A stretch of DNA of 64,000 bases, from the NCBI RefSeq assembly GCF_034479515.1, contig NZ_CP140152.1:62001-126000 (forward strand). The letters are read 5' to 3'. Positions 1-64,000 of this stretch are shown in pieces. The DNA is from Duganella zoogloeoides. Lineage in GTDB: Bacteria > Pseudomonadota > Gammaproteobacteria > Burkholderiales > Burkholderiaceae_D. The number at the start of each line of letters is the position of its first letter. The first letter of the stretch is position 1. Both the position numbers and the translations under genes were made by a program. A model generated the notes under the pieces. The model worked only from the letters and a program-made list of their open reading frames with translations, did not search any database and was not told the origin of the DNA.

Positions 1-393
1 CACCTGCGCGAGCGCGGCCACGTGCGCCGTGTGCTCCCACAACTGGTTGATTTGCTGCTTGAGGGCGGGATTGGTGACTTCGCTGCCGATCTGGCGCACG
101 ATCAGGGCCGCCACCAGCGATTGCAGGGTGCGCACGCCGAGCCGTTGCACGGCGGTTTTGACGCTGGTGATCTCGATGCCGGAGCGGTTGTAGGCCGCCG
201 AGTTGGCAATCGCCACGCTGCGCGCGGCCAGCAACGGGTTTGCCTGGATGAGTTTGGCTGCCGCTTCCACGTGGCAGTCGGGATCGTTCAATGCCTGCTG
301 CAAGCGCAGCGAAGCGTTGACGTTGGCGGGGAAGGTCAATTCCCCGCGGCCAGCCTGTTGAGCGATGGCCTTGAATGCGTCGAGTCTGTCCAT
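1..393 (-). CDS. HDOD-domain protein, N-terminal part (runs off window)
   Basis: The open reading frame starts at an ATG at 393 (MDRLDAFKAIAQ) and is still open at the window edge, so 131 residues are visible. Residues about 15-131 read like the start of an HDOD domain: a predicted helical segment, then LIQANPLLAARSVAIANSAA, then VKTAVQRLGVRTLQSLVAAL. This is the pattern of the HD-related domain found in bacterial signalling proteins that do not hydrolyse nucleotides. The role is probably in a regulatory or motility circuit, but the output domain, if any, lies outside the window. Family assignment is good; the cellular role is unknown. Confidence 0.75.
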   Translation of the reverse strand, partial: MDRLDAFKAIAQQAGRGELTFPANVNASLRLQQALNDPDCHVEAAAKLIQANPLLAARSVAIANSAAYNRSGIEITSVKTAVQRLGVRTLQSLVAALIVRQIGSEVTNPALKQQINQLWEHTAHVAALAQV

Positions 394-469
394 CCGAAAA
401 ATTATACGCGGAATATTGCTCCGTAGAACTTTTTGGTAGAACTTTTATGTAAAGACTTTTTAAACTGTC

Positions 470-748
470 TTACTCTTCGCTGAAGATGGCGTCGTAGCCG
501 TCGGTATTGTCCATGCCCTTGAGCTCGTCCACCAGGCCCAGGTCTTCCAGCTCTTCCACCGCGTTCATATAGCTGTTCGGTTTGGTTGCGCCGATCAGGC
601 GGAAGATTTCGCCTTCTTCATTGCGCACGCCGATCAACAGCTTTTCCAGGCGCACTTCGTCCTCGTGGGCGACGTTGAGCAGCAGGTTGCCGATGATGTG
701 TTTGTCGAATTTTGCCGGCTTGACGCCGTCGATCAGAGCAGTTTTCAA
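470..748 (-). CDS. small conserved-type protein of unknown function, coupled to MarR gene
   Basis: The product is an acidic protein of 92 residues, MKTALIDGVKPAKFDKHIIG onwards, with no signal peptide or membrane segment. I do not recognise the family. Its ATG overlaps the stop codon of the upstream MarR gene by 4 bases (ATGA arrangement), which indicates translational coupling and a shared transcript. The acidic C-terminus (DNTDGYDAIFSEE) and mixed helix/strand composition suggest a small soluble protein. A role together with the MarR regulator is inferred only from the coupling. Confidence 0.65.
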   Translation of the reverse strand: MKTALIDGVKPAKFDKHIIGNLLLNVAHEDEVRLEKLLIGVRNEEGEIFRLIGATKPNSYMNAVEELEDLGLVDELKGMDNTDGYDAIFSEE

Positions 749-1218
749 ATGATTTCCTTGGTTGGGTCGGTGATGGGCGCACAGTGATTGGCGCCAGCCA
801 TGACGGCATTCTTAAGCCTGGCGAGATTTTTTTCAAGGGCCGCGTAGTCTTCGTCGCTGTAATCGGCAAACATTTGCCGGCCCATCGCCACCATTGCCGG
901 AAACGCCGTGTGGAACGTGGCCTCGCCGGCGGCCGTGAGCCGGACAAAAAACGAACGCTTGTCGCAGTCGCTGCGCTCGCGCTCGACCAGGCCTTTCTGC
1001 TCCAGCCGTTCGATCACGCCGGTCATGGTGCCCTTGGTGATCAGGGTTTTCTCGCCCAGCTCCTTGTACGACATGCCCGGTGTATTGCCCAGCGTGGCGA
1101 TGATGTCGAACTGCGCATGGGTCAGACCGCAGGCGCGCGCGTGTTCCGCCGAGCTGCGCTCAAAGCTTTGCATGCACTCGGCCAGCAGCCGGACACTTTT
1201 CAAATATCGTTCGCCCAT
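745..1218 (-). CDS. MarR-family transcriptional regulator
   Basis: This 157-residue protein has the usual MarR length and layout: an N-terminal dimerisation helix, then a winged helix-turn-helix at about residues 35-100 with THAQFDIIATLGNTPGMSYK, LITKGTMTGVIERLEQKGLV and a wing containing the conserved DKRSFFVRLT (usually D-x-R-x-x-x-V-x-L-T). It binds DNA as a dimer and normally represses its own or neighbouring genes in response to small aromatic or oxidising ligands. It is divergent from the AraC-type regulator at 1299 and coupled to the small gene downstream. The ligand and targets cannot be read from the sequence. Confidence 0.9.
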   Translation of the reverse strand: MGERYLKSVRLLAECMQSFERSSAEHARACGLTHAQFDIIATLGNTPGMSYKELGEKTLITKGTMTGVIERLEQKGLVERERSDCDKRSFFVRLTAAGEATFHTAFPAMVAMGRQMFADYSDEDYAALEKNLARLKNAVMAGANHCAPITDPTKEII

Positions 1219-1298
1219 GGGGCGTGATTATAGCTGGTTCGCAATTTGCAGCCGGGGCGGGTACTATAGTGAACTTCCATTCATGCCCCAGCGTATCG

Positions 1299-2237
1299 AT
1301 GTCCTTTGCTAACCTGTCCGGCCTGGCCCGCCAACGGCCGCTGCGCGTGCTGCTGGTCAATGCGGGCGAGGCCGACGCGCTCACCTGGGCCGGCCTGGTG
1401 CAACCGCTGCGCATGGCCGCCGCCATGCTGGGACGCGACGCCTTCCAGCTTGAAACCATGACTCCTGCGCAAGTGGTGCTGGCCCAGCCCGGCTGGCAGA
1501 TTGCACTGCTGGTGGCCGACGACGCCGACCGCACCATGGCGCCGGAGCTGGCGCGCGCCGTGATCGAGCGCATCCGCAGCGCCGAATACTGGGGCGGCGT
1601 GGGCGCCGGCGTGCTCTGGCTGGCGCTGGCGGGCGTGATGGCCGGCGTGCGCGTGGCGCTGCCGTGGGCGCTGTACGGCGACACCGAGAGCATCACCGAC
1701 CGCGCCATCCTGAGCCAGCACTTGTTCGAACTCGACGGCCGTCACCTCAGTTGCTGCGGCGGCGCCGCCAGCATCGACTTCGCGCTGACCCTGGTCGAGC
1801 ACCTGTGCGGCGCCACGGTGCAGGCGGCGATCAAGGAAAACCTGTGCATCGAGCGCGTGCGCAGCCACGACGAGCGCCAGCGCATCGCCCTGCAGGCCCG
1901 CTTCGGCGCCTTGCAGCCACGCCTGTCGGAAGCGGTGACCCTGATGGAAACCAATATCGAGGAACCGCTGTCCACCGACGACATCGCCAACCTGGTGGGC
2001 CTGTCGCGCCGCCAGCTCGAACGCCTGTTCAAGCAGTACCTCGACAGCCTGCCGTCGCGCTACTACCTGGAGTTGCGCCTGCAACGTGCGCGCCAGTTGC
2101 TGCTCGAAACCAACCACTCGATCGTGCAGGTGGGACTGATGTGCGGCTTTTCATCGGGCTCGCATTTTTCCACGGCGTTCGGTGCTTTATTCGGCAATAC
2201 CCCCCGCGAAGAGCGTCAGCGTAAACTCGCCAATTAG
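1299..2237 (+). CDS. argR: GlxA/AraC-type regulator, probable ArgR of arginine catabolism
   Basis: The ATG at 1299 (MSFANLSGLARQRPLRVLLV) is preferred to the longer frame from 1224, whose extra 25 residues lie in the divergent promoter region; this gives 312 residues. The N-terminal 200 residues form a DJ-1/PfpI (GATase1-like) ligand domain. The C-terminal 100 residues carry two AraC helix-turn-helix units: LSTDDIANLVGLSRRQLERL and SIVQVGLMCGFSSGSHFSTA. In pseudomonads an AraC-type ArgR of this architecture lies beside and activates the aru operon and the NAD-glutamate dehydrogenase gene. Here it stands immediately upstream of aruC, and candidate half-sites lie in the gap. The symbol is inferred from context and architecture. 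Confidence 0.8.
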   Translation: MSFANLSGLARQRPLRVLLVNAGEADALTWAGLVQPLRMAAAMLGRDAFQLETMTPAQVVLAQPGWQIALLVADDADRTMAPELARAVIERIRSAEYWGGVGAGVLWLALAGVMAGVRVALPWALYGDTESITDRAILSQHLFELDGRHLSCCGGAASIDFALTLVEHLCGATVQAAIKENLCIERVRSHDERQRIALQARFGALQPRLSEAVTLMETNIEEPLSTDDIANLVGLSRRQLERLFKQYLDSLPSRYYLELRLQRARQLLLETNHSIVQVGLMCGFSSGSHFSTAFGALFGNTPREERQRKLAN

Positions 2238-2248
2238 GCAAGCTTTCC

Positions 2249-2292
2249 TGACGGCCAAAAGTGAAAAACCTTGTCGCCATTAGAAAAGAGTT
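2249..2292 (+). promoter_or_regulatory. candidate ArgR (AraC-type) tandem half-sites upstream of aruC
   Basis: At 2272-2287 the sequence reads TGTCGC, eight bases, then AA. This fits the half-site I recall for the Pseudomonas AraC-type ArgR (TGTCGC-N8-AA). A weaker copy, TGACGG-N8-GA, begins at 2249, 23 bases upstream in the same orientation, which fits a tandem arrangement. A -10-like TATAAT follows at 2309-2314. The match is read by eye and the function is inferred. Confidence 0.5.
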
Positions 2293-2308
2293 TTAGCATG
2301 CGGCTTTT

Positions 2309-2314
2309 TATAAT
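2309..2314 (+). promoter_or_regulatory. -10-like element of the aruC promoter
   Basis: A perfect TATAAT stands 63 bases before the aruC start. No good -35 hexamer lies 17 bases upstream, as expected for a promoter that depends on an activator; the candidate ArgR sites end about 20 bases upstream. Confidence 0.45.
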
Positions 2315-2376
2315 GGGTCTCGCGGCACGTTGCCGCGCGCAACCCAAGTACTCTCCAACATGAATAAGGGAATGCC

Positions 2377-3615
2377 ATGAACGCCAAAGATACGACCGCT
2401 ACCACCCGTCCTGTGACGCGTCAGACGTATGACGAAGTCCTGGTGCCTACTTACGCACCGGCAGCGATGGTTCCGGTCCGAGGCTCTGGCCTGGACCTGT
2501 GGGACCAGAATGGCAAGCACTACCTGGACTTCACGTCCGGCATCGCCGTCAACTCGCTCGGCCACTGCAACCCGGTCGTGGTCGAGGCACTGACGCGCCA
2601 GGCCAACACCCTGTGGCACCTCGGTAACGGCTACACCAACGAGCCGGTGCTGCGCCTGGGCCTGGCACTGACCGAAGCTACGTTTGCCGATCGCGCCTTC
2701 TTCTGCAACTCGGGCGCCGAAGCCAACGAAGCCGCACTGAAGCTGGCCCGTAAATACGCGCACGCCAAGTTCGGCCCGCACAAGTCGCGCATCGTCTCGT
2801 GCCTGCAATCGTTCCACGGCCGCACGCTGTTTACCGTTTCGGTAGGTGGCCAGTCGAAGTACACCGAAGGCTTCGAGCCGCTTCCACCGTCGATCGACCA
2901 CATCGTCTACAACGATATCGAAGCGGCACGCGCGGCGATTACCGATGACGTGTGCGCCGTGATCGTCGAGCCGCTGCAAGGCGAGGGCGGCGTGGTGCCG
3001 GGCGACCAAGCCTACCTGCAAGCGCTGCGCGACCTGTGCGACCAGACCGGCGCCGTGCTGATCTTCGACGAAGTGCAATGCGGCATGGGCCGTACCGGCG
3101 ACCTGTTCCACTACATGACCTACGGCATCACCCCGGACGTGCTGACGTCCGCCAAGGCGCTGGGCAACGGCTACCCGGTCGCTGCCATGCTGACCACCAA
3201 TGAGTTGGCGGCCACCCTGGGCGTGGGCAGCCACGGCACCACCTACGGCGGCAACCCGCTGGCCGCTACGGTGGCGCTGACCGTGCTGGAAACCATCAAC
3301 CAGCCCGAGTTCCTGGCGCGCGTGAAACAGGCCGGCGACAAGCTGCGCGGCACCATGGAGCAATTGATCGCCGATTACCCGCAAGTGTTTGCGCTGGTAC
3401 GCGGCGCCGGCCTGCTGCTGGGCATGGTGGTCACCGACGCCTGGAAAGGCCGCTCGAAAGACATCCAGAAAGCCGCTGAAGCGAACGGCCTGATGGTGCT
3501 GATCGCCGGCATGGACGTGCTGCGCCTGGCGCCGGCGCTGATCGTCACCGACGAGCAGATTGCCGAAGCCGACCGCATCCTGCGCCTGTCGATCGATGGT
3601 TTGCTGAAGGCGTAA
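2377..3615 (+). CDS. aruC: succinylornithine (acetylornithine) transaminase
   Basis: This PLP-dependent class-III aminotransferase (412 residues, normal length) catalyses step 3 of the arginine succinyltransferase (AST) pathway: N2-succinylornithine + 2-oxoglutarate to succinylglutamate semialdehyde + glutamate. Conserved features include FFCNSGAEANEAALKLARKY (phosphate-binding region), FHGRTLFT, VIVEPLQGEGGV, the PLP-contacting Asp in LIFDEVQCGMGRTG, and the Schiff-base lysine in TSAKALGNGYP. Enzymes of this family often also serve as acetylornithine transaminase in biosynthesis, so dual use (ArgD/AstC) is possible. It is the first gene of the AST cluster and is separated from aruF by a palindromic repeat element. 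Confidence 0.93.
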   Translation: MNAKDTTATTRPVTRQTYDEVLVPTYAPAAMVPVRGSGLDLWDQNGKHYLDFTSGIAVNSLGHCNPVVVEALTRQANTLWHLGNGYTNEPVLRLGLALTEATFADRAFFCNSGAEANEAALKLARKYAHAKFGPHKSRIVSCLQSFHGRTLFTVSVGGQSKYTEGFEPLPPSIDHIVYNDIEAARAAITDDVCAVIVEPLQGEGGVVPGDQAYLQALRDLCDQTGAVLIFDEVQCGMGRTGDLFHYMTYGITPDVLTSAKALGNGYPVAAMLTTNELAATLGVGSHGTTYGGNPLAATVALTVLETINQPEFLARVKQAGDKLRGTMEQLIADYPQVFALVRGAGLLLGMVVTDAWKGRSKDIQKAAEANGLMVLIAGMDVLRLAPALIVTDEQIAEADRILRLSIDGLLKA

Positions 3616-3662
3616 ATTTCGCCGCCGACGTTTCCGGGTGGGCGCCTTGCCTGTACCCTAAC

Positions 3663-3781
3663 GGGGGCCTCGAAAACCGTAGCGAGCGGCGCGATATTGT
3701 CTCGAGTAGCGCAAGCGTACGGACGTACGCTGAGCAACGCAGAGGCAATAGCGCCCCGCGCAGTAGGTTTTCGAGCCCCCT
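3663..3781. repeat. ~118-bp imperfect palindromic intergenic element, copy 1
   Basis: The outer arms are GGGGGCCTCGAAAACC (3663 on) and GGTTTTCGAGCCCCC (ending at 3780). The arms remain largely complementary inward to a centre at 3715-3730, GCGTACGGACGTACGC. The element lies between aruC and aruF. A second, diverged element of the same plan (GTAC-N-GTAC centre, GAGCAACGCAG-like shoulder) is at 23150-23250. It could fold into a long hairpin in RNA and modulate aruC versus aruFG expression, or be a mobile palindromic repeat. Confidence 0.75.
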
Positions 3782-3796
3782 ACCGAAGGAGTTCCC

Positions 3797-4834
3797 ATGT
3801 ATGTAGTCCGTCCGGTCGAACTAGCGGATATCGGCGCCCTCGAGGCGCTGGCCGCAGTACCCATGCCGGGAGTGCATACCCTGCCCAAGACACGCGAGAA
3901 AATCCTCGCCATGATCGAGGGTTCGATCGCTTCCTTTGCCGCGCAGGTCGATATCGCCAGCGAGGAATCGTACCTGCTGGTGCTGGAAAACCTGGCCGAT
4001 GGCGCCATTGCCGGCACCGCCGCCATCTTTGCCGCTGCCGGGTCCAACGGCACCTATTTTTCGTTCCGCAACGACGTCATCCAGCAAGTCTCGCGCGACC
4101 TCAATATCAGCCACAGCGTGCATGCGCTCACCTTGTGCTCGGAGCTCACCGGCTACTCGCAGCTGTCGAGCTTTTACGTGGGCGAGCGCGAACAGGGCAC
4201 GGCTGAAGCGGCGCTGCTGTCGCGCGCTCGGCTGATGTTTGCCGTGCTGGCGCCGCACCGCTTTTCCGACCGCTTCTTCGTGCCGCTGGCCGGCGTTACC
4301 GATGCCAATGGCGGTTCGCCGTTCTGGGATGCGCTGGGCCGCAAGTTCTTCCAGATGGATTTTCTCGATGCCGAACGCGTGATCGGTGGCGCCCGCAACC
4401 GCACCCTGATCGTGGAACTGATGCCGCACTATCCGGTATACGTGCCGCTGCTGCCGGGCGACGCCCAGGCCGCCATGGGCCAGATCCATCCGTCGGGCGA
4501 ACTGGCGTTCAATCTGCTCACGGCCGAAGGTTTCGAGGCCGACGACTATATCGACATTTTCGATGGCGGTCCGATCTTGCAGGCCCATAAAAATTCGCTG
4601 CGCACCTTCACCGGCGCGCTGCAACGGCGCGCCGCCGTGGCGCCGGAATTGCGCGATCGCGGCCGCGAACCGCAGGTGCGCTACGCCATTTCGTCCGGCT
4701 TTGAGCACAACTTCCGCGCCGTCATCGCCGACTGCGCCGCGCTCGAAGCGCAGGTAACCGTGGCCTTGCCGGCAGAGGTGCTGGACACGCTGAACATCGC
4801 GGACGGCGACACCGTCATCTGCGTCCGAATCTGA
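3797..4834 (+). CDS. aruF: arginine N-succinyltransferase, alpha subunit
   Basis: This is the AstA/AruF-family protein of 345 residues. With AruG it forms the heteromeric succinyltransferase that transfers succinyl from succinyl-CoA to the alpha-amino group of L-arginine, the first AST step. The family N-terminus MYVVRPVELADIGALEALAA is intact, followed by FSFRNDVIQQVSRDLNISHS, LCSELTGYSQLSSFYV and SPFWDALGRKFFQMDF, a conserved block shared with the beta subunit. The start has a good ribosome site (GAAGGAG, 5 bases upstream). It is followed after 13 bases by aruG, with which it is about one third identical by eye, so the pair arose by duplication. Confidence 0.93.
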   Translation: MYVVRPVELADIGALEALAAVPMPGVHTLPKTREKILAMIEGSIASFAAQVDIASEESYLLVLENLADGAIAGTAAIFAAAGSNGTYFSFRNDVIQQVSRDLNISHSVHALTLCSELTGYSQLSSFYVGEREQGTAEAALLSRARLMFAVLAPHRFSDRFFVPLAGVTDANGGSPFWDALGRKFFQMDFLDAERVIGGARNRTLIVELMPHYPVYVPLLPGDAQAAMGQIHPSGELAFNLLTAEGFEADDYIDIFDGGPILQAHKNSLRTFTGALQRRAAVAPELRDRGREPQVRYAISSGFEHNFRAVIADCAALEAQVTVALPAEVLDTLNIADGDTVICVRI

Positions 4835-4847
4835 GACTGGACCACCT

Positions 4848-5903
4848 ATGCTAGTAGTACGCGCCATCCAAGCCGACGACCTCGACGCCCTGTACGTGAT
4901 GGCCACGCAGGTCGGCAGCGGCATGACCACCTTGAAGCCCGACATGAAGATGATGGGCGACCGATTGGCGATCGCGGTCGCCTCGTTTGCCGAAACCATC
5001 GCGCCCGAAAAGCGCGACTACATGTTCGTGATGGAAGATACCGACACGGGCCGCCTGGCCGGCGTGTGCGCCATCAAGGGTGCGGTGGGCCTGAACGAGC
5101 CGTTTTATAACTACCGCATCGGCACCCTGGTGCACTCGAGCCGCGAGATCGACGTGTTCACGCGCATGGAAACGCTGTACCTGTCGAACGATCTCACCGG
5201 CAGCACCGAACTGTGCTCGCTGTTCCTGCACCCCGACTACCGCACCGGCAACAACGGCAAGCTGCTGTCGAAAAGCCGCTTCCTGTTCATCGCCCAGTTC
5301 CCGCACCTGTTTACCGAAAAGCTGATCGCCGAAATGCGCGGTTACCAGGAAGAAAACGGCCGCTCGCCGTTCTACGAAGGGCTGGGTCGCCACTTCTTCA
5401 AGATGGACTTCGACCATGTCGATGCGCTCACCGCAGTCGGCAAAAAATCGTTCATCGCCGAGCTGATGCCGCGCCAGCCTTTGTATGTGGCCTACCTGCC
5501 GGACGATGCGCAAGAGGTGATCGGCAAGGTCCACACGTCCACCGCGCCGGCGCGCCGGCTGCTGGAACAGGAGGGCCTGTATTTCGAAGGCTACGTCGAT
5601 ATTTTCGACGCCGGCCCGGTGCTGCAGGCGCGCGTGTCCGAATTGCGCGCCATGCGCGACAGCGTGCTGGCGCATGTCGGTACCACGGTGGCGCCCGATG
5701 CCGCGTGCGCCACCGTGGCCGACCCGGAGCCGCTGCTGGTATCGAACACCACGCTCCACGATTTCCGCATGATCCTGTCGCAGACCGCGCCAGTGAACGG
5801 CGCCGTGGCGCTGTCGGCAGCGGAGCAGGACGCCCTGCGCTGCGCCGACGGCGACGCCGTGCGCACCCTGTCGCTCAATCCGAGGAAGAATCCCCATGTT
5901 TAA
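4848..5903 (+). CDS. aruG: arginine N-succinyltransferase, beta subunit
   Basis: This is the partner of AruF (351 residues). Diagnostic blocks match the alpha subunit: MLVVRAIQADDLDALYVMAT, FYNYRIGTLVHSSREI, LYLSNDLTGSTELCSLFLHP and SPFYEGLGRHFFKMDFDHVD. It acts in the cytoplasm in step 1 of the AST pathway. The 3' end overlaps astD by 8 bases, so the two are translationally coupled. Pseudomonads and many betaproteobacteria have this two-subunit form, whereas enteric bacteria have a single AstA. Confidence 0.93.
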   Translation: MLVVRAIQADDLDALYVMATQVGSGMTTLKPDMKMMGDRLAIAVASFAETIAPEKRDYMFVMEDTDTGRLAGVCAIKGAVGLNEPFYNYRIGTLVHSSREIDVFTRMETLYLSNDLTGSTELCSLFLHPDYRTGNNGKLLSKSRFLFIAQFPHLFTEKLIAEMRGYQEENGRSPFYEGLGRHFFKMDFDHVDALTAVGKKSFIAELMPRQPLYVAYLPDDAQEVIGKVHTSTAPARRLLEQEGLYFEGYVDIFDAGPVLQARVSELRAMRDSVLAHVGTTVAPDAACATVADPEPLLVSNTTLHDFRMILSQTAPVNGAVALSAAEQDALRCADGDAVRTLSLNPRKNPHV

Positions 5904-7392
5904 TACCGTGAACAACCCCCTGAGCAATGTCCTGAGCAACTTCGTCAACGGCCAGTGGTCGGTGGGCGGCGGCGCCGAACTGGTCACCGTCGATCCATCG
6001 AACGGCCAGCAAACCTGGGCCAGCCGCGAATCGACGCCCCAGGATGTCAATGCGGCCTGCACCGCTGCGCAAGCCGCATTCGAAGCATGGGCGTTGACAC
6101 CGCTGGAAGAACGCATCGCGGTATGCCTGCGCTTCCGCGACCTGTTGAAACAGGATGCGGAAGAACTGGCGCTCTTGATCGCCGAGGAAGTGGGCAAACC
6201 GTTGTGGGAAGCGCGCACCGAGGTGACCACCATGGCCAACAAGATCGACGTCTCGGTGCAGGCCTATAACGCCCGCACCGGCCTCACGCAGAACAAGGTG
6301 GCCGATGGCGAGGCGGTGCTGCGGCACCGCCCGCACGGCGTGTTCGGCGTGTTCGGACCGTACAACTTCCCCGGCCACCTGCCCAACGGCCATATCGTGC
6401 CGGCGCTCATCGCCGGCAATACCGTGGTCTTCAAGCCGAGCGAATACGCGCCGCGCACGGCGATCAAGACCGTGCAGCTGTGGGAGCAGGCCGGCTTGCC
6501 GGCCGGCGTGATCAACCTGGTCAACGGCGGCCGCGAGACCGGCATCGCGCTGGGCCAGAATCCGCAGCTCGACGGCGTGCTGTTTACCGGCAGCTGCCCC
6601 ACCGGCACCGCGCTGCACAAGCAGTTCGGCGGCCAGCCGGGCAAGATGCTGGCGCTGGAAATGGGCGGCAACAATCCGCTGGTGATCTGGGATGCGAACG
6701 ATATCGATGCTGCCGTGTTCATGGCCGTGTCGTCGGCGTTCATCTCGGCCGGCCAGCGCTGCACCTGCGCGCGCCGCCTGATCGTCCAGCAGGGGCCTGC
6801 CGGCGACGCACTGATTGCCCGCCTGGTGGACGTGGCCAGCCGCCTGACGGTGGGCGCCTCGAACGCGGAACCGGCGCCGTTCATGGGCCCCGTCGTCTCC
6901 TCTGCGATTGCCAAACGGCTGGTGCAGGCGCAGGAAGACATGGTCGCCAAGGGCGGCGTGAGCCTGCTCGCCATGCGCCACCTCGACGAGAACACCGGCT
7001 TCGTCACGGCCGGCATCGTCGATGTGACCGATGCCGAGGACATCCCCGACGAAGAGTGGTTCGGCCCCCTGCTGCAGGTGATCCGCGTGGCCGATTTCGA
7101 CGCGGCCATCCGCACCGCCAACGCCACCGAATTCGGCCTGGCCTCGGCGCTGATCTCGAACGACGAAAACCTGTGGAAGATTTTTCAGGTGCGCGCGCGC
7201 GCCGGCATCGTCAACTGGAACCGTCCGACCACGGGCGCCGCCAGCACCGCGCCGTTCGGAGGCGTGGGCAAGTCCGGCAACCATCGCCCGAGCGCCTATT
7301 ACGCTTCCGACTACTGCGCGTACCCGGTTGCCTCGATCGAAAACCCCGCACTGGAACTGCCGGCCAAGCTGTCGCCCGGCATGCACTTCTAA
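5896..7392 (+). CDS. astD: succinylglutamate semialdehyde dehydrogenase
   Basis: This NAD-dependent aldehyde dehydrogenase (498 residues, full length) performs step 4 of the AST pathway, oxidising N-succinylglutamate 5-semialdehyde to N-succinylglutamate. Visible motifs are GVFGPYNFPGHLPNGHIVPA (AstD-type substrate region), the cofactor loop FTGSCPTG, the general base Glu in LALEMGGNNPLVIWD and the catalytic Cys in ISAGQRCTCARR. The ATG at 5896 lies inside the end of aruG and has its own AGGAAG ribosome site. The gene lies between the succinyltransferase subunits and astB. Confidence 0.93.
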   Translation: MFNTVNNPLSNVLSNFVNGQWSVGGGAELVTVDPSNGQQTWASRESTPQDVNAACTAAQAAFEAWALTPLEERIAVCLRFRDLLKQDAEELALLIAEEVGKPLWEARTEVTTMANKIDVSVQAYNARTGLTQNKVADGEAVLRHRPHGVFGVFGPYNFPGHLPNGHIVPALIAGNTVVFKPSEYAPRTAIKTVQLWEQAGLPAGVINLVNGGRETGIALGQNPQLDGVLFTGSCPTGTALHKQFGGQPGKMLALEMGGNNPLVIWDANDIDAAVFMAVSSAFISAGQRCTCARRLIVQQGPAGDALIARLVDVASRLTVGASNAEPAPFMGPVVSSAIAKRLVQAQEDMVAKGGVSLLAMRHLDENTGFVTAGIVDVTDAEDIPDEEWFGPLLQVIRVADFDAAIRTANATEFGLASALISNDENLWKIFQVRARAGIVNWNRPTTGAASTAPFGGVGKSGNHRPSAYYASDYCAYPVASIENPALELPAKLSPGMHF

Positions 7393-7404
7393 GGAAGCTC
7401 CACC

Positions 7405-8745
7405 ATGCCCGCACGCGAATTCAACTTCGACGGCCTGGTCGGCCCGTCGCACAACTACGCCGGCCTGTCGTTCGGTAACGTCGCCTCGTTCAACAACGTC
7501 AAGAGCGCGAGCAATCCCAAGCTGGCCGCCTTGCAGGGACTGGCCAAGATGCGCGCGCTGGCCGCGCGCGGCTTCGGCCAGGCCGTGATGCCGCCGCAGG
7601 TGCGCCCCAACTTCCGCCTGCTGCGCAGCGTGGGTTTTACCGGCACCGACGCCGAGGTGCTGGCCAAGGCTGCGAAAGACGCGCCGGTAATCCTGGCCAG
7701 CGCGTATTCGGCGTCACCGATGTGGACCGCGAATGCGGCGACCGTCAGTCCGTCGGCCGACAGCGCGGACGGGCGCGCGCATTTCACCGCCGCCAACCTG
7801 AACAACAAGCTGCACCGCGCCTTCGAGCACACGCAGTCGGCGCGCAGCCTGCGCGCCATCTTCGCCGATCGAAAACACTTTGCCGTGCACGATGCGCTGC
7901 CCGGTACCCCGGCGTTCGGCGACGAGGGCGCGGCCAACCACACGCGCTTTGCCCAGGACCATGGCAGTGCCGGCGTGGAGCTGTTCGTCTATGGCCGCAC
8001 CGAGTTCGATGCGGCGGCGCTGGCGCCCAAGCGCTTCCCGGCGCGGCAAACGCTGGAAGCCTCGCAAGCCGTGGCGCGCCTGCATGGCTTGTCGCACGAG
8101 CGCACCGTGTACGTGCAGCAGAACCCCGACGTGATCGACCAGGGCGTGTTCCACAATGACGTGATCGCGGTCGGCAACGGCAATGTGCTGTTCTACCACG
8201 AGCAGGCGTTTGCCAATGAGGCGGACGCCATCGAGCGGCTGCGCCGCGCGGTGGGCGAGGTGGGAGCGCAGTTCAATCCGATTCGCGTGGCGACATCGCA
8301 GGTGGCGGTGGCCGACACCGTGGCCAGCTACCTGTTCAACAGCCAGCTGCTGACCAAGGATGGCGGCAAGATGGCGCTGGTGGTGCCGCAGGAATGCCAG
8401 GAAAACGCCGCCGTGGCGCGTTACCTGGAAGGCCTGCTGGCCGAGCAGGGCGCGATCGATGAACTGATCACGTTCGATCTGCGCCAGTCGATGCGCAACG
8501 GCGGCGGCCCGGCATGCCTGCGCCTGCGCGTGGCGCTGACCGAGGCGGAAAGCCTGGCCATGCACCAGGGCGTGGTGATGACCGAAGCGCTGTACCACAC
8601 GCTGGTGGCGTGGGTGGAAAAGCACTACCGCGAGAGCCTGTCGCCGGATGACCTGGCCGACCCGCAACTGGCGATCGAGGTGTGCACGGCGCTGGAAGAT
8701 TTGAGCCGGATCCTGGATTTGCCCGACCTGTACGATTTGAGTTGA
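7405..8745 (+). CDS. astB: N-succinylarginine dihydrolase
   Basis: This is an amidinotransferase-fold enzyme (446 residues) that hydrolyses N2-succinylarginine to N2-succinylornithine, two ammonia and CO2, the second AST step. Family motifs are present: N-terminal [35 protein letters not shown], the catalytic His in [19 protein letters not shown] and the catalytic Cys in [14 protein letters not shown]. It starts 12 bases after astD. About 130 bases separate it from gdhB, the largest gap after the one following aruC. Confidence 0.94.
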
Positions 8746-8874
8746 CCTGCAATCCTTCTGGTATGGGCGCGAAGTTTTAAAAGCTGGTCTAATACCGCAT
8801 CACCACACCTTGACGCCACAAGCAACAAGGCGTGGGCATTTGAAAAATACCTATAACGTATCGGAGAAGCAACG

Positions 8875-11800
8875 ATGAAACAAACACCACAAGACCTGCG
8901 CGCCGAGACGCTCGCATCGATCAACGCCAGCCAGCCTGCCAGCAGCAACGCCCAGGTCCCGGCCCTGATCGGCGCCTGGCTCGCAGCCCTTGACGACGAA
9001 GACCTGGCCGGCACCGTGCCCGCCAGCCTGGCGCCGGTCTTGATGGAAGGCTTCAGCAAAGCGGCCACCCGCACCGGCGCCGGTGCGCAAGTGGTGACCC
9101 TCCCTTACGACGACGGCCGCGGCGGCAAAGCCACCGCGCTGCTCATCCTCAACGACGACATGCCGTACCTGGTGGACTCCATCGTCATGGCCATGCGCAA
9201 GCTGCACATTACCGCCAACGGCGTGATGAATGCCGTGCTGCCGGTGGCGCGCAACGCCGATGGCGTGGTCACCGGCGTGGGCCAGGCCGGCGACAAGCTC
9301 GAATCTTACGTACTGTGCCTGCTGGCCGAGGACTTGCCCGCCGCCGAACTGGGCGCGCTGGTGGACCGCATCCAGATGGTCTCGCGCGACGCTGCCGTGG
9401 TGCGCCGCGACAAGGCAGCCATGCTGGCGCACCTGGGCCGCATCGGCGCCGAAGCTGCCGCCATCGGCGAAGAAGGCCAGGAAGTCGCCGCCTTCCTGGA
9501 ATGGGCGCGCACCGAAGGCTTCGAGCCATTCGGCTACGCCTACTACCAGGTAAAGCCGGGCGTGCGCGAACTCGAACGCGACATCCCGAGCCGCATCGGC
9601 GTGCTGCAAGATACGTCGCACCCGGTCTATGGCACCTGCCTGGCCAACATTCCCGGCGACTTCGACACGCTGTCCAAGCGCGCCCACACGCTGTCCATCG
9701 TCAAGGCCGACGTGGAAGGCACTTTGCACCGCGACCAGCAGCTCGACTTCATCGGCATCCGCCACACCGACGCGCAAGGCGCGATCCTCGGCGAATACTG
9801 CTTCGTCGGTTTGTTCACCCGCGCCGCCACGTCCACCCCGCTGAACCGCCTGCCGTTCGCGCGTGGCCGCGTGGCCAAGGTGCTGTCGATCGCCGGCGTG
9901 CGCCAGGAAGGCTTCCGCGCCGAGAAATTCATCGAGATCCTCGAATCGCTGCCGCGCACCGAAGCGCTGGAAGCTGATCCGCAATGGCTGGCCGACGTGT
10001 GCGGCGCCGTGGTGTCGCTGTACAAGCAGCCGCGTACCAAGGTGTTCGCGCGCCGCGACGTGTATGCGCGCCACCTGAATGTGCTGGTGTACCTGCCGCG
10101 CGAGCGTTACAGCAACAGCGTCGCCTCCTCGCTGGCGCGCACGCTGCAAAGCACGTCGGGCGCCAACCACGTCAGCCTGCAAACGCTGGTGGCCGATGGC
10201 CCGCTGGCCCGGGTGTACCTGATCGCCCATGGCGCGCGCTATCCGCTCGACCTGGAAACCGATATCCAGCAACCGCTCACCGCAGTGCTCGACGGCTGGC
10301 ACGACAGTTTCTCGCAACTGGCCGACACCGTGCCCAACGAGCCGGTACGCGCCCACCTGCGCAAGATGTGCGCCACCCTGCCGGTCGATTACGTGGCGTC
10401 CACCACGCCGGTCGCCGCTTTCCAGGACCTGCAAACCATCCTGCACAACACCGATCCGTCGCGCGTCGATGTGCGGGTGGAGAATTCCAACGGTGGCACC
10501 TCGATCCGCCTGTACTCGGTGGACCAGGTGCCGTCGCTGTCGATCATCCTGCCGGCGCTGCATAACGCCGGCGTGACCATCGACCGCGAACAATCGCACT
10601 CGCTGCGCCTCGACGGCCAGCGCCGCTACGTCACCAGCCTGTCGGTGGACCCGGCCAGCGCGGCCAGCCTGTCCAAGCCTGGCGTGGTGATGGTGGCCGA
10701 AGAATTGTTCTCGGCGCTGTTCAACAACGAAGCCGAAGACGGCCGCCTCAATGGCCTGGTCATCGAAGGCGGCTTGAGCGTGCGCGAAGTGCAGCTGGTG
10801 CGCGCGTACATGAGCTACTGGCGCCAGACCGGCACCCAGTTCTCGGTGCGCTACATCGCCGAAACGCTGCGCAAGCAGCCGGCATTGGTCAAAGAGCTGG
10901 TGGACGTGTTCCTGCGCCGGTTCGACCCGTCGCTGGCCGAGGCCACCCGGGCCGAGGCGCTGGACAAGCTGGCTGACATCAAGGCGCGCCTGCCCGGCAT
11001 CAACCACGCCGACAGCGAGGAAGTACTGGGCGCGCTGGCCAACCTGATCGCCGCCACCCTGCGCACCAACTACTTCCAGAACGACCAGAAGGGCGACAAG
11101 ATCATCTTGAAGTTCGACACAAGCAACCTGTCGCTGGTGCCGGAACCGAAACCGTACCGTGAAATCTACGTGTTCTCGCGCCGCTTCGAGGGCCTGCACC
11201 TGCGCGGCGGCCCGGTCGCGCGCGGCGGCCTGCGCTGGTCCGACCGCATGGAAGACTACCGTACCGAAGTCCTCGGCCTGGTCAAGGCCCAGATGGTGAA
11301 GAACGCCGTGATCGTGCCGGCCGGCGCCAAGGGCGGTTTCGTGTGCAAGCAGATGCCGAAAGACGCCGTGCGCGAAACCATTGCGGCCGAAGGCGAAGCA
11401 GTGTATCGCCTGTTCATTTCCAGCCTGCTGGAAGTGACCGACAACCGCGTGCTCGGCAACATCGTGCCGCCAGCGGACACCGTCTGCTACGACAGCGCCG
11501 ACCCGTACCTGGTGGTGGCCGCCGACAAGGGCACCGCGACCTTCTCCGACATCGCCAACAGCATCGCCGTGCAGCGCGGCTTCTGGCTCGGGGACGCGTT
11601 TGCCTCGGGCGGCTCCAATGGTTACGACCATAAAAAGATGGGCATCACCGCCAAGGGCGCGTTCGAAGCCGTGCAGCGCCACTTCTACGAAATGGACCAC
11701 GACATCCACGCAACGCCAACCACCATGGTCGGGGTGGGCGACATGTCGGGCGACGTGTTCGGCAATGGTGCGCTGTTGTCGCGCAAGCTGAAAATCGTCG

Positions 11801-13599
11801 CCGCCTTCGACCATCGTCATATCTTCCTCGATCCGAACCCGGACCTGGAGCAGTCGTTCGTCGAGCGCGAGCGCATGTTCGCACTGCCGCGTTCTTCATG
11901 GGACGACTACAACAAGGAACTGATTTCGGCCGGCGGCGGCGTCTATCCACGCACCGCGCGCACCATCGCGCTCTCGCCGCAAATCCGCGAAGTGCTCGAC
12001 ATCGAAGAGACCGCACTGCCGCCGGAAGAACTGATGCACCGCATCCTGAAAGCGCCGGTGGACCTGTTCTACAACGGCGGTATCGGCACCTACATCAAGG
12101 CATCGACCGAAACCCACGCGCAAGTCAAGGACCGCGCCAACGACAATATCCGTGTCGATGGCAACCAGCTGCGCTGCAAGGTCGTGACCGAAGGCGGCAA
12201 CCTGGGCGCCACGCAGGCGGGCCGGATCGAATTCGCCCTGGCCGGTGGCCGCATCTTCACCGACGCCATCGACAATTCGGCCGGCGTCGATTGCTCCGAC
12301 CACGAAGTAAACGTCAAGATGTGGCTGGACGTGGAAATGAACGCCGGCCAGCTGAGCGAATCGGACCGCAACCACACGCTCAACCTGATGACGGCCGACA
12401 TCGAACGCCTGGTCCTGCGCGACAACACGCTGCAAACCCACTTGCTGGTGCGCGAAGCGCAGGCGCAGGTGGAGCCGGCGGTGCAGGACGGCTACGCCGA
12501 CCTGATCGCGTTCCTGGAAGAAGAGGGCGCGCTGTCGCGCGACCTGGAGCAGCTGCCGACGGTGGCCGAACTGGCGCGCCGTAAATCCGACGGCCGTGGT
12601 TTGACCACGCCGGAACTGGCGGTCGTCATCGCCAACGTGAAAAACCGCTACAAGCGCATCCTGTCGGCGCTGCCGCTGACGGCACACAGCTGGGCCGAGT
12701 CGATGCTCAAGCCGTACTTCCCCGAGCTGATGGTCGCCACCCGTCCGGCGCTGGCGCACCCGCTGGCCAACGCCATCCTGGCCACCGTGCTGGCCAACGA
12801 AGCGGTCAACCGCTGCGGTCCGTTGATGCTGCGCCAGCTGGCCGGCGAACATGGCGTCGATGAAACCGACGTGATCCAGGCCTGGGGCCAGGCCTGGTCG
12901 GCACTGAACCTGGCGCCGGTATTCGCCACGCTCGACGCGGACGCGCTCAAGATCCCGCGCGCCGTCTCGATCAAGGTCGATGCCCGCACCCGCGTGCTGC
13001 AACGCGCAGTGATCGAAGGCGCGTTGACCGTGCCAGCCGACCAGTTGCGCGGCGGCGTGGAAGAACTCACGCGCCTGTTCGACCAGCCGGAACTGCTGTC
13101 GCAACTGACGCCAGCCGACGGCCAGTCCGATGCCGAGCTGACTACCGGATTGCGCCCTGAATTCGTGCAGGCGTGGAACGCGGTCGATGCCATCGAGGCG
13201 GTGGCGGCGTTCGTGTTTGCCGCCCTGTCGGTGCAGCGTCCGGCGGGCATGGACTTGCCGGCCTTCCTGCAAATCGGCCTGGCGCTGCGCACGCAAGTGG
13301 GCATCGACGTGCTCGAACGCGGCCTGAAACTGCCGGCAGCCAACCGCTCGCAGGAGCAGTTGCGCAACTACGCGCAAAACGCGCTGCGTCGCACCCAGCA
13401 ACGCCTGCTGTCCAAGGTCCTGCAACACGCGACCGGCGGCCATTCGGCAACGGAAGCGGTGGAACTGGTGGCCAACACGCTGGGCCTGTCGGGCTACGCG
13501 CAGCCGGCCGACCTGGAACAGGCAATGCTTGATGTGTGGGCCTTGTCCGAGGCGGTCAACGCGGGCACCACGGCAGGGACCACCCTGCTGGCGGCGTAA
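8875..13599 (+). CDS. gdhB: NAD-specific glutamate dehydrogenase, large (GDH-180) class
   Basis: This 1574-residue protein belongs to the very large NAD-GDH family, which oxidatively deaminates glutamate to 2-oxoglutarate. The central catalytic region holds VARGGLRWSDRMEDYRTEVL, VKNAVIVPAGAKGGFVCKQM, ADKGTATFSDIANSIA and MVGVGDMSGDVFGNGALLS. The long N- and C-terminal segments typical of the class are also present. The ATG has a ribosome site GGAGAAG. The gene sits between astB and astE, so the glutamate made by the AST pathway can be fed straight into the TCA cycle. The pseudomonad homologue is arginine-inducible through the AraC-type ArgR; co-regulation here is inferred. Confidence 0.95.
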   Translation: MKQTPQDLRAETLASINASQPASSNAQVPALIGAWLAALDDEDLAGTVPASLAPVLMEGFSKAATRTGAGAQVVTLPYDDGRGGKATALLILNDDMPYLVDSIVMAMRKLHITANGVMNAVLPVARNADGVVTGVGQAGDKLESYVLCLLAEDLPAAELGALVDRIQMVSRDAAVVRRDKAAMLAHLGRIGAEAAAIGEEGQEVAAFLEWARTEGFEPFGYAYYQVKPGVRELERDIPSRIGVLQDTSHPVYGTCLANIPGDFDTLSKRAHTLSIVKADVEGTLHRDQQLDFIGIRHTDAQGAILGEYCFVGLFTRAATSTPLNRLPFARGRVAKVLSIAGVRQEGFRAEKFIEILESLPRTEALEADPQWLADVCGAVVSLYKQPRTKVFARRDVYARHLNVLVYLPRERYSNSVASSLARTLQSTSGANHVSLQTLVADGPLARVYLIAHGARYPLDLETDIQQPLTAVLDGWHDSFSQLADTVPNEPVRAHLRKMCATLPVDYVASTTPVAAFQDLQTILHNTDPSRVDVRVENSNGGTSIRLYSVDQVPSLSIILPALHNAGVTIDREQSHSLRLDGQRRYVTSLSVDPASAASLSKPGVVMVAEELFSALFNNEAEDGRLNGLVIEGGLSVREVQLVRAYMSYWRQTGTQFSVRYIAETLRKQPALVKELVDVFLRRFDPSLAEATRAEALDKLADIKARLPGINHADSEEVLGALANLIAATLRTNYFQNDQKGDKIILKFDTSNLSLVPEPKPYREIYVFSRRFEGLHLRGGPVARGGLRWSDRMEDYRTEVLGLVKAQMVKNAVIVPAGAKGGFVCKQMPKDAVRETIAAEGEAVYRLFISSLLEVTDNRVLGNIVPPADTVCYDSADPYLVVAADKGTATFSDIANSIAVQRGFWLGDAFASGGSNGYDHKKMGITAKGAFEAVQRHFYEMDHDIHATPTTMVGVGDMSGDVFGNGALLSRKLKIVAAFDHRHIFLDPNPDLEQSFVERERMFALPRSSWDDYNKELISAGGGVYPRTARTIALSPQIREVLDIEETALPPEELMHRILKAPVDLFYNGGIGTYIKASTETHAQVKDRANDNIRVDGNQLRCKVVTEGGNLGATQAGRIEFALAGGRIFTDAIDNSAGVDCSDHEVNVKMWLDVEMNAGQLSESDRNHTLNLMTADIERLVLRDNTLQTHLLVREAQAQVEPAVQDGYADLIAFLEEEGALSRDLEQLPTVAELARRKSDGRGLTTPELAVVIANVKNRYKRILSALPLTAHSWAESMLKPYFPELMVATRPALAHPLANAILATVLANEAVNRCGPLMLRQLAGEHGVDETDVIQAWGQAWSALNLAPVFATLDADALKIPRAVSIKVDARTRVLQRAVIEGALTVPADQLRGGVEELTRLFDQPELLSQLTPADGQSDAELTTGLRPEFVQAWNAVDAIEAVAAFVFAALSVQRPAGMDLPAFLQIGLALRTQVGIDVLERGLKLPAANRSQEQLRNYAQNALRRTQQRLLSKVLQHATGGHSATEAVELVANTLGLSGYAQPADLEQAMLDVWALSEAVNAGTTAGTTLLAA

Positions 13600-13603
13600 G
13601 CGC

Positions 13604-14608
13604 ATGGCTGGCGATCACACGCCAGTACCGTTGCCAGAGCCGGTGCGCGCGCTGGCGCAGGCCGACTTCGGCGCGGTCGCGCAGCGCTTCGGCGCCGCCG
13701 GCTTCGCGGTGGCGCAGCCGGCCGACGGCATCCTGACCATCAAGGCGGAGGGTCACCCCGGGGAGCGGCCTGCGCTGCTGATTTCGGTCGGCGTGCACGG
13801 CGACGAGACAGGACCGATCGAAATGGTCGCGCACCTGCTCGACGCCCTGTCGCGCGAGGCGGACAAGCTGGCGGTGAACCTGATGCTTTGCGTCGGTAAT
13901 ATCGGCGCCATCCGCGCCGGCAAGCGCTTCATCGACGCCGACCTCAATCGCATGTTCCGCGCCGAGCGCGGCACGCTGGCCGGTACCGCCGAAGCGGCGC
14001 GCGCCGACCAGCTGATCGCCGCTACCGCCGATTTCTTTGGTGACGCGGGACCCGTGCGCTGGCACCTCGACCTGCACACGGCGATCCGGCCATCGGTCTA
14101 TCCGACCTTTGCCATCGTCCCCGAGATCATCGCCGAGCAACCGCGCCGCGCGCTGCTCGACTGGCTGGGGGCAGCGGGAATCGGCGCGGTGATCATGAAT
14201 CCGGCGTCGGTGGGCACGTACAGCTACTACTCGGCCGAGCACCACGGCGCGGCCGGCACCACCGTGGAACTGGGGCGTATCGGCACGCTGGGCCAGAACG
14301 ACCTGGCGCAATTTATCGACGCCTCGCAGGCACTGGACGACCTGCTGCGCGGCGTGCCCACGTCGGGCGCCGGCCGCCAGCCACACATCTTCAACACCGC
14401 GCGCCAGATCATCAAGCTCAGCGACAACTTCCGCATGGCCTTCGGCAAGGAGACCCACAACTTTACGGCCATGCAGCAGGGCGAAGAAATCGCCCGTGAC
14501 GGCGACACGGTCTATACCGTGCAGCACCCGGAGGAGCTGGTGGTGTTTCCCAATCCCGATGTTCGGGTAGGGTTGCGTGCTGGGTTGATGGTGGTACGGG
14601 TAGGGTAA
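13604..14608 (+). CDS. astE: succinylglutamate desuccinylase
   Basis: This zinc-dependent M14-like deacylase (334 residues) releases succinate and glutamate from N-succinylglutamate, the last AST step. Zinc ligands are recognisable as the His and Glu of LLISVGVHGDETGPIEM and the His of VRWHLDLHTAIRPSVYP; the catalytic Glu is in TTVELGRIG. The start at 13604 (MAGDHTPVPLPEPVRALA) lies 4 bases after the gdhB stop, which is tight coupling. The longer frame from 13529 would overlap gdhB with a sequence unlike the family. It completes a full AST set in one cluster. Confidence 0.93.
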   Translation: MAGDHTPVPLPEPVRALAQADFGAVAQRFGAAGFAVAQPADGILTIKAEGHPGERPALLISVGVHGDETGPIEMVAHLLDALSREADKLAVNLMLCVGNIGAIRAGKRFIDADLNRMFRAERGTLAGTAEAARADQLIAATADFFGDAGPVRWHLDLHTAIRPSVYPTFAIVPEIIAEQPRRALLDWLGAAGIGAVIMNPASVGTYSYYSAEHHGAAGTTVELGRIGTLGQNDLAQFIDASQALDDLLRGVPTSGAGRQPHIFNTARQIIKLSDNFRMAFGKETHNFTAMQQGEEIARDGDTVYTVQHPEELVVFPNPDVRVGLRAGLMVVRVG

Positions 14609-14717
14609 AGCGGGCGCACGATTAGCGCACCGGTGCCCATCGTGCCAATCCGGTGTAAGCTAATCGAGCCTACCCTGAGGGCCTCGCTCAGGGAATCTTG
14701 CTTACCGAGGAGTTTCC

Positions 14718-15017
14718 ATGTCGAACCTTCCATTTGATTCGTTGGCGTATTCCGAGCGGCTGAAAGAGGCTGGCGTGCCAGCGTCGCAAGCCGCTGTTCA
14801 TGCCAAGACCCTGGGCGAAGTTCTGGCCAGGGCAGTCGTATTTCCTGAAGATATGACGAGACTCGACACCTCGCTCTCGCAGAAGTTCGACATCGCACAG
14901 CTTAAGATGGCAGCCGAGTTCGAGAAGCTGCGCAGCGATATGAACGTGCTCAAGACCATGTTGGGTATCCTGATCAGCCTGACGCTGCCCATCCTTTTCA
15001 AACTGTACTTTGCCTGA
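14718..15017 (+). CDS. small coiled-coil protein with C-terminal membrane anchor (DUF1640/CCDC90-like)
   Basis: The protein has 99 residues. An N-terminal helical segment (LPFDSLAYSERLKEAGVPAS) is followed by a coiled-coil-like stretch (LDTSLSQKFDIAQLKMAAEF, then EKLRSDMN) and a C-terminal hydrophobic helix (MLGILISLTLPILFKLYFA). This order is that of DUF1640 proteins, relatives of the mitochondrial CCDC90/MCUR1 family, whose bacterial role is not established. The ribosome site GAGGAG is well placed. The stop codon abuts the stop codon of the minus-strand gene at 15018. Confidence 0.75.
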   Translation: MSNLPFDSLAYSERLKEAGVPASQAAVHAKTLGEVLARAVVFPEDMTRLDTSLSQKFDIAQLKMAAEFEKLRSDMNVLKTMLGILISLTLPILFKLYFA

Positions 15018-15314
15018 TCACCATAGTACAGCTGCATACAGCCCCAGCGCCGCCGCAGCCGACCAGCACCATACCCTCCAAGCGCTGCAGGTGGCAAACA
15101 CCCACAGCACATACAGCGTGTAAAACGTAAAACTGAGCAGGCTGGCGATCAATACGCCTTCTGCGCGCGACACGCCCGCTATCCACGGCAGCGCCAAGGC
15201 CAGTACCGTCGACAGCAGCGCCGTCAGCCCGTAGCCTCCCACCCCCGCCAGCACGAACCTGCCCGCCACTTCCCAGCGATAGCGTGCGCTCACGCCAGTC
15301 GTTTTCTCGCTCAC
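15018..15314 (-). CDS. small membrane protein of siderophore-uptake operon (DUF3649-like)
   Basis: The product of 98 residues starts with GTG at 15314, overlapping the stop of the PepSY gene (GTGA). Three hydrophobic segments are visible: FVLAGVGGYGLTALLSTVLA, VLIASLLSFTFYTLYVLWVF and CWSAAAALGLYAAVLW. Small proteins of this kind (DUF3649) regularly follow PepSY-domain proteins in TonB-receptor operons and are thought to help pass iron-siderophore reduction or transport across the inner membrane, but the mechanism is unproven. It is too tightly coupled to the PepSY gene to be chance. The GTG start is chosen for lack of an in-frame ATG nearby. Confidence 0.75.
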   Translation of the reverse strand: MSEKTTGVSARYRWEVAGRFVLAGVGGYGLTALLSTVLALALPWIAGVSRAEGVLIASLLSFTFYTLYVLWVFATCSAWRVWCWSAAAALGLYAAVLW

Positions 15315-16870
15315 GGCTTCCCCTTTTGAACCTGCCGTGCGCGCCGCGCCATCACCGCCAGCATCACGCCAAATGCCAGCGCCACCAACTCCACGCCGGC
15401 GCGCTGCCAGTCGCCAGCCGCTGCATATGCCAACAGGTGCTGACCCGTGGTCAGGGCATTTAATAACGGCAGCGCAAAGCACAGCACCGCGCCGGCCGCC
15501 AGTTGCTCGACCCAGGCGCGCATGAAGGGGCGCACCAGCGCATGCAGCAAGGTCGCCAGCCACAGCCACAGGAAGGCGCGGATTTCCCATAGCGCGCGGT
15601 CGCTCCACTCGACCGGCAGCAGCCGGTTGGCATAGAAGTAGCCGATACAGGCCACCGCGATACCGGCAATCGCCGCCACGTTGAACGCTTCGATCACGCG
15701 ATACACACCGGCGGTGGCGCGGCCGAATTCCTGTTCGCTCTTCTTGCGGCGCTTGACGCAAAACAGGATGGTGCCGGTCGCCATCATTGCCGTGCCGAGC
15801 AGGCCGCTGATGAAGTACAACCACTTCATGCTCCAGCCGCCAAAGCGCACCAGGTGCAGTGCCTTTAAAACTTCGTGGACGTCGGCGCTGGTGGTCGGCT
15901 GGTCTACCTTCGGCGCCTTCACTTCGATCACGGCGCCGGTCACGCCGTCGAACGCCACGCTCGACAAGGTATTGGCGATGGTTTCGGCGCGATGGTCGTC
16001 GGCGGGGCCGAATACGCGCACCACCATGCCCGCGCGGCCCGGCTGCTCCACCAGTACGCGCCGCGCGTGCCTGGCCATCAGGCTTTCCGCCTGCGGTACC
16101 AGCAGCGCCAGGTCCTGCATTGCCGCCGGCACGCCGCCGCGTGGCCGGCGTGCGGCTGGCTCCTTGCCATCAAGATCGGATTGGTAGCGCTGGTAACCGT
16201 CAGTCCCGTACACCGCTTGAAGCGGCCAGGGCATGTAGCTGGTGTAGAAAAACGTCAGCCCGGTATAGACGATCATGAATAGGAATGGCAGCGCCAGCAC
16301 CGCCGTGGCGTTGTGGGCGTCGAGCCAGGAGCGCTGGCCTTTGCCGGGCCGGAACGTGAAGAAGTCCTTGAAGATGCGCTTGTGGACGACCACGCCGGTC
16401 ACCAGCGCCACCAGCATGCACATCGAGGCCCAGCCCACCAGCCAGTAGCCGGGCGTATCGGCCTGCAGCATGTAGTGGAACGACATGAAGTGGCGTCCGC
16501 CCTCGGTCTTGCGGCTCGATGTCTGGTCGCCCGTGAGCGGCGCGCCGGTGGCCGGGTTCAGCGCGACCGGGCCGCCGCCTTGCCACACCAGCAGGACCGG
16601 GCCGCCGTTCTCTCCCGGCAGCTCGATGCGCCAGAAGCGCACCTTGCCGGCATTTGCCTCCAGGTGCGCGGTGGCCGCGCGCAGCACGGCCGCGCGGTCG
16701 CCGGGCGCAGCATCCTGCACCACCGGCCGTGCTTCCATCCACTGCGTGATCGGCTGGCGGAAGACCGCCAGCGTCCCGGTGAGGAAAATCGCGCACAGCA
16801 CCCAGCCCGCCGTCAGGCCGCACCAGGTGTGCAGCCATGACATCTGTTGACGGAAACCGTTTTTCATCAC
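15311..16870 (-). CDS. PepSY-associated transmembrane protein (iron-siderophore reductase type)
   Basis: This 519-residue inner-membrane protein has the PepSY_TM layout: an N-terminal helix with HTWCGLTAGWVLCAIFLTGT, periplasmic PepSY segments, then helices with FHYMLQADTPGYWLVGWASM, VTGVVVHKRIFKDFFTFRPG and a late membrane block. The conserved HTWCG/L and FHY histidines are candidate haem ligands. Relatives such as FsrB or PiuB-type proteins reduce or process ferric siderophores after import. It lies 19 bases downstream of the siderophore receptor and overlaps the small DUF3649-like gene, so all three form one transcript. Confidence 0.85.
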   Translation of the reverse strand: MMKNGFRQQMSWLHTWCGLTAGWVLCAIFLTGTLAVFRQPITQWMEARPVVQDAAPGDRAAVLRAATAHLEANAGKVRFWRIELPGENGGPVLLVWQGGGPVALNPATGAPLTGDQTSSRKTEGGRHFMSFHYMLQADTPGYWLVGWASMCMLVALVTGVVVHKRIFKDFFTFRPGKGQRSWLDAHNATAVLALPFLFMIVYTGLTFFYTSYMPWPLQAVYGTDGYQRYQSDLDGKEPAARRPRGGVPAAMQDLALLVPQAESLMARHARRVLVEQPGRAGMVVRVFGPADDHRAETIANTLSSVAFDGVTGAVIEVKAPKVDQPTTSADVHEVLKALHLVRFGGWSMKWLYFISGLLGTAMMATGTILFCVKRRKKSEQEFGRATAGVYRVIEAFNVAAIAGIAVACIGYFYANRLLPVEWSDRALWEIRAFLWLWLATLLHALVRPFMRAWVEQLAAGAVLCFALPLLNALTTGQHLLAYAAAGDWQRAGVELVALAFGVMLAVMARRARQVQKGKP

Positions 16871-16889
16871 GCACTGAACTCCGCGACGA

Positions 16890-19334
16890 TCAGAAGCTGC
16901 CGCGCAGGGTCAGCATCACGTTGCGCGGATCGCCGTAGTAGCTGGCGTTCACAAAGCTCGACAGGGTGCTGTAGTAGCGCTTGTCGAACATATTGTTGAA
17001 GTTGACGGTGGCCGACCAGCGCGGGTTGATCTGGTACTTGATCATCGAGTTCCACACCGCGCGGCCGCTGACCACCGCCGACTGCGCGCCGATGGTGCGG
17101 TAGCTCATGCTCTGGGTATTGACGCCGCCGCCCACGGTGACGTCGCGCAGCGCACCGTCGGGCTGGTACGTGGTCCACAGGCGCAGCATGTGCTTGGGTG
17201 TGAAGCTGTTGAAGGCCAGGCCGCCGCTGTTGACGTCTTCCAGGTACTTGGTGCGGTTGAAGGTGTAGCCGGCGAAGATGTTCCAGTTTTTCAGCAGTTC
17301 GCCGCTCGCTTCCGCATCGAGGCCCTGGCTGCGGACCTTGCCGGTGTCGGTGTAGCAGTAGTAGTCGCTGCGGCAGGTGGGGCTGGTGCTGAAGTCTTCC
17401 TGCGCGCGGTTTTTCTGCACCACGCGGAACAGCGCCAGCGACGTGTTCAAGCGGCCGCCCAGCAGCTCGCCCTTTACGCCTGCCTCATAGTTGGCGCCTA
17501 CCAGCGGTTTCAGGGCTTCGCCCGATTCCTTTTGCTCGTATTGCGGCGAGAAGATGTCGGCGTAGCTGGCGTAGGCGTTCCAGGTCGGGCTGATGGCATA
17601 GATCAGGCCAGCGTACGGCGCCAGCTTGGCGTGTTCACCCTGGTTGGTGGTTGATACCGACGGCGCGCGGCCGGTGGTAACGGTGTCCCACACGGTGCGC
17701 GACCAGCCTACCCGGCCGCCGATGACCAGCTTGAGCGGGTCGGCCAGTTGCAGGCGCACGGCGGTGTACGCGCCGATTTCGCGCGACTTGCCTACCCGCG
17801 CCTCGCGCGTGGTCTGGTAAATGAAATCGTCGGACGGTTCCGGGAAATCGGGATTGAAGTTGTTGATGTCGTAGGTGTAGTAGTTGCTGCTCACGCCGTA
17901 GATGGTGCGCGCTTCGGCGTACGAGTAGGTCACGCCGGCCACCACTTCGTGGCGGCGGCCCAGCGCGTCGAACTTGCCGGTGATGTTGGCATCCATGCCC
18001 GAGAGCTTGTTCTTGGCGATGGTGTTCGAGGCGCGCAGCGCGCCGCGATTGGTGGTCGGGTTGATCGCCACGCCGGAGCCGGCGTACTTCATGTCGTTCT
18101 TTTCCTCGACGTAGGCGGTGCTGACTTTCAGCGTCCAGTCGTCGTTGAAATAGTGGGTCAGGTCGGCGAACGCGCCGCGGTTGCTGTTGTTCTGGCGGTT
18201 CCAGGTGGCGCCCAGAAAAGTGGAGCGTGGCAGCTCGAGGTCGCGGCCATTGTTGTAGCGTGGCAGACCGTTGAGGAACGGGCGGCCTTTCACTTCCTCG
18301 GAGCTGAGCGCGAGGTTCACCGTGGTTTGCGGCGACAGATCGGCTTCGAGCGTGGCAAACAGGGTGGGGCTGCGGCGGTCGGCGTAGTCGATGAACGATT
18401 GTTTGTCTTCGTAGTCGGCCACCACGCGCGCGCGCACCTTGCCATCGTCACTGAGCACGCGGCTGGCGTCAAGCTGCACGCCATAGTTGTCCCACGAGCC
18501 GGCCTTGGCCACCACACTGGTGGCGTCGGTGGCCAGGGGGCGCTTGCGTACCAGGTTTACCGCGCCACCGGGATTACCGGCGCCTTGCAGCAGGCCGGCC
18601 GCGCCGCGCAGCACTTCCACCCGGTCATAGACGGCGGTGCCGGCATTGAGATTGCTGGCGCGCCCGTACATGCCGCGATTGAGCGGCACGCCGTCGTACT
18701 GCACGGTGGTCAAATCGAAGCCGCGCGAATAGATGTATTTGCCGCCTTGCGGGCTTTGCTGGATGGTGACGCCGGTGGTGCTGGCCAGGGTGTCGTACAC
18801 GGTGGTCAGCGCCTGCTCGTCGAGCAGCTGGCGCGTGACCACGCTGATCGATTGTGGAATGTCCTTCAGCGCCTGCTCGCCCTTGCCGATGCTGACCGCG
18901 CGCGTGGTGTACGAGCCGGTGCCCTCGGTGGTGGGGCTGGCCTGCGCGGTGACCGACACCGCTCCCAGCGTTTGCACGGCCGCGTCATCGCGGCGCTGGG
19001 GACGAATCGTGACCACGGTGCCATCGATATCGGCCGCCAGGCCGCTGCCGGTGAGCAGGATGTGCAATGCGTCGCGCGCGGTCATACGGCCGTTGACGGC
19101 CGGCGCGGTTTTACCGGCCACCAGTGCCGGCTGCACCATCAGTTCGAGCCGGGTCTGGCGCGCCAGGGCGTCGAGCGCGGGCGCCAGCGGCTGGGCGCCG
19201 ATACGGATCTCGACCGCGACTGCCGCTGCTGGCGACGGCGCAGATTGGGCCGATTGGGCGTAAGCGCCGGTGGTGGCACATGCGAGGGCGGCGGCTAACG
19301 CCAGCGGCGCAGGTTGAAAGCTGAAACGGGACAT
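16890..19334 (-). CDS. TonB-dependent siderophore receptor with secretin/TonB N-terminal (STN) signalling domain
   Basis: The ATG at 19334 (MSRFSFQPAPLALAAALACA) gives 814 residues with a signal peptide ending near GAYAQ. Residues about 40-125 form an STN domain (AQPLAPALDALARQTRLELM, DALHILLTGSGLAADIDG) for surface signalling to FecR. The plug domain follows (KDIPQSISVVTRQLLDEQAL, IYSRGFDLTTVQYDGVPLNR), then a 22-strand barrel ending in VMLTLRGSF with terminal Phe. The plug sequence resembles FhuE/FpvA/FoxA-type hydroxamate receptors, but the ligand is a guess. FecR and an ECF sigma gene lie directly upstream, and a Fur-like box is in the gap. Confidence 0.92.
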   Translation of the reverse strand: MSRFSFQPAPLALAAALACATTGAYAQSAQSAPSPAAAVAVEIRIGAQPLAPALDALARQTRLELMVQPALVAGKTAPAVNGRMTARDALHILLTGSGLAADIDGTVVTIRPQRRDDAAVQTLGAVSVTAQASPTTEGTGSYTTRAVSIGKGEQALKDIPQSISVVTRQLLDEQALTTVYDTLASTTGVTIQQSPQGGKYIYSRGFDLTTVQYDGVPLNRGMYGRASNLNAGTAVYDRVEVLRGAAGLLQGAGNPGGAVNLVRKRPLATDATSVVAKAGSWDNYGVQLDASRVLSDDGKVRARVVADYEDKQSFIDYADRRSPTLFATLEADLSPQTTVNLALSSEEVKGRPFLNGLPRYNNGRDLELPRSTFLGATWNRQNNSNRGAFADLTHYFNDDWTLKVSTAYVEEKNDMKYAGSGVAINPTTNRGALRASNTIAKNKLSGMDANITGKFDALGRRHEVVAGVTYSYAEARTIYGVSSNYYTYDINNFNPDFPEPSDDFIYQTTREARVGKSREIGAYTAVRLQLADPLKLVIGGRVGWSRTVWDTVTTGRAPSVSTTNQGEHAKLAPYAGLIYAISPTWNAYASYADIFSPQYEQKESGEALKPLVGANYEAGVKGELLGGRLNTSLALFRVVQKNRAQEDFSTSPTCRSDYYCYTDTGKVRSQGLDAEASGELLKNWNIFAGYTFNRTKYLEDVNSGGLAFNSFTPKHMLRLWTTYQPDGALRDVTVGGGVNTQSMSYRTIGAQSAVVSGRAVWNSMIKYQINPRWSATVNFNNMFDKRYYSTLSSFVNASYYGDPRNVMLTLRGSF

Positions 19335-19353
19335 GCGATCTCCAGAGGTTGAA

Positions 19354-19368
19354 TAAGAATCCTTCTCA
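19354..19368 (-). promoter_or_regulatory. candidate Fur box upstream of siderophore receptor
   Basis: On the minus strand the sequence reads TGAGAAGGATTCTTA, which fits the 7-1-7 Fur pattern TGATAAT-N-ATTATCA at about 11 of 14 positions. It lies 20 bases before the receptor start and within the 98-base gap after fecR, so the receptor may have its own iron-responsive promoter. Confidence 0.55.
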
Positions 19369-19432
19369 TGTAGACGCACGGTGTAACGGAACCCCAACCC
19401 CCGCTGCAAAATATTTTTCAGTTATTTTTGAT

Positions 19433-20488
19433 TTATTTTTCGCTGGCGACGATTTCGGTCACCGCGCCGTCGCGCCGCAGCGCCACCGGCAGCACGCGCG
19501 GCAGCACGCGGCGGAAGTTTTCCAGCCGCTGAGGATCGAACGTGCCGGTCACGCGCAAGGCGGCGACTTCGGCATCGCGCACCTGCAGACCGGTGCTGCC
19601 GTAACGGCCGAATTCCGCCAGCACCTGCGCCAGCGGCGTGTTATCGAACGTGATGCGCCCGTCCCGCCACGGTGCGATGCCCGCTTCCGCCACCCGGCCG
19701 ATCAATCCCAGCTGGCCATCGGCATCGGCAGCGATGCGCTGGCCGGCGCCCAGCTCCATCACCGGCGAGCCGGCGCCGCCGGTCACGCGCACGCGGCCTT
19801 CCTCGACCTGCACCCGGATCTCGTCGGCGCCGGGGATGTCCGGCGTGTGGCGCACCGAGAACCGCGTGCCCACCACGGTCACGCGCACGGCGCCGGCCAG
19901 CACCTCGAACGGGCGTGCCCGGTCGCCCTGGACGTGGAACACGGCCTGGCCGCCCAGCAGGCGCACCTCGCGCCGCTCGCGGTACAGGGCGACGGCAATG
20001 CGGGTGTCGGTATCGAGCCGCAGCACGCTGCCGTCGGGCAGGGTCACGTCCTGCTGCTGGCCGCGCTGGGTGCGGAAGTTGCCTGCGTAAAGCGGTTGAT
20101 GCTGCCAGCGGTTCCAGGCCAGGAAGCCGCCACCGGCTGCCGACAGGGCAACCGTCGCCAGCGCGGCGCGCGGCGCCATCGCCGCCAGGCCGGCTAGCCA
20201 GTCGCGCCGGCCCCGGGATGCTGGGGCGCTGCTGCGCTGCTCGGCCGCCAGGTCCGCCGCCAGCTGCCGCCGCAGCTGGGCGACGCCATCTGCCGGCAAC
20301 TCGTCGAGCTGGCGCCAGTCGTCGTGCCAGCGGGCCAGCGCCGCGCGGTGAGCCGGGTTGGCTTGCAGCCAGGCGTGGAACGCGGCTTCCTCGGCGGCCG
20401 TGAACGCGCGCTGGCGGCGGGCGAACCAGTCCAGCGCCTGTTGATCGACGTCGCTTGAGTGAGCGGGGGATGACGGGCTTGGGTTCAT
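19433..20488 (-). CDS. FecR-type anti-sigma/sigma regulator
   Basis: The protein has 351 residues from ATG 20488 (MNPSPSSPAHSSDVDQQALD). The N-terminal FecR domain (ALDWFARRQRAFTAAEEAAF, HAWLQANPAHRAALARW) binds the ECF sigma factor in the cytoplasm. A single membrane helix near residues 110-130 (AALATVALSAAGGGFLAW) precedes a periplasmic FecR domain (TLPDGSVLRLDTDTRIAV) and a C-terminal STN-like segment (PLAQVLAEFGRYGSTGLQV). It relays occupancy of the receptor to the sigma factor encoded 69 bases upstream. The longer frame from 20539 lacks support. Confidence 0.9.
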   Translation of the reverse strand: MNPSPSSPAHSSDVDQQALDWFARRQRAFTAAEEAAFHAWLQANPAHRAALARWHDDWRQLDELPADGVAQLRRQLAADLAAEQRSSAPASRGRRDWLAGLAAMAPRAALATVALSAAGGGFLAWNRWQHQPLYAGNFRTQRGQQQDVTLPDGSVLRLDTDTRIAVALYRERREVRLLGGQAVFHVQGDRARPFEVLAGAVRVTVVGTRFSVRHTPDIPGADEIRVQVEEGRVRVTGGAGSPVMELGAGQRIAADADGQLGLIGRVAEAGIAPWRDGRITFDNTPLAQVLAEFGRYGSTGLQVRDAEVAALRVTGTFDPQRLENFRRVLPRVLPVALRRDGAVTEIVASEK

Positions 20489-20557
20489 GGCGATGTCATG
20501 GGGATATGGATGTAGACGCGCGAGTCGGCGCCAGCCCAACCCCGGGCGGCGAACAAT

Positions 20558-21067
20558 TTATTCATGCGGTGGACTTTCCGCGCAGCGACGGCACGCCTGC
20601 ATGGCGTGCTTGATGTGGCGCTCGACCATCGTCACCGAAATCCCCATCTGCTGCGCCACGGCCGCCTGCGACAGGCCGTCGAATTTGTGCAGGATGAAGG
20701 CTTCGCGGCAGCGCAGCGGCAGCTCGCCGATCACGGCCAGCATCGCCTGCACACCCTGGGCGGACATGGCGGCGGTTTCGGGTTCGAGGGCGGCGGGGGC
20801 GGCCAGCGTATCGAGCACCTCGAAGTCGTCGGCATGGTGGTCGGGTTCAGCGGAAACACCGCGAACGGTATCGCGCCGGTGCTGGTCGATCATGAGGTTG
20901 CGCGCGGTGCGGTAGAGCAGGGCGCGCGGTTCGGCGATGGTCACACCGTCCTGCTGCATGGCGAGCACGCGCGCATAGCTTTCCTGCGCCAGGTCGGCGG
21001 CAGCCTCGCGGTTGTTCACCGCGCGCGACAGGAAATTGAGCAGTTCTCGGTAGTAGCGTGTTACCAC
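20558..21067 (-). CDS. ECF sigma factor, FecI type
   Basis: This is a 169-residue sigma-70 family factor. Region 2 holds LLNFLSRAVNNREAAADLAQ, ESYARVLAMQQ and ALLYRTARNLMIDQHRR. Region 4 holds LPLRCREAFILHKFDGLSQA and AVAQQMGISVTMVERHIKHA. It is the first gene of the sigma/FecR/receptor set and would transcribe the receptor operon when the siderophore is bound. The start is GTG at 21067; no in-frame ATG lies between it and the upstream stop, and no strong ribosome site is visible, so the true start could be slightly different. Confidence 0.88.
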   Translation of the reverse strand: MVTRYYRELLNFLSRAVNNREAAADLAQESYARVLAMQQDGVTIAEPRALLYRTARNLMIDQHRRDTVRGVSAEPDHHADDFEVLDTLAAPAALEPETAAMSAQGVQAMLAVIGELPLRCREAFILHKFDGLSQAAVAQQMGISVTMVERHIKHAMQACRRCAESPPHE

Positions 21068-21211
21068 ATAGGTCCAAAGCCAAGGGGACGACGGCTCCCG
21101 TCACAGGCTGGCTTGGACTGCTTTGGCTGACCCTGGGTGTCCGGGATACCCCTTCTTATCCCGACCGGCCCAATTTTACAGGCTGGCTCCCGGCTGGTCA
21201 GCAGTAACTTG

Positions 21212-21352
21212 TTAGTTGCTTCCCTGGCCGCGCACGATGAGGACGGCGGCGAGCGTGGCGACAAAGCCCAGCAGAGCGGCGGCAACGCCCACGGCAGGGT
21301 GGACACGGCGCGAGACAGTGGGAATGTGGGAATGGATTTTTTTAACCGGCAT
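21212..21352 (-). CDS. 46-residue single-pass membrane micro-protein
   Basis: The frame begins MPVKKIHSHIPTVSRRVHPA and continues with one hydrophobic helix (VGVAAALLGFVATLAAVLIV) ending RGQGSN. AGGAG stands 8 bases before the ATG. The positive N-terminus and glycine/alanine-rich helix suggest N-in topology. It is divergent from the amino acid permease at 21590 and upstream of the sigma factor gene. I do not recognise the family. The clear ribosome site and topology make a real gene likely, but expression is unproven. Confidence 0.6.
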   Translation of the reverse strand: MPVKKIHSHIPTVSRRVHPAVGVAAALLGFVATLAAVLIVRGQGSN

Positions 21353-21589
21353 AACACGAATCTCCTGGATGTCTTATATAAGTATCAAACTTGTACCAAG
21401 AGTAGCGCGCGTATCGATCTCGATCTACATCCTGGCTGTATCAAAAGTAAGTAACTGTAACGACGATAGCATTGTTAACACTTTATTTAAGTTGTATAGA
21501 TCACACACAAGAACTTTCTTTAGGGAAGGCGTAAAGGCCTATAATCGCTTAGTTTTTTTGCCCGAACATATCTCCCACAAGGAATCACT
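21353..21589. promoter_or_regulatory. divergent intergenic region; promoter of amino acid permease
   Basis: This AT-richer stretch separates the 46-residue gene (minus) and the permease (plus). A perfect -10 TATAAT stands at 21540-21545, 45 bases before the permease GTG; the -35 region (around 21517) is weak. No operator or terminator is obvious. Confidence 0.45.
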
Positions 21590-23068
21590 GTGAATCAAAC
21601 GCTGGTCCAGAAGCTGACCCGTACCAAGCCGGTCGCTCCACCTGTCGAGCATGTCAGCGCCGATCAAGCGCCTGCCGGCAACCGCCTTCATCGCTCGATG
21701 GGATTGTTTCCGCTGACCATGATCGGCGTTGGCGCCACCATCGGCACCGGCATTTTCTTCACGATGGTCGAGGCCGTACCCAAGGCCGGCCCGTCGGTGG
21801 TGTTGTCGTTCCTGATCGCGGCCATTACCGCCGGCCTGACGGCGCTGTGCTATGCCGAATTGTCGTTCCGCATACCCGCGTCGGGTTCGTCGTATTCGTT
21901 CGCTTACGCCACGGTGGGAGAGTTTTTGGCCTTTATCATGGCCGCCTGCCTGCTGCTCGAGTATGGATTGGCGGCCAGCGCCACGGCAATCGGCTGGTCC
22001 GACTACCTGAACAACTTCCTCAATAATGCCTTCGGTTGGCATATCCCGGAAATGCTGCGCTCACCCATGATCGTGGCCACGGCCAGCCACGGCATCGAGT
22101 TGCGTCCCGGCCATATCAACCTGCCGCCGATCCTGCTGGTGATCCTTTGTTGCGGGCTGCTGATCCGTGGCACCAAGGAATCGGCCACCACCAATGCCAT
22201 CATGGTGCTGATCAAGCTGGCGATTCTGGTGTTCTTTATCGTGATCGCGTTCTCGGGTTTCGATATCAATAACTTCCACCCGTTCTTCAGCCCGGACAAC
22301 GGCGTCCACTACACCGGCATGGCCGGGGTGACTGCCGCTGCCGCCACCGTGTTCTTCTCGTTTATCGGCCTCGACACCGTGGCCACCGCCGGCGAAGAAG
22401 TGCGCAATCCTACCCGCAACGTGCCGATCGGCATCTTGTCGGCGTTGGCGATCGTTACCGTGTTTTATATGCTGGTGGCGTTCGCGGCCATGGGCGCGCA
22501 GCCGGCGTCGATGTTTGCCGGCCAGGAAGCGGGCCTGGCGGTGATTTTGCAGAACGTCACCGGCCAGAAGTGGCCGGCGCTGGTGCTGGCGGCCGGCGCG
22601 GTGATTTCAGTCTTCAGCGTGACCCTGGTAACGATTTACGGCCAGACCCGCATCCTGTACGCGATTTCCAAGGATGGCCTGATTTCCAGGACGTTCCAGA
22701 AAGTGAATCCGCGCACGGCGTCGCCGGTGCAAAACACCCTGATCGTCAGCCTGGTGGTGGGACTGGTGGCCGGCTTTGTCGATGCGACCTTTCTGTGGGA
22801 CATGGTCAGCATGGGCACCTTGACAGCGTTCATCGTGGTGTCGCTGGCGGTGCCGGTACTGCGCTACAAGCAGCGCGCCAACCCGACCGCCGGTTTCCGC
22901 GTGCCGTTCGGCCCTTACCTGGTGCCGGGGCTCAGCATCAGTGCCTGCTTGTACCTGATGTTCGGCCTGTCGCTGACCACGTACACGATCTTTGCGATCT
23001 GGATGTCGGCCGCTGTTATTACGTATTTCCTGTACGGCATGCGCAATTCAAAATTGAACAAGGCATAG
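21590..23068 (+). CDS. APC-superfamily amino acid permease
   Basis: The permease has 492 residues with about 12-13 membrane segments. The conserved APC entry motif is IGVGATIGTGIFFTMVEAVP, with GPSVVLSFLIAAITAGLTAL next and the Glu-containing third helix (YAELSFRIPASGSSYSFAYA). The YFAFIGLD-like block is VFFSFIGLDTVATAGEEVRN. The C-terminal half (LYAISKDGLISRTFQKVNPR) places it in the cationic-amino-acid-transporter branch (YfnA/CAT type). The start is GTG with an AAGGAA ribosome site. The substrate is unproven. A strong terminator follows. Confidence 0.88.
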   Translation: MNQTLVQKLTRTKPVAPPVEHVSADQAPAGNRLHRSMGLFPLTMIGVGATIGTGIFFTMVEAVPKAGPSVVLSFLIAAITAGLTALCYAELSFRIPASGSSYSFAYATVGEFLAFIMAACLLLEYGLAASATAIGWSDYLNNFLNNAFGWHIPEMLRSPMIVATASHGIELRPGHINLPPILLVILCCGLLIRGTKESATTNAIMVLIKLAILVFFIVIAFSGFDINNFHPFFSPDNGVHYTGMAGVTAAAATVFFSFIGLDTVATAGEEVRNPTRNVPIGILSALAIVTVFYMLVAFAAMGAQPASMFAGQEAGLAVILQNVTGQKWPALVLAAGAVISVFSVTLVTIYGQTRILYAISKDGLISRTFQKVNPRTASPVQNTLIVSLVVGLVAGFVDATFLWDMVSMGTLTAFIVVSLAVPVLRYKQRANPTAGFRVPFGPYLVPGLSISACLYLMFGLSLTTYTIFAIWMSAAVITYFLYGMRNSKLNKA

Positions 23069-23092
23069 ACAGCCAGCCCAGGCCCGGACGTT

Positions 23093-23128
23093 AAAAAGCC
23101 CCGGTCCGCTTATGCGGCCGGGGCTTTT
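23093..23128 (+). terminator. rho-independent terminator of amino acid permease gene
   Basis: A near-perfect stem AAAAGCCCCGG / CCGGGGCTTTT is extended by CCGC-TTAT-GCGG inside, giving a long GC-rich hairpin ending in TTTT, 25 bases after the permease stop. Its symmetry would let it act from the minus side too. Confidence 0.9.
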
Positions 23129-23149
23129 GCCATTTTGTTCGGGACGCCG

Positions 23150-23250
23150 GAGCGCTTAACATAACCTTCAGGGCAAGGCGCAGCGACGAAGACAGTACGA
23201 ATGTACGGCGAGGAGCTGCAACGAAGCCATGGAGGTTTTGTTATGCGCTC
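23150..23250. repeat. ~100-bp imperfect palindromic intergenic element, copy 2
   Basis: Outer arms GAGCGCTTAACATAACC and GGTTTTGTTATGCGCTC are imperfectly complementary, and complementarity continues inward to a centre GTACGAATGTAC at 23195-23206. The plan matches the element at 3663-3781, including a GAGCTGCAACGAAG shoulder comparable with GAGCAACGCAGAG there. It lies directly after the permease terminator and abuts the stop codon of the 31-residue gene. Confidence 0.7.
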
Positions 23251-23346
23251 TTATTTTGCGTCGCTTGGCTTGGAGCCGAGGTAAAGACGCAGGGCAACGG
23301 CGGTCAGGGCAACGGCAACTGGCAGGTTTTCGATGATGGTCAGCAT
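23251..23346 (-). CDS. 31-residue hydrophobic micro-protein
   Basis: The frame MLTIIENLPVAVALTAVALR continues to a short polar tail (LYLGSKPSDAK). AGGAG stands 7 bases before the ATG, the best ribosome site expected for this genome. It would be a single short membrane helix. It follows the 80-residue gene on the same strand after 45 bases, so the two are likely co-transcribed. No family is recognised. It resembles other bacterial membrane micro-proteins only in general form. Confidence 0.55.
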   Translation of the reverse strand: MLTIIENLPVAVALTAVALRLYLGSKPSDAK

Positions 23347-23391
23347 GTTATTTCTCCTAGATTCAGTGATTCAAACAGGGATCACGACAAC

Positions 23392-23634
23392 TTAAGCGCG
23401 GGCCGCGGCGTAACGCAGTTCCGACGCCAGGCTCGGCGAGTGTGCGGCCACTTCGTTGGCGGTGCTGCTCAGCCACCAGATGGTTTCTTCGGTGCTTTGT
23501 TCAGCAGCGATTTGCTCGGCAACGGCAACTGGCTTCTTGACGAACACCGCGACGAACAACTTGCGCACTGCGTTGGTAACGTCGCTGGCGAAGTCGGTAA
23601 CGTTGGTGTGGTAGTTGAAAACGGTGGTAGTCAT
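23392..23634 (-). CDS. 80-residue protein of unknown function
   Basis: The start at 23634 (MTTTVFNYHTNVTDFASDVT) has GGAG upstream and is preferred to the frame from 23757, whose extra N-terminus runs through AT-rich promoter-like DNA. The rest reads NAVRKLFVAVFVKKPVAVAE, then QIAAEQSTEETIWWLSSTAN, ending LRYAAARA. It is helical and amphipathic, with no clear signal peptide. The Ala-rich C-terminus and helical pattern are slightly phasin-like, but I cannot assign a family. It is paired with the 31-residue gene. Confidence 0.65.
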   Translation of the reverse strand: MTTTVFNYHTNVTDFASDVTNAVRKLFVAVFVKKPVAVAEQIAAEQSTEETIWWLSSTANEVAAHSPSLASELRYAAARA

Positions 23635-23812
23635 GTGCTGCTCCTTGAAAATGTCTGTTTGATGCAGTGCAGTATGCGCCTCTCCAAGAAATAAATATAC
23701 TTTCATTTTGTGATGCATGCGATACGCAAAACGTATAACACCATCGTGTTGCCGCACGGTATGGTATTCAGAAAACTGATAAGCCCTGGCGTTGACACTG
23801 CAACTTTATTAG

Positions 23813-25960
23813 TCAGGCAATATTGCGCAGGACCGTCTGGCTGTAGCCGATAATTTTCACCGCGTCGGCCTGTAGCAGGCGGATGCGGCGCTGTACCAGC
23901 GGCCAGCCCGACCACGGCACGGCGTCCGCCGAGGGGGCCGCTTCCAGTGCTGGTTGCGCCTGGATATAAGCAGCTTGCGGATCGAGCGCCTGGCTCAGGG
24001 TGCGTACCACCTGCTCGTGGCTGATGCCGAGCATGGCGTTGACTGGCTCGGTCGGCAACTCGACCACGTGGCGGCGCAGGATGGCGCGCAGGGCAGCCAC
24101 GTGCGCCACCAGCAGGTAATTCTGCACGATGAACAAATTGATATCTTCGACCGCGCGGCGCTTGCTGGCCGGCTCGTCCAACATGCGCACCAGCGCCGAG
24201 CTGAGCGCCGCCAGGCTGTCCATCAGGCGCTTGCGCTCGATGCGGTAGGCAAAATCGTCCTTGCCTTTGCCCTGTAGCAGGTCGAAGCTGGCCTGCATAT
24301 AGCGCAGGTTGACTTCCAGCACGCCGCGCACCAGCCGGGGCACGCTCTGGTATTCCCAGTTGGCCAGCACGAAGCTGAAAGCGGTGGCCACGGCCGCGCC
24401 GATGAAGGTATCGACCAGCCGCTCCATGATCAGGTCGTTATTCCCGGGTGCAATCAAATGCATTTGCAGCAGGATCATGATCGACACCGCCACTGCCGCA
24501 TACCGGTAACGCAGGTAAATAAACGTGGGGGTGGCCACCGTGGCCAGTACCAGCATGGCCAGGATCACCGCCATGCTGTTAATCAGGTGCAGCACCACTG
24601 CCGTGATCACGCAGCCGATGATGGTGCCGATGATGCGATCGGTTCTGCGCTGCTTGGTCATGCTGAAGCTCGGTTTCAGGATGATGACGATGGTCAGCAC
24701 GATCCAGTAACTGTGCGCCGCGTATGGCAGCAGCGCTGCCACAGCCAGGCCCACCGAGATCGCCATGGCCACCCGCAGCGAGAAGCGGAAGATCGGCGAA
24801 TCGAGCCGCAGGTGCGACAGGATCATGCGCAGTTCGTATTTCTGCTGCGACAGGAACGGCCCCATGTCGGCGTCAACCCAGAACGGTGTGGTCGCGTAGG
24901 CCTTCTGGCTGGCCTGGTGCAGTTCGCCGATCATCTTGATGATGGCGCGAATCTTGTTGCGCTGCGCGCGCAGCACCGCCAGCGCCTCCTGCTCCGGTTT
25001 GCCGGTGGCGATGCGCGCTTGCAGGGCCGCCAGCTCCGCTTCGATGGCGTCGAGTTCCGGGCCGTAGGTAATTTCCGGGTACGAGGCTTTCTTGCGGGTG
25101 ACGTCGTAGGCCACCGATTCGATATCGCGTGCGCACTTCCAGGCCAGGTCGTGCAGGGTTTTCATGACCGGCGAGTCGGCCAGGTGCAGGCGCAGCTGGG
25201 CGTAGTCAGTGTGGGTGGACAGCACCAGTTCGTACAGGTCGAGCATGCACACGTGGGTTTGCACCACGATGGCGTCCTTGGCGTTCAGGTGGGCGCGCAG
25301 GATCAGGTCGCGCGAGGCCTGCTGGCGGTCGGCCAGCACGCTTTGCTGGCGCACCAGCTTGTTGAACTGCTCGTTCAGGTTGAAGCGGGTGTCATAGAAA
25401 TCGGCCTTGATGTCGATGTAATGGGCCAGCTCGAACAGCGCCTCGGCCAGCACCTGTTGCTTGATACGGTGGCGCAAGATCCACGAAATCCCCATCGCAT
25501 ACGCCAGGTAAGCCACCGCGCCCGAGGTAAACCAGGCGGTGTGGATGAAGGACTGGGTGGCCGTCATCGAGTGTTCCATCGACATGGTCATGATGAACAG
25601 CGTGGCCAGTTGCAGCGGCATCGACTTTTTGCCGTACACCACCATCATGCAGGCGAAAAAGCTGATCAGGACCAGCATGGTCATCAATAGCCAGTGCAAC
25701 GGCGCGCACAGGCTGATCAACAACGTCACGAAGCTGCACAGCAGCACGGACGCGCTCATCTCGTTGAACTTGTGGCGCAGCGGGCTGGGCATGTCCATCA
25801 GCGCCGTGCACAGGGCGCCGATACACACCGTCATTGCCGTGTGCAGGTCGGTAAATTGCAGCGAGATCAGGGTGACGCCGACCAGGCCGGCGGCAAAACG
25901 CAGCCCCAGGTAAAAATAGTGGCTGTAGAAAAACGTGCGCAGGTTGAGTGCGTAGTGCAT
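23813..25960 (-). CDS. FUSC-family inner-membrane protein (YccS/AaeB-like)
   Basis: The protein has 715 residues from ATG 25960 (MHYALNLRTFFYSHYFYLGL). It has the duplicated architecture of FUSC proteins: an N-terminal block of about six membrane helices (FAAGLVGVTLISLQFTDLHT, VCIGALCTALMDMPSPLRHK), a long cytoplasmic helical region (about 190-390), a second membrane block (VAMAISVGLAVAALLPYAAH, SYWIVLTIVIILKPSFSMTK, RIIGTIIGCVITAVVLHLIN) and a C-terminal helical tail. Members export aromatic carboxylic acids or fusaric acid, or have unknown roles. No membrane-fusion partner gene is adjacent, which favours the YccS/YhfK-like type. Confidence 0.88.
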   Translation of the reverse strand: MHYALNLRTFFYSHYFYLGLRFAAGLVGVTLISLQFTDLHTAMTVCIGALCTALMDMPSPLRHKFNEMSASVLLCSFVTLLISLCAPLHWLLMTMLVLISFFACMMVVYGKKSMPLQLATLFIMTMSMEHSMTATQSFIHTAWFTSGAVAYLAYAMGISWILRHRIKQQVLAEALFELAHYIDIKADFYDTRFNLNEQFNKLVRQQSVLADRQQASRDLILRAHLNAKDAIVVQTHVCMLDLYELVLSTHTDYAQLRLHLADSPVMKTLHDLAWKCARDIESVAYDVTRKKASYPEITYGPELDAIEAELAALQARIATGKPEQEALAVLRAQRNKIRAIIKMIGELHQASQKAYATTPFWVDADMGPFLSQQKYELRMILSHLRLDSPIFRFSLRVAMAISVGLAVAALLPYAAHSYWIVLTIVIILKPSFSMTKQRRTDRIIGTIIGCVITAVVLHLINSMAVILAMLVLATVATPTFIYLRYRYAAVAVSIMILLQMHLIAPGNNDLIMERLVDTFIGAAVATAFSFVLANWEYQSVPRLVRGVLEVNLRYMQASFDLLQGKGKDDFAYRIERKRLMDSLAALSSALVRMLDEPASKRRAVEDINLFIVQNYLLVAHVAALRAILRRHVVELPTEPVNAMLGISHEQVVRTLSQALDPQAAYIQAQPALEAAPSADAVPWSGWPLVQRRIRLLQADAVKIIGYSQTVLRNIA

Positions 25961-26052
25961 GCGGTGACCTTGTGGGCAGCGGAACAAGCGACAAGATGCA
26001 CGCGGCGGGATCGCCGCTGCGTGCATCCGAAGAACTCAGATTGTCTAAAACC

Positions 26053-27765
26053 TTAGAAGACCGATAACACCGGGTAACGGCGCCATTCCGGCTCGGCGTG
26101 GCGCTGGCCGTGTTCGAAGATAAAGCCCAGTACCGCATCCTGTTGCGACAGCAGCGCCGGGTTGGCCGCTTTCCACGCATCGAACTTCGCCTTCAGTTCA
26201 GGCTCGGCACCCAGCATCTCCAGCGCCAGGTCTTCGAACACATAGTCCGAGTATGCCTCTTTCTTCTCCAGCACGCTGTTGAAAAAGCCCCAGCGGAAGA
26301 AGGAATCGTGGCCCAGGGGTTCGAGCGTTTCCACCGCGTAGCGGGCATTGTGCTGCTTGAGCGGAATGAACCAGTCGCCGGCTTGCACCGTGAAGCTGCC
26401 CGTGCGCGCTTCGAGCTCGACCGCGTCGTGGTACATATGGCCTTCGTAGGCGTTCGGGCGCGAGGTGACCGAGACGATGTGATAGTACTGCGCCTCGATG
26501 GTGGCGGCCTCGTCGAACGGCGCCATCTCCACGCCGTTCCACTTCAGGCGCTCGATCGCTTCGCGCCACGCTTGCGGCACGATGTAGCCCTTGGGCGCGC
26601 GCACGGTGGCTGCCGGCACAAAGCTGTTGTAGTAGGCGATGTCCTTTTCCCAGGGCTGGGTGCGGTCGTACGACAGGCGCTGGTAGTCGCCCAGCAGGCT
26701 GGGGCTGCGCTTGGCGGCGTAGCCCTGGAAGCGGAAGGTCGATGGATTGGACTCGTCCATCTTCCAGTTCACGGTAAATTCAGTGGCGTTGGCGGCCTGT
26801 TCGCGGGCGTCGGCGCGCAGGTCGATGATCTGCTTGCCGTGGGTGGTCGTAAACGCCATGGTCACGTCGAGCAGCGCGCGCATCGATTCGTAGCGGTCCT
26901 TGAACGGCTTGAGCATGTGCGTTTCCGGCATAAAGCCGATCACGTGGTGCAGGGCCGCGAAGCCGGTGGAAAAGCGCGGCACTTCGAGAAATTCGGCGAT
27001 GCCGTCGTCGGGCGTGTCCTGCACCGGGTTCACGTATGGGCAGGTGGGCCAGCCCTTCGCGGCCATCTGCTCGTAGATGTGCGGCAGCATGGTCTGGCGC
27101 AGGAACGGACCCAGCCCGTAGCCGAGCTTGTCGGCCTGGGTGTGGATCAGCGTCATCGTGTACGGGTAGTCGGCGCCGTTGGACGTGTGCGTATCGACCA
27201 TCACGTCCGGGTCCCAGGTGCTGACCAGCTGGTTGAACAGCTGGGCGTTGAGGGTGTCGCACTTGATGAAGTCGCGGTTCAGGTCCAGGTGGCGGCTGTT
27301 GCCACGGAAACCGAACTGCTCCGGGCCGTCCTGGTTCACGCGCGATGTGTTGGCGCGGTTCAGCGCGCCATCGACGTTGTACAGCGGCACGAACAGCAGC
27401 ACGGTGGTACCCAGTGCCTCCAGCTTGTCGGCATCGAAACACAGGTCGCGCACGATGGCCATGCAGGCATCGACACCTTCGGGTTCGCCGGGGTGGATGC
27501 CGTTGTTGTTGAAGAAGACCGGGCGGCCTTGCGCCTTGATCAGGTGGCGGTCAAACACGCCATCGGCGCTGACCACGCCGGCGTGGATCGGGATGCCGCC
27601 ATCGGACGTGCCGATCTGTTCAAAACGCAGCACTTGCGGAAAGCGCTGCGCCAGCTGCTCGTAGAAGGCGATGCATTCGCTGTGCAAGGTGGTCTGGTTT
27701 TGATTGCCCTGTTCGTAGGGTGTCGGCATTTCTGGGTGCATGGCGGTCTGGTTCTCAGGGTGCAT
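26053..27765 (-). CDS. M14-family zinc metallocarboxypeptidase
   Basis: This carboxypeptidase-A-like protein (about 570 residues) has the zinc motif H-x-x-E in FNNNGIHPGEPEGVDACMA and the third ligand probably the His in VMVDTHTSNGADYPYT; SRHLDLNRDFIKCDT is the substrate-binding Arg/Asn region. There is no signal peptide. The C-terminal half (from about 330) is the beta-sandwich-like extension common in large bacterial M14 proteins. The start is uncertain: in-frame ATGs at 27831, 27765, 27741 and 27729 lack clear ribosome sites, and 27831 lies inside a hairpin. I chose 27765. The substrate is unknown. Confidence 0.82.
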   Translation of the reverse strand: MHPENQTAMHPEMPTPYEQGNQNQTTLHSECIAFYEQLAQRFPQVLRFEQIGTSDGGIPIHAGVVSADGVFDRHLIKAQGRPVFFNNNGIHPGEPEGVDACMAIVRDLCFDADKLEALGTTVLLFVPLYNVDGALNRANTSRVNQDGPEQFGFRGNSRHLDLNRDFIKCDTLNAQLFNQLVSTWDPDVMVDTHTSNGADYPYTMTLIHTQADKLGYGLGPFLRQTMLPHIYEQMAAKGWPTCPYVNPVQDTPDDGIAEFLEVPRFSTGFAALHHVIGFMPETHMLKPFKDRYESMRALLDVTMAFTTTHGKQIIDLRADAREQAANATEFTVNWKMDESNPSTFRFQGYAAKRSPSLLGDYQRLSYDRTQPWEKDIAYYNSFVPAATVRAPKGYIVPQAWREAIERLKWNGVEMAPFDEAATIEAQYYHIVSVTSRPNAYEGHMYHDAVELEARTGSFTVQAGDWFIPLKQHNARYAVETLEPLGHDSFFRWGFFNSVLEKKEAYSDYVFEDLALEMLGAEPELKAKFDAWKAANPALLSQQDAVLGFIFEHGQRHAEPEWRRYPVLSVF

Positions 27766-27813
27766 GGTGGAGGTGCGTGCGGTGTGCCTCGTGAGCTTGC
27801 CGGCACGTTTCAA

Positions 27814-27846
27814 GGGCAGCAATTGTATCATTGCTGCCCGTTTTTT
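27814..27846 (+). terminator. terminator-like hairpin facing plus strand, upstream of M14 gene
   Basis: A perfect 10-bp stem GGGCAGCAAT / ATTGCTGCCC with a 6-base loop is followed by six T on the plus strand (27841-27846). No plus-strand gene lies immediately upstream, so its natural job would be to stop antisense transcription coming out of the M14 gene or to shield the plus-strand gene at 27940. Confidence 0.6.
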
Positions 27847-27939
27847 GAGCGGTTGCGGCGCTGTAGTTGCGTTGCTTCAAGGAAAATATCGGCTGTCGAT
27901 GATGTACTGGCGCCATGCTCATCGAGGCGGGAGACGGCC

Positions 27940-28665
27940 ATGCGGAACAGACCTGGAGTGACGATGCTGGTCATCGTGGTGTTGCTGGCGCTGGCATGCC
28001 GGGCGGTGCTGGCGCAGATCGGACCGCGCTACTCGGTACAGCTCAAAGCGGGCATGTACACGCCGGCGCAGCAGGGCCGGGTGGAGCTGGCCGGCAGCGG
28101 GCTGGCGCTGATCCGGTACCAGGGGCTGGCGATCCTGGCGGTGGGCGCCGATGCCGACGCCTACAGCGCCGAGGCGGTGCGGCACTGGCCGGTCGCCGAT
28201 TTGCTGGTGCTGACGCCGGCCAACCACGGGCGCTACGGCGGCCTGGCGCCGCTGGCGTCATTGCACGGACTGGGCGTGGTGTTGCCGGAGTTGGGCGGCC
28301 ACCTGGCAGTGCCGCCGCCAGACGGGCAGGGGCCGCGCTGGTATCCGCTGCACACCTGGGATGCGCTGCACCTGCGCAAGGGCAAAACCTCGCTGCGCGT
28401 CACTGCCATGCCCGGTCAGCCGGGAACGGCGCACGTGGCCGGTTTCATGCTGGAGCTCGGCCATGGCAGGGCATCGTACCGCGTGTACCTCGGTTGCACG
28501 CCGCTGGCGGACGAAGAATTACGCGCCTTGCCCGACCGCCTGCCGGGTGCCGACCTGGCGCTGTTGCCGGCGCAGCAGGGGCTGCAATTGCTGCCGTTGC
28601 GCCGCCGGCAGGCGCCAGAGCCCTTGGCCGCTGAAGGTTACGCCTTCACTGCCGTGCGGCGCTAG
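27940..28665 (+). CDS. secreted or anchored metallo-beta-lactamase-fold protein with degenerate metal site
   Basis: The protein has 241 residues from ATG 27940 (GGGAG 8 bases upstream); an alternative ATG is at 27964. An N-terminal hydrophobic segment (MLVIVVLLALACRAVLA) is a signal peptide or anchor. The rest resembles the ComEC C-terminal/beta-lactamase fold (LALIRYQGLAILAVGADADA, VADLLVLTPANHGRYGGLAP). Where active members have T-H-x-H-x-D-H-x-G-G-L, this protein has TPANHGRYGGL (residues 92-102), so the metal ligands are replaced. It is probably a non-catalytic relative. It has no operon partner. Confidence 0.6.
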   Translation: MRNRPGVTMLVIVVLLALACRAVLAQIGPRYSVQLKAGMYTPAQQGRVELAGSGLALIRYQGLAILAVGADADAYSAEAVRHWPVADLLVLTPANHGRYGGLAPLASLHGLGVVLPELGGHLAVPPPDGQGPRWYPLHTWDALHLRKGKTSLRVTAMPGQPGTAHVAGFMLELGHGRASYRVYLGCTPLADEELRALPDRLPGADLALLPAQQGLQLLPLRRRQAPEPLAAEGYAFTAVRR

Positions 28666-28767
28666 CCGCCAGTCCACAGCGTCAACGGGGACCTGCGTCC
28701 CCATGGCCCCTACAGGAACCCGCCCCAGGCTTTCCAGGGCGCTTGGCGCTGCCAGTGCAGAGCGGAT

Positions 28768-29334
28768 TTACTTCTTGGCGTTGGTCTCGACCCACGCCGC
28801 ATAGGTATCGATGAACTTCTTCAGGAATTTCTTGGTCTCTTCGTTGCTGACCTTGCCGTCGTCGCCCAGCAGCTTGGTGGCATTGCCGATGTACATCTCC
28901 GGCTGTTGCAGCACTGGCATGTCGAGGAACACCAGAGACTGGCGTACGCTGTGGTTGGCGCCGAAGCCGCCGGGCGCGCCGGGGGTGACGCTGACCACGC
29001 CGGCCGGCTTGCCGCTCCAGACGCTGCTGCCGTAAGGCCGCGAGCCGACGTCGAGCGCATTCTTCAGCGCGGCGGTGGTCGATCGGTTGTATTCCGGGGT
29101 GAAGAACAGCACGCCATCGTATTCCTTGACGCGGTCGCGGAACTGGGTCCAGGCCTGCGGCGCCACTGCACCGTTTTCTTCGAGGTCCTGGTTATAGATG
29201 GCCAGCTCGCCGATCTCGACGATCTCCAGGCTCAGCGACTCGGGCGCCAGCGCGATGACCTCGTGGGCGAACTTGCGGTTGATCGACTCTTTACGCAGAC
29301 TGCCGATGATGACAGCGATTTTCTTGGCGGGCAT
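28768..29334 (-). CDS. NAD(P)H-dependent FMN reductase
   Basis: This flavodoxin-like reductase of 188 residues starts at ATG 29334 (MPAKKIAVIIGSLRKESINR) behind an AGGAG site. Motifs of the NADPH-FMN reductase family are the FMN phosphate loop GSLRKESINRKFA and the LFFTPEYNRSTTAALKNALD block with the isoalloxazine-binding PEYN. The VVSVTPGAPGGFGANHSVRQ segment is also conserved. Relatives include ChrR/YieF-type quinone and chromate reductases. It is a cytosolic enzyme, probably in quinone or oxidative-stress defence; the physiological substrate is not evident. Confidence 0.9.
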   Translation of the reverse strand: MPAKKIAVIIGSLRKESINRKFAHEVIALAPESLSLEIVEIGELAIYNQDLEENGAVAPQAWTQFRDRVKEYDGVLFFTPEYNRSTTAALKNALDVGSRPYGSSVWSGKPAGVVSVTPGAPGGFGANHSVRQSLVFLDMPVLQQPEMYIGNATKLLGDDGKVSNEETKKFLKKFIDTYAAWVETNAKK

Positions 29335-29469
29335 GGAATCTCCTGTGGGGTTGGACAATAGGGGGTAGTAAACGACCTCTTACTGTAACCGATCCCCACT
29401 GCCACAGGGCGCGCGCCAGCCTTTTGGGAGGGACCGCTGGCGTGCCCGCAGGTGGCGTTCGGAACCATC

Positions 29470-31113
29470 TCAGGCATACCGCAATTGCAGCCCCGATGAA
29501 AGCCGTGGTACGGTCTGACGAGCCGCTGCAGGCGCCTGCTTCACGTTGTCGAGTTGAAACACGCTGACCACCGTGTCCAGCCCTTGCGCCTGTTCATGCA
29601 GGGAGTCGGCAGCGGCGCTTGCTTCTTCGACCAGGGCCATGTTCTGCTGGGTAAGACCGTCCATTTGCACGATGGCAGCGCGGATCTGGTCGAGGCCGAT
29701 GGCCTGCTCCTGGCTGGCGTCGGTGATCTCGCCCATGATGCCGGTGACGCGTTGCACGCTGCCCACGATTTCCTGCATGGTCGCGCCGGTCTGGTCCACC
29801 AGCCTGGCGCCGCTGCCCACTTTTTGCACTGAGTCCTCGATCAGCGCCTTGATTTCTTGCGCTGCGGCTGCCGAGCGTTGTGCCAGGTTGCGCACTTCGG
29901 ACGCCACCACCGCAAAGCCCCGGCCCTGTTCGCCGGCGCGGGCCGCTTCCACTGCCGCATTGAGCGCCAGGATATTGGTCTGGAACGCGATGCCGTTGAT
30001 GACGCTGATAATGTCGGCAATCTTGTTCGACGATGCGCTGATCGATCCCATGGTTTCGACTACCTGCGCCACCAGCACGCCGCCCTTGACGGCGACTTCG
30101 GAGGCCGAGAGCGCCAACGTATTGGCTTGGCGCGCACTGTCGGCATTCTGTTTGACGGTGGCTGTCATTTCTTCCATCGACGAGGAGGTTTCTTCCAGCG
30201 ACGCCGCCTGTTCGGCCGAGCGCTGCGACAGGTCCTGGTTGCCGGCCGCAATCTGCGCGGACGCGCTGGCCATGTGGGTGGTGCTGCCGCGTACTTCGGC
30301 GACGATGCCGGCCAGGTTGCCTTTCATCGTGTCGAGCGCGGTCAGCAAGGTGCCGATTTCGTTAGTGCTATGTGCAGTGGCGCTGCCACGCAGGTCGCCG
30401 GCCGCGACCCGCCCGGCAATCGCCATCGCCTGTTGCAGGGGCTGGGCGATGGAATTGATCAGCAAGTAGCCGACAGCCAGCGCCAGCGCAGCACCCATGA
30501 CCAGTGCAGCAATCGTGCTGTAGCGCATGGTGGCCAGGCTGTCCTGGACGAGAGCGTGATTGGCGTCGGCGTGCGCCCCGCTGAACTTCTCCAGCGCGGC
30601 CAATGCCACGTCGCCGATGCGGTAAGTGGGATTGATCTTCTTGATGAGTACCAGCTCGGCATCGTCCCAGTCGCCATTCCGGATGGCGGCGACGGCAGCG
30701 GCAATGTGGGCCACGCCCAAGCCGTCGCTGGCGCGGTACCACTCCTGCGCCAGGCGTTTCTGTTCGACGTTGTCGATGCTGCCGATATAACGCTGCCAGC
30801 GGTCACTGATGCGCTGGCTGGCCGCGTCGATCACGCCCCAATGCACGCCCAGCTCGTGGTCGTGCAGCTTGGCCCATTCGAATTCGGTGTTGTGTTGCAG
30901 CGCCTGCAGGATCTGGCTGCGGTTGGTTTCCATGTCGAGCCGAATGGCATTGCGTTCGCCGGACCGGGCCTGATCGGCCAGCGTGACATCGTTGATCAGG
31001 GCGACCGAGCGGCCGGCGGCATAAATGCCGTAGCTGCCGATGAGCACGATGACGGCCATGAGTGTTGCCAGTGCGGCGATGACCAGGTGTTTGATTTTGA
31101 TATTTGACAGCAT
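29470..31113 (-). CDS. methyl-accepting chemotaxis protein
   Basis: The chemoreceptor has 547 residues. There is an N-terminal membrane helix ([20 protein letters not shown]), a periplasmic four-helix-bundle sensor domain to about residue 190, and a second helix ([20 protein letters not shown]). A HAMP domain ([20 protein letters not shown]) and a cytoplasmic signalling hairpin with tip [20 protein letters not shown] follow. Methylation-helix pairs are present on both sides. It lacks a terminal NWETF-type CheR tether, ending SSGLQLRYA. The GAGG ribosome site supports the start. The ligand is unknown. It is divergent from the HTH-GAF gene. Confidence 0.95.
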
Positions 31114-31260
31114 CGATTGCCTCGAGAATGCATGGTACTAGGTTAAGTAGAGTTGCACTATAGCACCATAATTTGAATTCATCATATTTTTCTATTGAAT
31201 TTAGCATTTCAGCGAAAGTCTGGTCCTTGTTCAGCCACATCGATTGCGTTACAGTCCGGC

Positions 31261-31995
31261 ATGGTCAACAGACTTCCTTCTTCAGAAACAGCGGCCGATA
31301 GCGATCCGCAATCCATCCTGACCAGCAAGGGCGTCGCTGCCCTGTTGGGCATTTCAATCTCGACAGCACAGTTGTGGATGGAAAACGGCAATCTGCCGTC
31401 GTGGAAAACGCCGGGCGGGCATCGCCGCGTGCACCTGTCGTCGGTGCAGCGCTTGCAACAGCGCCTCGCGCATGACGCGGGCCTGGCCGACGTCGCACCC
31501 CTGAGCGGCGATGTGCTGAGCCCCGCCGAAGTGCAGCGGCTGGCGGCGGTGGAGCGCTCGGGATTACGAGAATGCGAGACCGGACCGATATTCGACCCGT
31601 TGACCTGGCTGGCGGCCACCGTCACCACGGCGCCAATTGCCTTGCTGACGTTGCTGACGCAATCGCAGCAACTGTTTTTATCGCGCCAGGGCGTGACGAT
31701 GAAAGACACCCCGCGTGACTGGGCCTTCTGCAACTACACGATTGCCCAGGACGACATGTTCTTTGTCACCGATACGCTCGACGACGCGCGGTTTCGCGAC
31801 AACCCGCTGGTGACCGGCGCTCCGCATATTCGCTTTTATGCTGGTGTGCCGCTGATTGACGCCGACGGTTTCAAGCTCGGTTCGCTGTGCGTAATCGATA
31901 CCGAGCCGCGTCGTCTGACCGGTCAGCAAGCGCGCGCCTTGCGCGAGCTTGGCGACATCGCGCGCCGTGAGCTCGGCGTCCGCCAGCAGCGTTAA
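31261..31995 (+). CDS. MerR/excisionase-type HTH plus GAF-domain protein
   Basis: The ATG at 31261 (MVNRLPSSETAADSDPQSIL) gives 244 residues. Residues about 20-65 form an excisionase/MerR-like DNA-binding helix-turn-helix (TSKGVAALLGISISTAQLWM, KTPGGHRRVHLSSVQRL). Residues about 100-240 form a GAF domain with the family hallmark VPLIDADGFKLGSLCVIDTE preceded by IRFYAGVPLI. This pairs a DNA-binding module with a small-molecule or light sensor, although the GAF domain has no obvious bilin-binding Cys. It is divergent from the chemoreceptor gene and could regulate it; that is inference. Confidence 0.8.
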   Translation: MVNRLPSSETAADSDPQSILTSKGVAALLGISISTAQLWMENGNLPSWKTPGGHRRVHLSSVQRLQQRLAHDAGLADVAPLSGDVLSPAEVQRLAAVERSGLRECETGPIFDPLTWLAATVTTAPIALLTLLTQSQQLFLSRQGVTMKDTPRDWAFCNYTIAQDDMFFVTDTLDDARFRDNPLVTGAPHIRFYAGVPLIDADGFKLGSLCVIDTEPRRLTGQQARALRELGDIARRELGVRQQR

Positions 31996-32023
31996 GGCCA
32001 ACTAAGCCCACATAAGCCCACAT

Positions 32024-32057
32024 AAAAAAACCAGCCGCGTTGCCGGGGCGTGGTTTT
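32024..32057 (-). terminator. rho-independent terminator of S46 peptidase gene
   Basis: Read on the minus strand, a stem AAAACCA(c)GCC / GGCTGGTTTT with one bulged C is followed by T residues (32024-32030), 20 bases after the peptidase stop. It could also serve the plus-strand HTH-GAF gene less efficiently. Confidence 0.7.
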
Positions 32058-32076
32058 GATGTGCCGGGATAAACGC

Positions 32077-34236
32077 TTATTCGGCGTTCATTTCCTTGAG
32101 CAGGTTGTCGGCGTGGTCCACGTGTTTCATGTTCCACAGGATGTAGCGCAGGTCGACCTGGATCGAGCGCGTCATGGCCTTGTTGAAGTCCCAGTCCGAG
32201 ATGATCGAATCGAGCGTGCCGTCAAAGGCCAGGCCGATCCATTCACCTTTGCTGTTGAGCGCGGCCGAGCCGGAGTTGCCGCCCGTGATGTCCAGCGTGG
32301 CCAGGTAGGCAACCGGTACCGATTTCAGCGTCGGGTCGACATATTTGCCGAAGTCCTTGGCCTTGATCGCGGCCAGCTGCGCTTTCGGCGCGTTGAACTC
32401 GCCGGTGCCGGTGGCTTTGGCGGCCACGCCAGCGACGGTGGTGAACGCTTTCCAGTCGCTGCCATCGGAACCCGGCTGGCGGCCGGCGATCTGGCCGAAG
32501 GTCACGCGCAGGGTGCTGTTGGCGTCAGGATAAACGGCCTGGCCTTTGCTGTTCATGTAAGCAATTTTTGCTTTCATGTAGTTGGCATAGGCTTCCTGCA
32601 GCTTGCCGCCCAGTGCTTCCTCTTTCTCTTCGTCTTTCAGATCCGGGCCGTACAGCGCCACGGCGGCCTGGATGAAGCTGTCGTCGCTGGCCTTGAAGTC
32701 CGCCGGTTTTTTATCGATCCACGCAGTGCGCACGGCGGCGTCGCCCAGCTTGCTGCCAGCATACAATTTGTCCAGTGCCGCTTGCAGGTCGGCCTTGCTC
32801 ATACCGTCCTTGATGCCCAGTACCTTGTCGAAGGCGGCGTTGCGCTGCTTGGCTGGCTCGGCGGCGTACTTGACCAGGCTGTTCAGGATCAGCGCCTTGT
32901 CCACTTTCTCGTCATAGTTGCGCACCAGTGCTGCGACGCTCGACTTGATGCGCGGTACGTCGCGGACCTGGTAGCCCGACTTGCGCTCGGTGTCCGGCTT
33001 GGTGTTTTCGTTGGCCAGGCGGTACAACATGCGTGCCGTGTTCAGCAGGCGTGGCTTGGACGACGACAGGAAATAGTCGCGCTTGGTCTCCGCGTCACGC
33101 TCGGCGATCAGCTTTTCCACGGCTGCGATGTCGGCGCCGAATTCCTTTTTACGGGCGGCATCGGCATTGATCCACTGTTTCAGCGCTTCATGCTCGGCGG
33201 TCTTGCGGGCCAGCATGTCGCTGCCGGCGTACGAGTCCAGCATGCCCTGGCGGTTCTTGTAGTAGTTGTTGATGCTGGCCACTTGCGACGCGTACTTGAG
33301 CGCGGTGTCCTTGTTGTCCTTGGTGGTCTCGGCAATGATCGCCAGGCTCTCGCCCGACGATTTCACGAAGGCCGGGTAGCTCCAGTCGAACGTGTAGGCC
33401 ACTTCCGATGGCAGGCGGTGGCGGTTGGTGCGGCCAGGGTAGCCCAGGACCATGACGAAGTCGCCTTCCTTGACGCCTTCCTTGGCCAGCTTCAGATAGT
33501 GCTGAGGCACGTACGGCACATTGTCCTCGCTGAAGTCGGCAGCCTTGCCGTCGCGGCTCACGTAGGCGCGGTAGAAACCGTAGTCGCCGGTGTGGCGCGG
33601 CCACATCCAGTTGTCGGTGTCGCCACCGAATTTACCCACGCCTTCAGGCGGTGCGTGCACCAGGCGCACGTCGCGGATTTCCAGTTGCTTGATCAGGTAG
33701 AACTCGAGGCCGCCGTAGAACGACGACACGGTGCAGCGGTGGCCGGCGTCCTTTTCGCACTCGGCCTGGATGCTCTTGGTGTTTTTCTCGATCGCGTCGA
33801 GGCGGGCCTTGCCGTCGAGCTTGGCGACGGCCGCAGTGATCACCTGCTTGCTGACGTCGGTCACGGCCTTGGTGACGAAAATGCGGCTGCCTGGGGCGGC
33901 CGGCAGCTCTTCGCTCAGGGTCTTGGCCAGGAAGCCGTTGGCCAGCAGGTCACGCTCGGGCGTGGAATTGTGGGCCACGCTGCCATACACGCAGTGGTGG
34001 TTGGTGGCGACCAGGCCTTGCGGCGAGACGAACGAGGCCGAGCAGCCGCCCAGGCTGACGATGGCGCCCATCGGGAACTCGGTGAGCTTGGTCAGCGAGG
34101 CAGGGTCGAGCGCCAGGCCGGCGGCTTTCAGTTGATTCGCTACTTGTGGCAGCTGTTGCGGCATCCACATGCCTTCGTCGGCGTGGGCGGCAGCGGTGGT
34201 GCTCAGGATGGCGAGCGCGATCAGTGTCTTATACAT
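32077..34236 (-). CDS. S46-family dipeptidyl-peptidase (DPP7-like)
   Basis: This secreted serine peptidase has 719 residues with a signal peptide (MYKTLIALAILSTTAAAHAD). It has a split chymotrypsin-like catalytic core: His in GLVATNHHCVYGSVAHNS, Asp in the VGKFGGDTDNWMWPRHTGDY region, and Ser in LDITGGNSGSAALNSKGEW. The middle 300 residues form the helical domain that clamps the substrate N-terminus. The specificity position sits in LAFDGTLDS with Gly, as in DPP7 (hydrophobic P1), rather than the Arg of acidic-specific DPP11; this comparison is from memory. It frees dipeptides from oligopeptides in the periplasm. Confidence 0.92.
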   Translation of the reverse strand: MYKTLIALAILSTTAAAHADEGMWMPQQLPQVANQLKAAGLALDPASLTKLTEFPMGAIVSLGGCSASFVSPQGLVATNHHCVYGSVAHNSTPERDLLANGFLAKTLSEELPAAPGSRIFVTKAVTDVSKQVITAAVAKLDGKARLDAIEKNTKSIQAECEKDAGHRCTVSSFYGGLEFYLIKQLEIRDVRLVHAPPEGVGKFGGDTDNWMWPRHTGDYGFYRAYVSRDGKAADFSEDNVPYVPQHYLKLAKEGVKEGDFVMVLGYPGRTNRHRLPSEVAYTFDWSYPAFVKSSGESLAIIAETTKDNKDTALKYASQVASINNYYKNRQGMLDSYAGSDMLARKTAEHEALKQWINADAARKKEFGADIAAVEKLIAERDAETKRDYFLSSSKPRLLNTARMLYRLANENTKPDTERKSGYQVRDVPRIKSSVAALVRNYDEKVDKALILNSLVKYAAEPAKQRNAAFDKVLGIKDGMSKADLQAALDKLYAGSKLGDAAVRTAWIDKKPADFKASDDSFIQAAVALYGPDLKDEEKEEALGGKLQEAYANYMKAKIAYMNSKGQAVYPDANSTLRVTFGQIAGRQPGSDGSDWKAFTTVAGVAAKATGTGEFNAPKAQLAAIKAKDFGKYVDPTLKSVPVAYLATLDITGGNSGSAALNSKGEWIGLAFDGTLDSIISDWDFNKAMTRSIQVDLRYILWNMKHVDHADNLLKEMNAE

Positions 34237-34293
34237 TTGTTATATATCGTTTTCCAAAGTGGTGATTGGGAACAGCGGGAGGAGTATATCAAC

Positions 34294-34337
34294 AAAAAAA
34301 AGCCCTGCGCATCCACGGCTGTGGATGGCAGGGCTTT
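34294..34337 (-). terminator. rho-independent terminator of the b561/YceI operon
   Basis: On the minus strand AAAGCCCTGC-CATCCAC / GTGGATG-CGCAGGGCTTT folds into a long stem and is followed by eight T residues, 18 bases after the last YceI stop codon. Confidence 0.9.
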
Positions 34338-34354
34338 GTTGCAATGCCGGGGAA

Positions 34355-34927
34355 TCAGTCGGCTTTGATGGCTTCGATCTGGATTGCCAGCTTGACTTCC
34401 GGCGAGAATGCGGGCAGACCGATATTGAGGCCGAAGTCGCTGCGCTTGAACTCGGCGGTGGCGTCGGCGCCGCACGCTTCCTTCTTGTAGCGCGGATGCA
34501 TGATGCATTTGAACTTGTCGATCTTCAGCGACACCGGCTTGGTCACGCCCATCATGGTCAGCTCGCCATCCACGCCCACCAGCTTGTCCCCCTCGAACTT
34601 GAAGGTTTTGCCGACGTAGGTCATGGTCGGATACTTGGCCACGTTGAACATGGTGTCGTCCTTGGCGTGCTTGTTCATCGCATCGAGGCCGAAGTCGATC
34701 GAGTCGGCCTCGATCTTGACGTTCAGCGCGCCGGTCTTGGCTGCCGGATCGAGCGTTACCGTGCCGCTGCTCTTGTTGAACTTGCCGCGCCAGACCGACA
34801 GGCCCATGTGGTCGGCCTCGAAGCTCGGGAACGTGTGGGTCGGGTCGAGATTGTAGGTCGTGCTCGCCGCCATCGACGAGGCGGTGGCGGCGGTCAACAG
34901 CGTGGCGATCAGTAACTTCAGCTTCAT
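34355..34927 (-). CDS. YceI-family periplasmic lipid-binding protein (1)
   Basis: The protein has 190 residues with a signal peptide (MKLKLLIATLLTAATASSMA). The lipocalin-like YceI domain shows YNLDPTHTFPSFEADHMGLS, VWRGKFNKSSGTVTLDPAAK, NVAKYPTMTYVGKTFKFEGD and AEFKRSDFGLNIGLPAFSPE. YceI proteins bind polyisoprenoids such as ubiquinone precursors in the periplasm. It is the last gene of a three-gene set with a second YceI protein and cytochrome b561, a common pairing that points to a role in periplasmic quinone or redox homeostasis. It contains Cys residues (KCIMHPRYKKEACG) absent from its neighbour. Confidence 0.92.
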   Translation of the reverse strand: MKLKLLIATLLTAATASSMAASTTYNLDPTHTFPSFEADHMGLSVWRGKFNKSSGTVTLDPAAKTGALNVKIEADSIDFGLDAMNKHAKDDTMFNVAKYPTMTYVGKTFKFEGDKLVGVDGELTMMGVTKPVSLKIDKFKCIMHPRYKKEACGADATAEFKRSDFGLNIGLPAFSPEVKLAIQIEAIKAD

Positions 34928-34941
34928 GCGAGGTATCTCCC

Positions 34942-34960
34942 TGGTGGTGGTGGTGGTGGT
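34942..34960. repeat. (TGG)n trinucleotide repeat between yceI genes
   Basis: Six tandem TGG units lie in the 39-base gap between the two YceI genes, on the 5' side of the downstream gene's ribosome site. The length could change by slippage and alter spacing, but no evidence of variation is available. Confidence 0.7.
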
Positions 34961-34966
34961 GATTGA

Positions 34967-35518
34967 TTAGCCGGCGACGACGTGGAACTTCAGGACCACT
35001 TCATCGGCAACCATGCTGGTGTCTTTCCATTCACCTTCGCCGATATTGTAGGCCAGGCGCTTGATCGGCAGGGCGCCGTCGAATACCTGCTTGCCGCCTT
35101 CGGTTTTCACGGTCAGCGGGAAGGTGACGTCGGTGGTCTTGCCCTTGACGGTCAGCTTGCCGGTGACGGTCAATTTACCGGCGCCGGCTGCCTTGATCGA
35201 GCTCGAGACGAACGTCGCTTTCGGGAACTGGGCGGCGTTGAACCATTCTTTCTTTGCCACTTCCTTGTTGTAGTCGGGGTCGCCCATGTCGAGGCTGGCC
35301 GTTTCCACTTCCACGGTCGCTTTCGATGCGTCCGGCTTGGCCGCGTCGTAGTCGATGGTGGCGGTGAATTTCTTGAATTTCGACTCGATCGGCACGTTCA
35401 TCTGCTTGAAGGTGGCGCTGACCGTGGATTTGGCCGGATCGGCCTTGAGTGCTGCGGCGCCGGCGATCAGGCTCACGCCCAGCAGGGAGACGAAGGCAAG
35501 TTTGTTCAGGGTTTTCAT
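34967..35518 (-). CDS. YceI-family periplasmic protein (2)
   Basis: The protein has 183 residues with a signal peptide (MKTLNKLAFVSLLGVSLIAG, cleaved near AGAAA). YceI motifs are DPAKSTVSATFKQMNVPIES, KFKKFTATIDYDAAKPDASK, FNAAQFPKATFVSSSIKAAG and LPIKRLAYNIGEGEWKDTSM. This is the GEW subclass found next to cytochrome b561. It follows the b561 gene by 30 bases and precedes the other YceI gene. Two divergent paralogues in one operon suggest binding of different isoprenoid ligands; this is inference. Confidence 0.92.
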   Translation of the reverse strand: MKTLNKLAFVSLLGVSLIAGAAALKADPAKSTVSATFKQMNVPIESKFKKFTATIDYDAAKPDASKATVEVETASLDMGDPDYNKEVAKKEWFNAAQFPKATFVSSSIKAAGAGKLTVTGKLTVKGKTTDVTFPLTVKTEGGKQVFDGALPIKRLAYNIGEGEWKDTSMVADEVVLKFHVVAG

Positions 35519-35548
35519 GTGGGGCTCCGGGTAAGTAAAGTCGCGGGA

Positions 35549-36076
35549 TTAGAACGGCAGCATGCGTTTGAGCGTGGTGTCGCGGTCGAAAAAGTGATGC
35601 TTGAGGGCGGCCAGGGCATGGGCCACGACTGCGCCCGCCATGGTCATGACCAGGACGTAGTGCACCGTCTTCAACAGCGCCTTGAGTTCGGGGTCGGGGG
35701 CGATGATCATCGGCAGTTGCACCAGCTTCAGGTACACCACCGGCACGCCGGCCGCGCTGCCGTACAGGTAGCCGGAAATCGGCGCGGCAAACATCAGGAA
35801 GTACAGCAGGTAATGCATGCCTTCGGCCAGCTTGTGCTGGAGCGGAGGAATGCTGGCCAGTGCCGCAGGCGGCTTGTGCGACAGGCGCCACAGCAGGCGT
35901 ATCGCCACCAGGGCCAGTACCGTCACACCGATCCATTTATGCCAGGAAAAGTATTTGAGCTTGGTGGGCGAGAAGCCGGGAATGGCAACCATGGTCAGCC
36001 CGAGGAAAAAGGCTGCGATGATCATCACGGCGATCAGCCAGTGCAGGAGCATGGCTGTCTTGGTATAGCGTTGCAT
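35549..36076 (-). CDS. cytochrome b561
   Basis: This di-haem membrane protein of 175 residues has four helices: MLLHWLIAVMIIAAFFLGLT, HKWIGVTVLALVAIRLLWRL, MHYLLYFLMFAAPISGYLYG and VHYVLVMTMAGAVVAHALAA. The His residues in LLHWL, HKWIG, MHYLL and VAHALAALKHHFF are the expected haem ligands. YodB/CybB-type b561 proteins move electrons between membrane quinol and acceptors such as superoxide. It is the first gene of the b561-YceI-YceI operon. Confidence 0.93.
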   Translation of the reverse strand: MQRYTKTAMLLHWLIAVMIIAAFFLGLTMVAIPGFSPTKLKYFSWHKWIGVTVLALVAIRLLWRLSHKPPAALASIPPLQHKLAEGMHYLLYFLMFAAPISGYLYGSAAGVPVVYLKLVQLPMIIAPDPELKALLKTVHYVLVMTMAGAVVAHALAALKHHFFDRDTTLKRMLPF

Positions 36077-36163
36077 AGGTGCTCCAGAAATTAGTACGTG
36101 TTAGGACTAAATCGGACTATAGCAAACAAATAATTCTTTTGCTTAACTTTGCATTAAACCAGA

Positions 36164-36200
36164 ATAAAAAAGCCCCCGGAACTTTTCAGTTGCGGGGGCT
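36164..36200 (-). terminator. rho-independent terminator of purB
   Basis: On the minus strand AGCCCCCG / CGGGGGCT with a 14-base loop is followed by six or seven T residues, 27 bases after the purB stop. Confidence 0.9.
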
Positions 36201-36226
36201 AGTGTAAGCGAGATTTCTTTAATTTA

Positions 36227-37672
<1,446 letters not shown>

Positions 37673-37732
37673 TTATACTCACCACCGATCTTCAACCCCG
37701 GCCTGTGCTTCGGTCATCTACGTTAGCGTGCT

Positions 37733-38341
37733 ATGAAACTCATCGGTTCCCTCGGCAGTCCTTATGTGCGCAAAGTGCGCGTTGTGCTGGCCGAGAAAAA
37801 ACTCGACTACCAGTTCGAACTGGAAAATGTCTGGGCGCCCGATACCGCCATCAGCAAGCTCAACCCGCTGGGCAAGGTGCCCAGCCTGGTCATGGACGAC
37901 GGCTCGGTGATGATCGATTCGCGCGTGATGGTCGAGTACCTCGATACGCTCACGCCCGTGTGCAAGCTGCTGCCGGCCAACAGCCGCGACCGCGCCGACG
38001 TCAAGTGCTGGGAAGCGCTGGCCGACGGCATCATCGACGCGGCGGTCATCGTGCGCCTCGAGCGCCTGCGGCCGATCGAGCTGCAAAGCGAGGACTGGGT
38101 GGCGCGCCAGCAGGGCAAGGTCAAGCTGGGCCTGGCCGCGCTGTCCGACAAGCTCGGCGACCTGCCTTACTGCATGGGCAAGAATTACTCGCTGGCCGAC
38201 GTCGCGGTCGGCTGCACGCTGGGCTGGCTGGCATTCCGTTTCCCGCACATCGGCTGGCGCGACGACCACGCCAACCTGGCGCGCCTGTTCGACAAGCTGT
38301 CCGAGCGCCAGTCGTTCAAGGACACTTTCCCGTCCGCCTGA
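37733..38341 (+). CDS. glutathione S-transferase, YibF-like
   Basis: The protein has 202 residues with a thioredoxin-fold N-terminus (MKLIGSLGSPYVRKVRVVLA), the cis-Pro/gamma-Glu binding block NPLGKVPSLVMDDGSVMIDS and an all-helical C-terminal domain (ALADGIIDAAVIVRLERLRP, YSLADVAVGCTLGWLAFRFP). The closest pattern I recall is E. coli YibF, which shares the SPxVRK start. It stands 3 bases before the LacI-type gene, so the two may be transcribed together although no functional link is apparent. Confidence 0.9.
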   Translation: MKLIGSLGSPYVRKVRVVLAEKKLDYQFELENVWAPDTAISKLNPLGKVPSLVMDDGSVMIDSRVMVEYLDTLTPVCKLLPANSRDRADVKCWEALADGIIDAAVIVRLERLRPIELQSEDWVARQQGKVKLGLAALSDKLGDLPYCMGKNYSLADVAVGCTLGWLAFRFPHIGWRDDHANLARLFDKLSERQSFKDTFPSA

Positions 38342-38344
38342 GTG

Positions 38345-39406
38345 ATGGCCGACTCCAAGCCGTCCGCCGACGACAGCAACCCGTCCGCCGCCCAGCAGCG
38401 GCGCCTGCAAATGGCCGACATTGCGCGCCTGGCCGGCGTGTCCACGTCCACCGTCTCGCGCGCGCTCGCCGGCAGCAAACTGGTCAGTGAAGAGACGCGG
38501 GTGCGCATCATGGAACTGGCGCGCTCGCTCAAGTACACGATCAATATCGGCGCGCAAAACCTGCGCATGAAGCAGAACCGCACCATCGGCGTGGTGATCC
38601 CGTACGACCACAACACGCGCCAGCACCTGTCCGACCCGTTCTTCCTCGGCATGCTCGGCAGCCTGGCCGATGCGCTCACCGAACTCGGCTTCGACATGCT
38701 GGTCTCGCGCGTGGACGCCGACGAACTCGACGCTGCCGCCGCGCCGTTCGACACCGGCCGCGTGATCGGCATCGTGCTGATCGGCCAGTGGCGCCACCAC
38801 GACCAGTTGAACCAGCTGGCCGCGCGCCACGTGCCGATCGTGGTGTGGGGCGCGCAGCTGCCGCAGCAGCTGTACTGCACCGTGGGCGGCGACAACGTCA
38901 CCGGCGGCGAGCTGGCGGTGGACCATCTGCTGGCAGAAGGCCGGCGCCGCATCGCCTTCTTCGGCGACATCAACCTGCCCGAGGTCGGGCTGCGCTATGC
39001 CGGCTACTGCCGCGCCTTGCAGCGCGCCGGCGTGGGCATCGATCCGGAACTGCTGGTGCCGGTATCGTTCCTGCCCTCGGGCGGACAGCAGGCGGTCGAG
39101 GAGCTGCTGCGCCGGGGCGTGGCGTTCGACGCCATCTTCGCCGGCTCCGACCTGCTGGCCATGATGTCGATTAACGCCATGCGCGAACACGGCCTCTACG
39201 TGCCGGGGCAGGTGGCGGTGGTCGGCTACGACGATATCGAATTGTCGAGCTATTTCCACCCGCCGCTGACCACGATCCGCCAGCCGATCCGCGAAGCGGG
39301 TCGGGCGCTGGTGACGTCGCTGCTGGAACTGATCGAGGGCCGCGAAGCGCCGTCGCAACAACTGCCGACCACCTTGGTCGTGCGCAGCAGTAGCCGCACA
39401 GTCTGA
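38345..39406 (+). CDS. suxR: LacI-family repressor of the sucrose locus
   Basis: The protein has 353 residues; the ATG at 38345 is preferred to the adjoining GTG at 38342. The LacI helix-turn-helix is RLQMADIARLAGVSTSTVSR followed by ALAGSKLVSEETRVRIMELA. The hinge and periplasmic-binding-like effector domain follow (TIGVVIPYDHNTRQHLSDPF, VVGYDDIELSSYFHPPLTTI). It sits immediately upstream of the receptor/amylosucrase/fructokinase/transporter genes, as suxR does in Xanthomonas. Two LacI-type palindromes flank the promoter region of the next gene. The inducer is probably sucrose or a derivative. Confidence 0.88.
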   Translation: MADSKPSADDSNPSAAQQRRLQMADIARLAGVSTSTVSRALAGSKLVSEETRVRIMELARSLKYTINIGAQNLRMKQNRTIGVVIPYDHNTRQHLSDPFFLGMLGSLADALTELGFDMLVSRVDADELDAAAAPFDTGRVIGIVLIGQWRHHDQLNQLAARHVPIVVWGAQLPQQLYCTVGGDNVTGGELAVDHLLAEGRRRIAFFGDINLPEVGLRYAGYCRALQRAGVGIDPELLVPVSFLPSGGQQAVEELLRRGVAFDAIFAGSDLLAMMSINAMREHGLYVPGQVAVVGYDDIELSSYFHPPLTTIRQPIREAGRALVTSLLELIEGREAPSQQLPTTLVVRSSSRTV

Positions 39407-39420
39407 GGATTGTGGGGTTT

Positions 39421-39436
39421 ATGCAACCGATTGCAT
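39421..39436 (+). promoter_or_regulatory. LacI-type operator O1
   Basis: ATGCAACCGATTGCAT is a 16-bp palindrome with one mismatch and the central CG typical of LacI/GalR operators. It is 14 bases after the repressor gene stop. An almost identical site lies 110 bp downstream (39531-39546). Confidence 0.85.
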
Positions 39437-39530
39437 AACTATTTATACCGCAGCGCAGCAATCCAAATCTCTTTGTTCCCAGCTAGATTCCAGATGATCA
39501 TTCTGCATGGATGGCTTTGTGCAACACGGT

Positions 39531-39546
39531 ATGCAATCGATTGCAT
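39531..39546 (+). promoter_or_regulatory. LacI-type operator O2
   Basis: ATGCAATCGATTGCAT is a perfect 16-bp palindrome with central CG, 80 bases before the receptor start. Together with the site at 39421-39436 it brackets the probable promoter. The centre-to-centre spacing of 110 bp is close to a whole number of helical turns, so a repression loop is possible. Confidence 0.88.
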
Positions 39547-39625
39547 TAATTTTCATTCCGGTGAATAATGGCATATCTGCTCAATAATGCAGCAGAGCAA
39601 AACGACAACAACACCGGAGATCACC

Positions 39626-41944
39626 ATGATACAAAGCACCCCCAAACTGGGCGGCATCGCCGCCGCTGTCGCGATCGCCATGCTGCACCTGGGCGCCCAC
39701 GCACAAGACACCACCGCTGCCGCACCGGCAGCCCAGCCAGACGGCCTGAACATGGAGCGCGTGATCGTCACCGGCACCACGCTCGGCTCGTCGAAGATGA
39801 AGTCGAGCGTGTCGATCAGTACCATTGAAGGCGATGCCATCCAGAACGCCGCGCCGCTCAGCGCCGCTGAAGTGCTGCGCTCGGTGCCGGGCGTGCGCGC
39901 CGAATCGTCGGGTGGCGAAGGCAACGCCAACATCACCGTGCGCGGTGTGCCGGTTTCGGCCGGCGGCGCGCGCTACGTGCAGATCCAGGAAGACGGCCTG
40001 CCGGTACTGCAATTCGGCGACTTCAACTTCACCACGCCCGACAGCTTCGTCAAGATCGACAGCACGCTCGACCACCTGGAAGTGGTGCGCGGCGGCTCGG
40101 CCTCCACGCTGGCCACCAACGCCCCGGGCGGCATCATCAACTTCATCACCAAGACCGGCGAAGAGCAGGGCGGCAAGATTGCGATCAGCCGCGGCCTCGG
40201 CTACGACGAAACCCGCTATGACTTCAGCTACGGCGCGCCGATCTCGGACAAGACCCGCTTCTTCATCGGCGGCAACTACCGCACCGGCGAAGGCGTGCGC
40301 GACACCGGCATGAGCACCGCCAGCGGCGGCCAGGTGCGCGGCAATATCACGCACGAACTCGACAACGGCTTCATCCGCCTGTCGTTCAAGCACCTCGACG
40401 ACAAGACCCCGACCGCGCTGCCGGTGCCGGTGAGCGTGAATAACCAGCACATCAGCGAAATCCCCGGCATTGACCCGCGCACGGTCAGCTTCTACTCGCC
40501 GTACTGGACCCGCGACGTGGTCCTGAGCAAGAACAACACGCCGGTCTCCACCGACGTCAACGACGGCCTGCACGTCAAGAGCAACACCTTCGGCCTCGAA
40601 GGCTCGTTCAAGCTCGGCGACGGCTGGACACTGTCGAACAACTTCCGCACCGCCGACAACAGTGGCCGTTTCACCGGCATCTTCGCCGGCAACAACGGCA
40701 CGGTCGGCAACTACACCATCGCCACCGGCCCGAACCGCGGCCAGGCCTACAACGGCCGCGCGTTTTCGGCCGTGGTGTTCAACACCTCGATCGACGACGC
40801 CGGCAACACCCTCAACGACACCAAGCTGTCGAAGACCTTCCAGCTCGGCGGCGGCGCCAGGCTGACCACCACGGCGGGCCTGTACCTGTCGAACCAGAAG
40901 CTGGCGCTGACCTGGAACTTCAACGAATACCTGATGCAGGCCACCGGCGACAAGCCGGCCCTGTTGCGCACTGCCAGCGCCACCCCGGGCCTGGTCGGCC
41001 CGGCCTTCGGCGGCTGCTGCTCGCGCGCCGTGGACATGGAATACAAGACCACGTCGCCGTACCTGAACGTCGGTTACGAAGTCGGTCCGGTCAACCTGGA
41101 CGCCAGCGTGCGCCGCGATAACCAGAAAGCCACCGGCACCGCCAACCTGGCCTCGGCCAGCACTTCGGCCAATGCCGTCAACGGCTTGCTGTACAACCCG
41201 GCCACCGAACAGATGGTCAACTACAAGGTGGACCATACTTCGTATTCGGTCGGTGGTAACTACCGCATCACCAGCAACCTGGCGGCGTTCGCGCGCGTGA
41301 GCGATGGCGTGGCCTTCAATGCCGACCGCATCCTGTTCGGCACCCCGCTCGACGGCAGCGCGCCGATCAACATCAACACCGTCAAGCAGTACGAGGGCGG
41401 CGTGAAATGGCGCAGCGGCGGCGTGAGCACGTTCGTCACCCTGTTCCAGGCCAAGACCGACGAGAGCAACTACGAAGCGACCACCCAGCGCAGCACCTCG
41501 AATCGCTACGACGCCAAGGGCGTGGAGCTGGAAGGCGCGTACAGCATCGGCGACTTCCGCATCACCGGCGGCGCCACCTACACCCACGCCAAGATCGTCG
41601 GGACCGCTGCGGCGGATGTCGCCAACATCGGCAACACCCCGCGCCGCCAGGCCAAGTGGATTTACCAGGTGGCGCCGAGCTACACCTTCGGCCAGGCGAC
41701 CGTGGGCGCCAGCGTGGTCGGCACCGGCAAGTCGTGGGGCGACGATGCGCACACCATCATCATGCCGTCGTACGCGATCGTCAACGCCTTCGTCAACTAC
41801 CGCGTGACCGAAAAGGCGACGGTTGCCCTCAGCGCCAACAACCTGTTCAACAAGATCGGCTACACCGAGATCGAAGGCGACGGCCATGCCGCGCGCTCGG
41901 TCACCGGCCGCGCCGTCAAGGCGACTGTCTCCTACGCGTTCTAA
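39626..41944 (+). CDS. suxA: TonB-dependent receptor, probable sucrose transporter (SuxA-like)
   Basis: The receptor has 772 residues from ATG 39626 (GGAG upstream); the signal peptide is MIQSTPKLGGIAAAVAIAML with cleavage near GAHAQ. There is a plug domain (ERVIVTGTTLGSSKMKSSVS, LSAAEVLRSVPGVRAESSGG, ITVRGVPVSAGGARYVQIQE) and an outer-membrane barrel ending KATVSYAF with terminal Phe. There is no STN domain, unlike the siderophore receptor at 16890. The position between a LacI repressor and amylosucrase matches suxA of Xanthomonas, an outer-membrane sucrose importer, so sucrose rather than iron is the likely ligand. Confidence 0.85.
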   Translation: MIQSTPKLGGIAAAVAIAMLHLGAHAQDTTAAAPAAQPDGLNMERVIVTGTTLGSSKMKSSVSISTIEGDAIQNAAPLSAAEVLRSVPGVRAESSGGEGNANITVRGVPVSAGGARYVQIQEDGLPVLQFGDFNFTTPDSFVKIDSTLDHLEVVRGGSASTLATNAPGGIINFITKTGEEQGGKIAISRGLGYDETRYDFSYGAPISDKTRFFIGGNYRTGEGVRDTGMSTASGGQVRGNITHELDNGFIRLSFKHLDDKTPTALPVPVSVNNQHISEIPGIDPRTVSFYSPYWTRDVVLSKNNTPVSTDVNDGLHVKSNTFGLEGSFKLGDGWTLSNNFRTADNSGRFTGIFAGNNGTVGNYTIATGPNRGQAYNGRAFSAVVFNTSIDDAGNTLNDTKLSKTFQLGGGARLTTTAGLYLSNQKLALTWNFNEYLMQATGDKPALLRTASATPGLVGPAFGGCCSRAVDMEYKTTSPYLNVGYEVGPVNLDASVRRDNQKATGTANLASASTSANAVNGLLYNPATEQMVNYKVDHTSYSVGGNYRITSNLAAFARVSDGVAFNADRILFGTPLDGSAPININTVKQYEGGVKWRSGGVSTFVTLFQAKTDESNYEATTQRSTSNRYDAKGVELEGAYSIGDFRITGGATYTHAKIVGTAAADVANIGNTPRRQAKWIYQVAPSYTFGQATVGASVVGTGKSWGDDAHTIIMPSYAIVNAFVNYRVTEKATVALSANNLFNKIGYTEIEGDGHAARSVTGRAVKATVSYAF

Positions 41945-41962
41945 TCAATCAAGCAACCGACC

Positions 41963-43825
41963 ATGGCTTCTGATGTTTTTGCCGACCGCCTGCTGGCGGT
42001 CCTTCCCGACCAACTGCGCGCGCCGGCGGCGCAGCGCCTGGCCGCCAGCGGCCCGGTGCTGCACCGGTTGCTGGCCGGCCTGTACGGCGACCACTGCGGC
42101 CATGCCGGTTTCGATGCCTGGTTCGGCGACCTGATGGCAGCGCTGGGCCAGCTGCACGCCCAGCGTTCGCCCGAGTTGCACGCGCAGGACGCGCAGCGCG
42201 CAGCCGACCCCAACTGGTTCCTCGACCAGCGCATGCTCGGCTACTGCACCTACGTGCAAAAGTTCGGCGGCGACCTGAATGGCGTGGCACGGCGCATCCC
42301 GTACCTGCAAGAGCTGGGGGTGACGTATTTGCACCTGCTGCCGTTCCTGCGTCCACGTGCCGGCGAAAACGATGGCGGCTTTGCCGTCACCAGTTTCGAC
42401 GAAGTTGATCCTGCGCTCGGCAGCAATGCCGACCTCGAATCGCTGACGGAACAGCTGCGCGGCGCCGGCGTGAGCCTGTGCTCGGACCTGATCCTCAACC
42501 ACGTGGCCGACGACCACGCGTGGGCGCTGGCCGCCAAGGCCGGCGATGCCCAGGCCCGCGCCCGGTTCCACGTGTTCCCGGACCGCGACCTGCCGGACCG
42601 CCACGAACGCACGCTGGGCCAGGTGTTTCCGCAGGTAGCGCCCGGTAATTTCACGTACGTGGAAGCGGCCGGCGGCTGGGTATGGACCACGTTCTACCCT
42701 TACCAGTGGGACCTGAACTGGTCGAACCCGGACGTGTTTGCCGAGATGGCAGCCGTGATGCTGCGCCTGGCCAATCGCGGCATCGAAGCGTTCCGCCTCG
42801 ATTCCACCGCCTTCCTGTGGAAGCGCGAAGGCACCAACAGCATGAACCAGCCCGAGGCGCACCAGCTGCTGCAGGCGCTGCGCGCCATTGTCGATATCGT
42901 CGCGCCGGGCGTGCTGCTCAAGGCCGAAGCGATCGTGCCCACGCGCGAGCTGCCCGCCTACCTGGGCAGCGCCGAAGCACCGGAATGCCATATCGCTTAC
43001 CACAGCAGCCTGATGGCCGCTGGCTGGGTGGCGCTGGCCGAGCAGGATACCGAAGTACTGCGCGCGGTAGTGCACAACACGCCGGACCTGCCGCGCGCGG
43101 CGACCTGGCTCAGTTATGTGCGCTGCCACGACGACATCGGCTGGAACGTGCTGCGCGCCGAAGCGGGCGAGAACAGCGCCGCACGGCTGGCCGCCGCCTC
43201 GCGCTTCTTTGCCGGCGCCACGCCGGGCAGCTATGCGCGCGGCGCCATCTTCCAGAGCACCGATCCCAACGCGGCGCATGGCAGCAACGGCATGGCCGCG
43301 TCGCTGACCGGTTTGCAGACTGCCGCCACCGAAGAAGAGCGCGCGCTGGCGCTGCGCCGCATGTTGCTGCTGCATGGCCTGGCGCTGAGCTTTGGCGCGC
43401 TGCCGGTGCTGTACATGGGCGACGAGCTGGCGATGCTGAACGACGAGAGCTACCTGGCCCGCCCCGAGCACGCGATGGACAGCCGCTGGCTGCACCGCCC
43501 CGTGTTCGACCAGCAGCGCTGGGAACACCGCCACGATGCCGATACCACCGAAGGCGCGATGTACGAAGGGCTGGCGCAGTTGCTGCGCGCCCGCCGTGGC
43601 CACGACGCCCTGGCTGCCGGTGCCCCGCGCACCTTGCTGGCCGACGCGCCGGCCGGCGTGCTGGCGCTCGCCCACGGCGAACGCCTCCTCACGCTGTTCA
43701 ACTTCTCGGCAGCGCCGCAGCAGTACGCGCTGGTTGGCGCGTGGCGCGACGTGGTGACGCCGGGTCTCCTGACCGGGACGTTGACGCTGGCGACGTACGC
43801 GATGTACTGGCTGGCACGCGAATAA
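41963..43825 (+). CDS. suxB: amylosucrase / sucrose hydrolase (GH13)
   Basis: This GH13 subfamily 4 enzyme (620 residues) acts on sucrose, releasing fructose and either glucose or alpha-1,4-glucan. Catalytic residues are visible: the Asp nucleophile in IEAFRLDSTAFLWKREGTNS, the Glu acid/base in VLLKAEAIVPTRELPAYLG, and the third Asp in LSYVRCHDDIGWNVLRAEAG. CTYVQKFGGDLNGVARRIPY is the amylosucrase-type N-terminal barrel entry. There is no signal peptide, so it works in the cytoplasm (hydrolysis versus polymer synthesis cannot be decided). The gene lies 18 bases after the receptor in the same operon. Confidence 0.92.
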   Translation: MASDVFADRLLAVLPDQLRAPAAQRLAASGPVLHRLLAGLYGDHCGHAGFDAWFGDLMAALGQLHAQRSPELHAQDAQRAADPNWFLDQRMLGYCTYVQKFGGDLNGVARRIPYLQELGVTYLHLLPFLRPRAGENDGGFAVTSFDEVDPALGSNADLESLTEQLRGAGVSLCSDLILNHVADDHAWALAAKAGDAQARARFHVFPDRDLPDRHERTLGQVFPQVAPGNFTYVEAAGGWVWTTFYPYQWDLNWSNPDVFAEMAAVMLRLANRGIEAFRLDSTAFLWKREGTNSMNQPEAHQLLQALRAIVDIVAPGVLLKAEAIVPTRELPAYLGSAEAPECHIAYHSSLMAAGWVALAEQDTEVLRAVVHNTPDLPRAATWLSYVRCHDDIGWNVLRAEAGENSAARLAAASRFFAGATPGSYARGAIFQSTDPNAAHGSNGMAASLTGLQTAATEEERALALRRMLLLHGLALSFGALPVLYMGDELAMLNDESYLARPEHAMDSRWLHRPVFDQQRWEHRHDADTTEGAMYEGLAQLLRARRGHDALAAGAPRTLLADAPAGVLALAHGERLLTLFNFSAAPQQYALVGAWRDVVTPGLLTGTLTLATYAMYWLARE

Positions 43826-43882
43826 TTCCAAACCGGCCCCCAGGGCTGGGATACACTCGTCCGCAAGGGCGCGGAGACAAGC

Positions 43883-44854
43883 ATGAACCAACAAACCATC
43901 GCCGTATTCGGCGAATCGCTGGTGGACGACTTCATCACCGAACAGGTGGTGGGCGGCGCACCGTTCAACGTGGCGCGCAACCTGGCCGCTTTCGGCGTGG
44001 CGACCCTGATGGTCACCCGCATCGGTGAAGATAAAAACGGCGCGCTGGTGCGGCGCGAGTTCGAGCGTTTCGGCATGACCGAGGCGGGCCTGCAAATCGA
44101 CGCCCTGGAAGCGACCGGCCGCGTGGTGGTCGAGCGCAACGAAGCCGGCCATCGCTTCATCATCCTGCCCGACCAGGCCTACGACTACGTCGCCGCCGCC
44201 CCGGCCCTGGCCGCGCTGGCGGCCTCAAAGCCGTCGGTGCTGTACTTCGGCACCATGGCCCAGCGCCACGAGACCTCGCGCGCCACCGTGCGCGCCATGC
44301 TCGATGCCTCGAAGGCCCAGCGCTACCTGGACCTGAACGTGCGCGACGGCCAGGTGACCGAGCGCTGCGCGTTCGAGTCGCTGCACCTGGCCGACATCGT
44401 CAAGGTCAACGAGGAGGAACTGAAGGACCTGTTCAAGTGGTACACCCACACCCAGCCCGGCACCAAATCGGTCGATAGCCGCGAGATGGTCGACGCCTGC
44501 CAGGCGCTGATGCGCACCTTTAACCTGCAAACCCTGATCGTCACGCTCGGCGAGCGCGGCGCGATCGTCTTCGAGGCCGACGGCACCGTCACCATCAACC
44601 AGCAGTGCCATGCGCCAGCGCATATCGTCGACACCGTCGGCGCCGGCGACGCGTTTTCGGCCGTGTTCCTGTACGGCCAGGCGCAGGGCTGGCCGCTGCC
44701 TTTGACCCTGGCGCGCGCCAACGCGTTTGCCGGCGCCATCTGCGGCGTGGCCGGCGCGGTGCCGAACGATATCGGTTTCTATGCGCCGTGGCTGGCCGCC
44801 TGGCACGCGGGGCAGGTGCTCCCACCGGCAGCGGACCTGGGAGTGGCCGCATGA
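43883..44854 (+). CDS. fructokinase, PfkB family
   Basis: This ribokinase-fold sugar kinase (323 residues) has the N-terminal signature VVGGAPFNVARNLAAFGVAT and the C-terminal PfkB signature DTVGAGDAFSAVFLYGQAQ with the catalytic Asp. It phosphorylates the fructose released by the adjacent amylosucrase, feeding glycolysis. Its ATG has an upstream GGAGA. Its stop overlaps the transporter start by 4 bases (ATGA), so the two are translationally coupled. Fructose as the substrate is inferred from the operon. Confidence 0.9.
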   Translation: MNQQTIAVFGESLVDDFITEQVVGGAPFNVARNLAAFGVATLMVTRIGEDKNGALVRREFERFGMTEAGLQIDALEATGRVVVERNEAGHRFIILPDQAYDYVAAAPALAALAASKPSVLYFGTMAQRHETSRATVRAMLDASKAQRYLDLNVRDGQVTERCAFESLHLADIVKVNEEELKDLFKWYTHTQPGTKSVDSREMVDACQALMRTFNLQTLIVTLGERGAIVFEADGTVTINQQCHAPAHIVDTVGAGDAFSAVFLYGQAQGWPLPLTLARANAFAGAICGVAGAVPNDIGFYAPWLAAWHAGQVLPPAADLGVAA

Positions 44855-46173
44855 AGCCGCACCTGTCGTTCTGGCAGATCGTCAACATGAACATCGGGTT
44901 CTTCGGGATCCAGTTCAGCTTTGGCCTGCAGCAGAGCAGCATGAGTCCCATCTACAAGTACCTGGGCGCCGACGAAGCGAGCCTGCCGTACCTGTGGCTG
45001 GCCGGCCCGATGACGGGCCTGCTGGTGCAGCCGCTGATCGGCGCCATGAGCGACCGCACCGTCACGCGCTGGGGCCGGCGCACGCCGTACTTCCTGATCG
45101 GCGCCATCCTGTGCAGCCTGGGCCTCTTGGCCATGCCGTTCAGTCCCACCTTGTGGATGGCTGCCAGCCTGCTGTGGATCCTGGACGCTGCCAACAACGT
45201 CACCATGGAGCCGTACCGCGCGTTCGTCTCCGACAAGCTCGCGCCGAAACAGCATTCGCTCGGCTTCCTCACCCAAAGCGCGTTTACCGGGCTGGGACAG
45301 ACGCTCGCTTACCTGACGCCGTCGCTCCTGGTGTGGATGGGCATGAACAAGGACGCCGTCAACGGCAGCCATATTCCGCACATCGTGATTGCCGCCTTCA
45401 TGATCGGCGCCGTGTTCTCGATCACGTCGGTGCTGTGGACCCTCAAAACCACGCCCGAGCATCCATTGACGCCGGTGGAGCTGGCCGAGATCCGTTCGCG
45501 CCCGGTGGGCTGGCGCCACACGCTGGGCGACATCGTCACCGCCGTGCGCGAGATGCCGGAGACCATGCGCCAGCTGGCCTGGGTAAAACTGTTCCAGTGG
45601 TATGCGATGTTCTGCTATTGGCAGTACATCATGCTGTCGCTGTCCACCACCTTGTACGGCACCACCGACCAGGCCTCGCAGGGCTTCCGCGATGCCGGTT
45701 TGCTGGCCGGGCAGGTGGGGGCGTTCTATAACTTCATCGCGTTTGTCGGTGCACTGGCCCTGGTGCCATTCACGCGCCGCTACGGTCCAAAGATCACCCA
45801 CAGCGTGTGCCTGACCCTGGCCGGTTTTGCCATGATGAGCATTCCGTCAATCCACTCCGAGGCGCTGCTGTTCGTGCCGATGATCGGCATCGGCCTGGCG
45901 TGGGCCAGCATCATGGGTAATCCGTACGTGATGCTGGCGGGCTGCATACCGCCCGAGCGCACCGGCGTGTACATGGGCATCTTCAATATGTTCATCGTGC
46001 TACCGATGATCATCCAGATCTTCACGCTGCCGCTGTACTACCGCAGCCTGTTGGGCGGCAACCCGGAAAACGTGATACGCCTGGCCGGCGTGCTGATGCT
46101 GTGCGGCGCGGTGGCGGTGCTGTTCGTGAAAATTAAAAAGCCGCAGGCGGAAATGATTCCGGCTGCGGCCTGA
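44851..46173 (+). CDS. suxC: sucrose transporter, GPH/MFS type (SuxC-like)
   Basis: The transporter has 440 residues and 12 predicted membrane helices, from ATG 44851 overlapping the fructokinase stop. The plant-SUT/GPH signature is [20 protein letters not shown] followed by [12 protein letters not shown], and [20 protein letters not shown] is typical of disaccharide:cation symporters of this group. It would import sucrose across the inner membrane after the receptor brings it into the periplasm. The coding end contains a hairpin that serves as terminator for the convergent bfr gene. The assignment rests on both motif and operon. Confidence 0.9.
46129..46169 (-). terminator. rho-independent terminator of bfr, inside the 3' end of the transporter gene
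   Basis: Minus-strand GCCGCAG(c)CGG / CCGcCTGCGGC hairpin is followed by TTTTTAATTTT. It lies wholly within the last codons of the plus-strand transporter gene, 34 bases beyond the bfr stop. Confidence 0.75.
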
Positions 46174-46202
46174 TGAAACTGCCCGATGGGTCGTGCAGTT
46201 TC

Positions 46203-46676
46203 TTACTCGCTGTGCATCTGGCTTTGCAGGTAGTTCTGGATGCCGACCTTGGCGATCAGGTCTTGCTGGGTTTCCAGCCACTCGATGTGCTCTTCGGTGT
46301 CTTCCAGGATCATCAGCAGCAGGTCGCGCGAGACATAGTCGCCGACTTTCTCGGCGGTGGCGATGCCTTCCTTGACCGTGATGTGGGCGGCTTTTTCCAG
46401 CTTCAGGTCGCAGCCGATCATTTCTTCGGTGTTCTCGCCGATCATGATCTTGTGCATGGCTTGCAGATTCGGCAGGCCGTCGAGCATCAGGATGCGGTCG
46501 ATCAGTTTGTCGGCGTGCTTCATTTCGCCGATCGATTCTTCGTATTCCTTCTTCGCGATTTTTTCCAGGCCCCAGTGGCGGTACATGCGCGCGTGCAGGA
46601 AGTACTGGTTGATAGCAGTCAGTTCATTGGTCAGCTGTGCGTTCAGCAAGCGGATAACGTCGGCGTCGCCCTTCAT
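46203..46676 (-). CDS. bfr: bacterioferritin
   Basis: This 24-mer iron-storage haem protein has 157 residues per subunit; ATG 46676 gives the usual MKGDADVIRLLNAQLTNELT start. Ferroxidase ligands are present: Glu in LTNELTAINQYF, Glu and His in EYEESIGEMKHADKLIDRIL, Glu in GDYVSRDLLLMILEDTEEHI. The Met in GEMKHADK is the haem-iron ligand that marks bacterioferritin rather than plain ferritin. Upstream is a Fur-like box at 46798-46816. The Bfd protein that releases iron from Bfr is encoded 1.5 kb away at 48187. Confidence 0.95.
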   Translation of the reverse strand: MKGDADVIRLLNAQLTNELTAINQYFLHARMYRHWGLEKIAKKEYEESIGEMKHADKLIDRILMLDGLPNLQAMHKIMIGENTEEMIGCDLKLEKAAHITVKEGIATAEKVGDYVSRDLLLMILEDTEEHIEWLETQQDLIAKVGIQNYLQSQMHSE

Positions 46677-46797
46677 ATGCGGCTTTCTCAAATGGTTACA
46701 ATGACCGCATTCTGCCACGAACTTCGCTGCGATGTGAAGTTAATTTCGCTTAAATGCAGGAAATACGTATTTAATTGCGCGTAACGAGACCAGTGAG

Positions 46798-46816
46798 AAT
46801 AATGAGAACAATTAGC
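46798..46816 (-). promoter_or_regulatory. candidate Fur box upstream of bfr
   Basis: AATAATGAGAACAATTAGC resembles the Fur consensus (AATGAGAA-N-AATTA). It lies about 120 bases upstream of bfr and about 115 bases upstream of the divergent pyridoxamine-oxidase-like gene, so it could affect either. The match was judged by eye. Confidence 0.5.
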
Positions 46817-46931
46817 ATGCGCATCTGACGTCGTTTGCGCGGGTTTGGCTGTGTGTGAAGCAGCCAACCTAGTGCGCACGCGCTCAAGGCTAGTATGGGT
46901 GTTCGAACTTTTCACCCAACAGGAGCGCCCC

Positions 46932-47462
46932 ATGGATTCGATCAACGCCAACCAGCCGGAACACAACCACGAAGATTTGATGGGCCAGGACGCCATCAAG
47001 AAGATTCGCGACCTGGTCGACAGCACCCCGGAATGCTTCTTCTGCACCAGCGATGCCGGCGGCCCCGGCGACACCCGCCCGATGCATACGATGCAGGTGG
47101 ATGACCTGGGCAACCTCTGGTTCTTCAGCGCCAGCGACAGCTTGAAAAACCGCGAACTGGCCGCCGACCCGTCGGCCACGCTGTACTTCCAGGGCGCATC
47201 GCACGAGTTCCTGCACCTCGAAGGCATCGCCACCGTGCTGCGCGATCCGGTCAAGCAAAAGGAATTGTGGAACTTTACGCTGAAGACGTGGTTCACCGAA
47301 GGCGAGGACGATCCGCGCATCACGCTGATCAAGTTCGCGCCGACCTACGGCTACTATTGGGATACCAAGCACGGACGTGCTGTGGCAGGGGTGAAGATGC
47401 TGGTGGGGGCGGTGACGGGGAAGACCCTCGATGATTCCATCGAGGGCCGTTTGGATATTTAA
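46932..47462 (+). CDS. pyridoxamine 5'-phosphate oxidase-fold (general stress type) protein
   Basis: The ATG at 46932 behind AGGAG gives 176 residues (MDSINANQPEHNHEDLMGQD). The split-barrel flavin-binding fold shows CFFCTSDAGGPGDTRPMHTM, LGNLWFFSASDSLKNRELAA and DPSATLYFQGASHEFLHLEG, which match the general-stress-protein-26 branch of the PNPOx-like family. These bind FMN or FAD and probably reduce an oxidised substrate; none is assigned. The C-terminus ends IEGRLDI, and its stop overlaps the tonB stop by 3 bases tail to tail. Confidence 0.88.
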   Translation: MDSINANQPEHNHEDLMGQDAIKKIRDLVDSTPECFFCTSDAGGPGDTRPMHTMQVDDLGNLWFFSASDSLKNRELAADPSATLYFQGASHEFLHLEGIATVLRDPVKQKELWNFTLKTWFTEGEDDPRITLIKFAPTYGYYWDTKHGRAVAGVKMLVGAVTGKTLDDSIEGRLDI

Positions 47463-48184
47463 CCGAGCTGGAAATTGATCGGCACCAGCGCATAAACGGG
47501 GATGGCCTTGCCATCCTCGATATACGGCTTGTACAACGCGCGCAGCACGGCCTGGCGGCCGGCTTCGTCGAGGTTGGTCGAGCCTGACGATTTTTGAATC
47601 AGCACTTGCTCGGCCTCGCCCTTTACGTTGATCAGCACGCGCAGCAGCACGGTGCCGCTTTCGCCCATGCGGCGGGCAATGTTGGGATAGACCGGTTGCG
47701 GCGCGCGGATATAGTCGGCGCCGTGGATGGTCTTCGGTGCAGCTGGTGCAGGCGCCGGCGGTGTCGGCGTGGGCGTGGTGACAGCCACCGGTGTAGCGGG
47801 CGGGGTCGGCTCGGCGTTACGCGGCGAGGGCGGTGCGACCGTGATGGTCGGCTGCGTTTGCGGCGTGGGCAGGACCGGCATCGGCGGAATAAACTTCGGC
47901 ACTTGCACAACCATCGGCACGATCTTCGGTTCCGGCGGCGGCTTGAGCGGCTCTGGCGACGCCACGAAGCTGACCGTGACCACCTTGGGCATGACGGCTT
48001 GCGCCACCTTGTTGAGCATGCCAGTGCTCATCATCCAGAACAGCACTCCATGTACTGCGACAATCGCGGCCAGTGGGGCTGCCTTGCGTCCGCGCACGCG
48101 CCACAACCGCCGGGCGCGCCACATCAGGCCGGAGCCATCCACGGACATCGCGCTCGCGGTCCGTTCATAGAGCATTGTATTCAT
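47459..48184 (-). CDS. tonB: TonB protein
   Basis: The protein has 241 residues. A positively charged N-terminus leads into one membrane helix (AAPLAAIVAVHGVLFWMMST). A proline-rich periplasmic spacer (EPLKPPPEPKIVPMVVQVPK; TPTPTPPAPAPAAPKTIHGA) and a C-terminal TonB domain (PVYPNIARRMGESGTVLLRV, DEAGRQAVLRALYKPYIEDG) follow. It energises outer-membrane receptors such as those at 16890 and 39626. ExbB/ExbD are not adjacent. It starts 3 bases after bfd in the same operon, downstream of a Fur box. A start at 48175 is an alternative. Confidence 0.92.
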   Translation of the reverse strand: MNTMLYERTASAMSVDGSGLMWRARRLWRVRGRKAAPLAAIVAVHGVLFWMMSTGMLNKVAQAVMPKVVTVSFVASPEPLKPPPEPKIVPMVVQVPKFIPPMPVLPTPQTQPTITVAPPSPRNAEPTPPATPVAVTTPTPTPPAPAPAAPKTIHGADYIRAPQPVYPNIARRMGESGTVLLRVLINVKGEAEQVLIQKSSGSTNLDEAGRQAVLRALYKPYIEDGKAIPVYALVPINFQLG

Positions 48185-48186
48185 AA

Positions 48187-48408
48187 TTAGTTGGTAAACA
48201 CTGGGCGCTTGAGCACAGTTTCTTCGATGGCGGCAGCCTGCGCGGTGGCCAGGTGCTCGTTCAAAATGTCTTCGGCGCAGCTGAAGCATTGGCCGCAGCA
48301 GGTGGCAACGCCGAGATCGCGGCGCAGTTCTTCCATCGACGTGATGCCAAACTCCATGGCTTGACGGATTTCACGATCAGATATGTTGTTGCAGACACAT
48401 ACAATCAT
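48187..48408 (-). CDS. bfd: bacterioferritin-associated ferredoxin
   Basis: This is a 73-residue [2Fe-2S] protein with the Bfd cysteine pattern C-x-C at 4 and 6 (MIVCVCNNISDREIRQA) and C-x-x-C at 38 and 41 (GVATCCGQCFSCAEDIL). It reduces the ferric core of Bfr so that iron can be mobilised. It is transcribed with tonB, divergently from feoABC, under a shared Fur-box region. Coupling of bfd with tonB rather than bfr links iron release and uptake energy to iron starvation. Confidence 0.95.
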   Translation of the reverse strand: MIVCVCNNISDREIRQAMEFGITSMEELRRDLGVATCCGQCFSCAEDILNEHLATAQAAAIEETVLKRPVFTN

Positions 48409-48490
48409 TGATGCACCTTCTGGCTAGGCTCGCTATTGCGGGTTGGGTGACTGCGAAAGTTGGTTTTTAATAAGATTGCTACCAACTTAA

Positions 48491-48510
48491 TGCGAATCAT
48501 TATCATTAGC
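48491..48510. promoter_or_regulatory. Fur box in bfd/feoA divergent region
   Basis: TGCGAATCATTATCATTAGC is a strong match to the Fur consensus (hexamers of NAT(A/T)AT type), about 85 bases upstream of bfd and 150 upstream of feoA. A second, weaker inverted repeat, ATTCG-CATTAA-CGAAT, lies at 48559-48574 on the feoA side. Confidence 0.75.
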
Positions 48511-48659
48511 CGTATACTGCCTCAGTTCCGTTGCGGATGCAAGCCTAAATAGTAGTCATTCGCATTAACGAATATAATGCTAGTATCCTGTTCTTTGCCG
48601 CACTAAAAGTTTGTTGCGCGCAGCCGACAAGTGCCGACTCACCAGCCTGGATTTAGCAT

Positions 48660-48926
48660 ATGACGCAAGCTGTTCCCTTCCTTACTCTCGATGCGCTCGC
48701 TGTCGGCGCCTCGGCCATCGTCACCCAGGTCGCCGCCGGCGATGTCGCCGAAGACGGCGTGTCGCTGTCGCGCCGCCTGATGGAACTCGGTTTCGTGCCC
48801 GGCGAAAAGGTCCGCCTGCTCAAGCGCGGCATGCCCGGCGGCGAACCGCTCGCCATCAAGGTGGGCAACTCCACCTTTGCCTTGCGCCGCTTCGAAGCTG
48901 CGCTGATTTCGATCCAACCGGAATAA
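48660..48926 (+). CDS. feoA: ferrous iron transport protein A
   Basis: This cytoplasmic SH3-like protein of 88 residues contains VAEDGVSLSRRLMELGFVPG, EKVRLLKRGMPGGEPLAIKV and STFALRRFEAALISIQPE, the standard FeoA core. It acts with FeoB to import Fe2+. It starts 6 bases before... the feoB gene follows 6 bases after its stop. No strong ribosome site is visible before the ATG, although the frame and core are clear. Confidence 0.93.
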   Translation: MTQAVPFLTLDALAVGASAIVTQVAAGDVAEDGVSLSRRLMELGFVPGEKVRLLKRGMPGGEPLAIKVGNSTFALRRFEAALISIQPE

Positions 48927-48932
48927 TTACTA

Positions 48933-50843
48933 ATGGCTGTCGTAGAAAAAACGGTGCCTGGTGTTCATAACGCACCGGCCAATGCCCTGCCACCTGTCGT
49001 GGCCCTGCTGGGTAATCCCAACTGCGGCAAGACCGCGCTGTTCAACCGCCTGACCGGCGCACGCCAGAAAGTGGCCAACTACGCCGGCGTGACCATCGAA
49101 CGCAAGGAAGGTGCCTTCAATTCGCAGGCCGGCCACACGTACCGCGTGCTCGACCTGCCGGGCGCCTACAGCCTCACCGCCCACACCCCGGACGAAGCGA
49201 TCACGCGCGACGTGGTGGCCGGCCTGCGCCGGGGCGACGCCGCGCCGGACGTGCTGGTGTGCGTGGTCAACGCCACCAACCTGCGCCTGAACCTGCGCCT
49301 GGTGCTCGAGGTGCAGCGCCTGGGCCTGCCCATGCTGCTGGCGCTGAACATGGTCGACGTGGCCAAAAAACGCGGCGTCGTCATCGACACCGCGCGCCTG
49401 TCGCAGGAGCTGGGCATGCCGGTGGTGGAAACCGTGGCTGTGCAGCCGGGCGGCGAAAAGGCGCTGGTCGCCGCGCTCGATACCATGCTGCCGCTGCCGC
49501 AGGTCGTCACCAAGCCGCTGTCGGCCATCGACGCGGTGTCGGTGGAAGAGACCCAGCGCGAAGTGCGCCGCATCATCGCCGCCGCTGTCAGCGGCGACGA
49601 CGAAGCATCGTCCACGTCCGAAAAAATCGACAGCGTGGTGCTGCACCCGGTGGTCGGCCCGATCATCCTGGCCGTACTGATGTTCTTCGTGTTCCAGGCC
49701 GTGTTCAGCTGGGCCGCCACGCCGATGGACATGATCACCGGCGCCTTCGAGCACCTGGGTGCGGTATTGGGCGAGTATGTGCCGGAAGGCCACCTGCGCA
49801 GCCTGCTGGTCGATGGCATCATCGGCGGCGTGGGCGGCGTGTTGGTATTCCTGCCGCAGATCCTGATCCTGTTCTTCTTCATCCTCATGCTCGAGGACTG
49901 CGGCTACCTGCCGCGCGCCGCCTTCCTGCTCGACCGCCTGATGGGCGGCGTGGGCCTGTCGGGCCGCGCCTTCATCCCGCTGCTGTCGAGCTTTGCCTGC
50001 GCGATTCCCGGCGTGATGGCCGCGCGCACGATTCAAAACCGGCGCGACCGTTTTGTCACCATCATGATCGCGCCGTTGATGACGTGTTCCGCGCGCCTGC
50101 CCGTGTATGCGCTGGTAATCGCCGCCTTCATCCCGAGCCGCGAAGTGCTTGGCATCATGAACCTGCAAGGCCTGGTGCTGTTCATCCTGTACGTGGCCGG
50201 CATCGTCTCGGCCATGCTGGTGGCGTACGTGATGAAGCGCACCATGGGCGGCAAGGGCAAGCACCCGTTGATGATGGAACTGCCGGCCTACCACTGGCCG
50301 CACCTGCGCAACCTGGCGCTGGGCCTGTGGGAGCGCGCCAAGATTTTCGTCACCCGCGTCGGTACCATTATCCTCAGTCTCACCATCATCCTGTGGGCAC
50401 TGAGTTCGTTCCCGGACGCGCCGGAAGGCGCCACCCAGCCGGCCATCTACTACAGCGTGGCGGGCATCATCGGTCGCGGCCTCGAATACATCTTCGCGCC
50501 AATTGGCTTCAACTGGCAAATCTGCATCGCGCTGGTGCCCGGCATGGCCGCGCGCGAAGTGGCAGTGGGCGCCCTGGGCACCGTGTATGCGATGTCGCAG
50601 ACCGGCGACGAGCTGGCCAATTCGCTGGCGCCGGTGCTGGCCGCCAGCTGGGGCTTGCCAACGGCGCTGTCGCTGCTGGCGTGGTTCGTGTTTGCGCCGC
50701 AGTGCCTGGCCACCCTGAGTACGGTCCGCCGTGAAACCAACAGCGTCAAAGCTGCGTGGTTCATGGCCGGTTATCTGTTTGCGCTGGCGTACGTGGCGGC
50801 ATTCCTCACGTTCCGCATCTCGACGGCAATCATCGGAGGCTGA
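48933..50843 (+). CDS. feoB: ferrous iron transporter B
   Basis: The inner-membrane Fe2+ transporter has 636 residues, shorter than the 770-residue enteric form. The N-terminal G domain has G1 LGNPNCGKTALFNRLTGARQ, switch region YAGVTIERKEG, G3 LDLPGAYSLTAHTPDEAIT and G4 ALNMVDVAKKRG. Two Gate domains carry LPRAAFLLDRLMGGVGLSGR (with the conserved core) and LVPGMAAREVAVGALGTVYA. It sits in feoA-feoB plus a small Cys-rich gene, under the Fur box. The shortened C-terminal region is typical of the compact class in this order. Confidence 0.94.
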   Translation: MAVVEKTVPGVHNAPANALPPVVALLGNPNCGKTALFNRLTGARQKVANYAGVTIERKEGAFNSQAGHTYRVLDLPGAYSLTAHTPDEAITRDVVAGLRRGDAAPDVLVCVVNATNLRLNLRLVLEVQRLGLPMLLALNMVDVAKKRGVVIDTARLSQELGMPVVETVAVQPGGEKALVAALDTMLPLPQVVTKPLSAIDAVSVEETQREVRRIIAAAVSGDDEASSTSEKIDSVVLHPVVGPIILAVLMFFVFQAVFSWAATPMDMITGAFEHLGAVLGEYVPEGHLRSLLVDGIIGGVGGVLVFLPQILILFFFILMLEDCGYLPRAAFLLDRLMGGVGLSGRAFIPLLSSFACAIPGVMAARTIQNRRDRFVTIMIAPLMTCSARLPVYALVIAAFIPSREVLGIMNLQGLVLFILYVAGIVSAMLVAYVMKRTMGGKGKHPLMMELPAYHWPHLRNLALGLWERAKIFVTRVGTIILSLTIILWALSSFPDAPEGATQPAIYYSVAGIIGRGLEYIFAPIGFNWQICIALVPGMAAREVAVGALGTVYAMSQTGDELANSLAPVLAASWGLPTALSLLAWFVFAPQCLATLSTVRRETNSVKAAWFMAGYLFALAYVAAFLTFRISTAIIGG

Positions 50844-50844
50844 T

Positions 50845-51132
50845 ATGTGGCAGAACCTTATCGTGGCGGTGATCGTGGCGGCAGCCTTGCTGCACTTCAG
50901 TACCAGGTATCTCCCGGCCGCCTGGCGCCGGCAGATCGTGTACTTCCTGGCGCGCCGTGGCGTCAACCAGGACCAGGCCGCCAAATTCTTCAAGACCACG
51001 CCCGACTGCGGCAGCGGCTGCGGCTCGTGCGGCTCGTGCGGCACCGATGACAAGGCTGCACCGGTGGCCGGTTCCGCCGGCGATACGTCGCAGCCGCTCA
51101 AGCGCGTGATTCCGCTGCACGTGCAGCGCTGA
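50845..51132 (+). CDS. FeoB-associated Cys-rich membrane protein
   Basis: The protein has 95 residues from ATG 50845, 1 base after the feoB stop. An N-terminal membrane helix (MWQNLIVAVIVAAALLHFST) is followed by a basic segment (YLPAAWRRQIVYFLARRG) and a cysteine cluster CGSGCGSCGSCG (residues about 53-64). Comparable Cys-rich single-pass proteins accompany FeoAB in many bacteria (FeoB-associated family). The cluster could bind Fe2+ or an Fe-S group and help dock iron at FeoB, or sense oxygen as FeoC does. The function is inferred. Confidence 0.78.
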   Translation: MWQNLIVAVIVAAALLHFSTRYLPAAWRRQIVYFLARRGVNQDQAAKFFKTTPDCGSGCGSCGSCGTDDKAAPVAGSAGDTSQPLKRVIPLHVQR

Positions 51133-51143
51133 TCTGCGCTCGC

Positions 51144-52517
51144 TCAGAGCCGATCAGTCTTCAAGCTTCGTACCGTCTGCCACGTGGGGCCAAAGGCGCC
51201 CCACGCCACCGACAGGCCGGCCACCTGTTCCAGTTGTTCGATAAACTGCGCCGCGCTGGCGATGGGCTGCGCCGCCAGCCTTGGCGCAGCCTGCTGCAAG
51301 AGCGCCGTCAGATCTGCCTGGTGTTCCAGGTCGCCCCTGGCGCCCTGATGCAGGCCGATGACTGCATCCTGAGCATTGCGCTGGCATAGCTGCGCTTTGT
51401 CCGCCCCATGCGCCACCTCGTATCCCTCGCACCAGCGCAGTTGCGGCGCCCGGTCGAACGCATCGAGATGGCTGACCAGCAAGCCATCGAGCCGGCCGAT
51501 CGCTGCCAGCGCATAGCGCAGCAGCACCAGGTCGGGATGGCCGCGCCGAAAAATTCCCTGCCAGCCGCCCGCCGCATTGTGCGGCTCCGGCAGCAGGTCC
51601 AGGCGCGGGTCGTGGCTGGGAAACGGGCCGTTGCCGTGGCGCGTCAGGTAACTGCGCATCGCGCCCAGGTGGGTAATGCGGCCGTGCTGGCCGGCGTCAA
51701 CGGCCACCGCTTCGACTGCCGACGTATGGATGGTGCTCCAGGTGGTGTACGGGTGGAAGCCGCGCCACTCGTCGAGCAGAACGCCTTGCGCACCTTCGAA
51801 CAGCACGGTGCCGGGCAGGTGCAGCCGGGCCGCCACGTCTGCATGCGGCGCGGGCGGCGCATGCCGCGCTAGTCGCTGCACCTGCTCCAGCCAGCGGCGC
51901 GCCAGCGCGCCATCGCGCAGCACTGCCTGCTCCTCGTGCCAGCCGGTGCGCACGTCGTCCGGGGCGCCGTCGTGGGACACTGCTGCAAGCAGGGTGGTGC
52001 GGAGCGCTTCCAGTTTGTCGAGCGCGCGGACGGGCGTGAGCAGATCAGCATAGCGCAGCGTGAGTTCGGGATGCGCCAGGTCGTGGCGGACGGTTTCGCC
52101 CACGCCCACGCCGCAACTGCCATGAGCGGCGGCGCCGCGCGCCAGCTCGCGCATGCGCCCGGCCGCCTGGTGAAACGGCGTGGTGAGGCGGCAGCGGGCA
52201 TCGATGACCAGCCGTTGCAGGGCATCGGTGACGCCGGCGCGCTGCAGGTAGCTGCTCTCGACCAGCAGCGCGGTGGGGTGGACGATGACCGGAAAGGCCA
52301 GCAGCGTGTGCACGCCCGGATGGAAGCTGCCTGCGCCGAACTGGGAAAACGTGTGGTGGCGGCCATCGGGCAGCACCACGTTGTGCGCCGCCTGGGCGCC
52401 GCCATTGAAGCGCACCACGGTGTGGGCCTGCATGGCGCGGCACAGCGCATCGATGAACAGGCCCTTGCCGCAGTCGCCAAAACCCAGTCCCTGGACCGAC
52501 ACCAGCCGGGTTGCCAT
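51144..52517 (-). CDS. divergent adenylosuccinate-synthetase (PurA/PurZ-like) homologue
   Basis: The protein has 457 residues from ATG 52517 (the ATG at 52544 would overlap the upstream gene). PurA-type landmarks are VSVQGLGFGDCGKGLFIDAL (P-loop; Asp15 kept, the following Glu is Cys16), RFNGGAQAAHN (catalytic His45), FEGAQGVLLDEWRGFHPY (241-257), and TRHGNGPFPS. Two parts differ from true PurA: the arginine-rich aspartate/IMP loop (TTGRRRRTGW) is AGGWQGIFRRGHP, and the TKLD guanine-recognition motif is SHLDAFD. It probably joins a purine-like or other oxo-group compound to an amine, or is no longer an enzyme. It is third in a module with a vWA protein and a pseudokinase. Confidence 0.75.
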   Translation of the reverse strand: MATRLVSVQGLGFGDCGKGLFIDALCRAMQAHTVVRFNGGAQAAHNVVLPDGRHHTFSQFGAGSFHPGVHTLLAFPVIVHPTALLVESSYLQRAGVTDALQRLVIDARCRLTTPFHQAAGRMRELARGAAAHGSCGVGVGETVRHDLAHPELTLRYADLLTPVRALDKLEALRTTLLAAVSHDGAPDDVRTGWHEEQAVLRDGALARRWLEQVQRLARHAPPAPHADVAARLHLPGTVLFEGAQGVLLDEWRGFHPYTTWSTIHTSAVEAVAVDAGQHGRITHLGAMRSYLTRHGNGPFPSHDPRLDLLPEPHNAAGGWQGIFRRGHPDLVLLRYALAAIGRLDGLLVSHLDAFDRAPQLRWCEGYEVAHGADKAQLCQRNAQDAVIGLHQGARGDLEHQADLTALLQQAAPRLAAQPIASAAQFIEQLEQVAGLSVAWGAFGPTWQTVRSLKTDRL

Positions 52518-52522
52518 CGCGC

Positions 52523-53491
52523 TCAACCGAACAGGCGGCGCCACCAGCTGCTGCCGCCGACTGCCGCGCCGCCCATGCCGTGGGCAGCGGCGTCCGGATC
52601 ACCGAGTGCGGCGTAAGGGCGGACTGCGCGGATGATGGCGGAAATCCGGTCGCCGGCAATGCCGTTGGCGGCCAGCGTGGGCGCCAGGGCATCGATGCCG
52701 GCGACCGATTTTTCGGTGAGCGCCACCAGCGAGGCGGCCACCGCGCAGGCATCTTCCGGCGCCTCCGTGCAGATCACGCGGTCCCCTAGCAGATCGCGCC
52801 AGCGCCGTTCGCAGTTCTTGCGGCGCTGGAGGTCCGGCACCAGGAAAAAGATGTGGAAGGTTTCGGCCGCTGCCGCGATCACTTCCGCGATCGGAATATC
52901 TTCATCGAGCTTGTCGCCGATGAGCGTATCGATCTGGTGGCGAGACACGGCCGGGTACGGATGCTCGTCGCCGGTCAGGAACAGATAGCCCTTCTTGCGG
53001 CGCCTGGTCCAGCAATCCATTTCCATGTGCTGCGCCGCCACGTAGAACGCCAGCTCGTAGCTTTCTTCGCCGGTGCCACCGCCGCCGCCTTCGAGATAGC
53101 TCCAGGTCAGCCATTGGTCCATCAGCTGCGCGGTCGATTCGAACTGGCCCACTTGCAGCGCGGCGTCGTCGGACGTGGCGTCGCCAATTGCCATGAACAG
53201 CAGTTGCGGGTCGCGTACGCCGCACGCGGTAAGCAAGGCCATGAAGGTGGGCAGCTCGCGGGTGGCCAGGCTGTTGGGAATCGCACCCATCGACCCGGTG
53301 ACGTCCAGCGCGAACACAATGCCGAGCGAGTGCGGGTGGTCGGCGCTGTCGCGCGCCTCGCGCACGCCCATGCCGTGCGGATTCATCAGCGGGTGGCACT
53401 GGCGCTGGGTAAATACTTCGCGGTGCGCGTCGTTGGCGCGGTCGGCGATGATGGCGGCGTGGGCCGCCTGCGAATAATTTCCGTGTCCCAT
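52523..53491 (-). CDS. von Willebrand factor A domain protein of the PurA-like module
   Basis: The protein has 322 residues and no signal peptide. A conserved leader MGVREARDSADHPHSLGIVF enters the vWA fold with a MIDAS motif DVTGSMG (Asp63, Thr65, Ser67), later FMAIGDATSDDAALQVGQFE, YLEGGGGGTGEESYELAFYV and GYLFLTGDEHPYPAV. A metal-dependent protein-protein interaction role is expected, as in chaperone-like or AAA-associated vWA proteins, but no AAA partner is nearby. The C-terminus ends in a Gly/Ala-rich tail (AAAHGMGGAAVGGSSWWRRL). Spacing of 12 and 5 bases to its neighbours indicates an operon. Confidence 0.85.
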   Translation of the reverse strand: MGHGNYSQAAHAAIIADRANDAHREVFTQRQCHPLMNPHGMGVREARDSADHPHSLGIVFALDVTGSMGAIPNSLATRELPTFMALLTACGVRDPQLLFMAIGDATSDDAALQVGQFESTAQLMDQWLTWSYLEGGGGGTGEESYELAFYVAAQHMEMDCWTRRRKKGYLFLTGDEHPYPAVSRHQIDTLIGDKLDEDIPIAEVIAAAAETFHIFFLVPDLQRRKNCERRWRDLLGDRVICTEAPEDACAVAASLVALTEKSVAGIDALAPTLAANGIAGDRISAIIRAVRPYAALGDPDAAAHGMGGAAVGGSSWWRRLFG

Positions 53492-53503
53492 GGAAGCTCC
53501 TTG

Positions 53504-54451
53504 TCAGCGAGGGGTGGGGGTAAAGTGGAGAAACCGCGGCGGGCCAAACGCGGCCACGGCGGCGGTCTTGAGCGCCTGGTCGATGCCGGCGGCGCCGTGC
53601 CGCGCGCACCAGTGGGCGTCTTCGCTGGCGCGGCGCAGCAGCGTGGCCAGCGGCGCCGGTACGGCGGCGGCAATCGGCGGCTCATTGCCATCGTCGCCGC
53701 TACCGTCAAGCAGGCTGCGGATCGACCACGCAGCCTGCATCAGGTCGCGCGCTGCCGTGGCTTTGACGCTTAGCCGCTGTGCGCCTGCCCAGCCGATGAT
53801 CAGGATGCCGTGATCGGCGGGATGGACCAGCAGGTGTTCCGGGGCCAGGCGGCCATGCGCCCAGCCAGCGGCGTGCACATAGCCCAGCACTTCGAGCATG
53901 CGGCGCCACATCCACACGGCGTGGCGCGGGTCGATGCCGCCCGGGTAATGGCGCCGCACGTCGGCCAGGCTGCCCCAGTATCCGACCGGGTGGCGCAGCA
54001 CCAGCGCCTGCGCGCCCGCTGCCACGTTGCCGGTGGCTGCGCCTTGCGCGACCAGTTGCGGCAGGCGCTGTGAAAAATACGCGGCGCCGGGAATGGCCGC
54101 AGCTTGCAGCTGGTGCAGGATCGCTGCTTCGTGTTGCAAGGCGTGCGGTGACTGCGACAGTTTGATCACGACCCGCTCCGGGCCGGCGCCGATACGCTGT
54201 GCCAGCAGCACGCTGGCGCTGGACGTCAGGGGAGTGATGATGCGGTAGCGCTGGCCGGCGCAGACGATGTGGCTGGCAGCGTTGTCGTCCGCCAGCGAAC
54301 GCTCGTACGCGGCGCGGAAATCGGCCGCCAGGATGGTGCGGACCTGGGGCGAGACGATGGCCGAACAGTACAGGCATTGCACGGTGCGCCAGCGCGCCGA
54401 GGACGGCAACGAGGCGCCGCACTGCGGGCAATTGAGGGAGACAAAGATCAT
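53504..54451 (-). CDS. zinc-ribbon protein with protein-kinase-like (pseudokinase) domain
   Basis: The protein has 315 residues. Residues 8-29 form a zinc ribbon (CPQC at 8-11, CLYC at 26-29). Residues about 70-260 resemble a eukaryotic-type protein kinase: Lys97 in VVIKLSQ, Glu108 downstream, WMWRRMLEVLGYVHAAGWAH. The catalytic loop is HGRLAPEHLL (199-208) instead of HRDLKPENLL, so Asp becomes Arg and Asn becomes His. The DFG position is GWA (220-222). Hence it is a pseudokinase, possibly ATP-binding but not phosphorylating. It is first in the three-gene module and 178 bases from the divergent GST gene. Confidence 0.78.
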   Translation of the reverse strand: MIFVSLNCPQCGASLPSSARWRTVQCLYCSAIVSPQVRTILAADFRAAYERSLADDNAASHIVCAGQRYRIITPLTSSASVLLAQRIGAGPERVVIKLSQSPHALQHEAAILHQLQAAAIPGAAYFSQRLPQLVAQGAATGNVAAGAQALVLRHPVGYWGSLADVRRHYPGGIDPRHAVWMWRRMLEVLGYVHAAGWAHGRLAPEHLLVHPADHGILIIGWAGAQRLSVKATAARDLMQAAWSIRSLLDGSGDDGNEPPIAAAVPAPLATLLRRASEDAHWCARHGAAGIDQALKTAAVAAFGPPRFLHFTPTPR

Positions 54452-54629
54452 GCGACAACCCGGTACTGGATCACTGGTCGATCATACCTTGTTTTATCGG
54501 AAAGGGTTGCTCGTTTGCCAATCATCGGCCCGGAGCGCTGCATATTCTCCCGATCGGCCAGCAGTGCAATCGTGCCAGAAATGCTAAGCTAGGCATATCG
54601 CGGCACGGCCGTTCTTTTTTGGAATCCAC
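54452..54629. promoter_or_regulatory. divergent intergenic region between pseudokinase module and GST gene
   Basis: This 178-base region must contain the promoter of the three-gene module on the minus strand and of the GST gene on the plus strand. By eye no clear -35/-10 pair, operator palindrome or terminator stands out. A TATCG-rich stretch near 54590-54605 precedes the GST ribosome site. Confidence 0.3.
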
Positions 54630-55301
54630 ATGATCGTCGTTCACCACCTCAATAATTCGCGCTCGCAGCGCGTGCTCTGGCTGCTGGAAGAACTGGGACT
54701 GGACTACGAGATCGTGCGCTACCAGCGCGACGCCAAGACCATGCTGGCACCGCCCGAACTGCGGGCCATCCACCCGCTGGGCAAGTCGCCGGTGATTGTC
54801 GACAACGGCGTGGTGGTGGCCGAATCGGGCGCCATCGTCGAGTACCTGGTCGATACCTACGGCAACGGCCGCCTGGTGCCGCCTGCCGGCACCGAGGATC
54901 GCCGCCGCTGGACCTATTTCCTCCACTACGCCGAAGGCTCGGCCATGGCGCCGCTGTTGATGAAGCTGGTGTTTGATCGCGTGGAAACCAGCCCGGCGCC
55001 GTTTTTTGTGAAGCCGATCACGCGCGGCATCGCCCGCAAGGTCAAGGGCACGTATATCGAACCGCAAATCGCTTCTCACCTCGACTACCTCGAAGCCGAA
55101 CTGGCCAGGTCGCCATGGTTTGCCGGCGCCGAATTCACCGCCGCCGACATCCAGATGAGCTTCCCGCTGGAAGCAGCCGCCGCCCGCGCCGGCCTCGACA
55201 GCAGTCGCCCCCGGTTGATGAGCTTTCTCGAGCGCATTCATGCGCGTCCTGCCTATAAGCGGGCGATTGAGCGTGGTGGAGAGTATGCGTTGCTGAAGTA
55301 A
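54630..55301 (+). CDS. glutathione S-transferase, Gtt1-like
   Basis: The protein has 223 residues. The N-terminal domain MIVVHHLNNSRSQRVLWLLE has the SRS/R start of the Gtt1/YliJ-type class, with the glutathione-binding block HPLGKSPVIVDNGVVVAESG. The helical C-terminal domain ends FLERIHARPAYKRAIERGGE. It is a cytosolic detoxifying transferase or peroxidase. It is divergent from the pseudokinase module and only 12 bases from the convergent toxin gene, with no obvious functional link. Confidence 0.9.
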   Translation: MIVVHHLNNSRSQRVLWLLEELGLDYEIVRYQRDAKTMLAPPELRAIHPLGKSPVIVDNGVVVAESGAIVEYLVDTYGNGRLVPPAGTEDRRRWTYFLHYAEGSAMAPLLMKLVFDRVETSPAPFFVKPITRGIARKVKGTYIEPQIASHLDYLEAELARSPWFAGAEFTAADIQMSFPLEAAAARAGLDSSRPRLMSFLERIHARPAYKRAIERGGEYALLK

Positions 55302-55313
55302 CTCGGGGTGTTA

Positions 55314-55709
55314 TTACCAGATGGTGCGCACGTGAGGGTAGGCGCGGATTTTCTGATCGATTGTGACCAGTGGAATATTCATCGTCAGCGCGGTGGCGAC
55401 GATGATGCGGTCGGCGGGATCTTTGTGAAACTGGCCTGGCAGTTCAACTGAGGCCACGGCGATGTGGTTGTCCACGGGAATGAAACGAACCCGTCGAAGC
55501 TTTTGGATCGCCTTAATCCAGTTGTGCAATTCGGTCGATAAATGGATTCTTCCGTGCGCGTTCAGTAGCGCAATTTCCCAGCACGATAGCGACGAAATCG
55601 TGACCCGGCTGAGCCGCTGGGCATTTTCAATCGCCGCTTTGGCGGCGAGAGAAAGCTTGGGGCTGCCTTCAAACCACCAAATCAACGCGTGAGTATCGAG
55701 CAGTATCAT
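55314..55709 (-). CDS. PIN-domain toxin (VapC-like)
   Basis: The protein has 131 residues with the PIN-domain acidic residues: Asp5 in MILLDTHALIWWFEG, Glu in ISSLSCWEIALLNAHGRI, and Asp residues in KDPADRIIVATALTMNIPLV plus VTIDQKI near the end. This is the ribonuclease fold of VapC-type toxins. Its start overlaps the antitoxin stop by 4 bases, the usual antitoxin-first arrangement. The GC content is lower than the surroundings, which suggests acquisition by transfer. Confidence 0.9.
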   Translation of the reverse strand: MILLDTHALIWWFEGSPKLSLAAKAAIENAQRLSRVTISSLSCWEIALLNAHGRIHLSTELHNWIKAIQKLRRVRFIPVDNHIAVASVELPGQFHKDPADRIIVATALTMNIPLVTIDQKIRAYPHVRTIW

Positions 55710-55930
55710 CGGAAGGGCGCATAGCCGTCAGCTTCAATCGGCGACACGATGTTGCCTTCGGCCAATACGCTGCCGCGCATTTTTTCGTTTGGCACCGAGC
55801 GGAAGGGACGGATATCGAGTATCGGCTTGCCGTTTTCGGTAATGAAATAGATGTCGCTGGACGCCGCGATTTTTTTAAGCGCCTTCTGCGGGTCTGCCAG
55901 AAACTCTTCCAAAGCAATGGTGGGCCACAT
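55706..55930 (-). CDS. Phd/YefM-type antitoxin
   Basis: The protein has 74 residues from ATG 55930, with GGAGG 6 bases upstream; the longer frame from 55981 is not needed. MWPTIALEEFLADPQKALKK followed by ITENGKPILDIRPFRSV matches the Phd/YefM fold (N-terminal DNA-binding region, TENGxPxxxL strand). The C-terminus (VSPIEADGYAPFR) would bind and mask the PIN toxin. The pair is probably autoregulated by the antitoxin and complex. Confidence 0.85.
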   Translation of the reverse strand: MWPTIALEEFLADPQKALKKIAASSDIYFITENGKPILDIRPFRSVPNEKMRGSVLAEGNIVSPIEADGYAPFR

Positions 55931-56048
55931 GATCGCCTCCGTAGGATAGGTTGATGTTACGCTATCTGTCACCGATTTCAAGCAAGCGCTACCGCACCCC
56001 GCTCGGTTAAAATGGCGGCTTCACCAAGTAGCCCGGACCACGTTTAAC

Positions 56049-56825
56049 ATGGGTAGACTCCTTGCCATCGACGGCCTCAATATCGTGCGCCGTGTCTATG
56101 AAGCCAGCCCCGAACCTGACAGCCCCGAGAAGGCCGAGATCGCGCTGCGCCACGCGTTTTCTTCGCTGCGCAACCTGATCAACGACCACCAGCCCACCCA
56201 CGTGCTGCCCGCGTTCGACTTCGGCGGACGCACCTGGCGCCACGACCTGTTTGCCGGCTACCGCGCGGGCCGGGCGCCGATGCCCGAGCCGCTGCGCGCG
56301 GCGCTGCCGGCGTTTTACGACAAGCTGCGCGGCATCGGCATGCACGTGGTGTGCGTACCCGAGGTGGAGGCCGACGACGTGATCGGCACCGTGGTGCTGC
56401 GCTGGCTGGCCGACAGCCGCGGCGACGCCACCGTCGCCAGCACCGACAAGGACCTGCACGGCCTGATCGCACACGGCGCCCGCGTGTGGGACCATTTCAA
56501 GGGCGAGTGGCACGACCACGCCTGGGTCGAGCGCAAGTGGGGCGTGCCGCCCGAGCAATTGCCCGATCTGCTGGCGCTGATGGGCGATGTCACCGATTCG
56601 ATTCCCGGCGTGTCGAAGGTGGGCGTGAAAACCGCTGCCCGCCTGTTGCGTACTTACGGCACCCTGGACGCCATCATGGCCGGCGCCGGCATCCTTAAAG
56701 ATTCTCTGGGTGAAACTTTACGAAAAGAACGTGAAATGCTGTATCTTTCTCGACAGTTGGTGGCGCTGAAAACCGACGTAACGGTCGGCGTCACCTGGAA
56801 TATGCTGGCCTGGGAGCAGTTTTAA
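56049..56825 (+). CDS. xni: 5'-3' exonuclease / flap endonuclease (Xni/ExoIX-like)
   Basis: This FEN-family nuclease (258 residues) corresponds to the free-standing relatives of the Pol I 5' nuclease domain. Acidic metal ligands are visible: Asp8 in LLAIDGLNIVRRVYEA, EVEADDVIGTVVLRWL, ASTDKDLHGLIAHGA and LMGDVTDSIPGVSKVGVKTA, the last including the helix-hairpin-helix DNA-binding motif. It would process flaps or RNA primers during repair. It is followed 1 base later by a receiver-like gene, an unusual pairing suggesting shared transcription. Confidence 0.9.
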   Translation: MGRLLAIDGLNIVRRVYEASPEPDSPEKAEIALRHAFSSLRNLINDHQPTHVLPAFDFGGRTWRHDLFAGYRAGRAPMPEPLRAALPAFYDKLRGIGMHVVCVPEVEADDVIGTVVLRWLADSRGDATVASTDKDLHGLIAHGARVWDHFKGEWHDHAWVERKWGVPPEQLPDLLALMGDVTDSIPGVSKVGVKTAARLLRTYGTLDAIMAGAGILKDSLGETLRKEREMLYLSRQLVALKTDVTVGVTWNMLAWEQF

Positions 56826-56826
56826 G

Positions 56827-57258
56827 ATGTTAAAAGCGATAATTATCGATTCGAGCGCGGTCGCGCGCGGCCTGCTCAATACGGTGTTGCAGGATGGCGG
56901 TTACGACGTGGCGGGGCAGGCCCACACGTGCGCGGCCGGCGTGGCCTTGATGATCAAGCACAATCCGCACATCGTGTGCATCGCGCTGGAACAGGTGGAA
57001 AACGATCTCGACGGCATGCGCGAGATCAAGGCCAAGTGGCCCAAGGCGCTGGTATTCATGGTCTCGAGCCAGCTCGACGCGGCCACCATCCAGTCCGCCC
57101 ACGCGATGGGCGTCAACGGCTTCATCGTCAAGCCGTTCAAGGCCGACACGGTCCTCAATACCATACGCAACGTGGTGATCGCGATGGTCAAGCGCCAGCG
57201 CGCCGCGATGGCAGCCCTGGCGCCCAAGCCGGAAGAAGACAGCGCCGCTACCGAATAA
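56827..57258 (+). CDS. response-regulator receiver-like protein without phosphoacceptor Asp
   Basis: The protein has 143 residues with only a CheY-like fold and a charged tail (LAPKPEEDSAATE). The first strand is LKAIIIDSSAVARGLLNTVL, keeping one of the two acidic residues (Asp8). Where the phosphoacceptor Asp belongs, it reads PHIVCIALEQVEND, so Ala53 stands at that position. The later Ser (VSSQ) and Lys (VKPF) remain. It therefore probably cannot be phosphorylated in the standard way. The start is 1 base after the exonuclease stop. Its function is unknown. Confidence 0.85.
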   Translation: MLKAIIIDSSAVARGLLNTVLQDGGYDVAGQAHTCAAGVALMIKHNPHIVCIALEQVENDLDGMREIKAKWPKALVFMVSSQLDAATIQSAHAMGVNGFIVKPFKADTVLNTIRNVVIAMVKRQRAAMAALAPKPEEDSAATE

Positions 57259-57270
57259 CCAGAGGACGCT

Positions 57271-58371
57271 TTAAGTGGTGGAGCTGTCGATGATGCCGCC
57301 CCCGAGGCAAACATCGCCGTCATACAGCACGGCCGACTGCCCCGGCGTGACCGCCCACTGGGCTTCCATGAACCGCAACGCAAAGTCCGAGTCGCCCTCG
57401 GGCGCGACTTCGCACGCCACGTCGGCCTGGCGATAGCGGGTCTTGGCAGACAGCGCGCGCGGGGAGGGCACCTCGCCGGCAATCCAGCTGGCCTGGTCGG
57501 CGCGCAGCGTGGACGACAGCAGCCACGGATGGTCGTGGCCCTGCACGATGTACAGCGTGTTCTCGGCCACGTCCTTGCGCGCCACGTACCAGGCGTCGCT
57601 GCTGCCGTCGGGATTCTTGTACGCCTTCATGCCGCCCACGCCGATGCCCTTGCGCTGGCCCAGCGTGTAGAACGACAGGCCCACGTGTTCGCCCACCACC
57701 TTGCCGTCCGGGGTTTTCATCGGGCCCGGTTTGTACGACAGGTAGCGGTTCAGAAATTCGCGGAACGGGCGCTCGCCGATAAAACAGATACCGGTCGAAT
57801 CCTTCTTGGCGGCGTTGGGCAGGGCCAGCTTTTCGGCGATCTGGCGCACTTCGGTTTTCGGGATTTCGCCAAGCGGGAACAGGGTGCGCGACAGCTGCGA
57901 CTGGTTCAGACGATGCAGGAAGTAGCTCTGGTCCTTGGTGTGATCGACGGCTTTCAATAACTCGAACTTCTCGCCGTTCTGGCGCACGCGCGCATAGTGG
58001 CCGGTGGCGATCAGGTCCGCGCCGAGGTGCATGGCGTGATCGAGAAAAGCCTTGAACTTGATTTCGGCGTTGCACAGCACATCGGGATTCGGCGTGCGGC
58101 CGGCCTGGTATTCGCGCAGGAAGTCGGCGAACACGCGGTCCTTGTATTCGGCGGCGAAGTTGACCGCTTCGATGTCCACGCCGATCACGTCGGCCACGCT
58201 GGCCGCGTCGATCCAGTCCTGGCGCGTGGAGCAGTATTCGGAATCGTCGTCGTCTTCCCAGTTCTTCATGAACAGGCCCACCACGTCGTAGCCCTGCTCC
58301 TTGAGCATCCACGCCGCGACCGAGGAATCGACCCCGCCCGACATACCGATCACGACTTTTTTCTTGCTCAT
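57271..58371 (-). CDS. mnmA: tRNA-specific 2-thiouridylase
   Basis: This enzyme of 366 residues makes the s2U34 modification of tRNA(Lys, Glu, Gln), taking sulfur from the TusE relay. The N-terminal PP-loop is [20 protein letters not shown]. The first catalytic Cys is in [15 protein letters not shown] and the second in [16 protein letters not shown]. The C-terminal barrel contains [10 protein letters not shown]. An AAGGA ribosome site precedes the start. The Nudix gene lies directly upstream on the same strand, as nudJ-mnmA does in enteric bacteria. Confidence 0.96.
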
Positions 58372-58386
58372 TACATCAATCCTTGT

Positions 58387-58884
58387 CTATCCAATAGCGG
58401 TACTCACGGCTTCTTTGTACACGGAAGCGTGGGTCTGTATCAATTCAAGCGGTGCGCGGATGCCGGCCAGGTATTCGTCCACGCATTGCAGTACCGTGGG
58501 GCTGCGGTGACGGTCGGCGCAGGCGGCCAGTTCGTCGCGCGTGAGCCACATGGTGCGCAGAATGCCTTCGTCGAGCGGGCGGTCGTGCTGCGCGCCCGGC
58601 ACGCCGCAGAAGGTAAAGCGCAGGTACGTTACTTCCTCGCCGGTGCGGTTGGAGGTGTAGCGCGACATATACATGCCCACCAGCGCGGTGGGTGTGAAGT
58701 CGTACGCGGTTTCCTCCAGCGTCTCGCGGATCACGGCCTGTTCCAGCGATTCGTAGGGGTCGAGATGGCCGGCAGGCTGGTTGATGCGGATGCCGTCGCT
58801 GGTCTCTTCTTCGATCAGCAGGAACTTGCCGTCTTTTTCGACGATGGCGGCAACAGTAACAGAGGGTTTCCAGATACGCGGCAT
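58387..58884 (-). CDS. nudJ: Nudix hydrolase, NudJ-like
   Basis: The protein has 165 residues. The Nudix box is GHLDPYESLEQAVIRETLEE followed by TAYDF (G-x5-E-x7-RE-x2-EE, with Ala for the last Gly). The N-terminus MPRIWKPSVTVAAIVEKDG and QPAGHLDPYESL match NudJ, a phosphatase of thiamin pyrophosphates and nucleoside di- or triphosphates. It is 15 bases upstream of mnmA and probably in the same operon. The pairing is conserved, although the reason is not known. Confidence 0.88.
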   Translation of the reverse strand: MPRIWKPSVTVAAIVEKDGKFLLIEEETSDGIRINQPAGHLDPYESLEQAVIRETLEETAYDFTPTALVGMYMSRYTSNRTGEEVTYLRFTFCGVPGAQHDRPLDEGILRTMWLTRDELAACADRHRSPTVLQCVDEYLAGIRAPLELIQTHASVYKEAVSTAIG

Positions 58885-59072
58885 GAGTCATCCTTGAAAA
58901 GAGCCGACATTTTAGCCTGTTCCGCCGATTTGGTTTGAAACCACTGTCGTTAAAAACAGCATTTGCTTTGAACTTACGCAACGTTTCATGTGATAAACAA
59001 CGCCAGATAACGACTTTTGCGCAAAAAACCGTGTTAGATTGGCTAGTCAGTTTATTAATCATTGGGGGCACC

Positions 59073-60185
59073 ATGAGAATAGGCATACCGGCCGAGACCA
59101 GGCCGGGGGAGACCCGGGTGGCAGCAACCCCTGAAACCATCAAGAAGTTATCTGCGAAACATCAACTGATCGTGCAGGCGGGTGCCGGTCTGGCCGCCTC
59201 CATCACCGACGACGCCTACGCGGCGGCTGGCGCGCAAATCGCTGGCGCGGCCGAGGCCTTCGGCGCCGACGTGGTGCTCAAGGTACGCGCGCCCAGCGAG
59301 GAAGAGCGCGCGCTGATCAAGCCCGGCACGGTCGTCATCGGCATGCTCAACCCTTTTGACGCGGCCAACAATGCCGCCATGGCGTCCGCCGGCCTGCGCG
59401 CGCTGGCACTGGAAGCCGTGCCGCGCATCACGCGCGCGCAGTCGATGGACGTGCTGTCGTCGCAGGCGAACATCGCCGGCTACAAGGCGGTGATGATCGC
59501 GGCCAATACATACCAGCGCTTCATGCCCATGCTGATGACGGCCGCCGGCACGGTCAAGGCGGCGCGCGTGTTGATCATGGGCGTGGGCGTGGCCGGCCTG
59601 CAGGCGATTGCCACGGCCAAGCGCCTGGGCGCCGTGATCGAGGCGTCCGATGTGCGTCCGCCGGTGAAAGAGCAGGTGGAGTCGCTCGGCGCCAAGTTCA
59701 TCGACGTGCCCTTTCTCACCGACGAGGAGCGCGAAATCGCCAAGGGCGTGGGCGGCTACGCGCGGTCAATGCCGCCCGACTGGATGGCGCGCCAGTCCGC
59801 ATTGGTGCATGAACGCGCCAAGCTGGCCGACATCATCATCACCACCGCGCTGATCCCCGGTCGCCCGGCGCCGGTACTCATTTCCGAAGACACGGTCAAG
59901 GCGATGAAGCCCGGTTCCGTGATCGTCGATCTGGCGGTATCCCAGGGCGGCAACTGCCCGCTGTCGGAGCTGAACAAAACCGTGATCAAACACGGCGTGC
60001 ACATCGTCGGCGAACCCGACCTGGCCACGCTGGTGGCGGCCGATGCCTCGGCGCTGTACGCGCGCAATGTGCTCGACTTCCTCAAGCTGATCATCGACAA
60101 GGACGATCAACTGGTCATCGACCGCGAGGACGAGATCATCAAGGCCACGCTGCTGTGCGCGGACGGCCAGCTGCTCAGAACATAA
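59073..60185 (+). CDS. pntAA: NAD(P) transhydrogenase subunit alpha, part 1 (NAD-binding)
   Basis: The ATG at 59073 gives 370 residues, the cytosolic domain I (MRIGIPAETRPGETRVAATP). NAD binding is shown by VLIMGVGVAGLQAIATAKRL and by the alanine-dehydrogenase-like family motif VIVDLAVSQGGNCPLSELNK. The complex couples hydride transfer between NADH and NADP+ to proton flow. This is the split form in which the alpha subunit is two proteins. It is followed by pntAB after 15 bases. GGGGG is upstream of the start. Confidence 0.95.
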   Translation: MRIGIPAETRPGETRVAATPETIKKLSAKHQLIVQAGAGLAASITDDAYAAAGAQIAGAAEAFGADVVLKVRAPSEEERALIKPGTVVIGMLNPFDAANNAAMASAGLRALALEAVPRITRAQSMDVLSSQANIAGYKAVMIAANTYQRFMPMLMTAAGTVKAARVLIMGVGVAGLQAIATAKRLGAVIEASDVRPPVKEQVESLGAKFIDVPFLTDEEREIAKGVGGYARSMPPDWMARQSALVHERAKLADIIITTALIPGRPAPVLISEDTVKAMKPGSVIVDLAVSQGGNCPLSELNKTVIKHGVHIVGEPDLATLVAADASALYARNVLDFLKLIIDKDDQLVIDREDEIIKATLLCADGQLLRT

Positions 60186-60200
60186 CAAAGGGGACACGCC

Positions 60201-60515
60201 ATGGAAGTGAGCCACACCATCATCAACCTGATTATCTTCGTGCTGGCCATCTATGTCGGCTACCACGTGGTCTGGACCGTGACCCCGGCGCTGCATACGC
60301 CGCTCATGGCGGTGACCAACGCCGTCTCGGCGATCATCATCGTCGGCGCCATGCTGGCCGCGGCGCTCACCGAAGGCATCGTGGGCCAGGTGGCCGGCAC
60401 GGTGGCGGTGGCGCTGGCCGCTGTCAATGTGTTCGGCGGCTTCCTGGTCACGCAGCGCATGCTCGAGATGTTCCGCAAAAAAGAGCCGAAGGTGAAGAAG
60501 GGAGACCAGCCATGA
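60201..60515 (+). CDS. pntAB: NAD(P) transhydrogenase subunit alpha, part 2 (membrane)
   Basis: The protein has 104 residues with three membrane helices (TIINLIIFVLAIYVGYHVVW, LMAVTNAVSAIIIVGAMLAA, TVAVALAAVNVFGGFLVTQR), the half of domain II that accompanies PntAA. The family signature TPLMAVTNAVSAIIIVGAML is complete. The C-terminus MLEMFRKKEPKVKKGDQP is basic. Its stop overlaps the pntB start by 4 bases (ATGA), so they are translationally coupled. An AAGGGG ribosome site is present. Confidence 0.95.
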   Translation: MEVSHTIINLIIFVLAIYVGYHVVWTVTPALHTPLMAVTNAVSAIIIVGAMLAAALTEGIVGQVAGTVAVALAAVNVFGGFLVTQRMLEMFRKKEPKVKKGDQP

Positions 60516-61981
60516 GCTTCATCACCATGAACCTGGTGACGATGCTGTACCTGGTCGCCTCGGTGTGCTTCATCCAGGCGCTGAAAGGGCTGTCGTCGCC
60601 GGCCACGGCGCGTTCCGGTAATGCCTTCGGCATGGCCGGCATGGCCATCGCCTTTATTACCACCATCGCCCTGATACTCAAGCTGCGCGAGGAAGCCATG
60701 CAAGCCGGCCTCAATGGCGGCATGGGGCTGGCGCTGGTGGCCGTTGGCGTGGTGGTGGGCGGCGCGATTGGCGCCATCCTGGCGAAAAAAGTCGAGATGA
60801 CCAAGATGCCGGAACTGGTGGCGGCAATGCACTCGCTGATCGGTCTCGCTGCCGTGTGCATCGCGGTTGCTGCCGTGTCGGAGCCGCACGCGTTCGGGAT
60901 CGCCGCCGTGGGCGAGGCGCTGCCATTCGGTAACCGCATCGAACTGTTCATCGGCACCTTCGTGGGCGCCATCACGTTCTCGGGATCGGTGATCGCGTTC
61001 GGCAAGCTGTCGGGCAAATACAAATTCCGGCTGTTCCAGGGCGCGCCGGTCAGCTTCGCCGGCCAGCATGTGCTCAACCTGGTGCTGGCGCTGATCATGG
61101 TGGGCCTGGGCCTGGCATTCTGCTTGGCCGACGGCGTGGCGCCCGCGTGGACGCCGTTCCTGGTCATGACCGCGATCGCTTTCGTACTCGGCGTGTTGAT
61201 CATCATCCCGATCGGCGGCGCCGACATGCCGGTGGTGGTGTCGATGCTGAACTCGTACTCCGGCTGGGCGGCGGCCGGTATCGGCTTCTCGCTCAACAAT
61301 GCCATGCTGATCATCGCCGGCTCGCTGGTGGGTTCCTCGGGCGCGATCCTGTCGTACATCATGTGCAAGGCGATGAACCGCTCGTTCTTCAACGTCATCC
61401 TGGGCGGCTTTGGCGGTGCGCCAGCGGACGCCGGCGCCGGCGGCGCCAAGGAGCAGCGGCCTGTCAAATCCGGCTCGGCCGACGACGCGGCCTTCATCAT
61501 GGCCAATGCCGAGAGCGTGATCATCGTGCCGGGCTACGGCCTGGCCGTCGCGCGCGCCCAGCACTCGTTGAAGGAACTGGTGGAAAAACTGACGCACAAG
61601 GGCGTGACCGTGAAGTATGCGATCCACCCGGTGGCCGGACGCATGCCGGGCCACATGAACGTGCTGCTGGCCGAAGCCGAGGTGCCGTACGACCAGGTAT
61701 TCGAGATGGAGGACATCAACGGCGAATTCGGCCAGGCCGACGTCGCGCTGATCCTGGGCGCCAACGACGTGGTCAATCCGGCGGCCAAGGACCCGGGTTC
61801 GCCGATTGCCGGCATGCCGATCCTGGAAGCCTATAAAGCCAAGAGCATCATCGTCAACAAGCGGTCGATGGCGTCGGGGTACGCGGGGCTCGACAACGAG
61901 TTGTTTTACCAGCCTAATACCATGATGGTGTTTGGCGACGCCAAGAAGGTCATCGAGGATATGGTGAAGGCGGTCGAGTAA
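60512..61981 (+). CDS. pntB: NAD(P) transhydrogenase subunit beta
   Basis: The protein has 489 residues: several membrane helices (NLVTMLYLVASVCFIQALKG through VLGVLIIIPIGGADMPVVVS) forming the rest of domain II, then the NADP-binding domain III (VIIVPGYGLAVARAQHSLKE, HPVAGRMPGHMNVLLAEAEV, LILGANDVVNPAAKDPGSPI). LNSYSGWAAAGIGFSLNNAM is the conserved loop. It pumps or uses protons to reduce NADP+. It ends 3 bases before the convergent ubiH stop. Confidence 0.96.
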   Translation: MSFITMNLVTMLYLVASVCFIQALKGLSSPATARSGNAFGMAGMAIAFITTIALILKLREEAMQAGLNGGMGLALVAVGVVVGGAIGAILAKKVEMTKMPELVAAMHSLIGLAAVCIAVAAVSEPHAFGIAAVGEALPFGNRIELFIGTFVGAITFSGSVIAFGKLSGKYKFRLFQGAPVSFAGQHVLNLVLALIMVGLGLAFCLADGVAPAWTPFLVMTAIAFVLGVLIIIPIGGADMPVVVSMLNSYSGWAAAGIGFSLNNAMLIIAGSLVGSSGAILSYIMCKAMNRSFFNVILGGFGGAPADAGAGGAKEQRPVKSGSADDAAFIMANAESVIIVPGYGLAVARAQHSLKELVEKLTHKGVTVKYAIHPVAGRMPGHMNVLLAEAEVPYDQVFEMEDINGEFGQADVALILGANDVVNPAAKDPGSPIAGMPILEAYKAKSIIVNKRSMASGYAGLDNELFYQPNTMMVFGDAKKVIEDMVKAVE

Positions 61982-61984
61982 AGC

Positions 61985-63211
61985 CTAGCGCCGGCCGTAC
62001 ATCATCAATTCCGCCAGAACGCTGCGCGCCGGTCCCACCACGTCGATTGCCGCCAGCGACAGCCCCAGCAGTGCCTGCGCCGGCGAGTTGTTGGCAAATA
62101 CGCGCGCCATGGTGTCGGTCAGGCGCACGGTGGTGCTGCGGTCTTGCTGGCGTGCGGCGGTGAACTGCGCCAGCATCTGCGGCGTGGCGCCTTGCGCCAG
62201 CAGGCGCGCCAGCACCGTCACGTCGCGCAGGCCCAGGTTCAGGCCCTGGCCCGCCACCGGGTGCAGCGTCTGCGCGGCATTGCCGATGGCGACCGTGCGG
62301 GCCGTGGTCCTTGCATCGGCATTCAGGCCGAGCGGGAAACCGAGGCGCGGCGAGGCGTACGTAAAACGTCCCACGCGGTCGCCGAATGCTTCGCCCAGTT
62401 GCGCCAGAAACGCCTGGTCGTCCAGTGCCAGCAATTGTTCGGCGCGGGCCGGCCGCACGCACCATACCAGCGAATACTCCCCCAGCCGGGCACCCGAATG
62501 CGCACCCACCTGCGCACTCAAATGAGCACCCAACTGCGGCTCGCCCTGCGGCAGCAGCGCCAGCGGGCCTTCGTCGGTGAAGCGTTCGTAGGCGCGGTGC
62601 GCGGTGGCGCGGCTGCTGCGCACCTGGGCGATGATCGCGGTCTGGCCGTAGTCGCGGCGCTGGGCGCGGTCCTGCTGTTCGTTGAACAGGCCGCCCTCGG
62701 CCTGCACCACCACGCCCGCGTGAAGCGAGCGCGCCGCGCCCGTCGCCAGGTCGGTAATGGTGAGCACCACCTCGTTATCGAGTTCGTCGAGCGCATCGAC
62801 CCGCGCCGGGCGCTGGGTGGCGATGCCGGCCGCATCCACCACGGCGCCCAGCGCCTTGACGATGTCGCCGTAGCGGGTGACATAGCCGAGCGCCGGCACG
62901 CCTTGCTCGGTGCTGGTGATCATGCTGCGGCCGAACTGGCCGCGCCGCGAGACGTGGATTTCGTTGATTGCCGTGCCGGCGACGGGCCAGGCGCCTATGT
63001 CTTCCAGAATCTGGCGGCTGCCCCACGACAGCGCCAGCGAGCGCGGATCGGCGCTGGCCTGGGCCAGGGTCTTGGCGTCGATCAGGGCGATGCGGTGGGC
63101 AGGGATGCCGCGCTTGGCCAGCAGGGCGGCCAGCGCCATGCCGGCCGGGCCGGCGCCGCAAATGGCCACATCGCAGGACAGGGTAACGGGCGGGGTATCG
63201 TGGTCGGTCAT
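61985..63211 (-). CDS. ubiH: UbiH/UbiF/VisC-family FAD hydroxylase (ubiquinone biosynthesis)
   Basis: The protein has 408 residues of the flavin monooxygenase fold: GxGxxG-like FAD site CDVAICGAGPAGMALAALLA, the DG-type block SRATAHRAYERFTDEGPLAL, and the second FAD motif AIGNAAQTLHPVAGQGLNLG. The adjacent pepP gene matches the pepP-ubiH arrangement of E. coli, favouring UbiH (ring hydroxylation). Residues of the region 62471-62536 include two and a half tandem copies of an 8-residue unit (QLGAHLSA, QVGAHSGA, RLGEYS). The start overlaps the pepP stop by 4 bases. Confidence 0.9.
   Translation of the reverse strand: MTDHDTPPVTLSCDVAICGAGPAGMALAALLAKRGIPAHRIALIDAKTLAQASADPRSLALSWGSRQILEDIGAWPVAGTAINEIHVSRRGQFGRSMITSTEQGVPALGYVTRYGDIVKALGAVVDAAGIATQRPARVDALDELDNEVVLTITDLATGAARSLHAGVVVQAEGGLFNEQQDRAQRRDYGQTAIIAQVRSSRATAHRAYERFTDEGPLALLPQGEPQLGAHLSAQVGAHSGARLGEYSLVWCVRPARAEQLLALDDQAFLAQLGEAFGDRVGRFTYASPRLGFPLGLNADARTTARTVAIGNAAQTLHPVAGQGLNLGLRDVTVLARLLAQGATPQMLAQFTAARQQDRSTTVRLTDTMARVFANNSPAQALLGLSLAAIDVVGPARSVLAELMMYGRR
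62471..62536 (-). repeat. in-frame 24-bp tandem repeat inside ubiH (2.75 units)
   Basis: Units of 24 bases encode QLGAHLSA, QVGAHSGA and a truncated RLGEYS. The length is a multiple of three, so it adds residues without shifting the frame. It probably forms a surface loop. Confidence 0.7.
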
Positions 63212-64000
63212 GGCATCAGCTTTTCGATGTCGGCCACCGATTTGGGCGCGGCTGCGCTCAATACCGTGTGGCCGGTGGCGGTGACCAGCACATCGTCTTC
63301 GATGCGGATCCCCGTGTTCCAGAATTGTTCGGGCACACCGGCAGCAGGGCGCACGTAGATGCCCGGTTCCACCGTCAGCACCATGCCCGCCTGAAGCGCG
63401 CGCGAAGGTTGGTCGGCGGCGCCCAGGTCGCGGTAGGCCCCCACGTCGTGCACGTCCAGGCCCAGCCAGTGGCCGGTGCCGTGCATGTAGAACTGCAGGT
63501 GGCGCTTGTCGGCAATCACGTCGGCGGCGCTGCCGCAGGTGTTTTTATCGAGCAGGCCCAGGTCCAGCATGCCCTGCGCCAGCACATTCAATGCTGCCGC
63601 ATGGATGCCGGCGTACGGGCGGCCCGGCGCCACGGCGTCCAGGGCGGCGCTTTGCGCGGCCAGCACCAGTTCGTACAGCTGGCGCTGGGACGCGGCAAAG
63701 CGGCCATTGACGGGCCAGGTACGGGTAATGTCCGAGGCATAGCCATCGAGCTCGCAGCCGGCGTCGATCAGTACCAGGTCGCCGTCGCGGGCCAGGGCGT
63801 TGTTGGCGCTGTAGTGCAGCACGCAGGCGTTGGCGCCGGCGGCCACGATCGGCGGATACGCCTGGCCCTGGGCGCCATGGCGGCGGAACTCGTACAGCAG
63901 TTCCGCTTCGATTTCATACTCGTGCATGCCCGCGCGCGCGTGTTGCATGGCCCGCACGTGGGCCAGCGCCGAGATGGTGGCGGCGCGCTGCATGATGGCT
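63208..64000 (-). CDS. pepP: Xaa-Pro aminopeptidase (PepP type), C-terminal part; 5' end outside window
   Basis: The open frame continues past 64000, so the ATG at 63991 (MQRAATISALAH) is internal: about 264 residues of the pita-bread metallopeptidase domain are visible. Metal ligands are the Asp residues in VLIDAGCELDGYASDITRTW, the His in YMHGTGHWLGLDVHDVGAYR, the Glu in MVLTVEPGIYVRPAAGVPEQ and the Glu in NTGIRIEDDVLVTATG. The enzyme removes N-terminal residues preceding proline. The stop overlaps the ubiH start by 4 bases. Confidence 0.93.
   Translation of the reverse strand, partial: AIMQRAATISALAHVRAMQHARAGMHEYEIEAELLYEFRRHGAQGQAYPPIVAAGANACVLHYSANNALARDGDLVLIDAGCELDGYASDITRTWPVNGRFAASQRQLYELVLAAQSAALDAVAPGRPYAGIHAAALNVLAQGMLDLGLLDKNTCGSAADVIADKRHLQFYMHGTGHWLGLDVHDVGAYRDLGAADQPSRALQAGMVLTVEPGIYVRPAAGVPEQFWNTGIRIEDDVLVTATGHTVLSAAAPKSVADIEKLMP

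Follow-up and report, generated by a model that had tools for sequence, protein, structure and literature searches.

Adenylosuccinate synthetase, PurA (PF00709, TIGR00184), is the nearest described relative of the enzyme encoded in the three-gene module examined here. The two share the fold, the P-loop, the residues D13, H41, Q224 and D333 and probably the GTP-dependent phosphorylation of a 6-oxopurine, but the module enzyme lies on a separate branch, has changed pockets and a fixed vWA partner, and coexists with a canonical PurA. The PurZ/PurZ0 enzymes of 2-aminoadenine phages (Z-cluster purZ-mazZ-datZ) are likewise phage-carried PurA paralogues encoded in a small gene cluster; the module enzyme, however, keeps D13, matches their profile weakly, also occurs in bacteria and has vWA and pseudokinase partners. 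A vWA protein beside a kinase-fold protein with a zinc ribbon is also a feature of the TerY-P triad, said to have been defined by Anantharaman et al. in 2012 as vWA, PP2C and zinc-ribbon kinase, whereas the module seems to have a PurA-like enzyme where the triad has PP2C, and its kinase is degenerate. NrtR is an ADP-ribose-responsive NAD repressor that regulates NAD salvage genes (pncB/nadE/NMNAT-Nudix, nadV). In some lineages the module belongs to such an operon or neighbours one, or else neighbours NrtR, but this link is missing in the genome from which the locus was taken, and no NAD operon composed in this way is known to us. The MoxR-vWA and ternary conflict systems, as presented in the available part of PMC7159879, resemble the module in using vWA as a peptide-binding partner and differ in that the trio lacks an AAA+ protein and has a pseudokinase in place of an active kinase, together with a PurA-like ligase. 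An earlier note on this DNA knew of no described system of this composition, and none was found in a literature search of mostly open papers, in which long results were viewed in part.

The module was found in a 64,000-nucleotide stretch of the Duganella zoogloeoides genome (the window), where the following features are relevant:

53504..54451, minus strand: zinc-ribbon pseudokinase, 315 aa, kinase family phrog_3043 (PHROG)
52523..53491, minus strand: vWA protein, integrin beta-I-like, 322 aa, phrog_2971 (function unknown)
51144..52517, minus strand: predicted PurA-like ligase, 457 aa from ATG, phrog_1211
51134..54573, no strand: 3440-bp segment, variable between relatives, containing exactly the three module genes
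48933..50843, plus strand: flanking gene, which we take from its sequence to encode the ferrous-iron transporter FeoB
54630..55301, plus strand: flanking gene, from its sequence presumably glutathione-S-transferase-like

The three same-strand genes were as the earlier note had described them (51144-54451), namely a zinc-ribbon pseudokinase, a vWA protein and a divergent PurA. In the close relative G120, 28 bp stand in place of the 3440-bp segment, and in G040 the segment is also missing, with 31 bp instead and with boundaries that are the same within a few bases. Both flanks keep their synteny in relatives whether or not these carry the module. A canonical PurA is encoded elsewhere in the same genome (C1:4152042, 598.8 bits), so the PurA-like protein is not its only candidate for adenylosuccinate synthetase, one of two outcomes that would have told against the earlier interpretation. 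The remark that no phage or plasmid genes surround the set holds for this locus, where none were seen adjoining it, but not for the module itself, which is common in phages and also occurs on plasmids.

The three-gene set is a real and widespread module. Rare co-occurrence, which the earlier note had named as the outcome that would speak against it, was not what was found. Among 80 bacterial loci, the top-scoring of 529 candidates and not a random sample, the vWA gene was accompanied by PurA-like and kinase genes on the same strand in 76 and the exact order kinase-vWA-PurA-like was retained in 62. The viral sets were similarly the best 80 each of 167, 103, 194 and 347 candidates, top-scoring rather than random. 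For a count of distinct loci, 89 of the 315 viral loci were removed as near-copies, and the PurA-like gene was present in 202 of the 207 distinct loci on viral contigs that had room downstream. Two members of the viral collection that resemble bacterial DNA (L089 and L090) were kept in the set; L072 is without upstream and L080 without downstream sequence. Gene order was retained in Mycobacterium phages I3 and Tonenili, and the module was also found on Rhodococcus and Tsukamurella plasmids. In even genome samples its distribution was patchy (15/195 of the family, 5/12 of those listed for the genus and 6/398 of the phylum). When the bacterial flanks were clustered, no outside neighbour was common to more than 15 of the 80 loci, and a Pfam scan of 135 of the 144 viral neighbours from loci L091-L168 revealed no dominant family, with AAA_5 found in two of the 135.

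The constant core is the pair of vWA and PurA-like genes, as the first gene is exchanged for others or missing in many loci. In bacteria the first gene encodes a zinc-ribbon pseudokinase. The window protein has zinc-ribbon cysteines (C8, C11, C26 and C29) fused to a protein-kinase fold in which K97 and E108 are kept, HRD is changed to HGR and DFG to GW, so that R201, H206 and G220 occupy the positions of the HRD Asp, the catalytic-loop Asn and the DFG Asp of active kinases. The HRD Asp is retained in 32 of 79 bacterial members. Many phages and the actinobacterial plasmids carry a pseudokinase with a J-domain-like N-terminus, while in other phages the first gene encodes a small helical or VDGVVWD-type protein, or none was found.

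The vWA protein contains a MIDAS-like motif (D63-x-T65-G-S67), and no signal peptide was seen by eye. The Foldseek and VIA matches listed for it and for the kinase were mostly integrin and eukaryotic kinase entries, and the lack of TerY among them carries no weight. Coupling between vWA and PurA-like proteins was analysed in 213 pairs (131 effective sequences). Inter-protein pairs made up 100 of the top 300, the strongest of them reaching z 9.3 versus 19.6 within a protein. An interface between the two proteins was not accepted on this basis, because with few sequences the signal is indistinguishable from shared ancestry or noise.

The PurA-like protein matched PF00709 over its full length (187.4 bits versus a gathering score of 27) but missed the cut-offs of both NCBIfam PurA equivalog models (128.5 versus 395.55 and 148.2 versus 402 bits) and that of the PurZ model NF038379 (23.9 bits versus 300). 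In profile matches it scored 240.7 bits to PurA versus 27.2-42.0 bits to PurZ/PurZ0 chains. In a tree, the PurA-like proteins formed one side of a branch (SH-aLRT 99) that separates them from 12 canonical PurA, comprising those from the loci retrieved and from the window's own genome that passed a simple motif filter, and from a single PurZ, which sits on a long branch.

Comparison with E. coli PurA, using roles of catalytic and pocket residues given in the available part of PMC8342488, indicates from the alignment that the catalytic residues are retained and that the pockets for base, phosphate and aspartate have been rebuilt. D15, K18, H45, Q244 and D352 of the window protein correspond to E. 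coli D13, K16, H41, Q224 and D333, and Q42, C135, H294 and Q320 are found in place of N38, T129, V273 and T301. The catalytic Asp13 was present in all 153 readable rows of a 155-row alignment (2 gaps), and His41 and Gln224 in all 155. The N38 position was Q in 153 rows and N in two, T129 was kept in two rows, the R131 position was V in 125, and R143 was kept in 10. The V273 position was H in 155/155 (V in none) and the T301 position Q in 152/155 (T in none). R303 was retained in 24 of the 77 bacterial rows; in the 78 viral rows R was outside the six commonest residues at this position. The R305 position was R or K in 154/155. The comparison of the aspartate loop was made with PurA alone, because the aspartate loop and C-terminal part of the S-2L PurZ aligned poorly.

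Neighbouring genes suggest a link between the module and NAD, which is new here. In L021, kinase-vWA-PurA-like is immediately preceded on the same strand by pncB, nadE and an NMN adenylyltransferase/Nudix gene, and L038, L041 and L053 have pncB and the NMNAT/Nudix gene at the same places. An NrtR-like gene was found in 15 of 98 bacterial loci, and none in the stretch covered of the other 83. In L043, L170, L171 and L181 it sits immediately upstream in the same orientation, and in L014-L018 a single gene intervenes; in L182 and L219-L221 it is an adjacent divergent gene, and in L021 and L053 a divergent one about 5 kb off. The Nudix neighbours were scored by profiles, superseding a Nudix-box regular expression, and NrtR_WHD (PF21906) scored above its cut-off in all four of the NrtR-like proteins submitted to Pfam (L014, L182, L219 and L220). 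This NAD/ADP-ribose context is visible only in relatives of the window locus and was missed by the earlier note.

Genome-wide, NrtR_WHD was detected in 16 of 19 module genomes, at 1-3 copies per genome, and in two of 13 genomes without the module that were searched alike. The search was made in two parts, 12 module genomes first and then the other seven together with 10 controls. A copy lay no more than 2.1 kb from the vWA match in 13 of the 19 genomes (7/9 genera); seven of these 13 links, all within the first 12 genomes, were already known before the search, and one genus supplies six of the 13 linked genomes. NrtR was on a different contig from the module in G089, G067 and G177, and the search found no NrtR in G570, G091 or the window's own genome (G000), whose genus showed the link in only one of five module genomes. 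On the actinobacterial plasmids a Nudix gene is found downstream of the module; the Tsukamurella plasmid protein had no NrtR_WHD match and scored 23.3 bits with the NrtR model.

Phage neighbours included NAMPT (18 of 315 loci), NMNAT/Nudix-type (17) and NADAR (10, confirmed by Pfam in one phage locus), counts that include near-copies. As NAD genes are in any case common in phages, with NadV present in 22% of medium phages and 33% of jumbo phages according to the available text of PMC9503650, these neighbours are weak evidence. RtcB and Ro60-like genes are likewise neighbours of the module in some phages.

We tentatively regard the module as an accessory nucleotide-modifying complex, linked to NAD/ADP-ribose and common to bacteria, plasmids and phages. 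The residues of the PurA-like enzyme suggest a ligase that depends on GTP and takes an NAD-related 6-oxopurine nucleotide as its substrate. As in PurA, GTP (D333 is kept) would phosphorylate the purine 6-oxygen and an amine would then displace the phosphate. Loss of Arg143 points to a substrate needing no 5'-phosphate clamp, the likeliest candidate being the hypoxanthine (or guanine) moiety of a dinucleotide related to NAD or an ADP-ribose derivative. Loss of T301, and of R303 in most rows, points to an amine other than aspartate, though one bearing a carboxylate may still be compatible given R or K at position 305. The vWA protein would be an obligatory partner that presents or gates the substrate, and the zinc-ribbon or J-domain pseudokinase would act as an adaptor for recruitment or regulation. 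In the NrtR lineages, rising ADP-ribose, i.e. NAD consumption, would switch the module on. The earlier proposal of a self-contained three-gene system making a modified nucleotide survives as the best reading, given the kept catalytic residues and changed pockets, but its first gene has proved not to be constant.

The module might instead be defined by conflict, with bacteria using it to answer NAD depletion or phage attack and phages to counter NAD-depleting host defence, the product being left free. This is possible, if on the unlikely side, and concerns role rather than chemistry, so that it is compatible with an NAD-linked nucleotide modification. The patchy occurrence across genomes, the clean presence or absence at one site, and the great frequency in phages, some with NAMPT, NADAR, RtcB or Ro60-like neighbours, would all fit, but PADLOC profiles run on the three components gave nothing for the PurA-like and vWA proteins and at most 15.1 bits for the kinase, and the clustered bacterial flanks share no widespread neighbour. 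An improbable alternative is a second adenylosuccinate synthetase with ordinary IMP and aspartate chemistry, retained as a regulated isozyme supplying NAD synthesis with adenine nucleotides. Although the full-length family match, the kept D13, H41, Q224 and D333, the basic residue at position 305 and the NAD context are as expected of such an isozyme, R143, N38, V273, T301 and R131 are mostly or wholly changed in the 155 rows, and the fixed vWA partner is left unexplained.

PurZ-type modification of DNA precursors, yielding an unusual purine deoxynucleotide for phage genomes, is suggested by the presence of a PurA paralogue in many large phages, some copies of which are annotated as 2-aminooxy adenylosuccinate synthetase. 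It is very improbable given the poor score with the PurZ model, the lack of widely shared neighbours such as DNA-synthesis genes around bacterial copies and the NrtR link in several genera. Moreover, D13 is present in every readable row here, whereas PurZ is marked by Ser (or Gly) at this position, with Ser in all 147 phage PurZ sequences in the portion of PMC12884076 available. Least probable, and hardly to be expected, is protein purinylation, in which a purine would be joined to Gly2 of the vWA protein after removal of Met. The N-terminus M-G-x-G-x-Y is conserved family-wide, with Gly-x-x-x-[YWF] following the start codon in 296 of 307 distinct vWA proteins, and the aspartate-binding loop of PurA is rebuilt in the PurA-like protein. 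However, the coupling analysis pairs residue 4 of the vWA protein with its own residue 120 (G4-T120, z 10.5, from the few effective sequences, 131), and mean pLDDT over the first ten residues of the model is 83; together these suggest an N-terminus packed against its own domain.

Returning to the NAD-linked nucleotide-modifying complex, its fullest form would make the PurA-like enzymes a third, vWA-dependent purine-6-ligase branch beside PurA and PurZ, with an N6-altered or re-aminated NAD-type dinucleotide or ADP-ribose derivative as a product used by bacteria and phages contesting NAD. Taken as a whole, this version seems rather unlikely. In the part of PMC12884076 seen, 767 PF00709 sequences were divided into 251 PurA and 151 PurZ, which by subtraction leaves 365 that are neither and that go undiscussed there. 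The string 'adenylosucc' did not occur in the available text of PMC9503650, PMC7824862 or PMC7159879. Among the papers listed, two phage genome announcements are associated with the term PurA-like.

Phage genes labelled adenylosuccinate synthetase comprise at least three groups, and caution is warranted in their annotation. The gene set, one member of which resembles a housekeeping enzyme, spans several bacterial phyla and occurs in hundreds of viral contigs, and it lends itself to direct tests through the altered pockets and the link to NrtR. Should NAD-type nucleotides prove to be the substrate of the enzyme, NAD metabolism would gain a new chemical step, and this would bear on the competition between bacteria and phages by NAD destruction and rebuilding.

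The earlier note's description of three closely spaced genes on one strand was confirmed in the window. The module occupies 51144–54451 on the minus strand, with intergenic gaps of 12 and 5 bases, and comprises:

minus strand, zinc-ribbon pseudokinase ("kinase") gene, 315 aa product
minus strand, vWA protein gene, 322 aa product
minus strand, PurA-like protein gene, 457 aa product

The host genome (6.32 Mb, single contig) carries one copy of the vWA gene. A search of this genome for PurA recovered the PurA-like protein at 186.6 bits and a second homologue, canonical PurA, at 598.8 bits. As canonical PurA is also encoded, the PurA-like protein is not the sole adenylosuccinate synthetase homologue; that it might be the only one was a case which the earlier note had named as fatal to its reading. 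Two small overlapping genes 1 kb from the module (55314–55981, minus strand) are, from their sequence, what we take to be a PIN-domain toxin and antitoxin.

A search with the vWA protein as the query found 529 bacterial relatives, and the best 80 were examined. The PurA-like and kinase genes were both on the same strand as the vWA gene in 76 of these 80 loci, and the exact order kinase–vWA–PurA-like was found in 62. Three of the other four had the kinase without the PurA-like gene and one the reverse, and since the available sequence stops 95 bases past the vWA gene in L080 and starts within about 180 bases of it in L072, the informative exceptions are two (L069 and L088). Even genome samples yielded 18 distinct further loci, of which all 18 included the PurA-like gene and 14 the kinase within the 1.5 kb of flank read. 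The operon co-occurrence by which the earlier note was to be checked is thus strong, and the trio is a real module. By record title, the 80 loci belong to Betaproteobacteria, Verrucomicrobia, Myxococcota/Deltaproteobacteria, Chloroflexi, Acidobacteria and Fibrobacteria. A second vWA gene was present in eleven further loci of the 80 (L076, L078, L079 and L081–L088), chiefly myxobacterial and otherwise mostly deltaproteobacterial, and these have at most one PurA-like gene. In locus L042 (7473–8966) and in P0095, the kinase and vWA share one continuous reading frame, either a fusion or a frameshift.

The distribution of the module is patchy, as it was found in 15 of 195 genomes in an even sample of the family, 6 of 398 in an even sample of the phylum and 5 of the 12 listed genomes of the genus, including the window's own. 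Between feoB and the gene for a glutathione-S-transferase-like (GST) protein, a segment of about 3.44 kb in the window is replaced by 28 bp in one close relative (G120) and by 31 bp in another (G040), and two further genomes (G089 and G166) have the module at this same site; it is gained or lost as one unit, through either a single gain followed by losses or repeated exchange. In genome G067 the module is elsewhere, and an NrtR gene adjoins the GST gene that flanks the window's module (contig C14, 106534–106713).

The three proteins correspond to PHROG phage families phrog_3043 (kinase), phrog_2971 (vWA) and phrog_1211 (PurA-like), with 191, 206 and 224 matches, respectively, among 50,697 phage records, a few of the 224 resembling host PurA. 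Mycobacterium phages predominate, and Rhizobium and Vibrio phages were also matched by the vWA and PurA-like proteins. Gene order is preserved in the Bixzunaviruses Tonenili and I3, with one small gene between vWA and PurA-like in I3. In phages Va1 and RHph_TM30, the PurA-like gene comes after vWA. Four scans of viral contigs (the best-scoring 80 of 167, 103, 194 and 347 candidates) and four phage loci gave 315 loci with 226 distinct vWA cores. The PurA-like gene was present in 216 of these 226; downstream sequence exceeds 1.5 kb in 207 of them, and 202 of those have the gene. Upstream sequence exceeds 1.2 kb in 218, where the kinase was found in 95 and a small helical-looking protein in 61; the two never occurred together, and 62 had neither. 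Eighteen of the 62 have another upstream protein in common, with a VDGVVWD-type motif in 11 of the 14 displayed. A Met-rich VDGVVWD protein lies upstream of vWA in a Vibrio phage (L003:6150–6863) and a Rhizobium phage (L007:5735–6526), and a PHROG search with the Vibrio phage protein found no match. Of the 315 loci, near-copies included, 27 (e.g. L138:6865–8631) encode a Ro60/TROVE-like RNA-binding protein no more than about 5 kb from the module, and nine have RtcB no more than about 7 kb away, possibly an RNA-repair neighbourhood. Two IMG/VR contigs (L089 and L090), with vWA proteins 69–71% identical to the window's, are probably bacterial DNA inside the viral collection. The PurA-like protein also matched 89 plasmid records, apparently with canonical PurA among them; three Rhodococcus/Tsukamurella plasmids carry kinase, vWA, PurA-like and then a Nudix gene, and both of their kinases displayed have an HPD motif.

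The PurA-like enzyme forms a separate clade with rebuilt pockets. In a tree from a quick search, with a long PurZ branch, 57 module sequences were separated from 12 PurA and one PurZ (SH-aLRT 99), and the PurA-like profile match was 240.7 bits to PurA vs 27.2–42.0 to PurZ-type chains. Residues were counted in E. coli numbering, mapped via the window genome's own PurA. D13 was found in all 153 rows bearing a letter, K16 in 153 rows, H41 and Q224 in 155/155, and D333, presumably a mark of GTP use, in 152/155. The changed positions were N38 (Q in 153/155), T129 (C in 136 and V in 17 of 155), K267 (R in 155/155), V273 (H in 155/155), T301 (Q in 152/155) and R304 (F in 133/155); R143 was retained in 10/155, and R305 remains R or K in 154/155. 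In S-2L PurZ (PMC8342488), the base pocket is lined by the counterparts of N38, T129, Q224 and V273, and the alpha-phosphate is bound by the counterpart of R143, which the second subunit contributes; according to the same paper, R303 of the E. coli enzyme makes contact with both IMP O2' and aspartate. The position mapping of these pocket residues was checked by alignment. With catalytic residues kept and pocket residues changed, the chemistry is probably still of the PurA type and the substrates probably differ from those of PurA; the substrate and the amine are putative.

The vWA and kinase folds were examined by structure prediction and structural comparison. The vWA protein has a MIDAS-like D-x-T-G-S motif and many invariant acidic residues, and 296 of 307 distinct vWA proteins share an N-terminal start-Gly-x-x-x-[YWF]. 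Coupling analysis links residue 4 with residue 120 within one chain, so this motif may simply pack on its own domain. Of 79 bacterial kinases, 77 lack the DFG Asp and every one has His in place of the catalytic Asn. The DFG Asp persists in nine of 30 phage kinases and the HRD Asp in one. Near the N-terminus, 26 of the 30 phage kinases have a J-domain-like HPD, and 68 of the 79 bacterial ones a zinc ribbon. A Pfam scan detected DnaJ in 5 of 45 kinase members. The kinase would act either as an adaptor or as an ATP enzyme of an unusual kind, and both partners' roles are putative.

No NAD gene was seen beside the module in the window itself, so its function there rests on relatives. In a Rhodocyclaceae MAG (L021), the trio is preceded on the same strand by a sub-threshold candidate nicotinamidase-like gene (26.3 bits), pncB and nadE (532.1 and 589.5 bits, both over cut-off) and an NMN adenylyltransferase (NMNAT)/Nudix gene (325.6 bits, below the model cut-off of 397), with a divergent NrtR-like gene ahead of them all. 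Three other loci (L038, L041 and L053) repeat this placing of pncB and the NMNAT/Nudix gene, with matching distances. Among all 315 viral loci, near-copies included, neighbours were NAMPT in 18, NMNAT/Nudix type in 17 and NADAR in 10. NrtR-like genes, in same-strand and divergent layouts, were found in 15 of 98 bacterial loci (two about 5 kb away) and 4 of 315 viral loci. All four neighbours tested exceeded the Pfam cut-off for NrtR_WHD (PF21906), and the NCBIfam model for the ADP-ribose-responsive repressor gave five neighbours 142–160 bits, short of the 400 it requires. In Massilia relatives (L014–L018), the NrtR-like gene is separated from the kinase by an extra gene of about 325 aa, SPFH-like by eye (e.g. 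L014:6051–7025).

The cleanest test used all 19 module genomes from the family and phylum samples. NrtR_WHD was present in 16, at one to three copies each, and in 13 a copy lies no more than 2.1 kb from the vWA match; it was on another contig in G089, G067 and G177, and none was found in the window's own genome (G000), G570 or G091. Six of the 13 belong to one genus, and counted by genus a linked case occurs in seven of nine; in the window's own genus only one of five module genomes has the link. NrtR was found in 2 of 13 genomes lacking the module, hand-picked from the survey lists. An association of the module with NrtR and NAD genes is shown in part of the family; in lineages with NrtR, the module would be induced by ADP-ribose.
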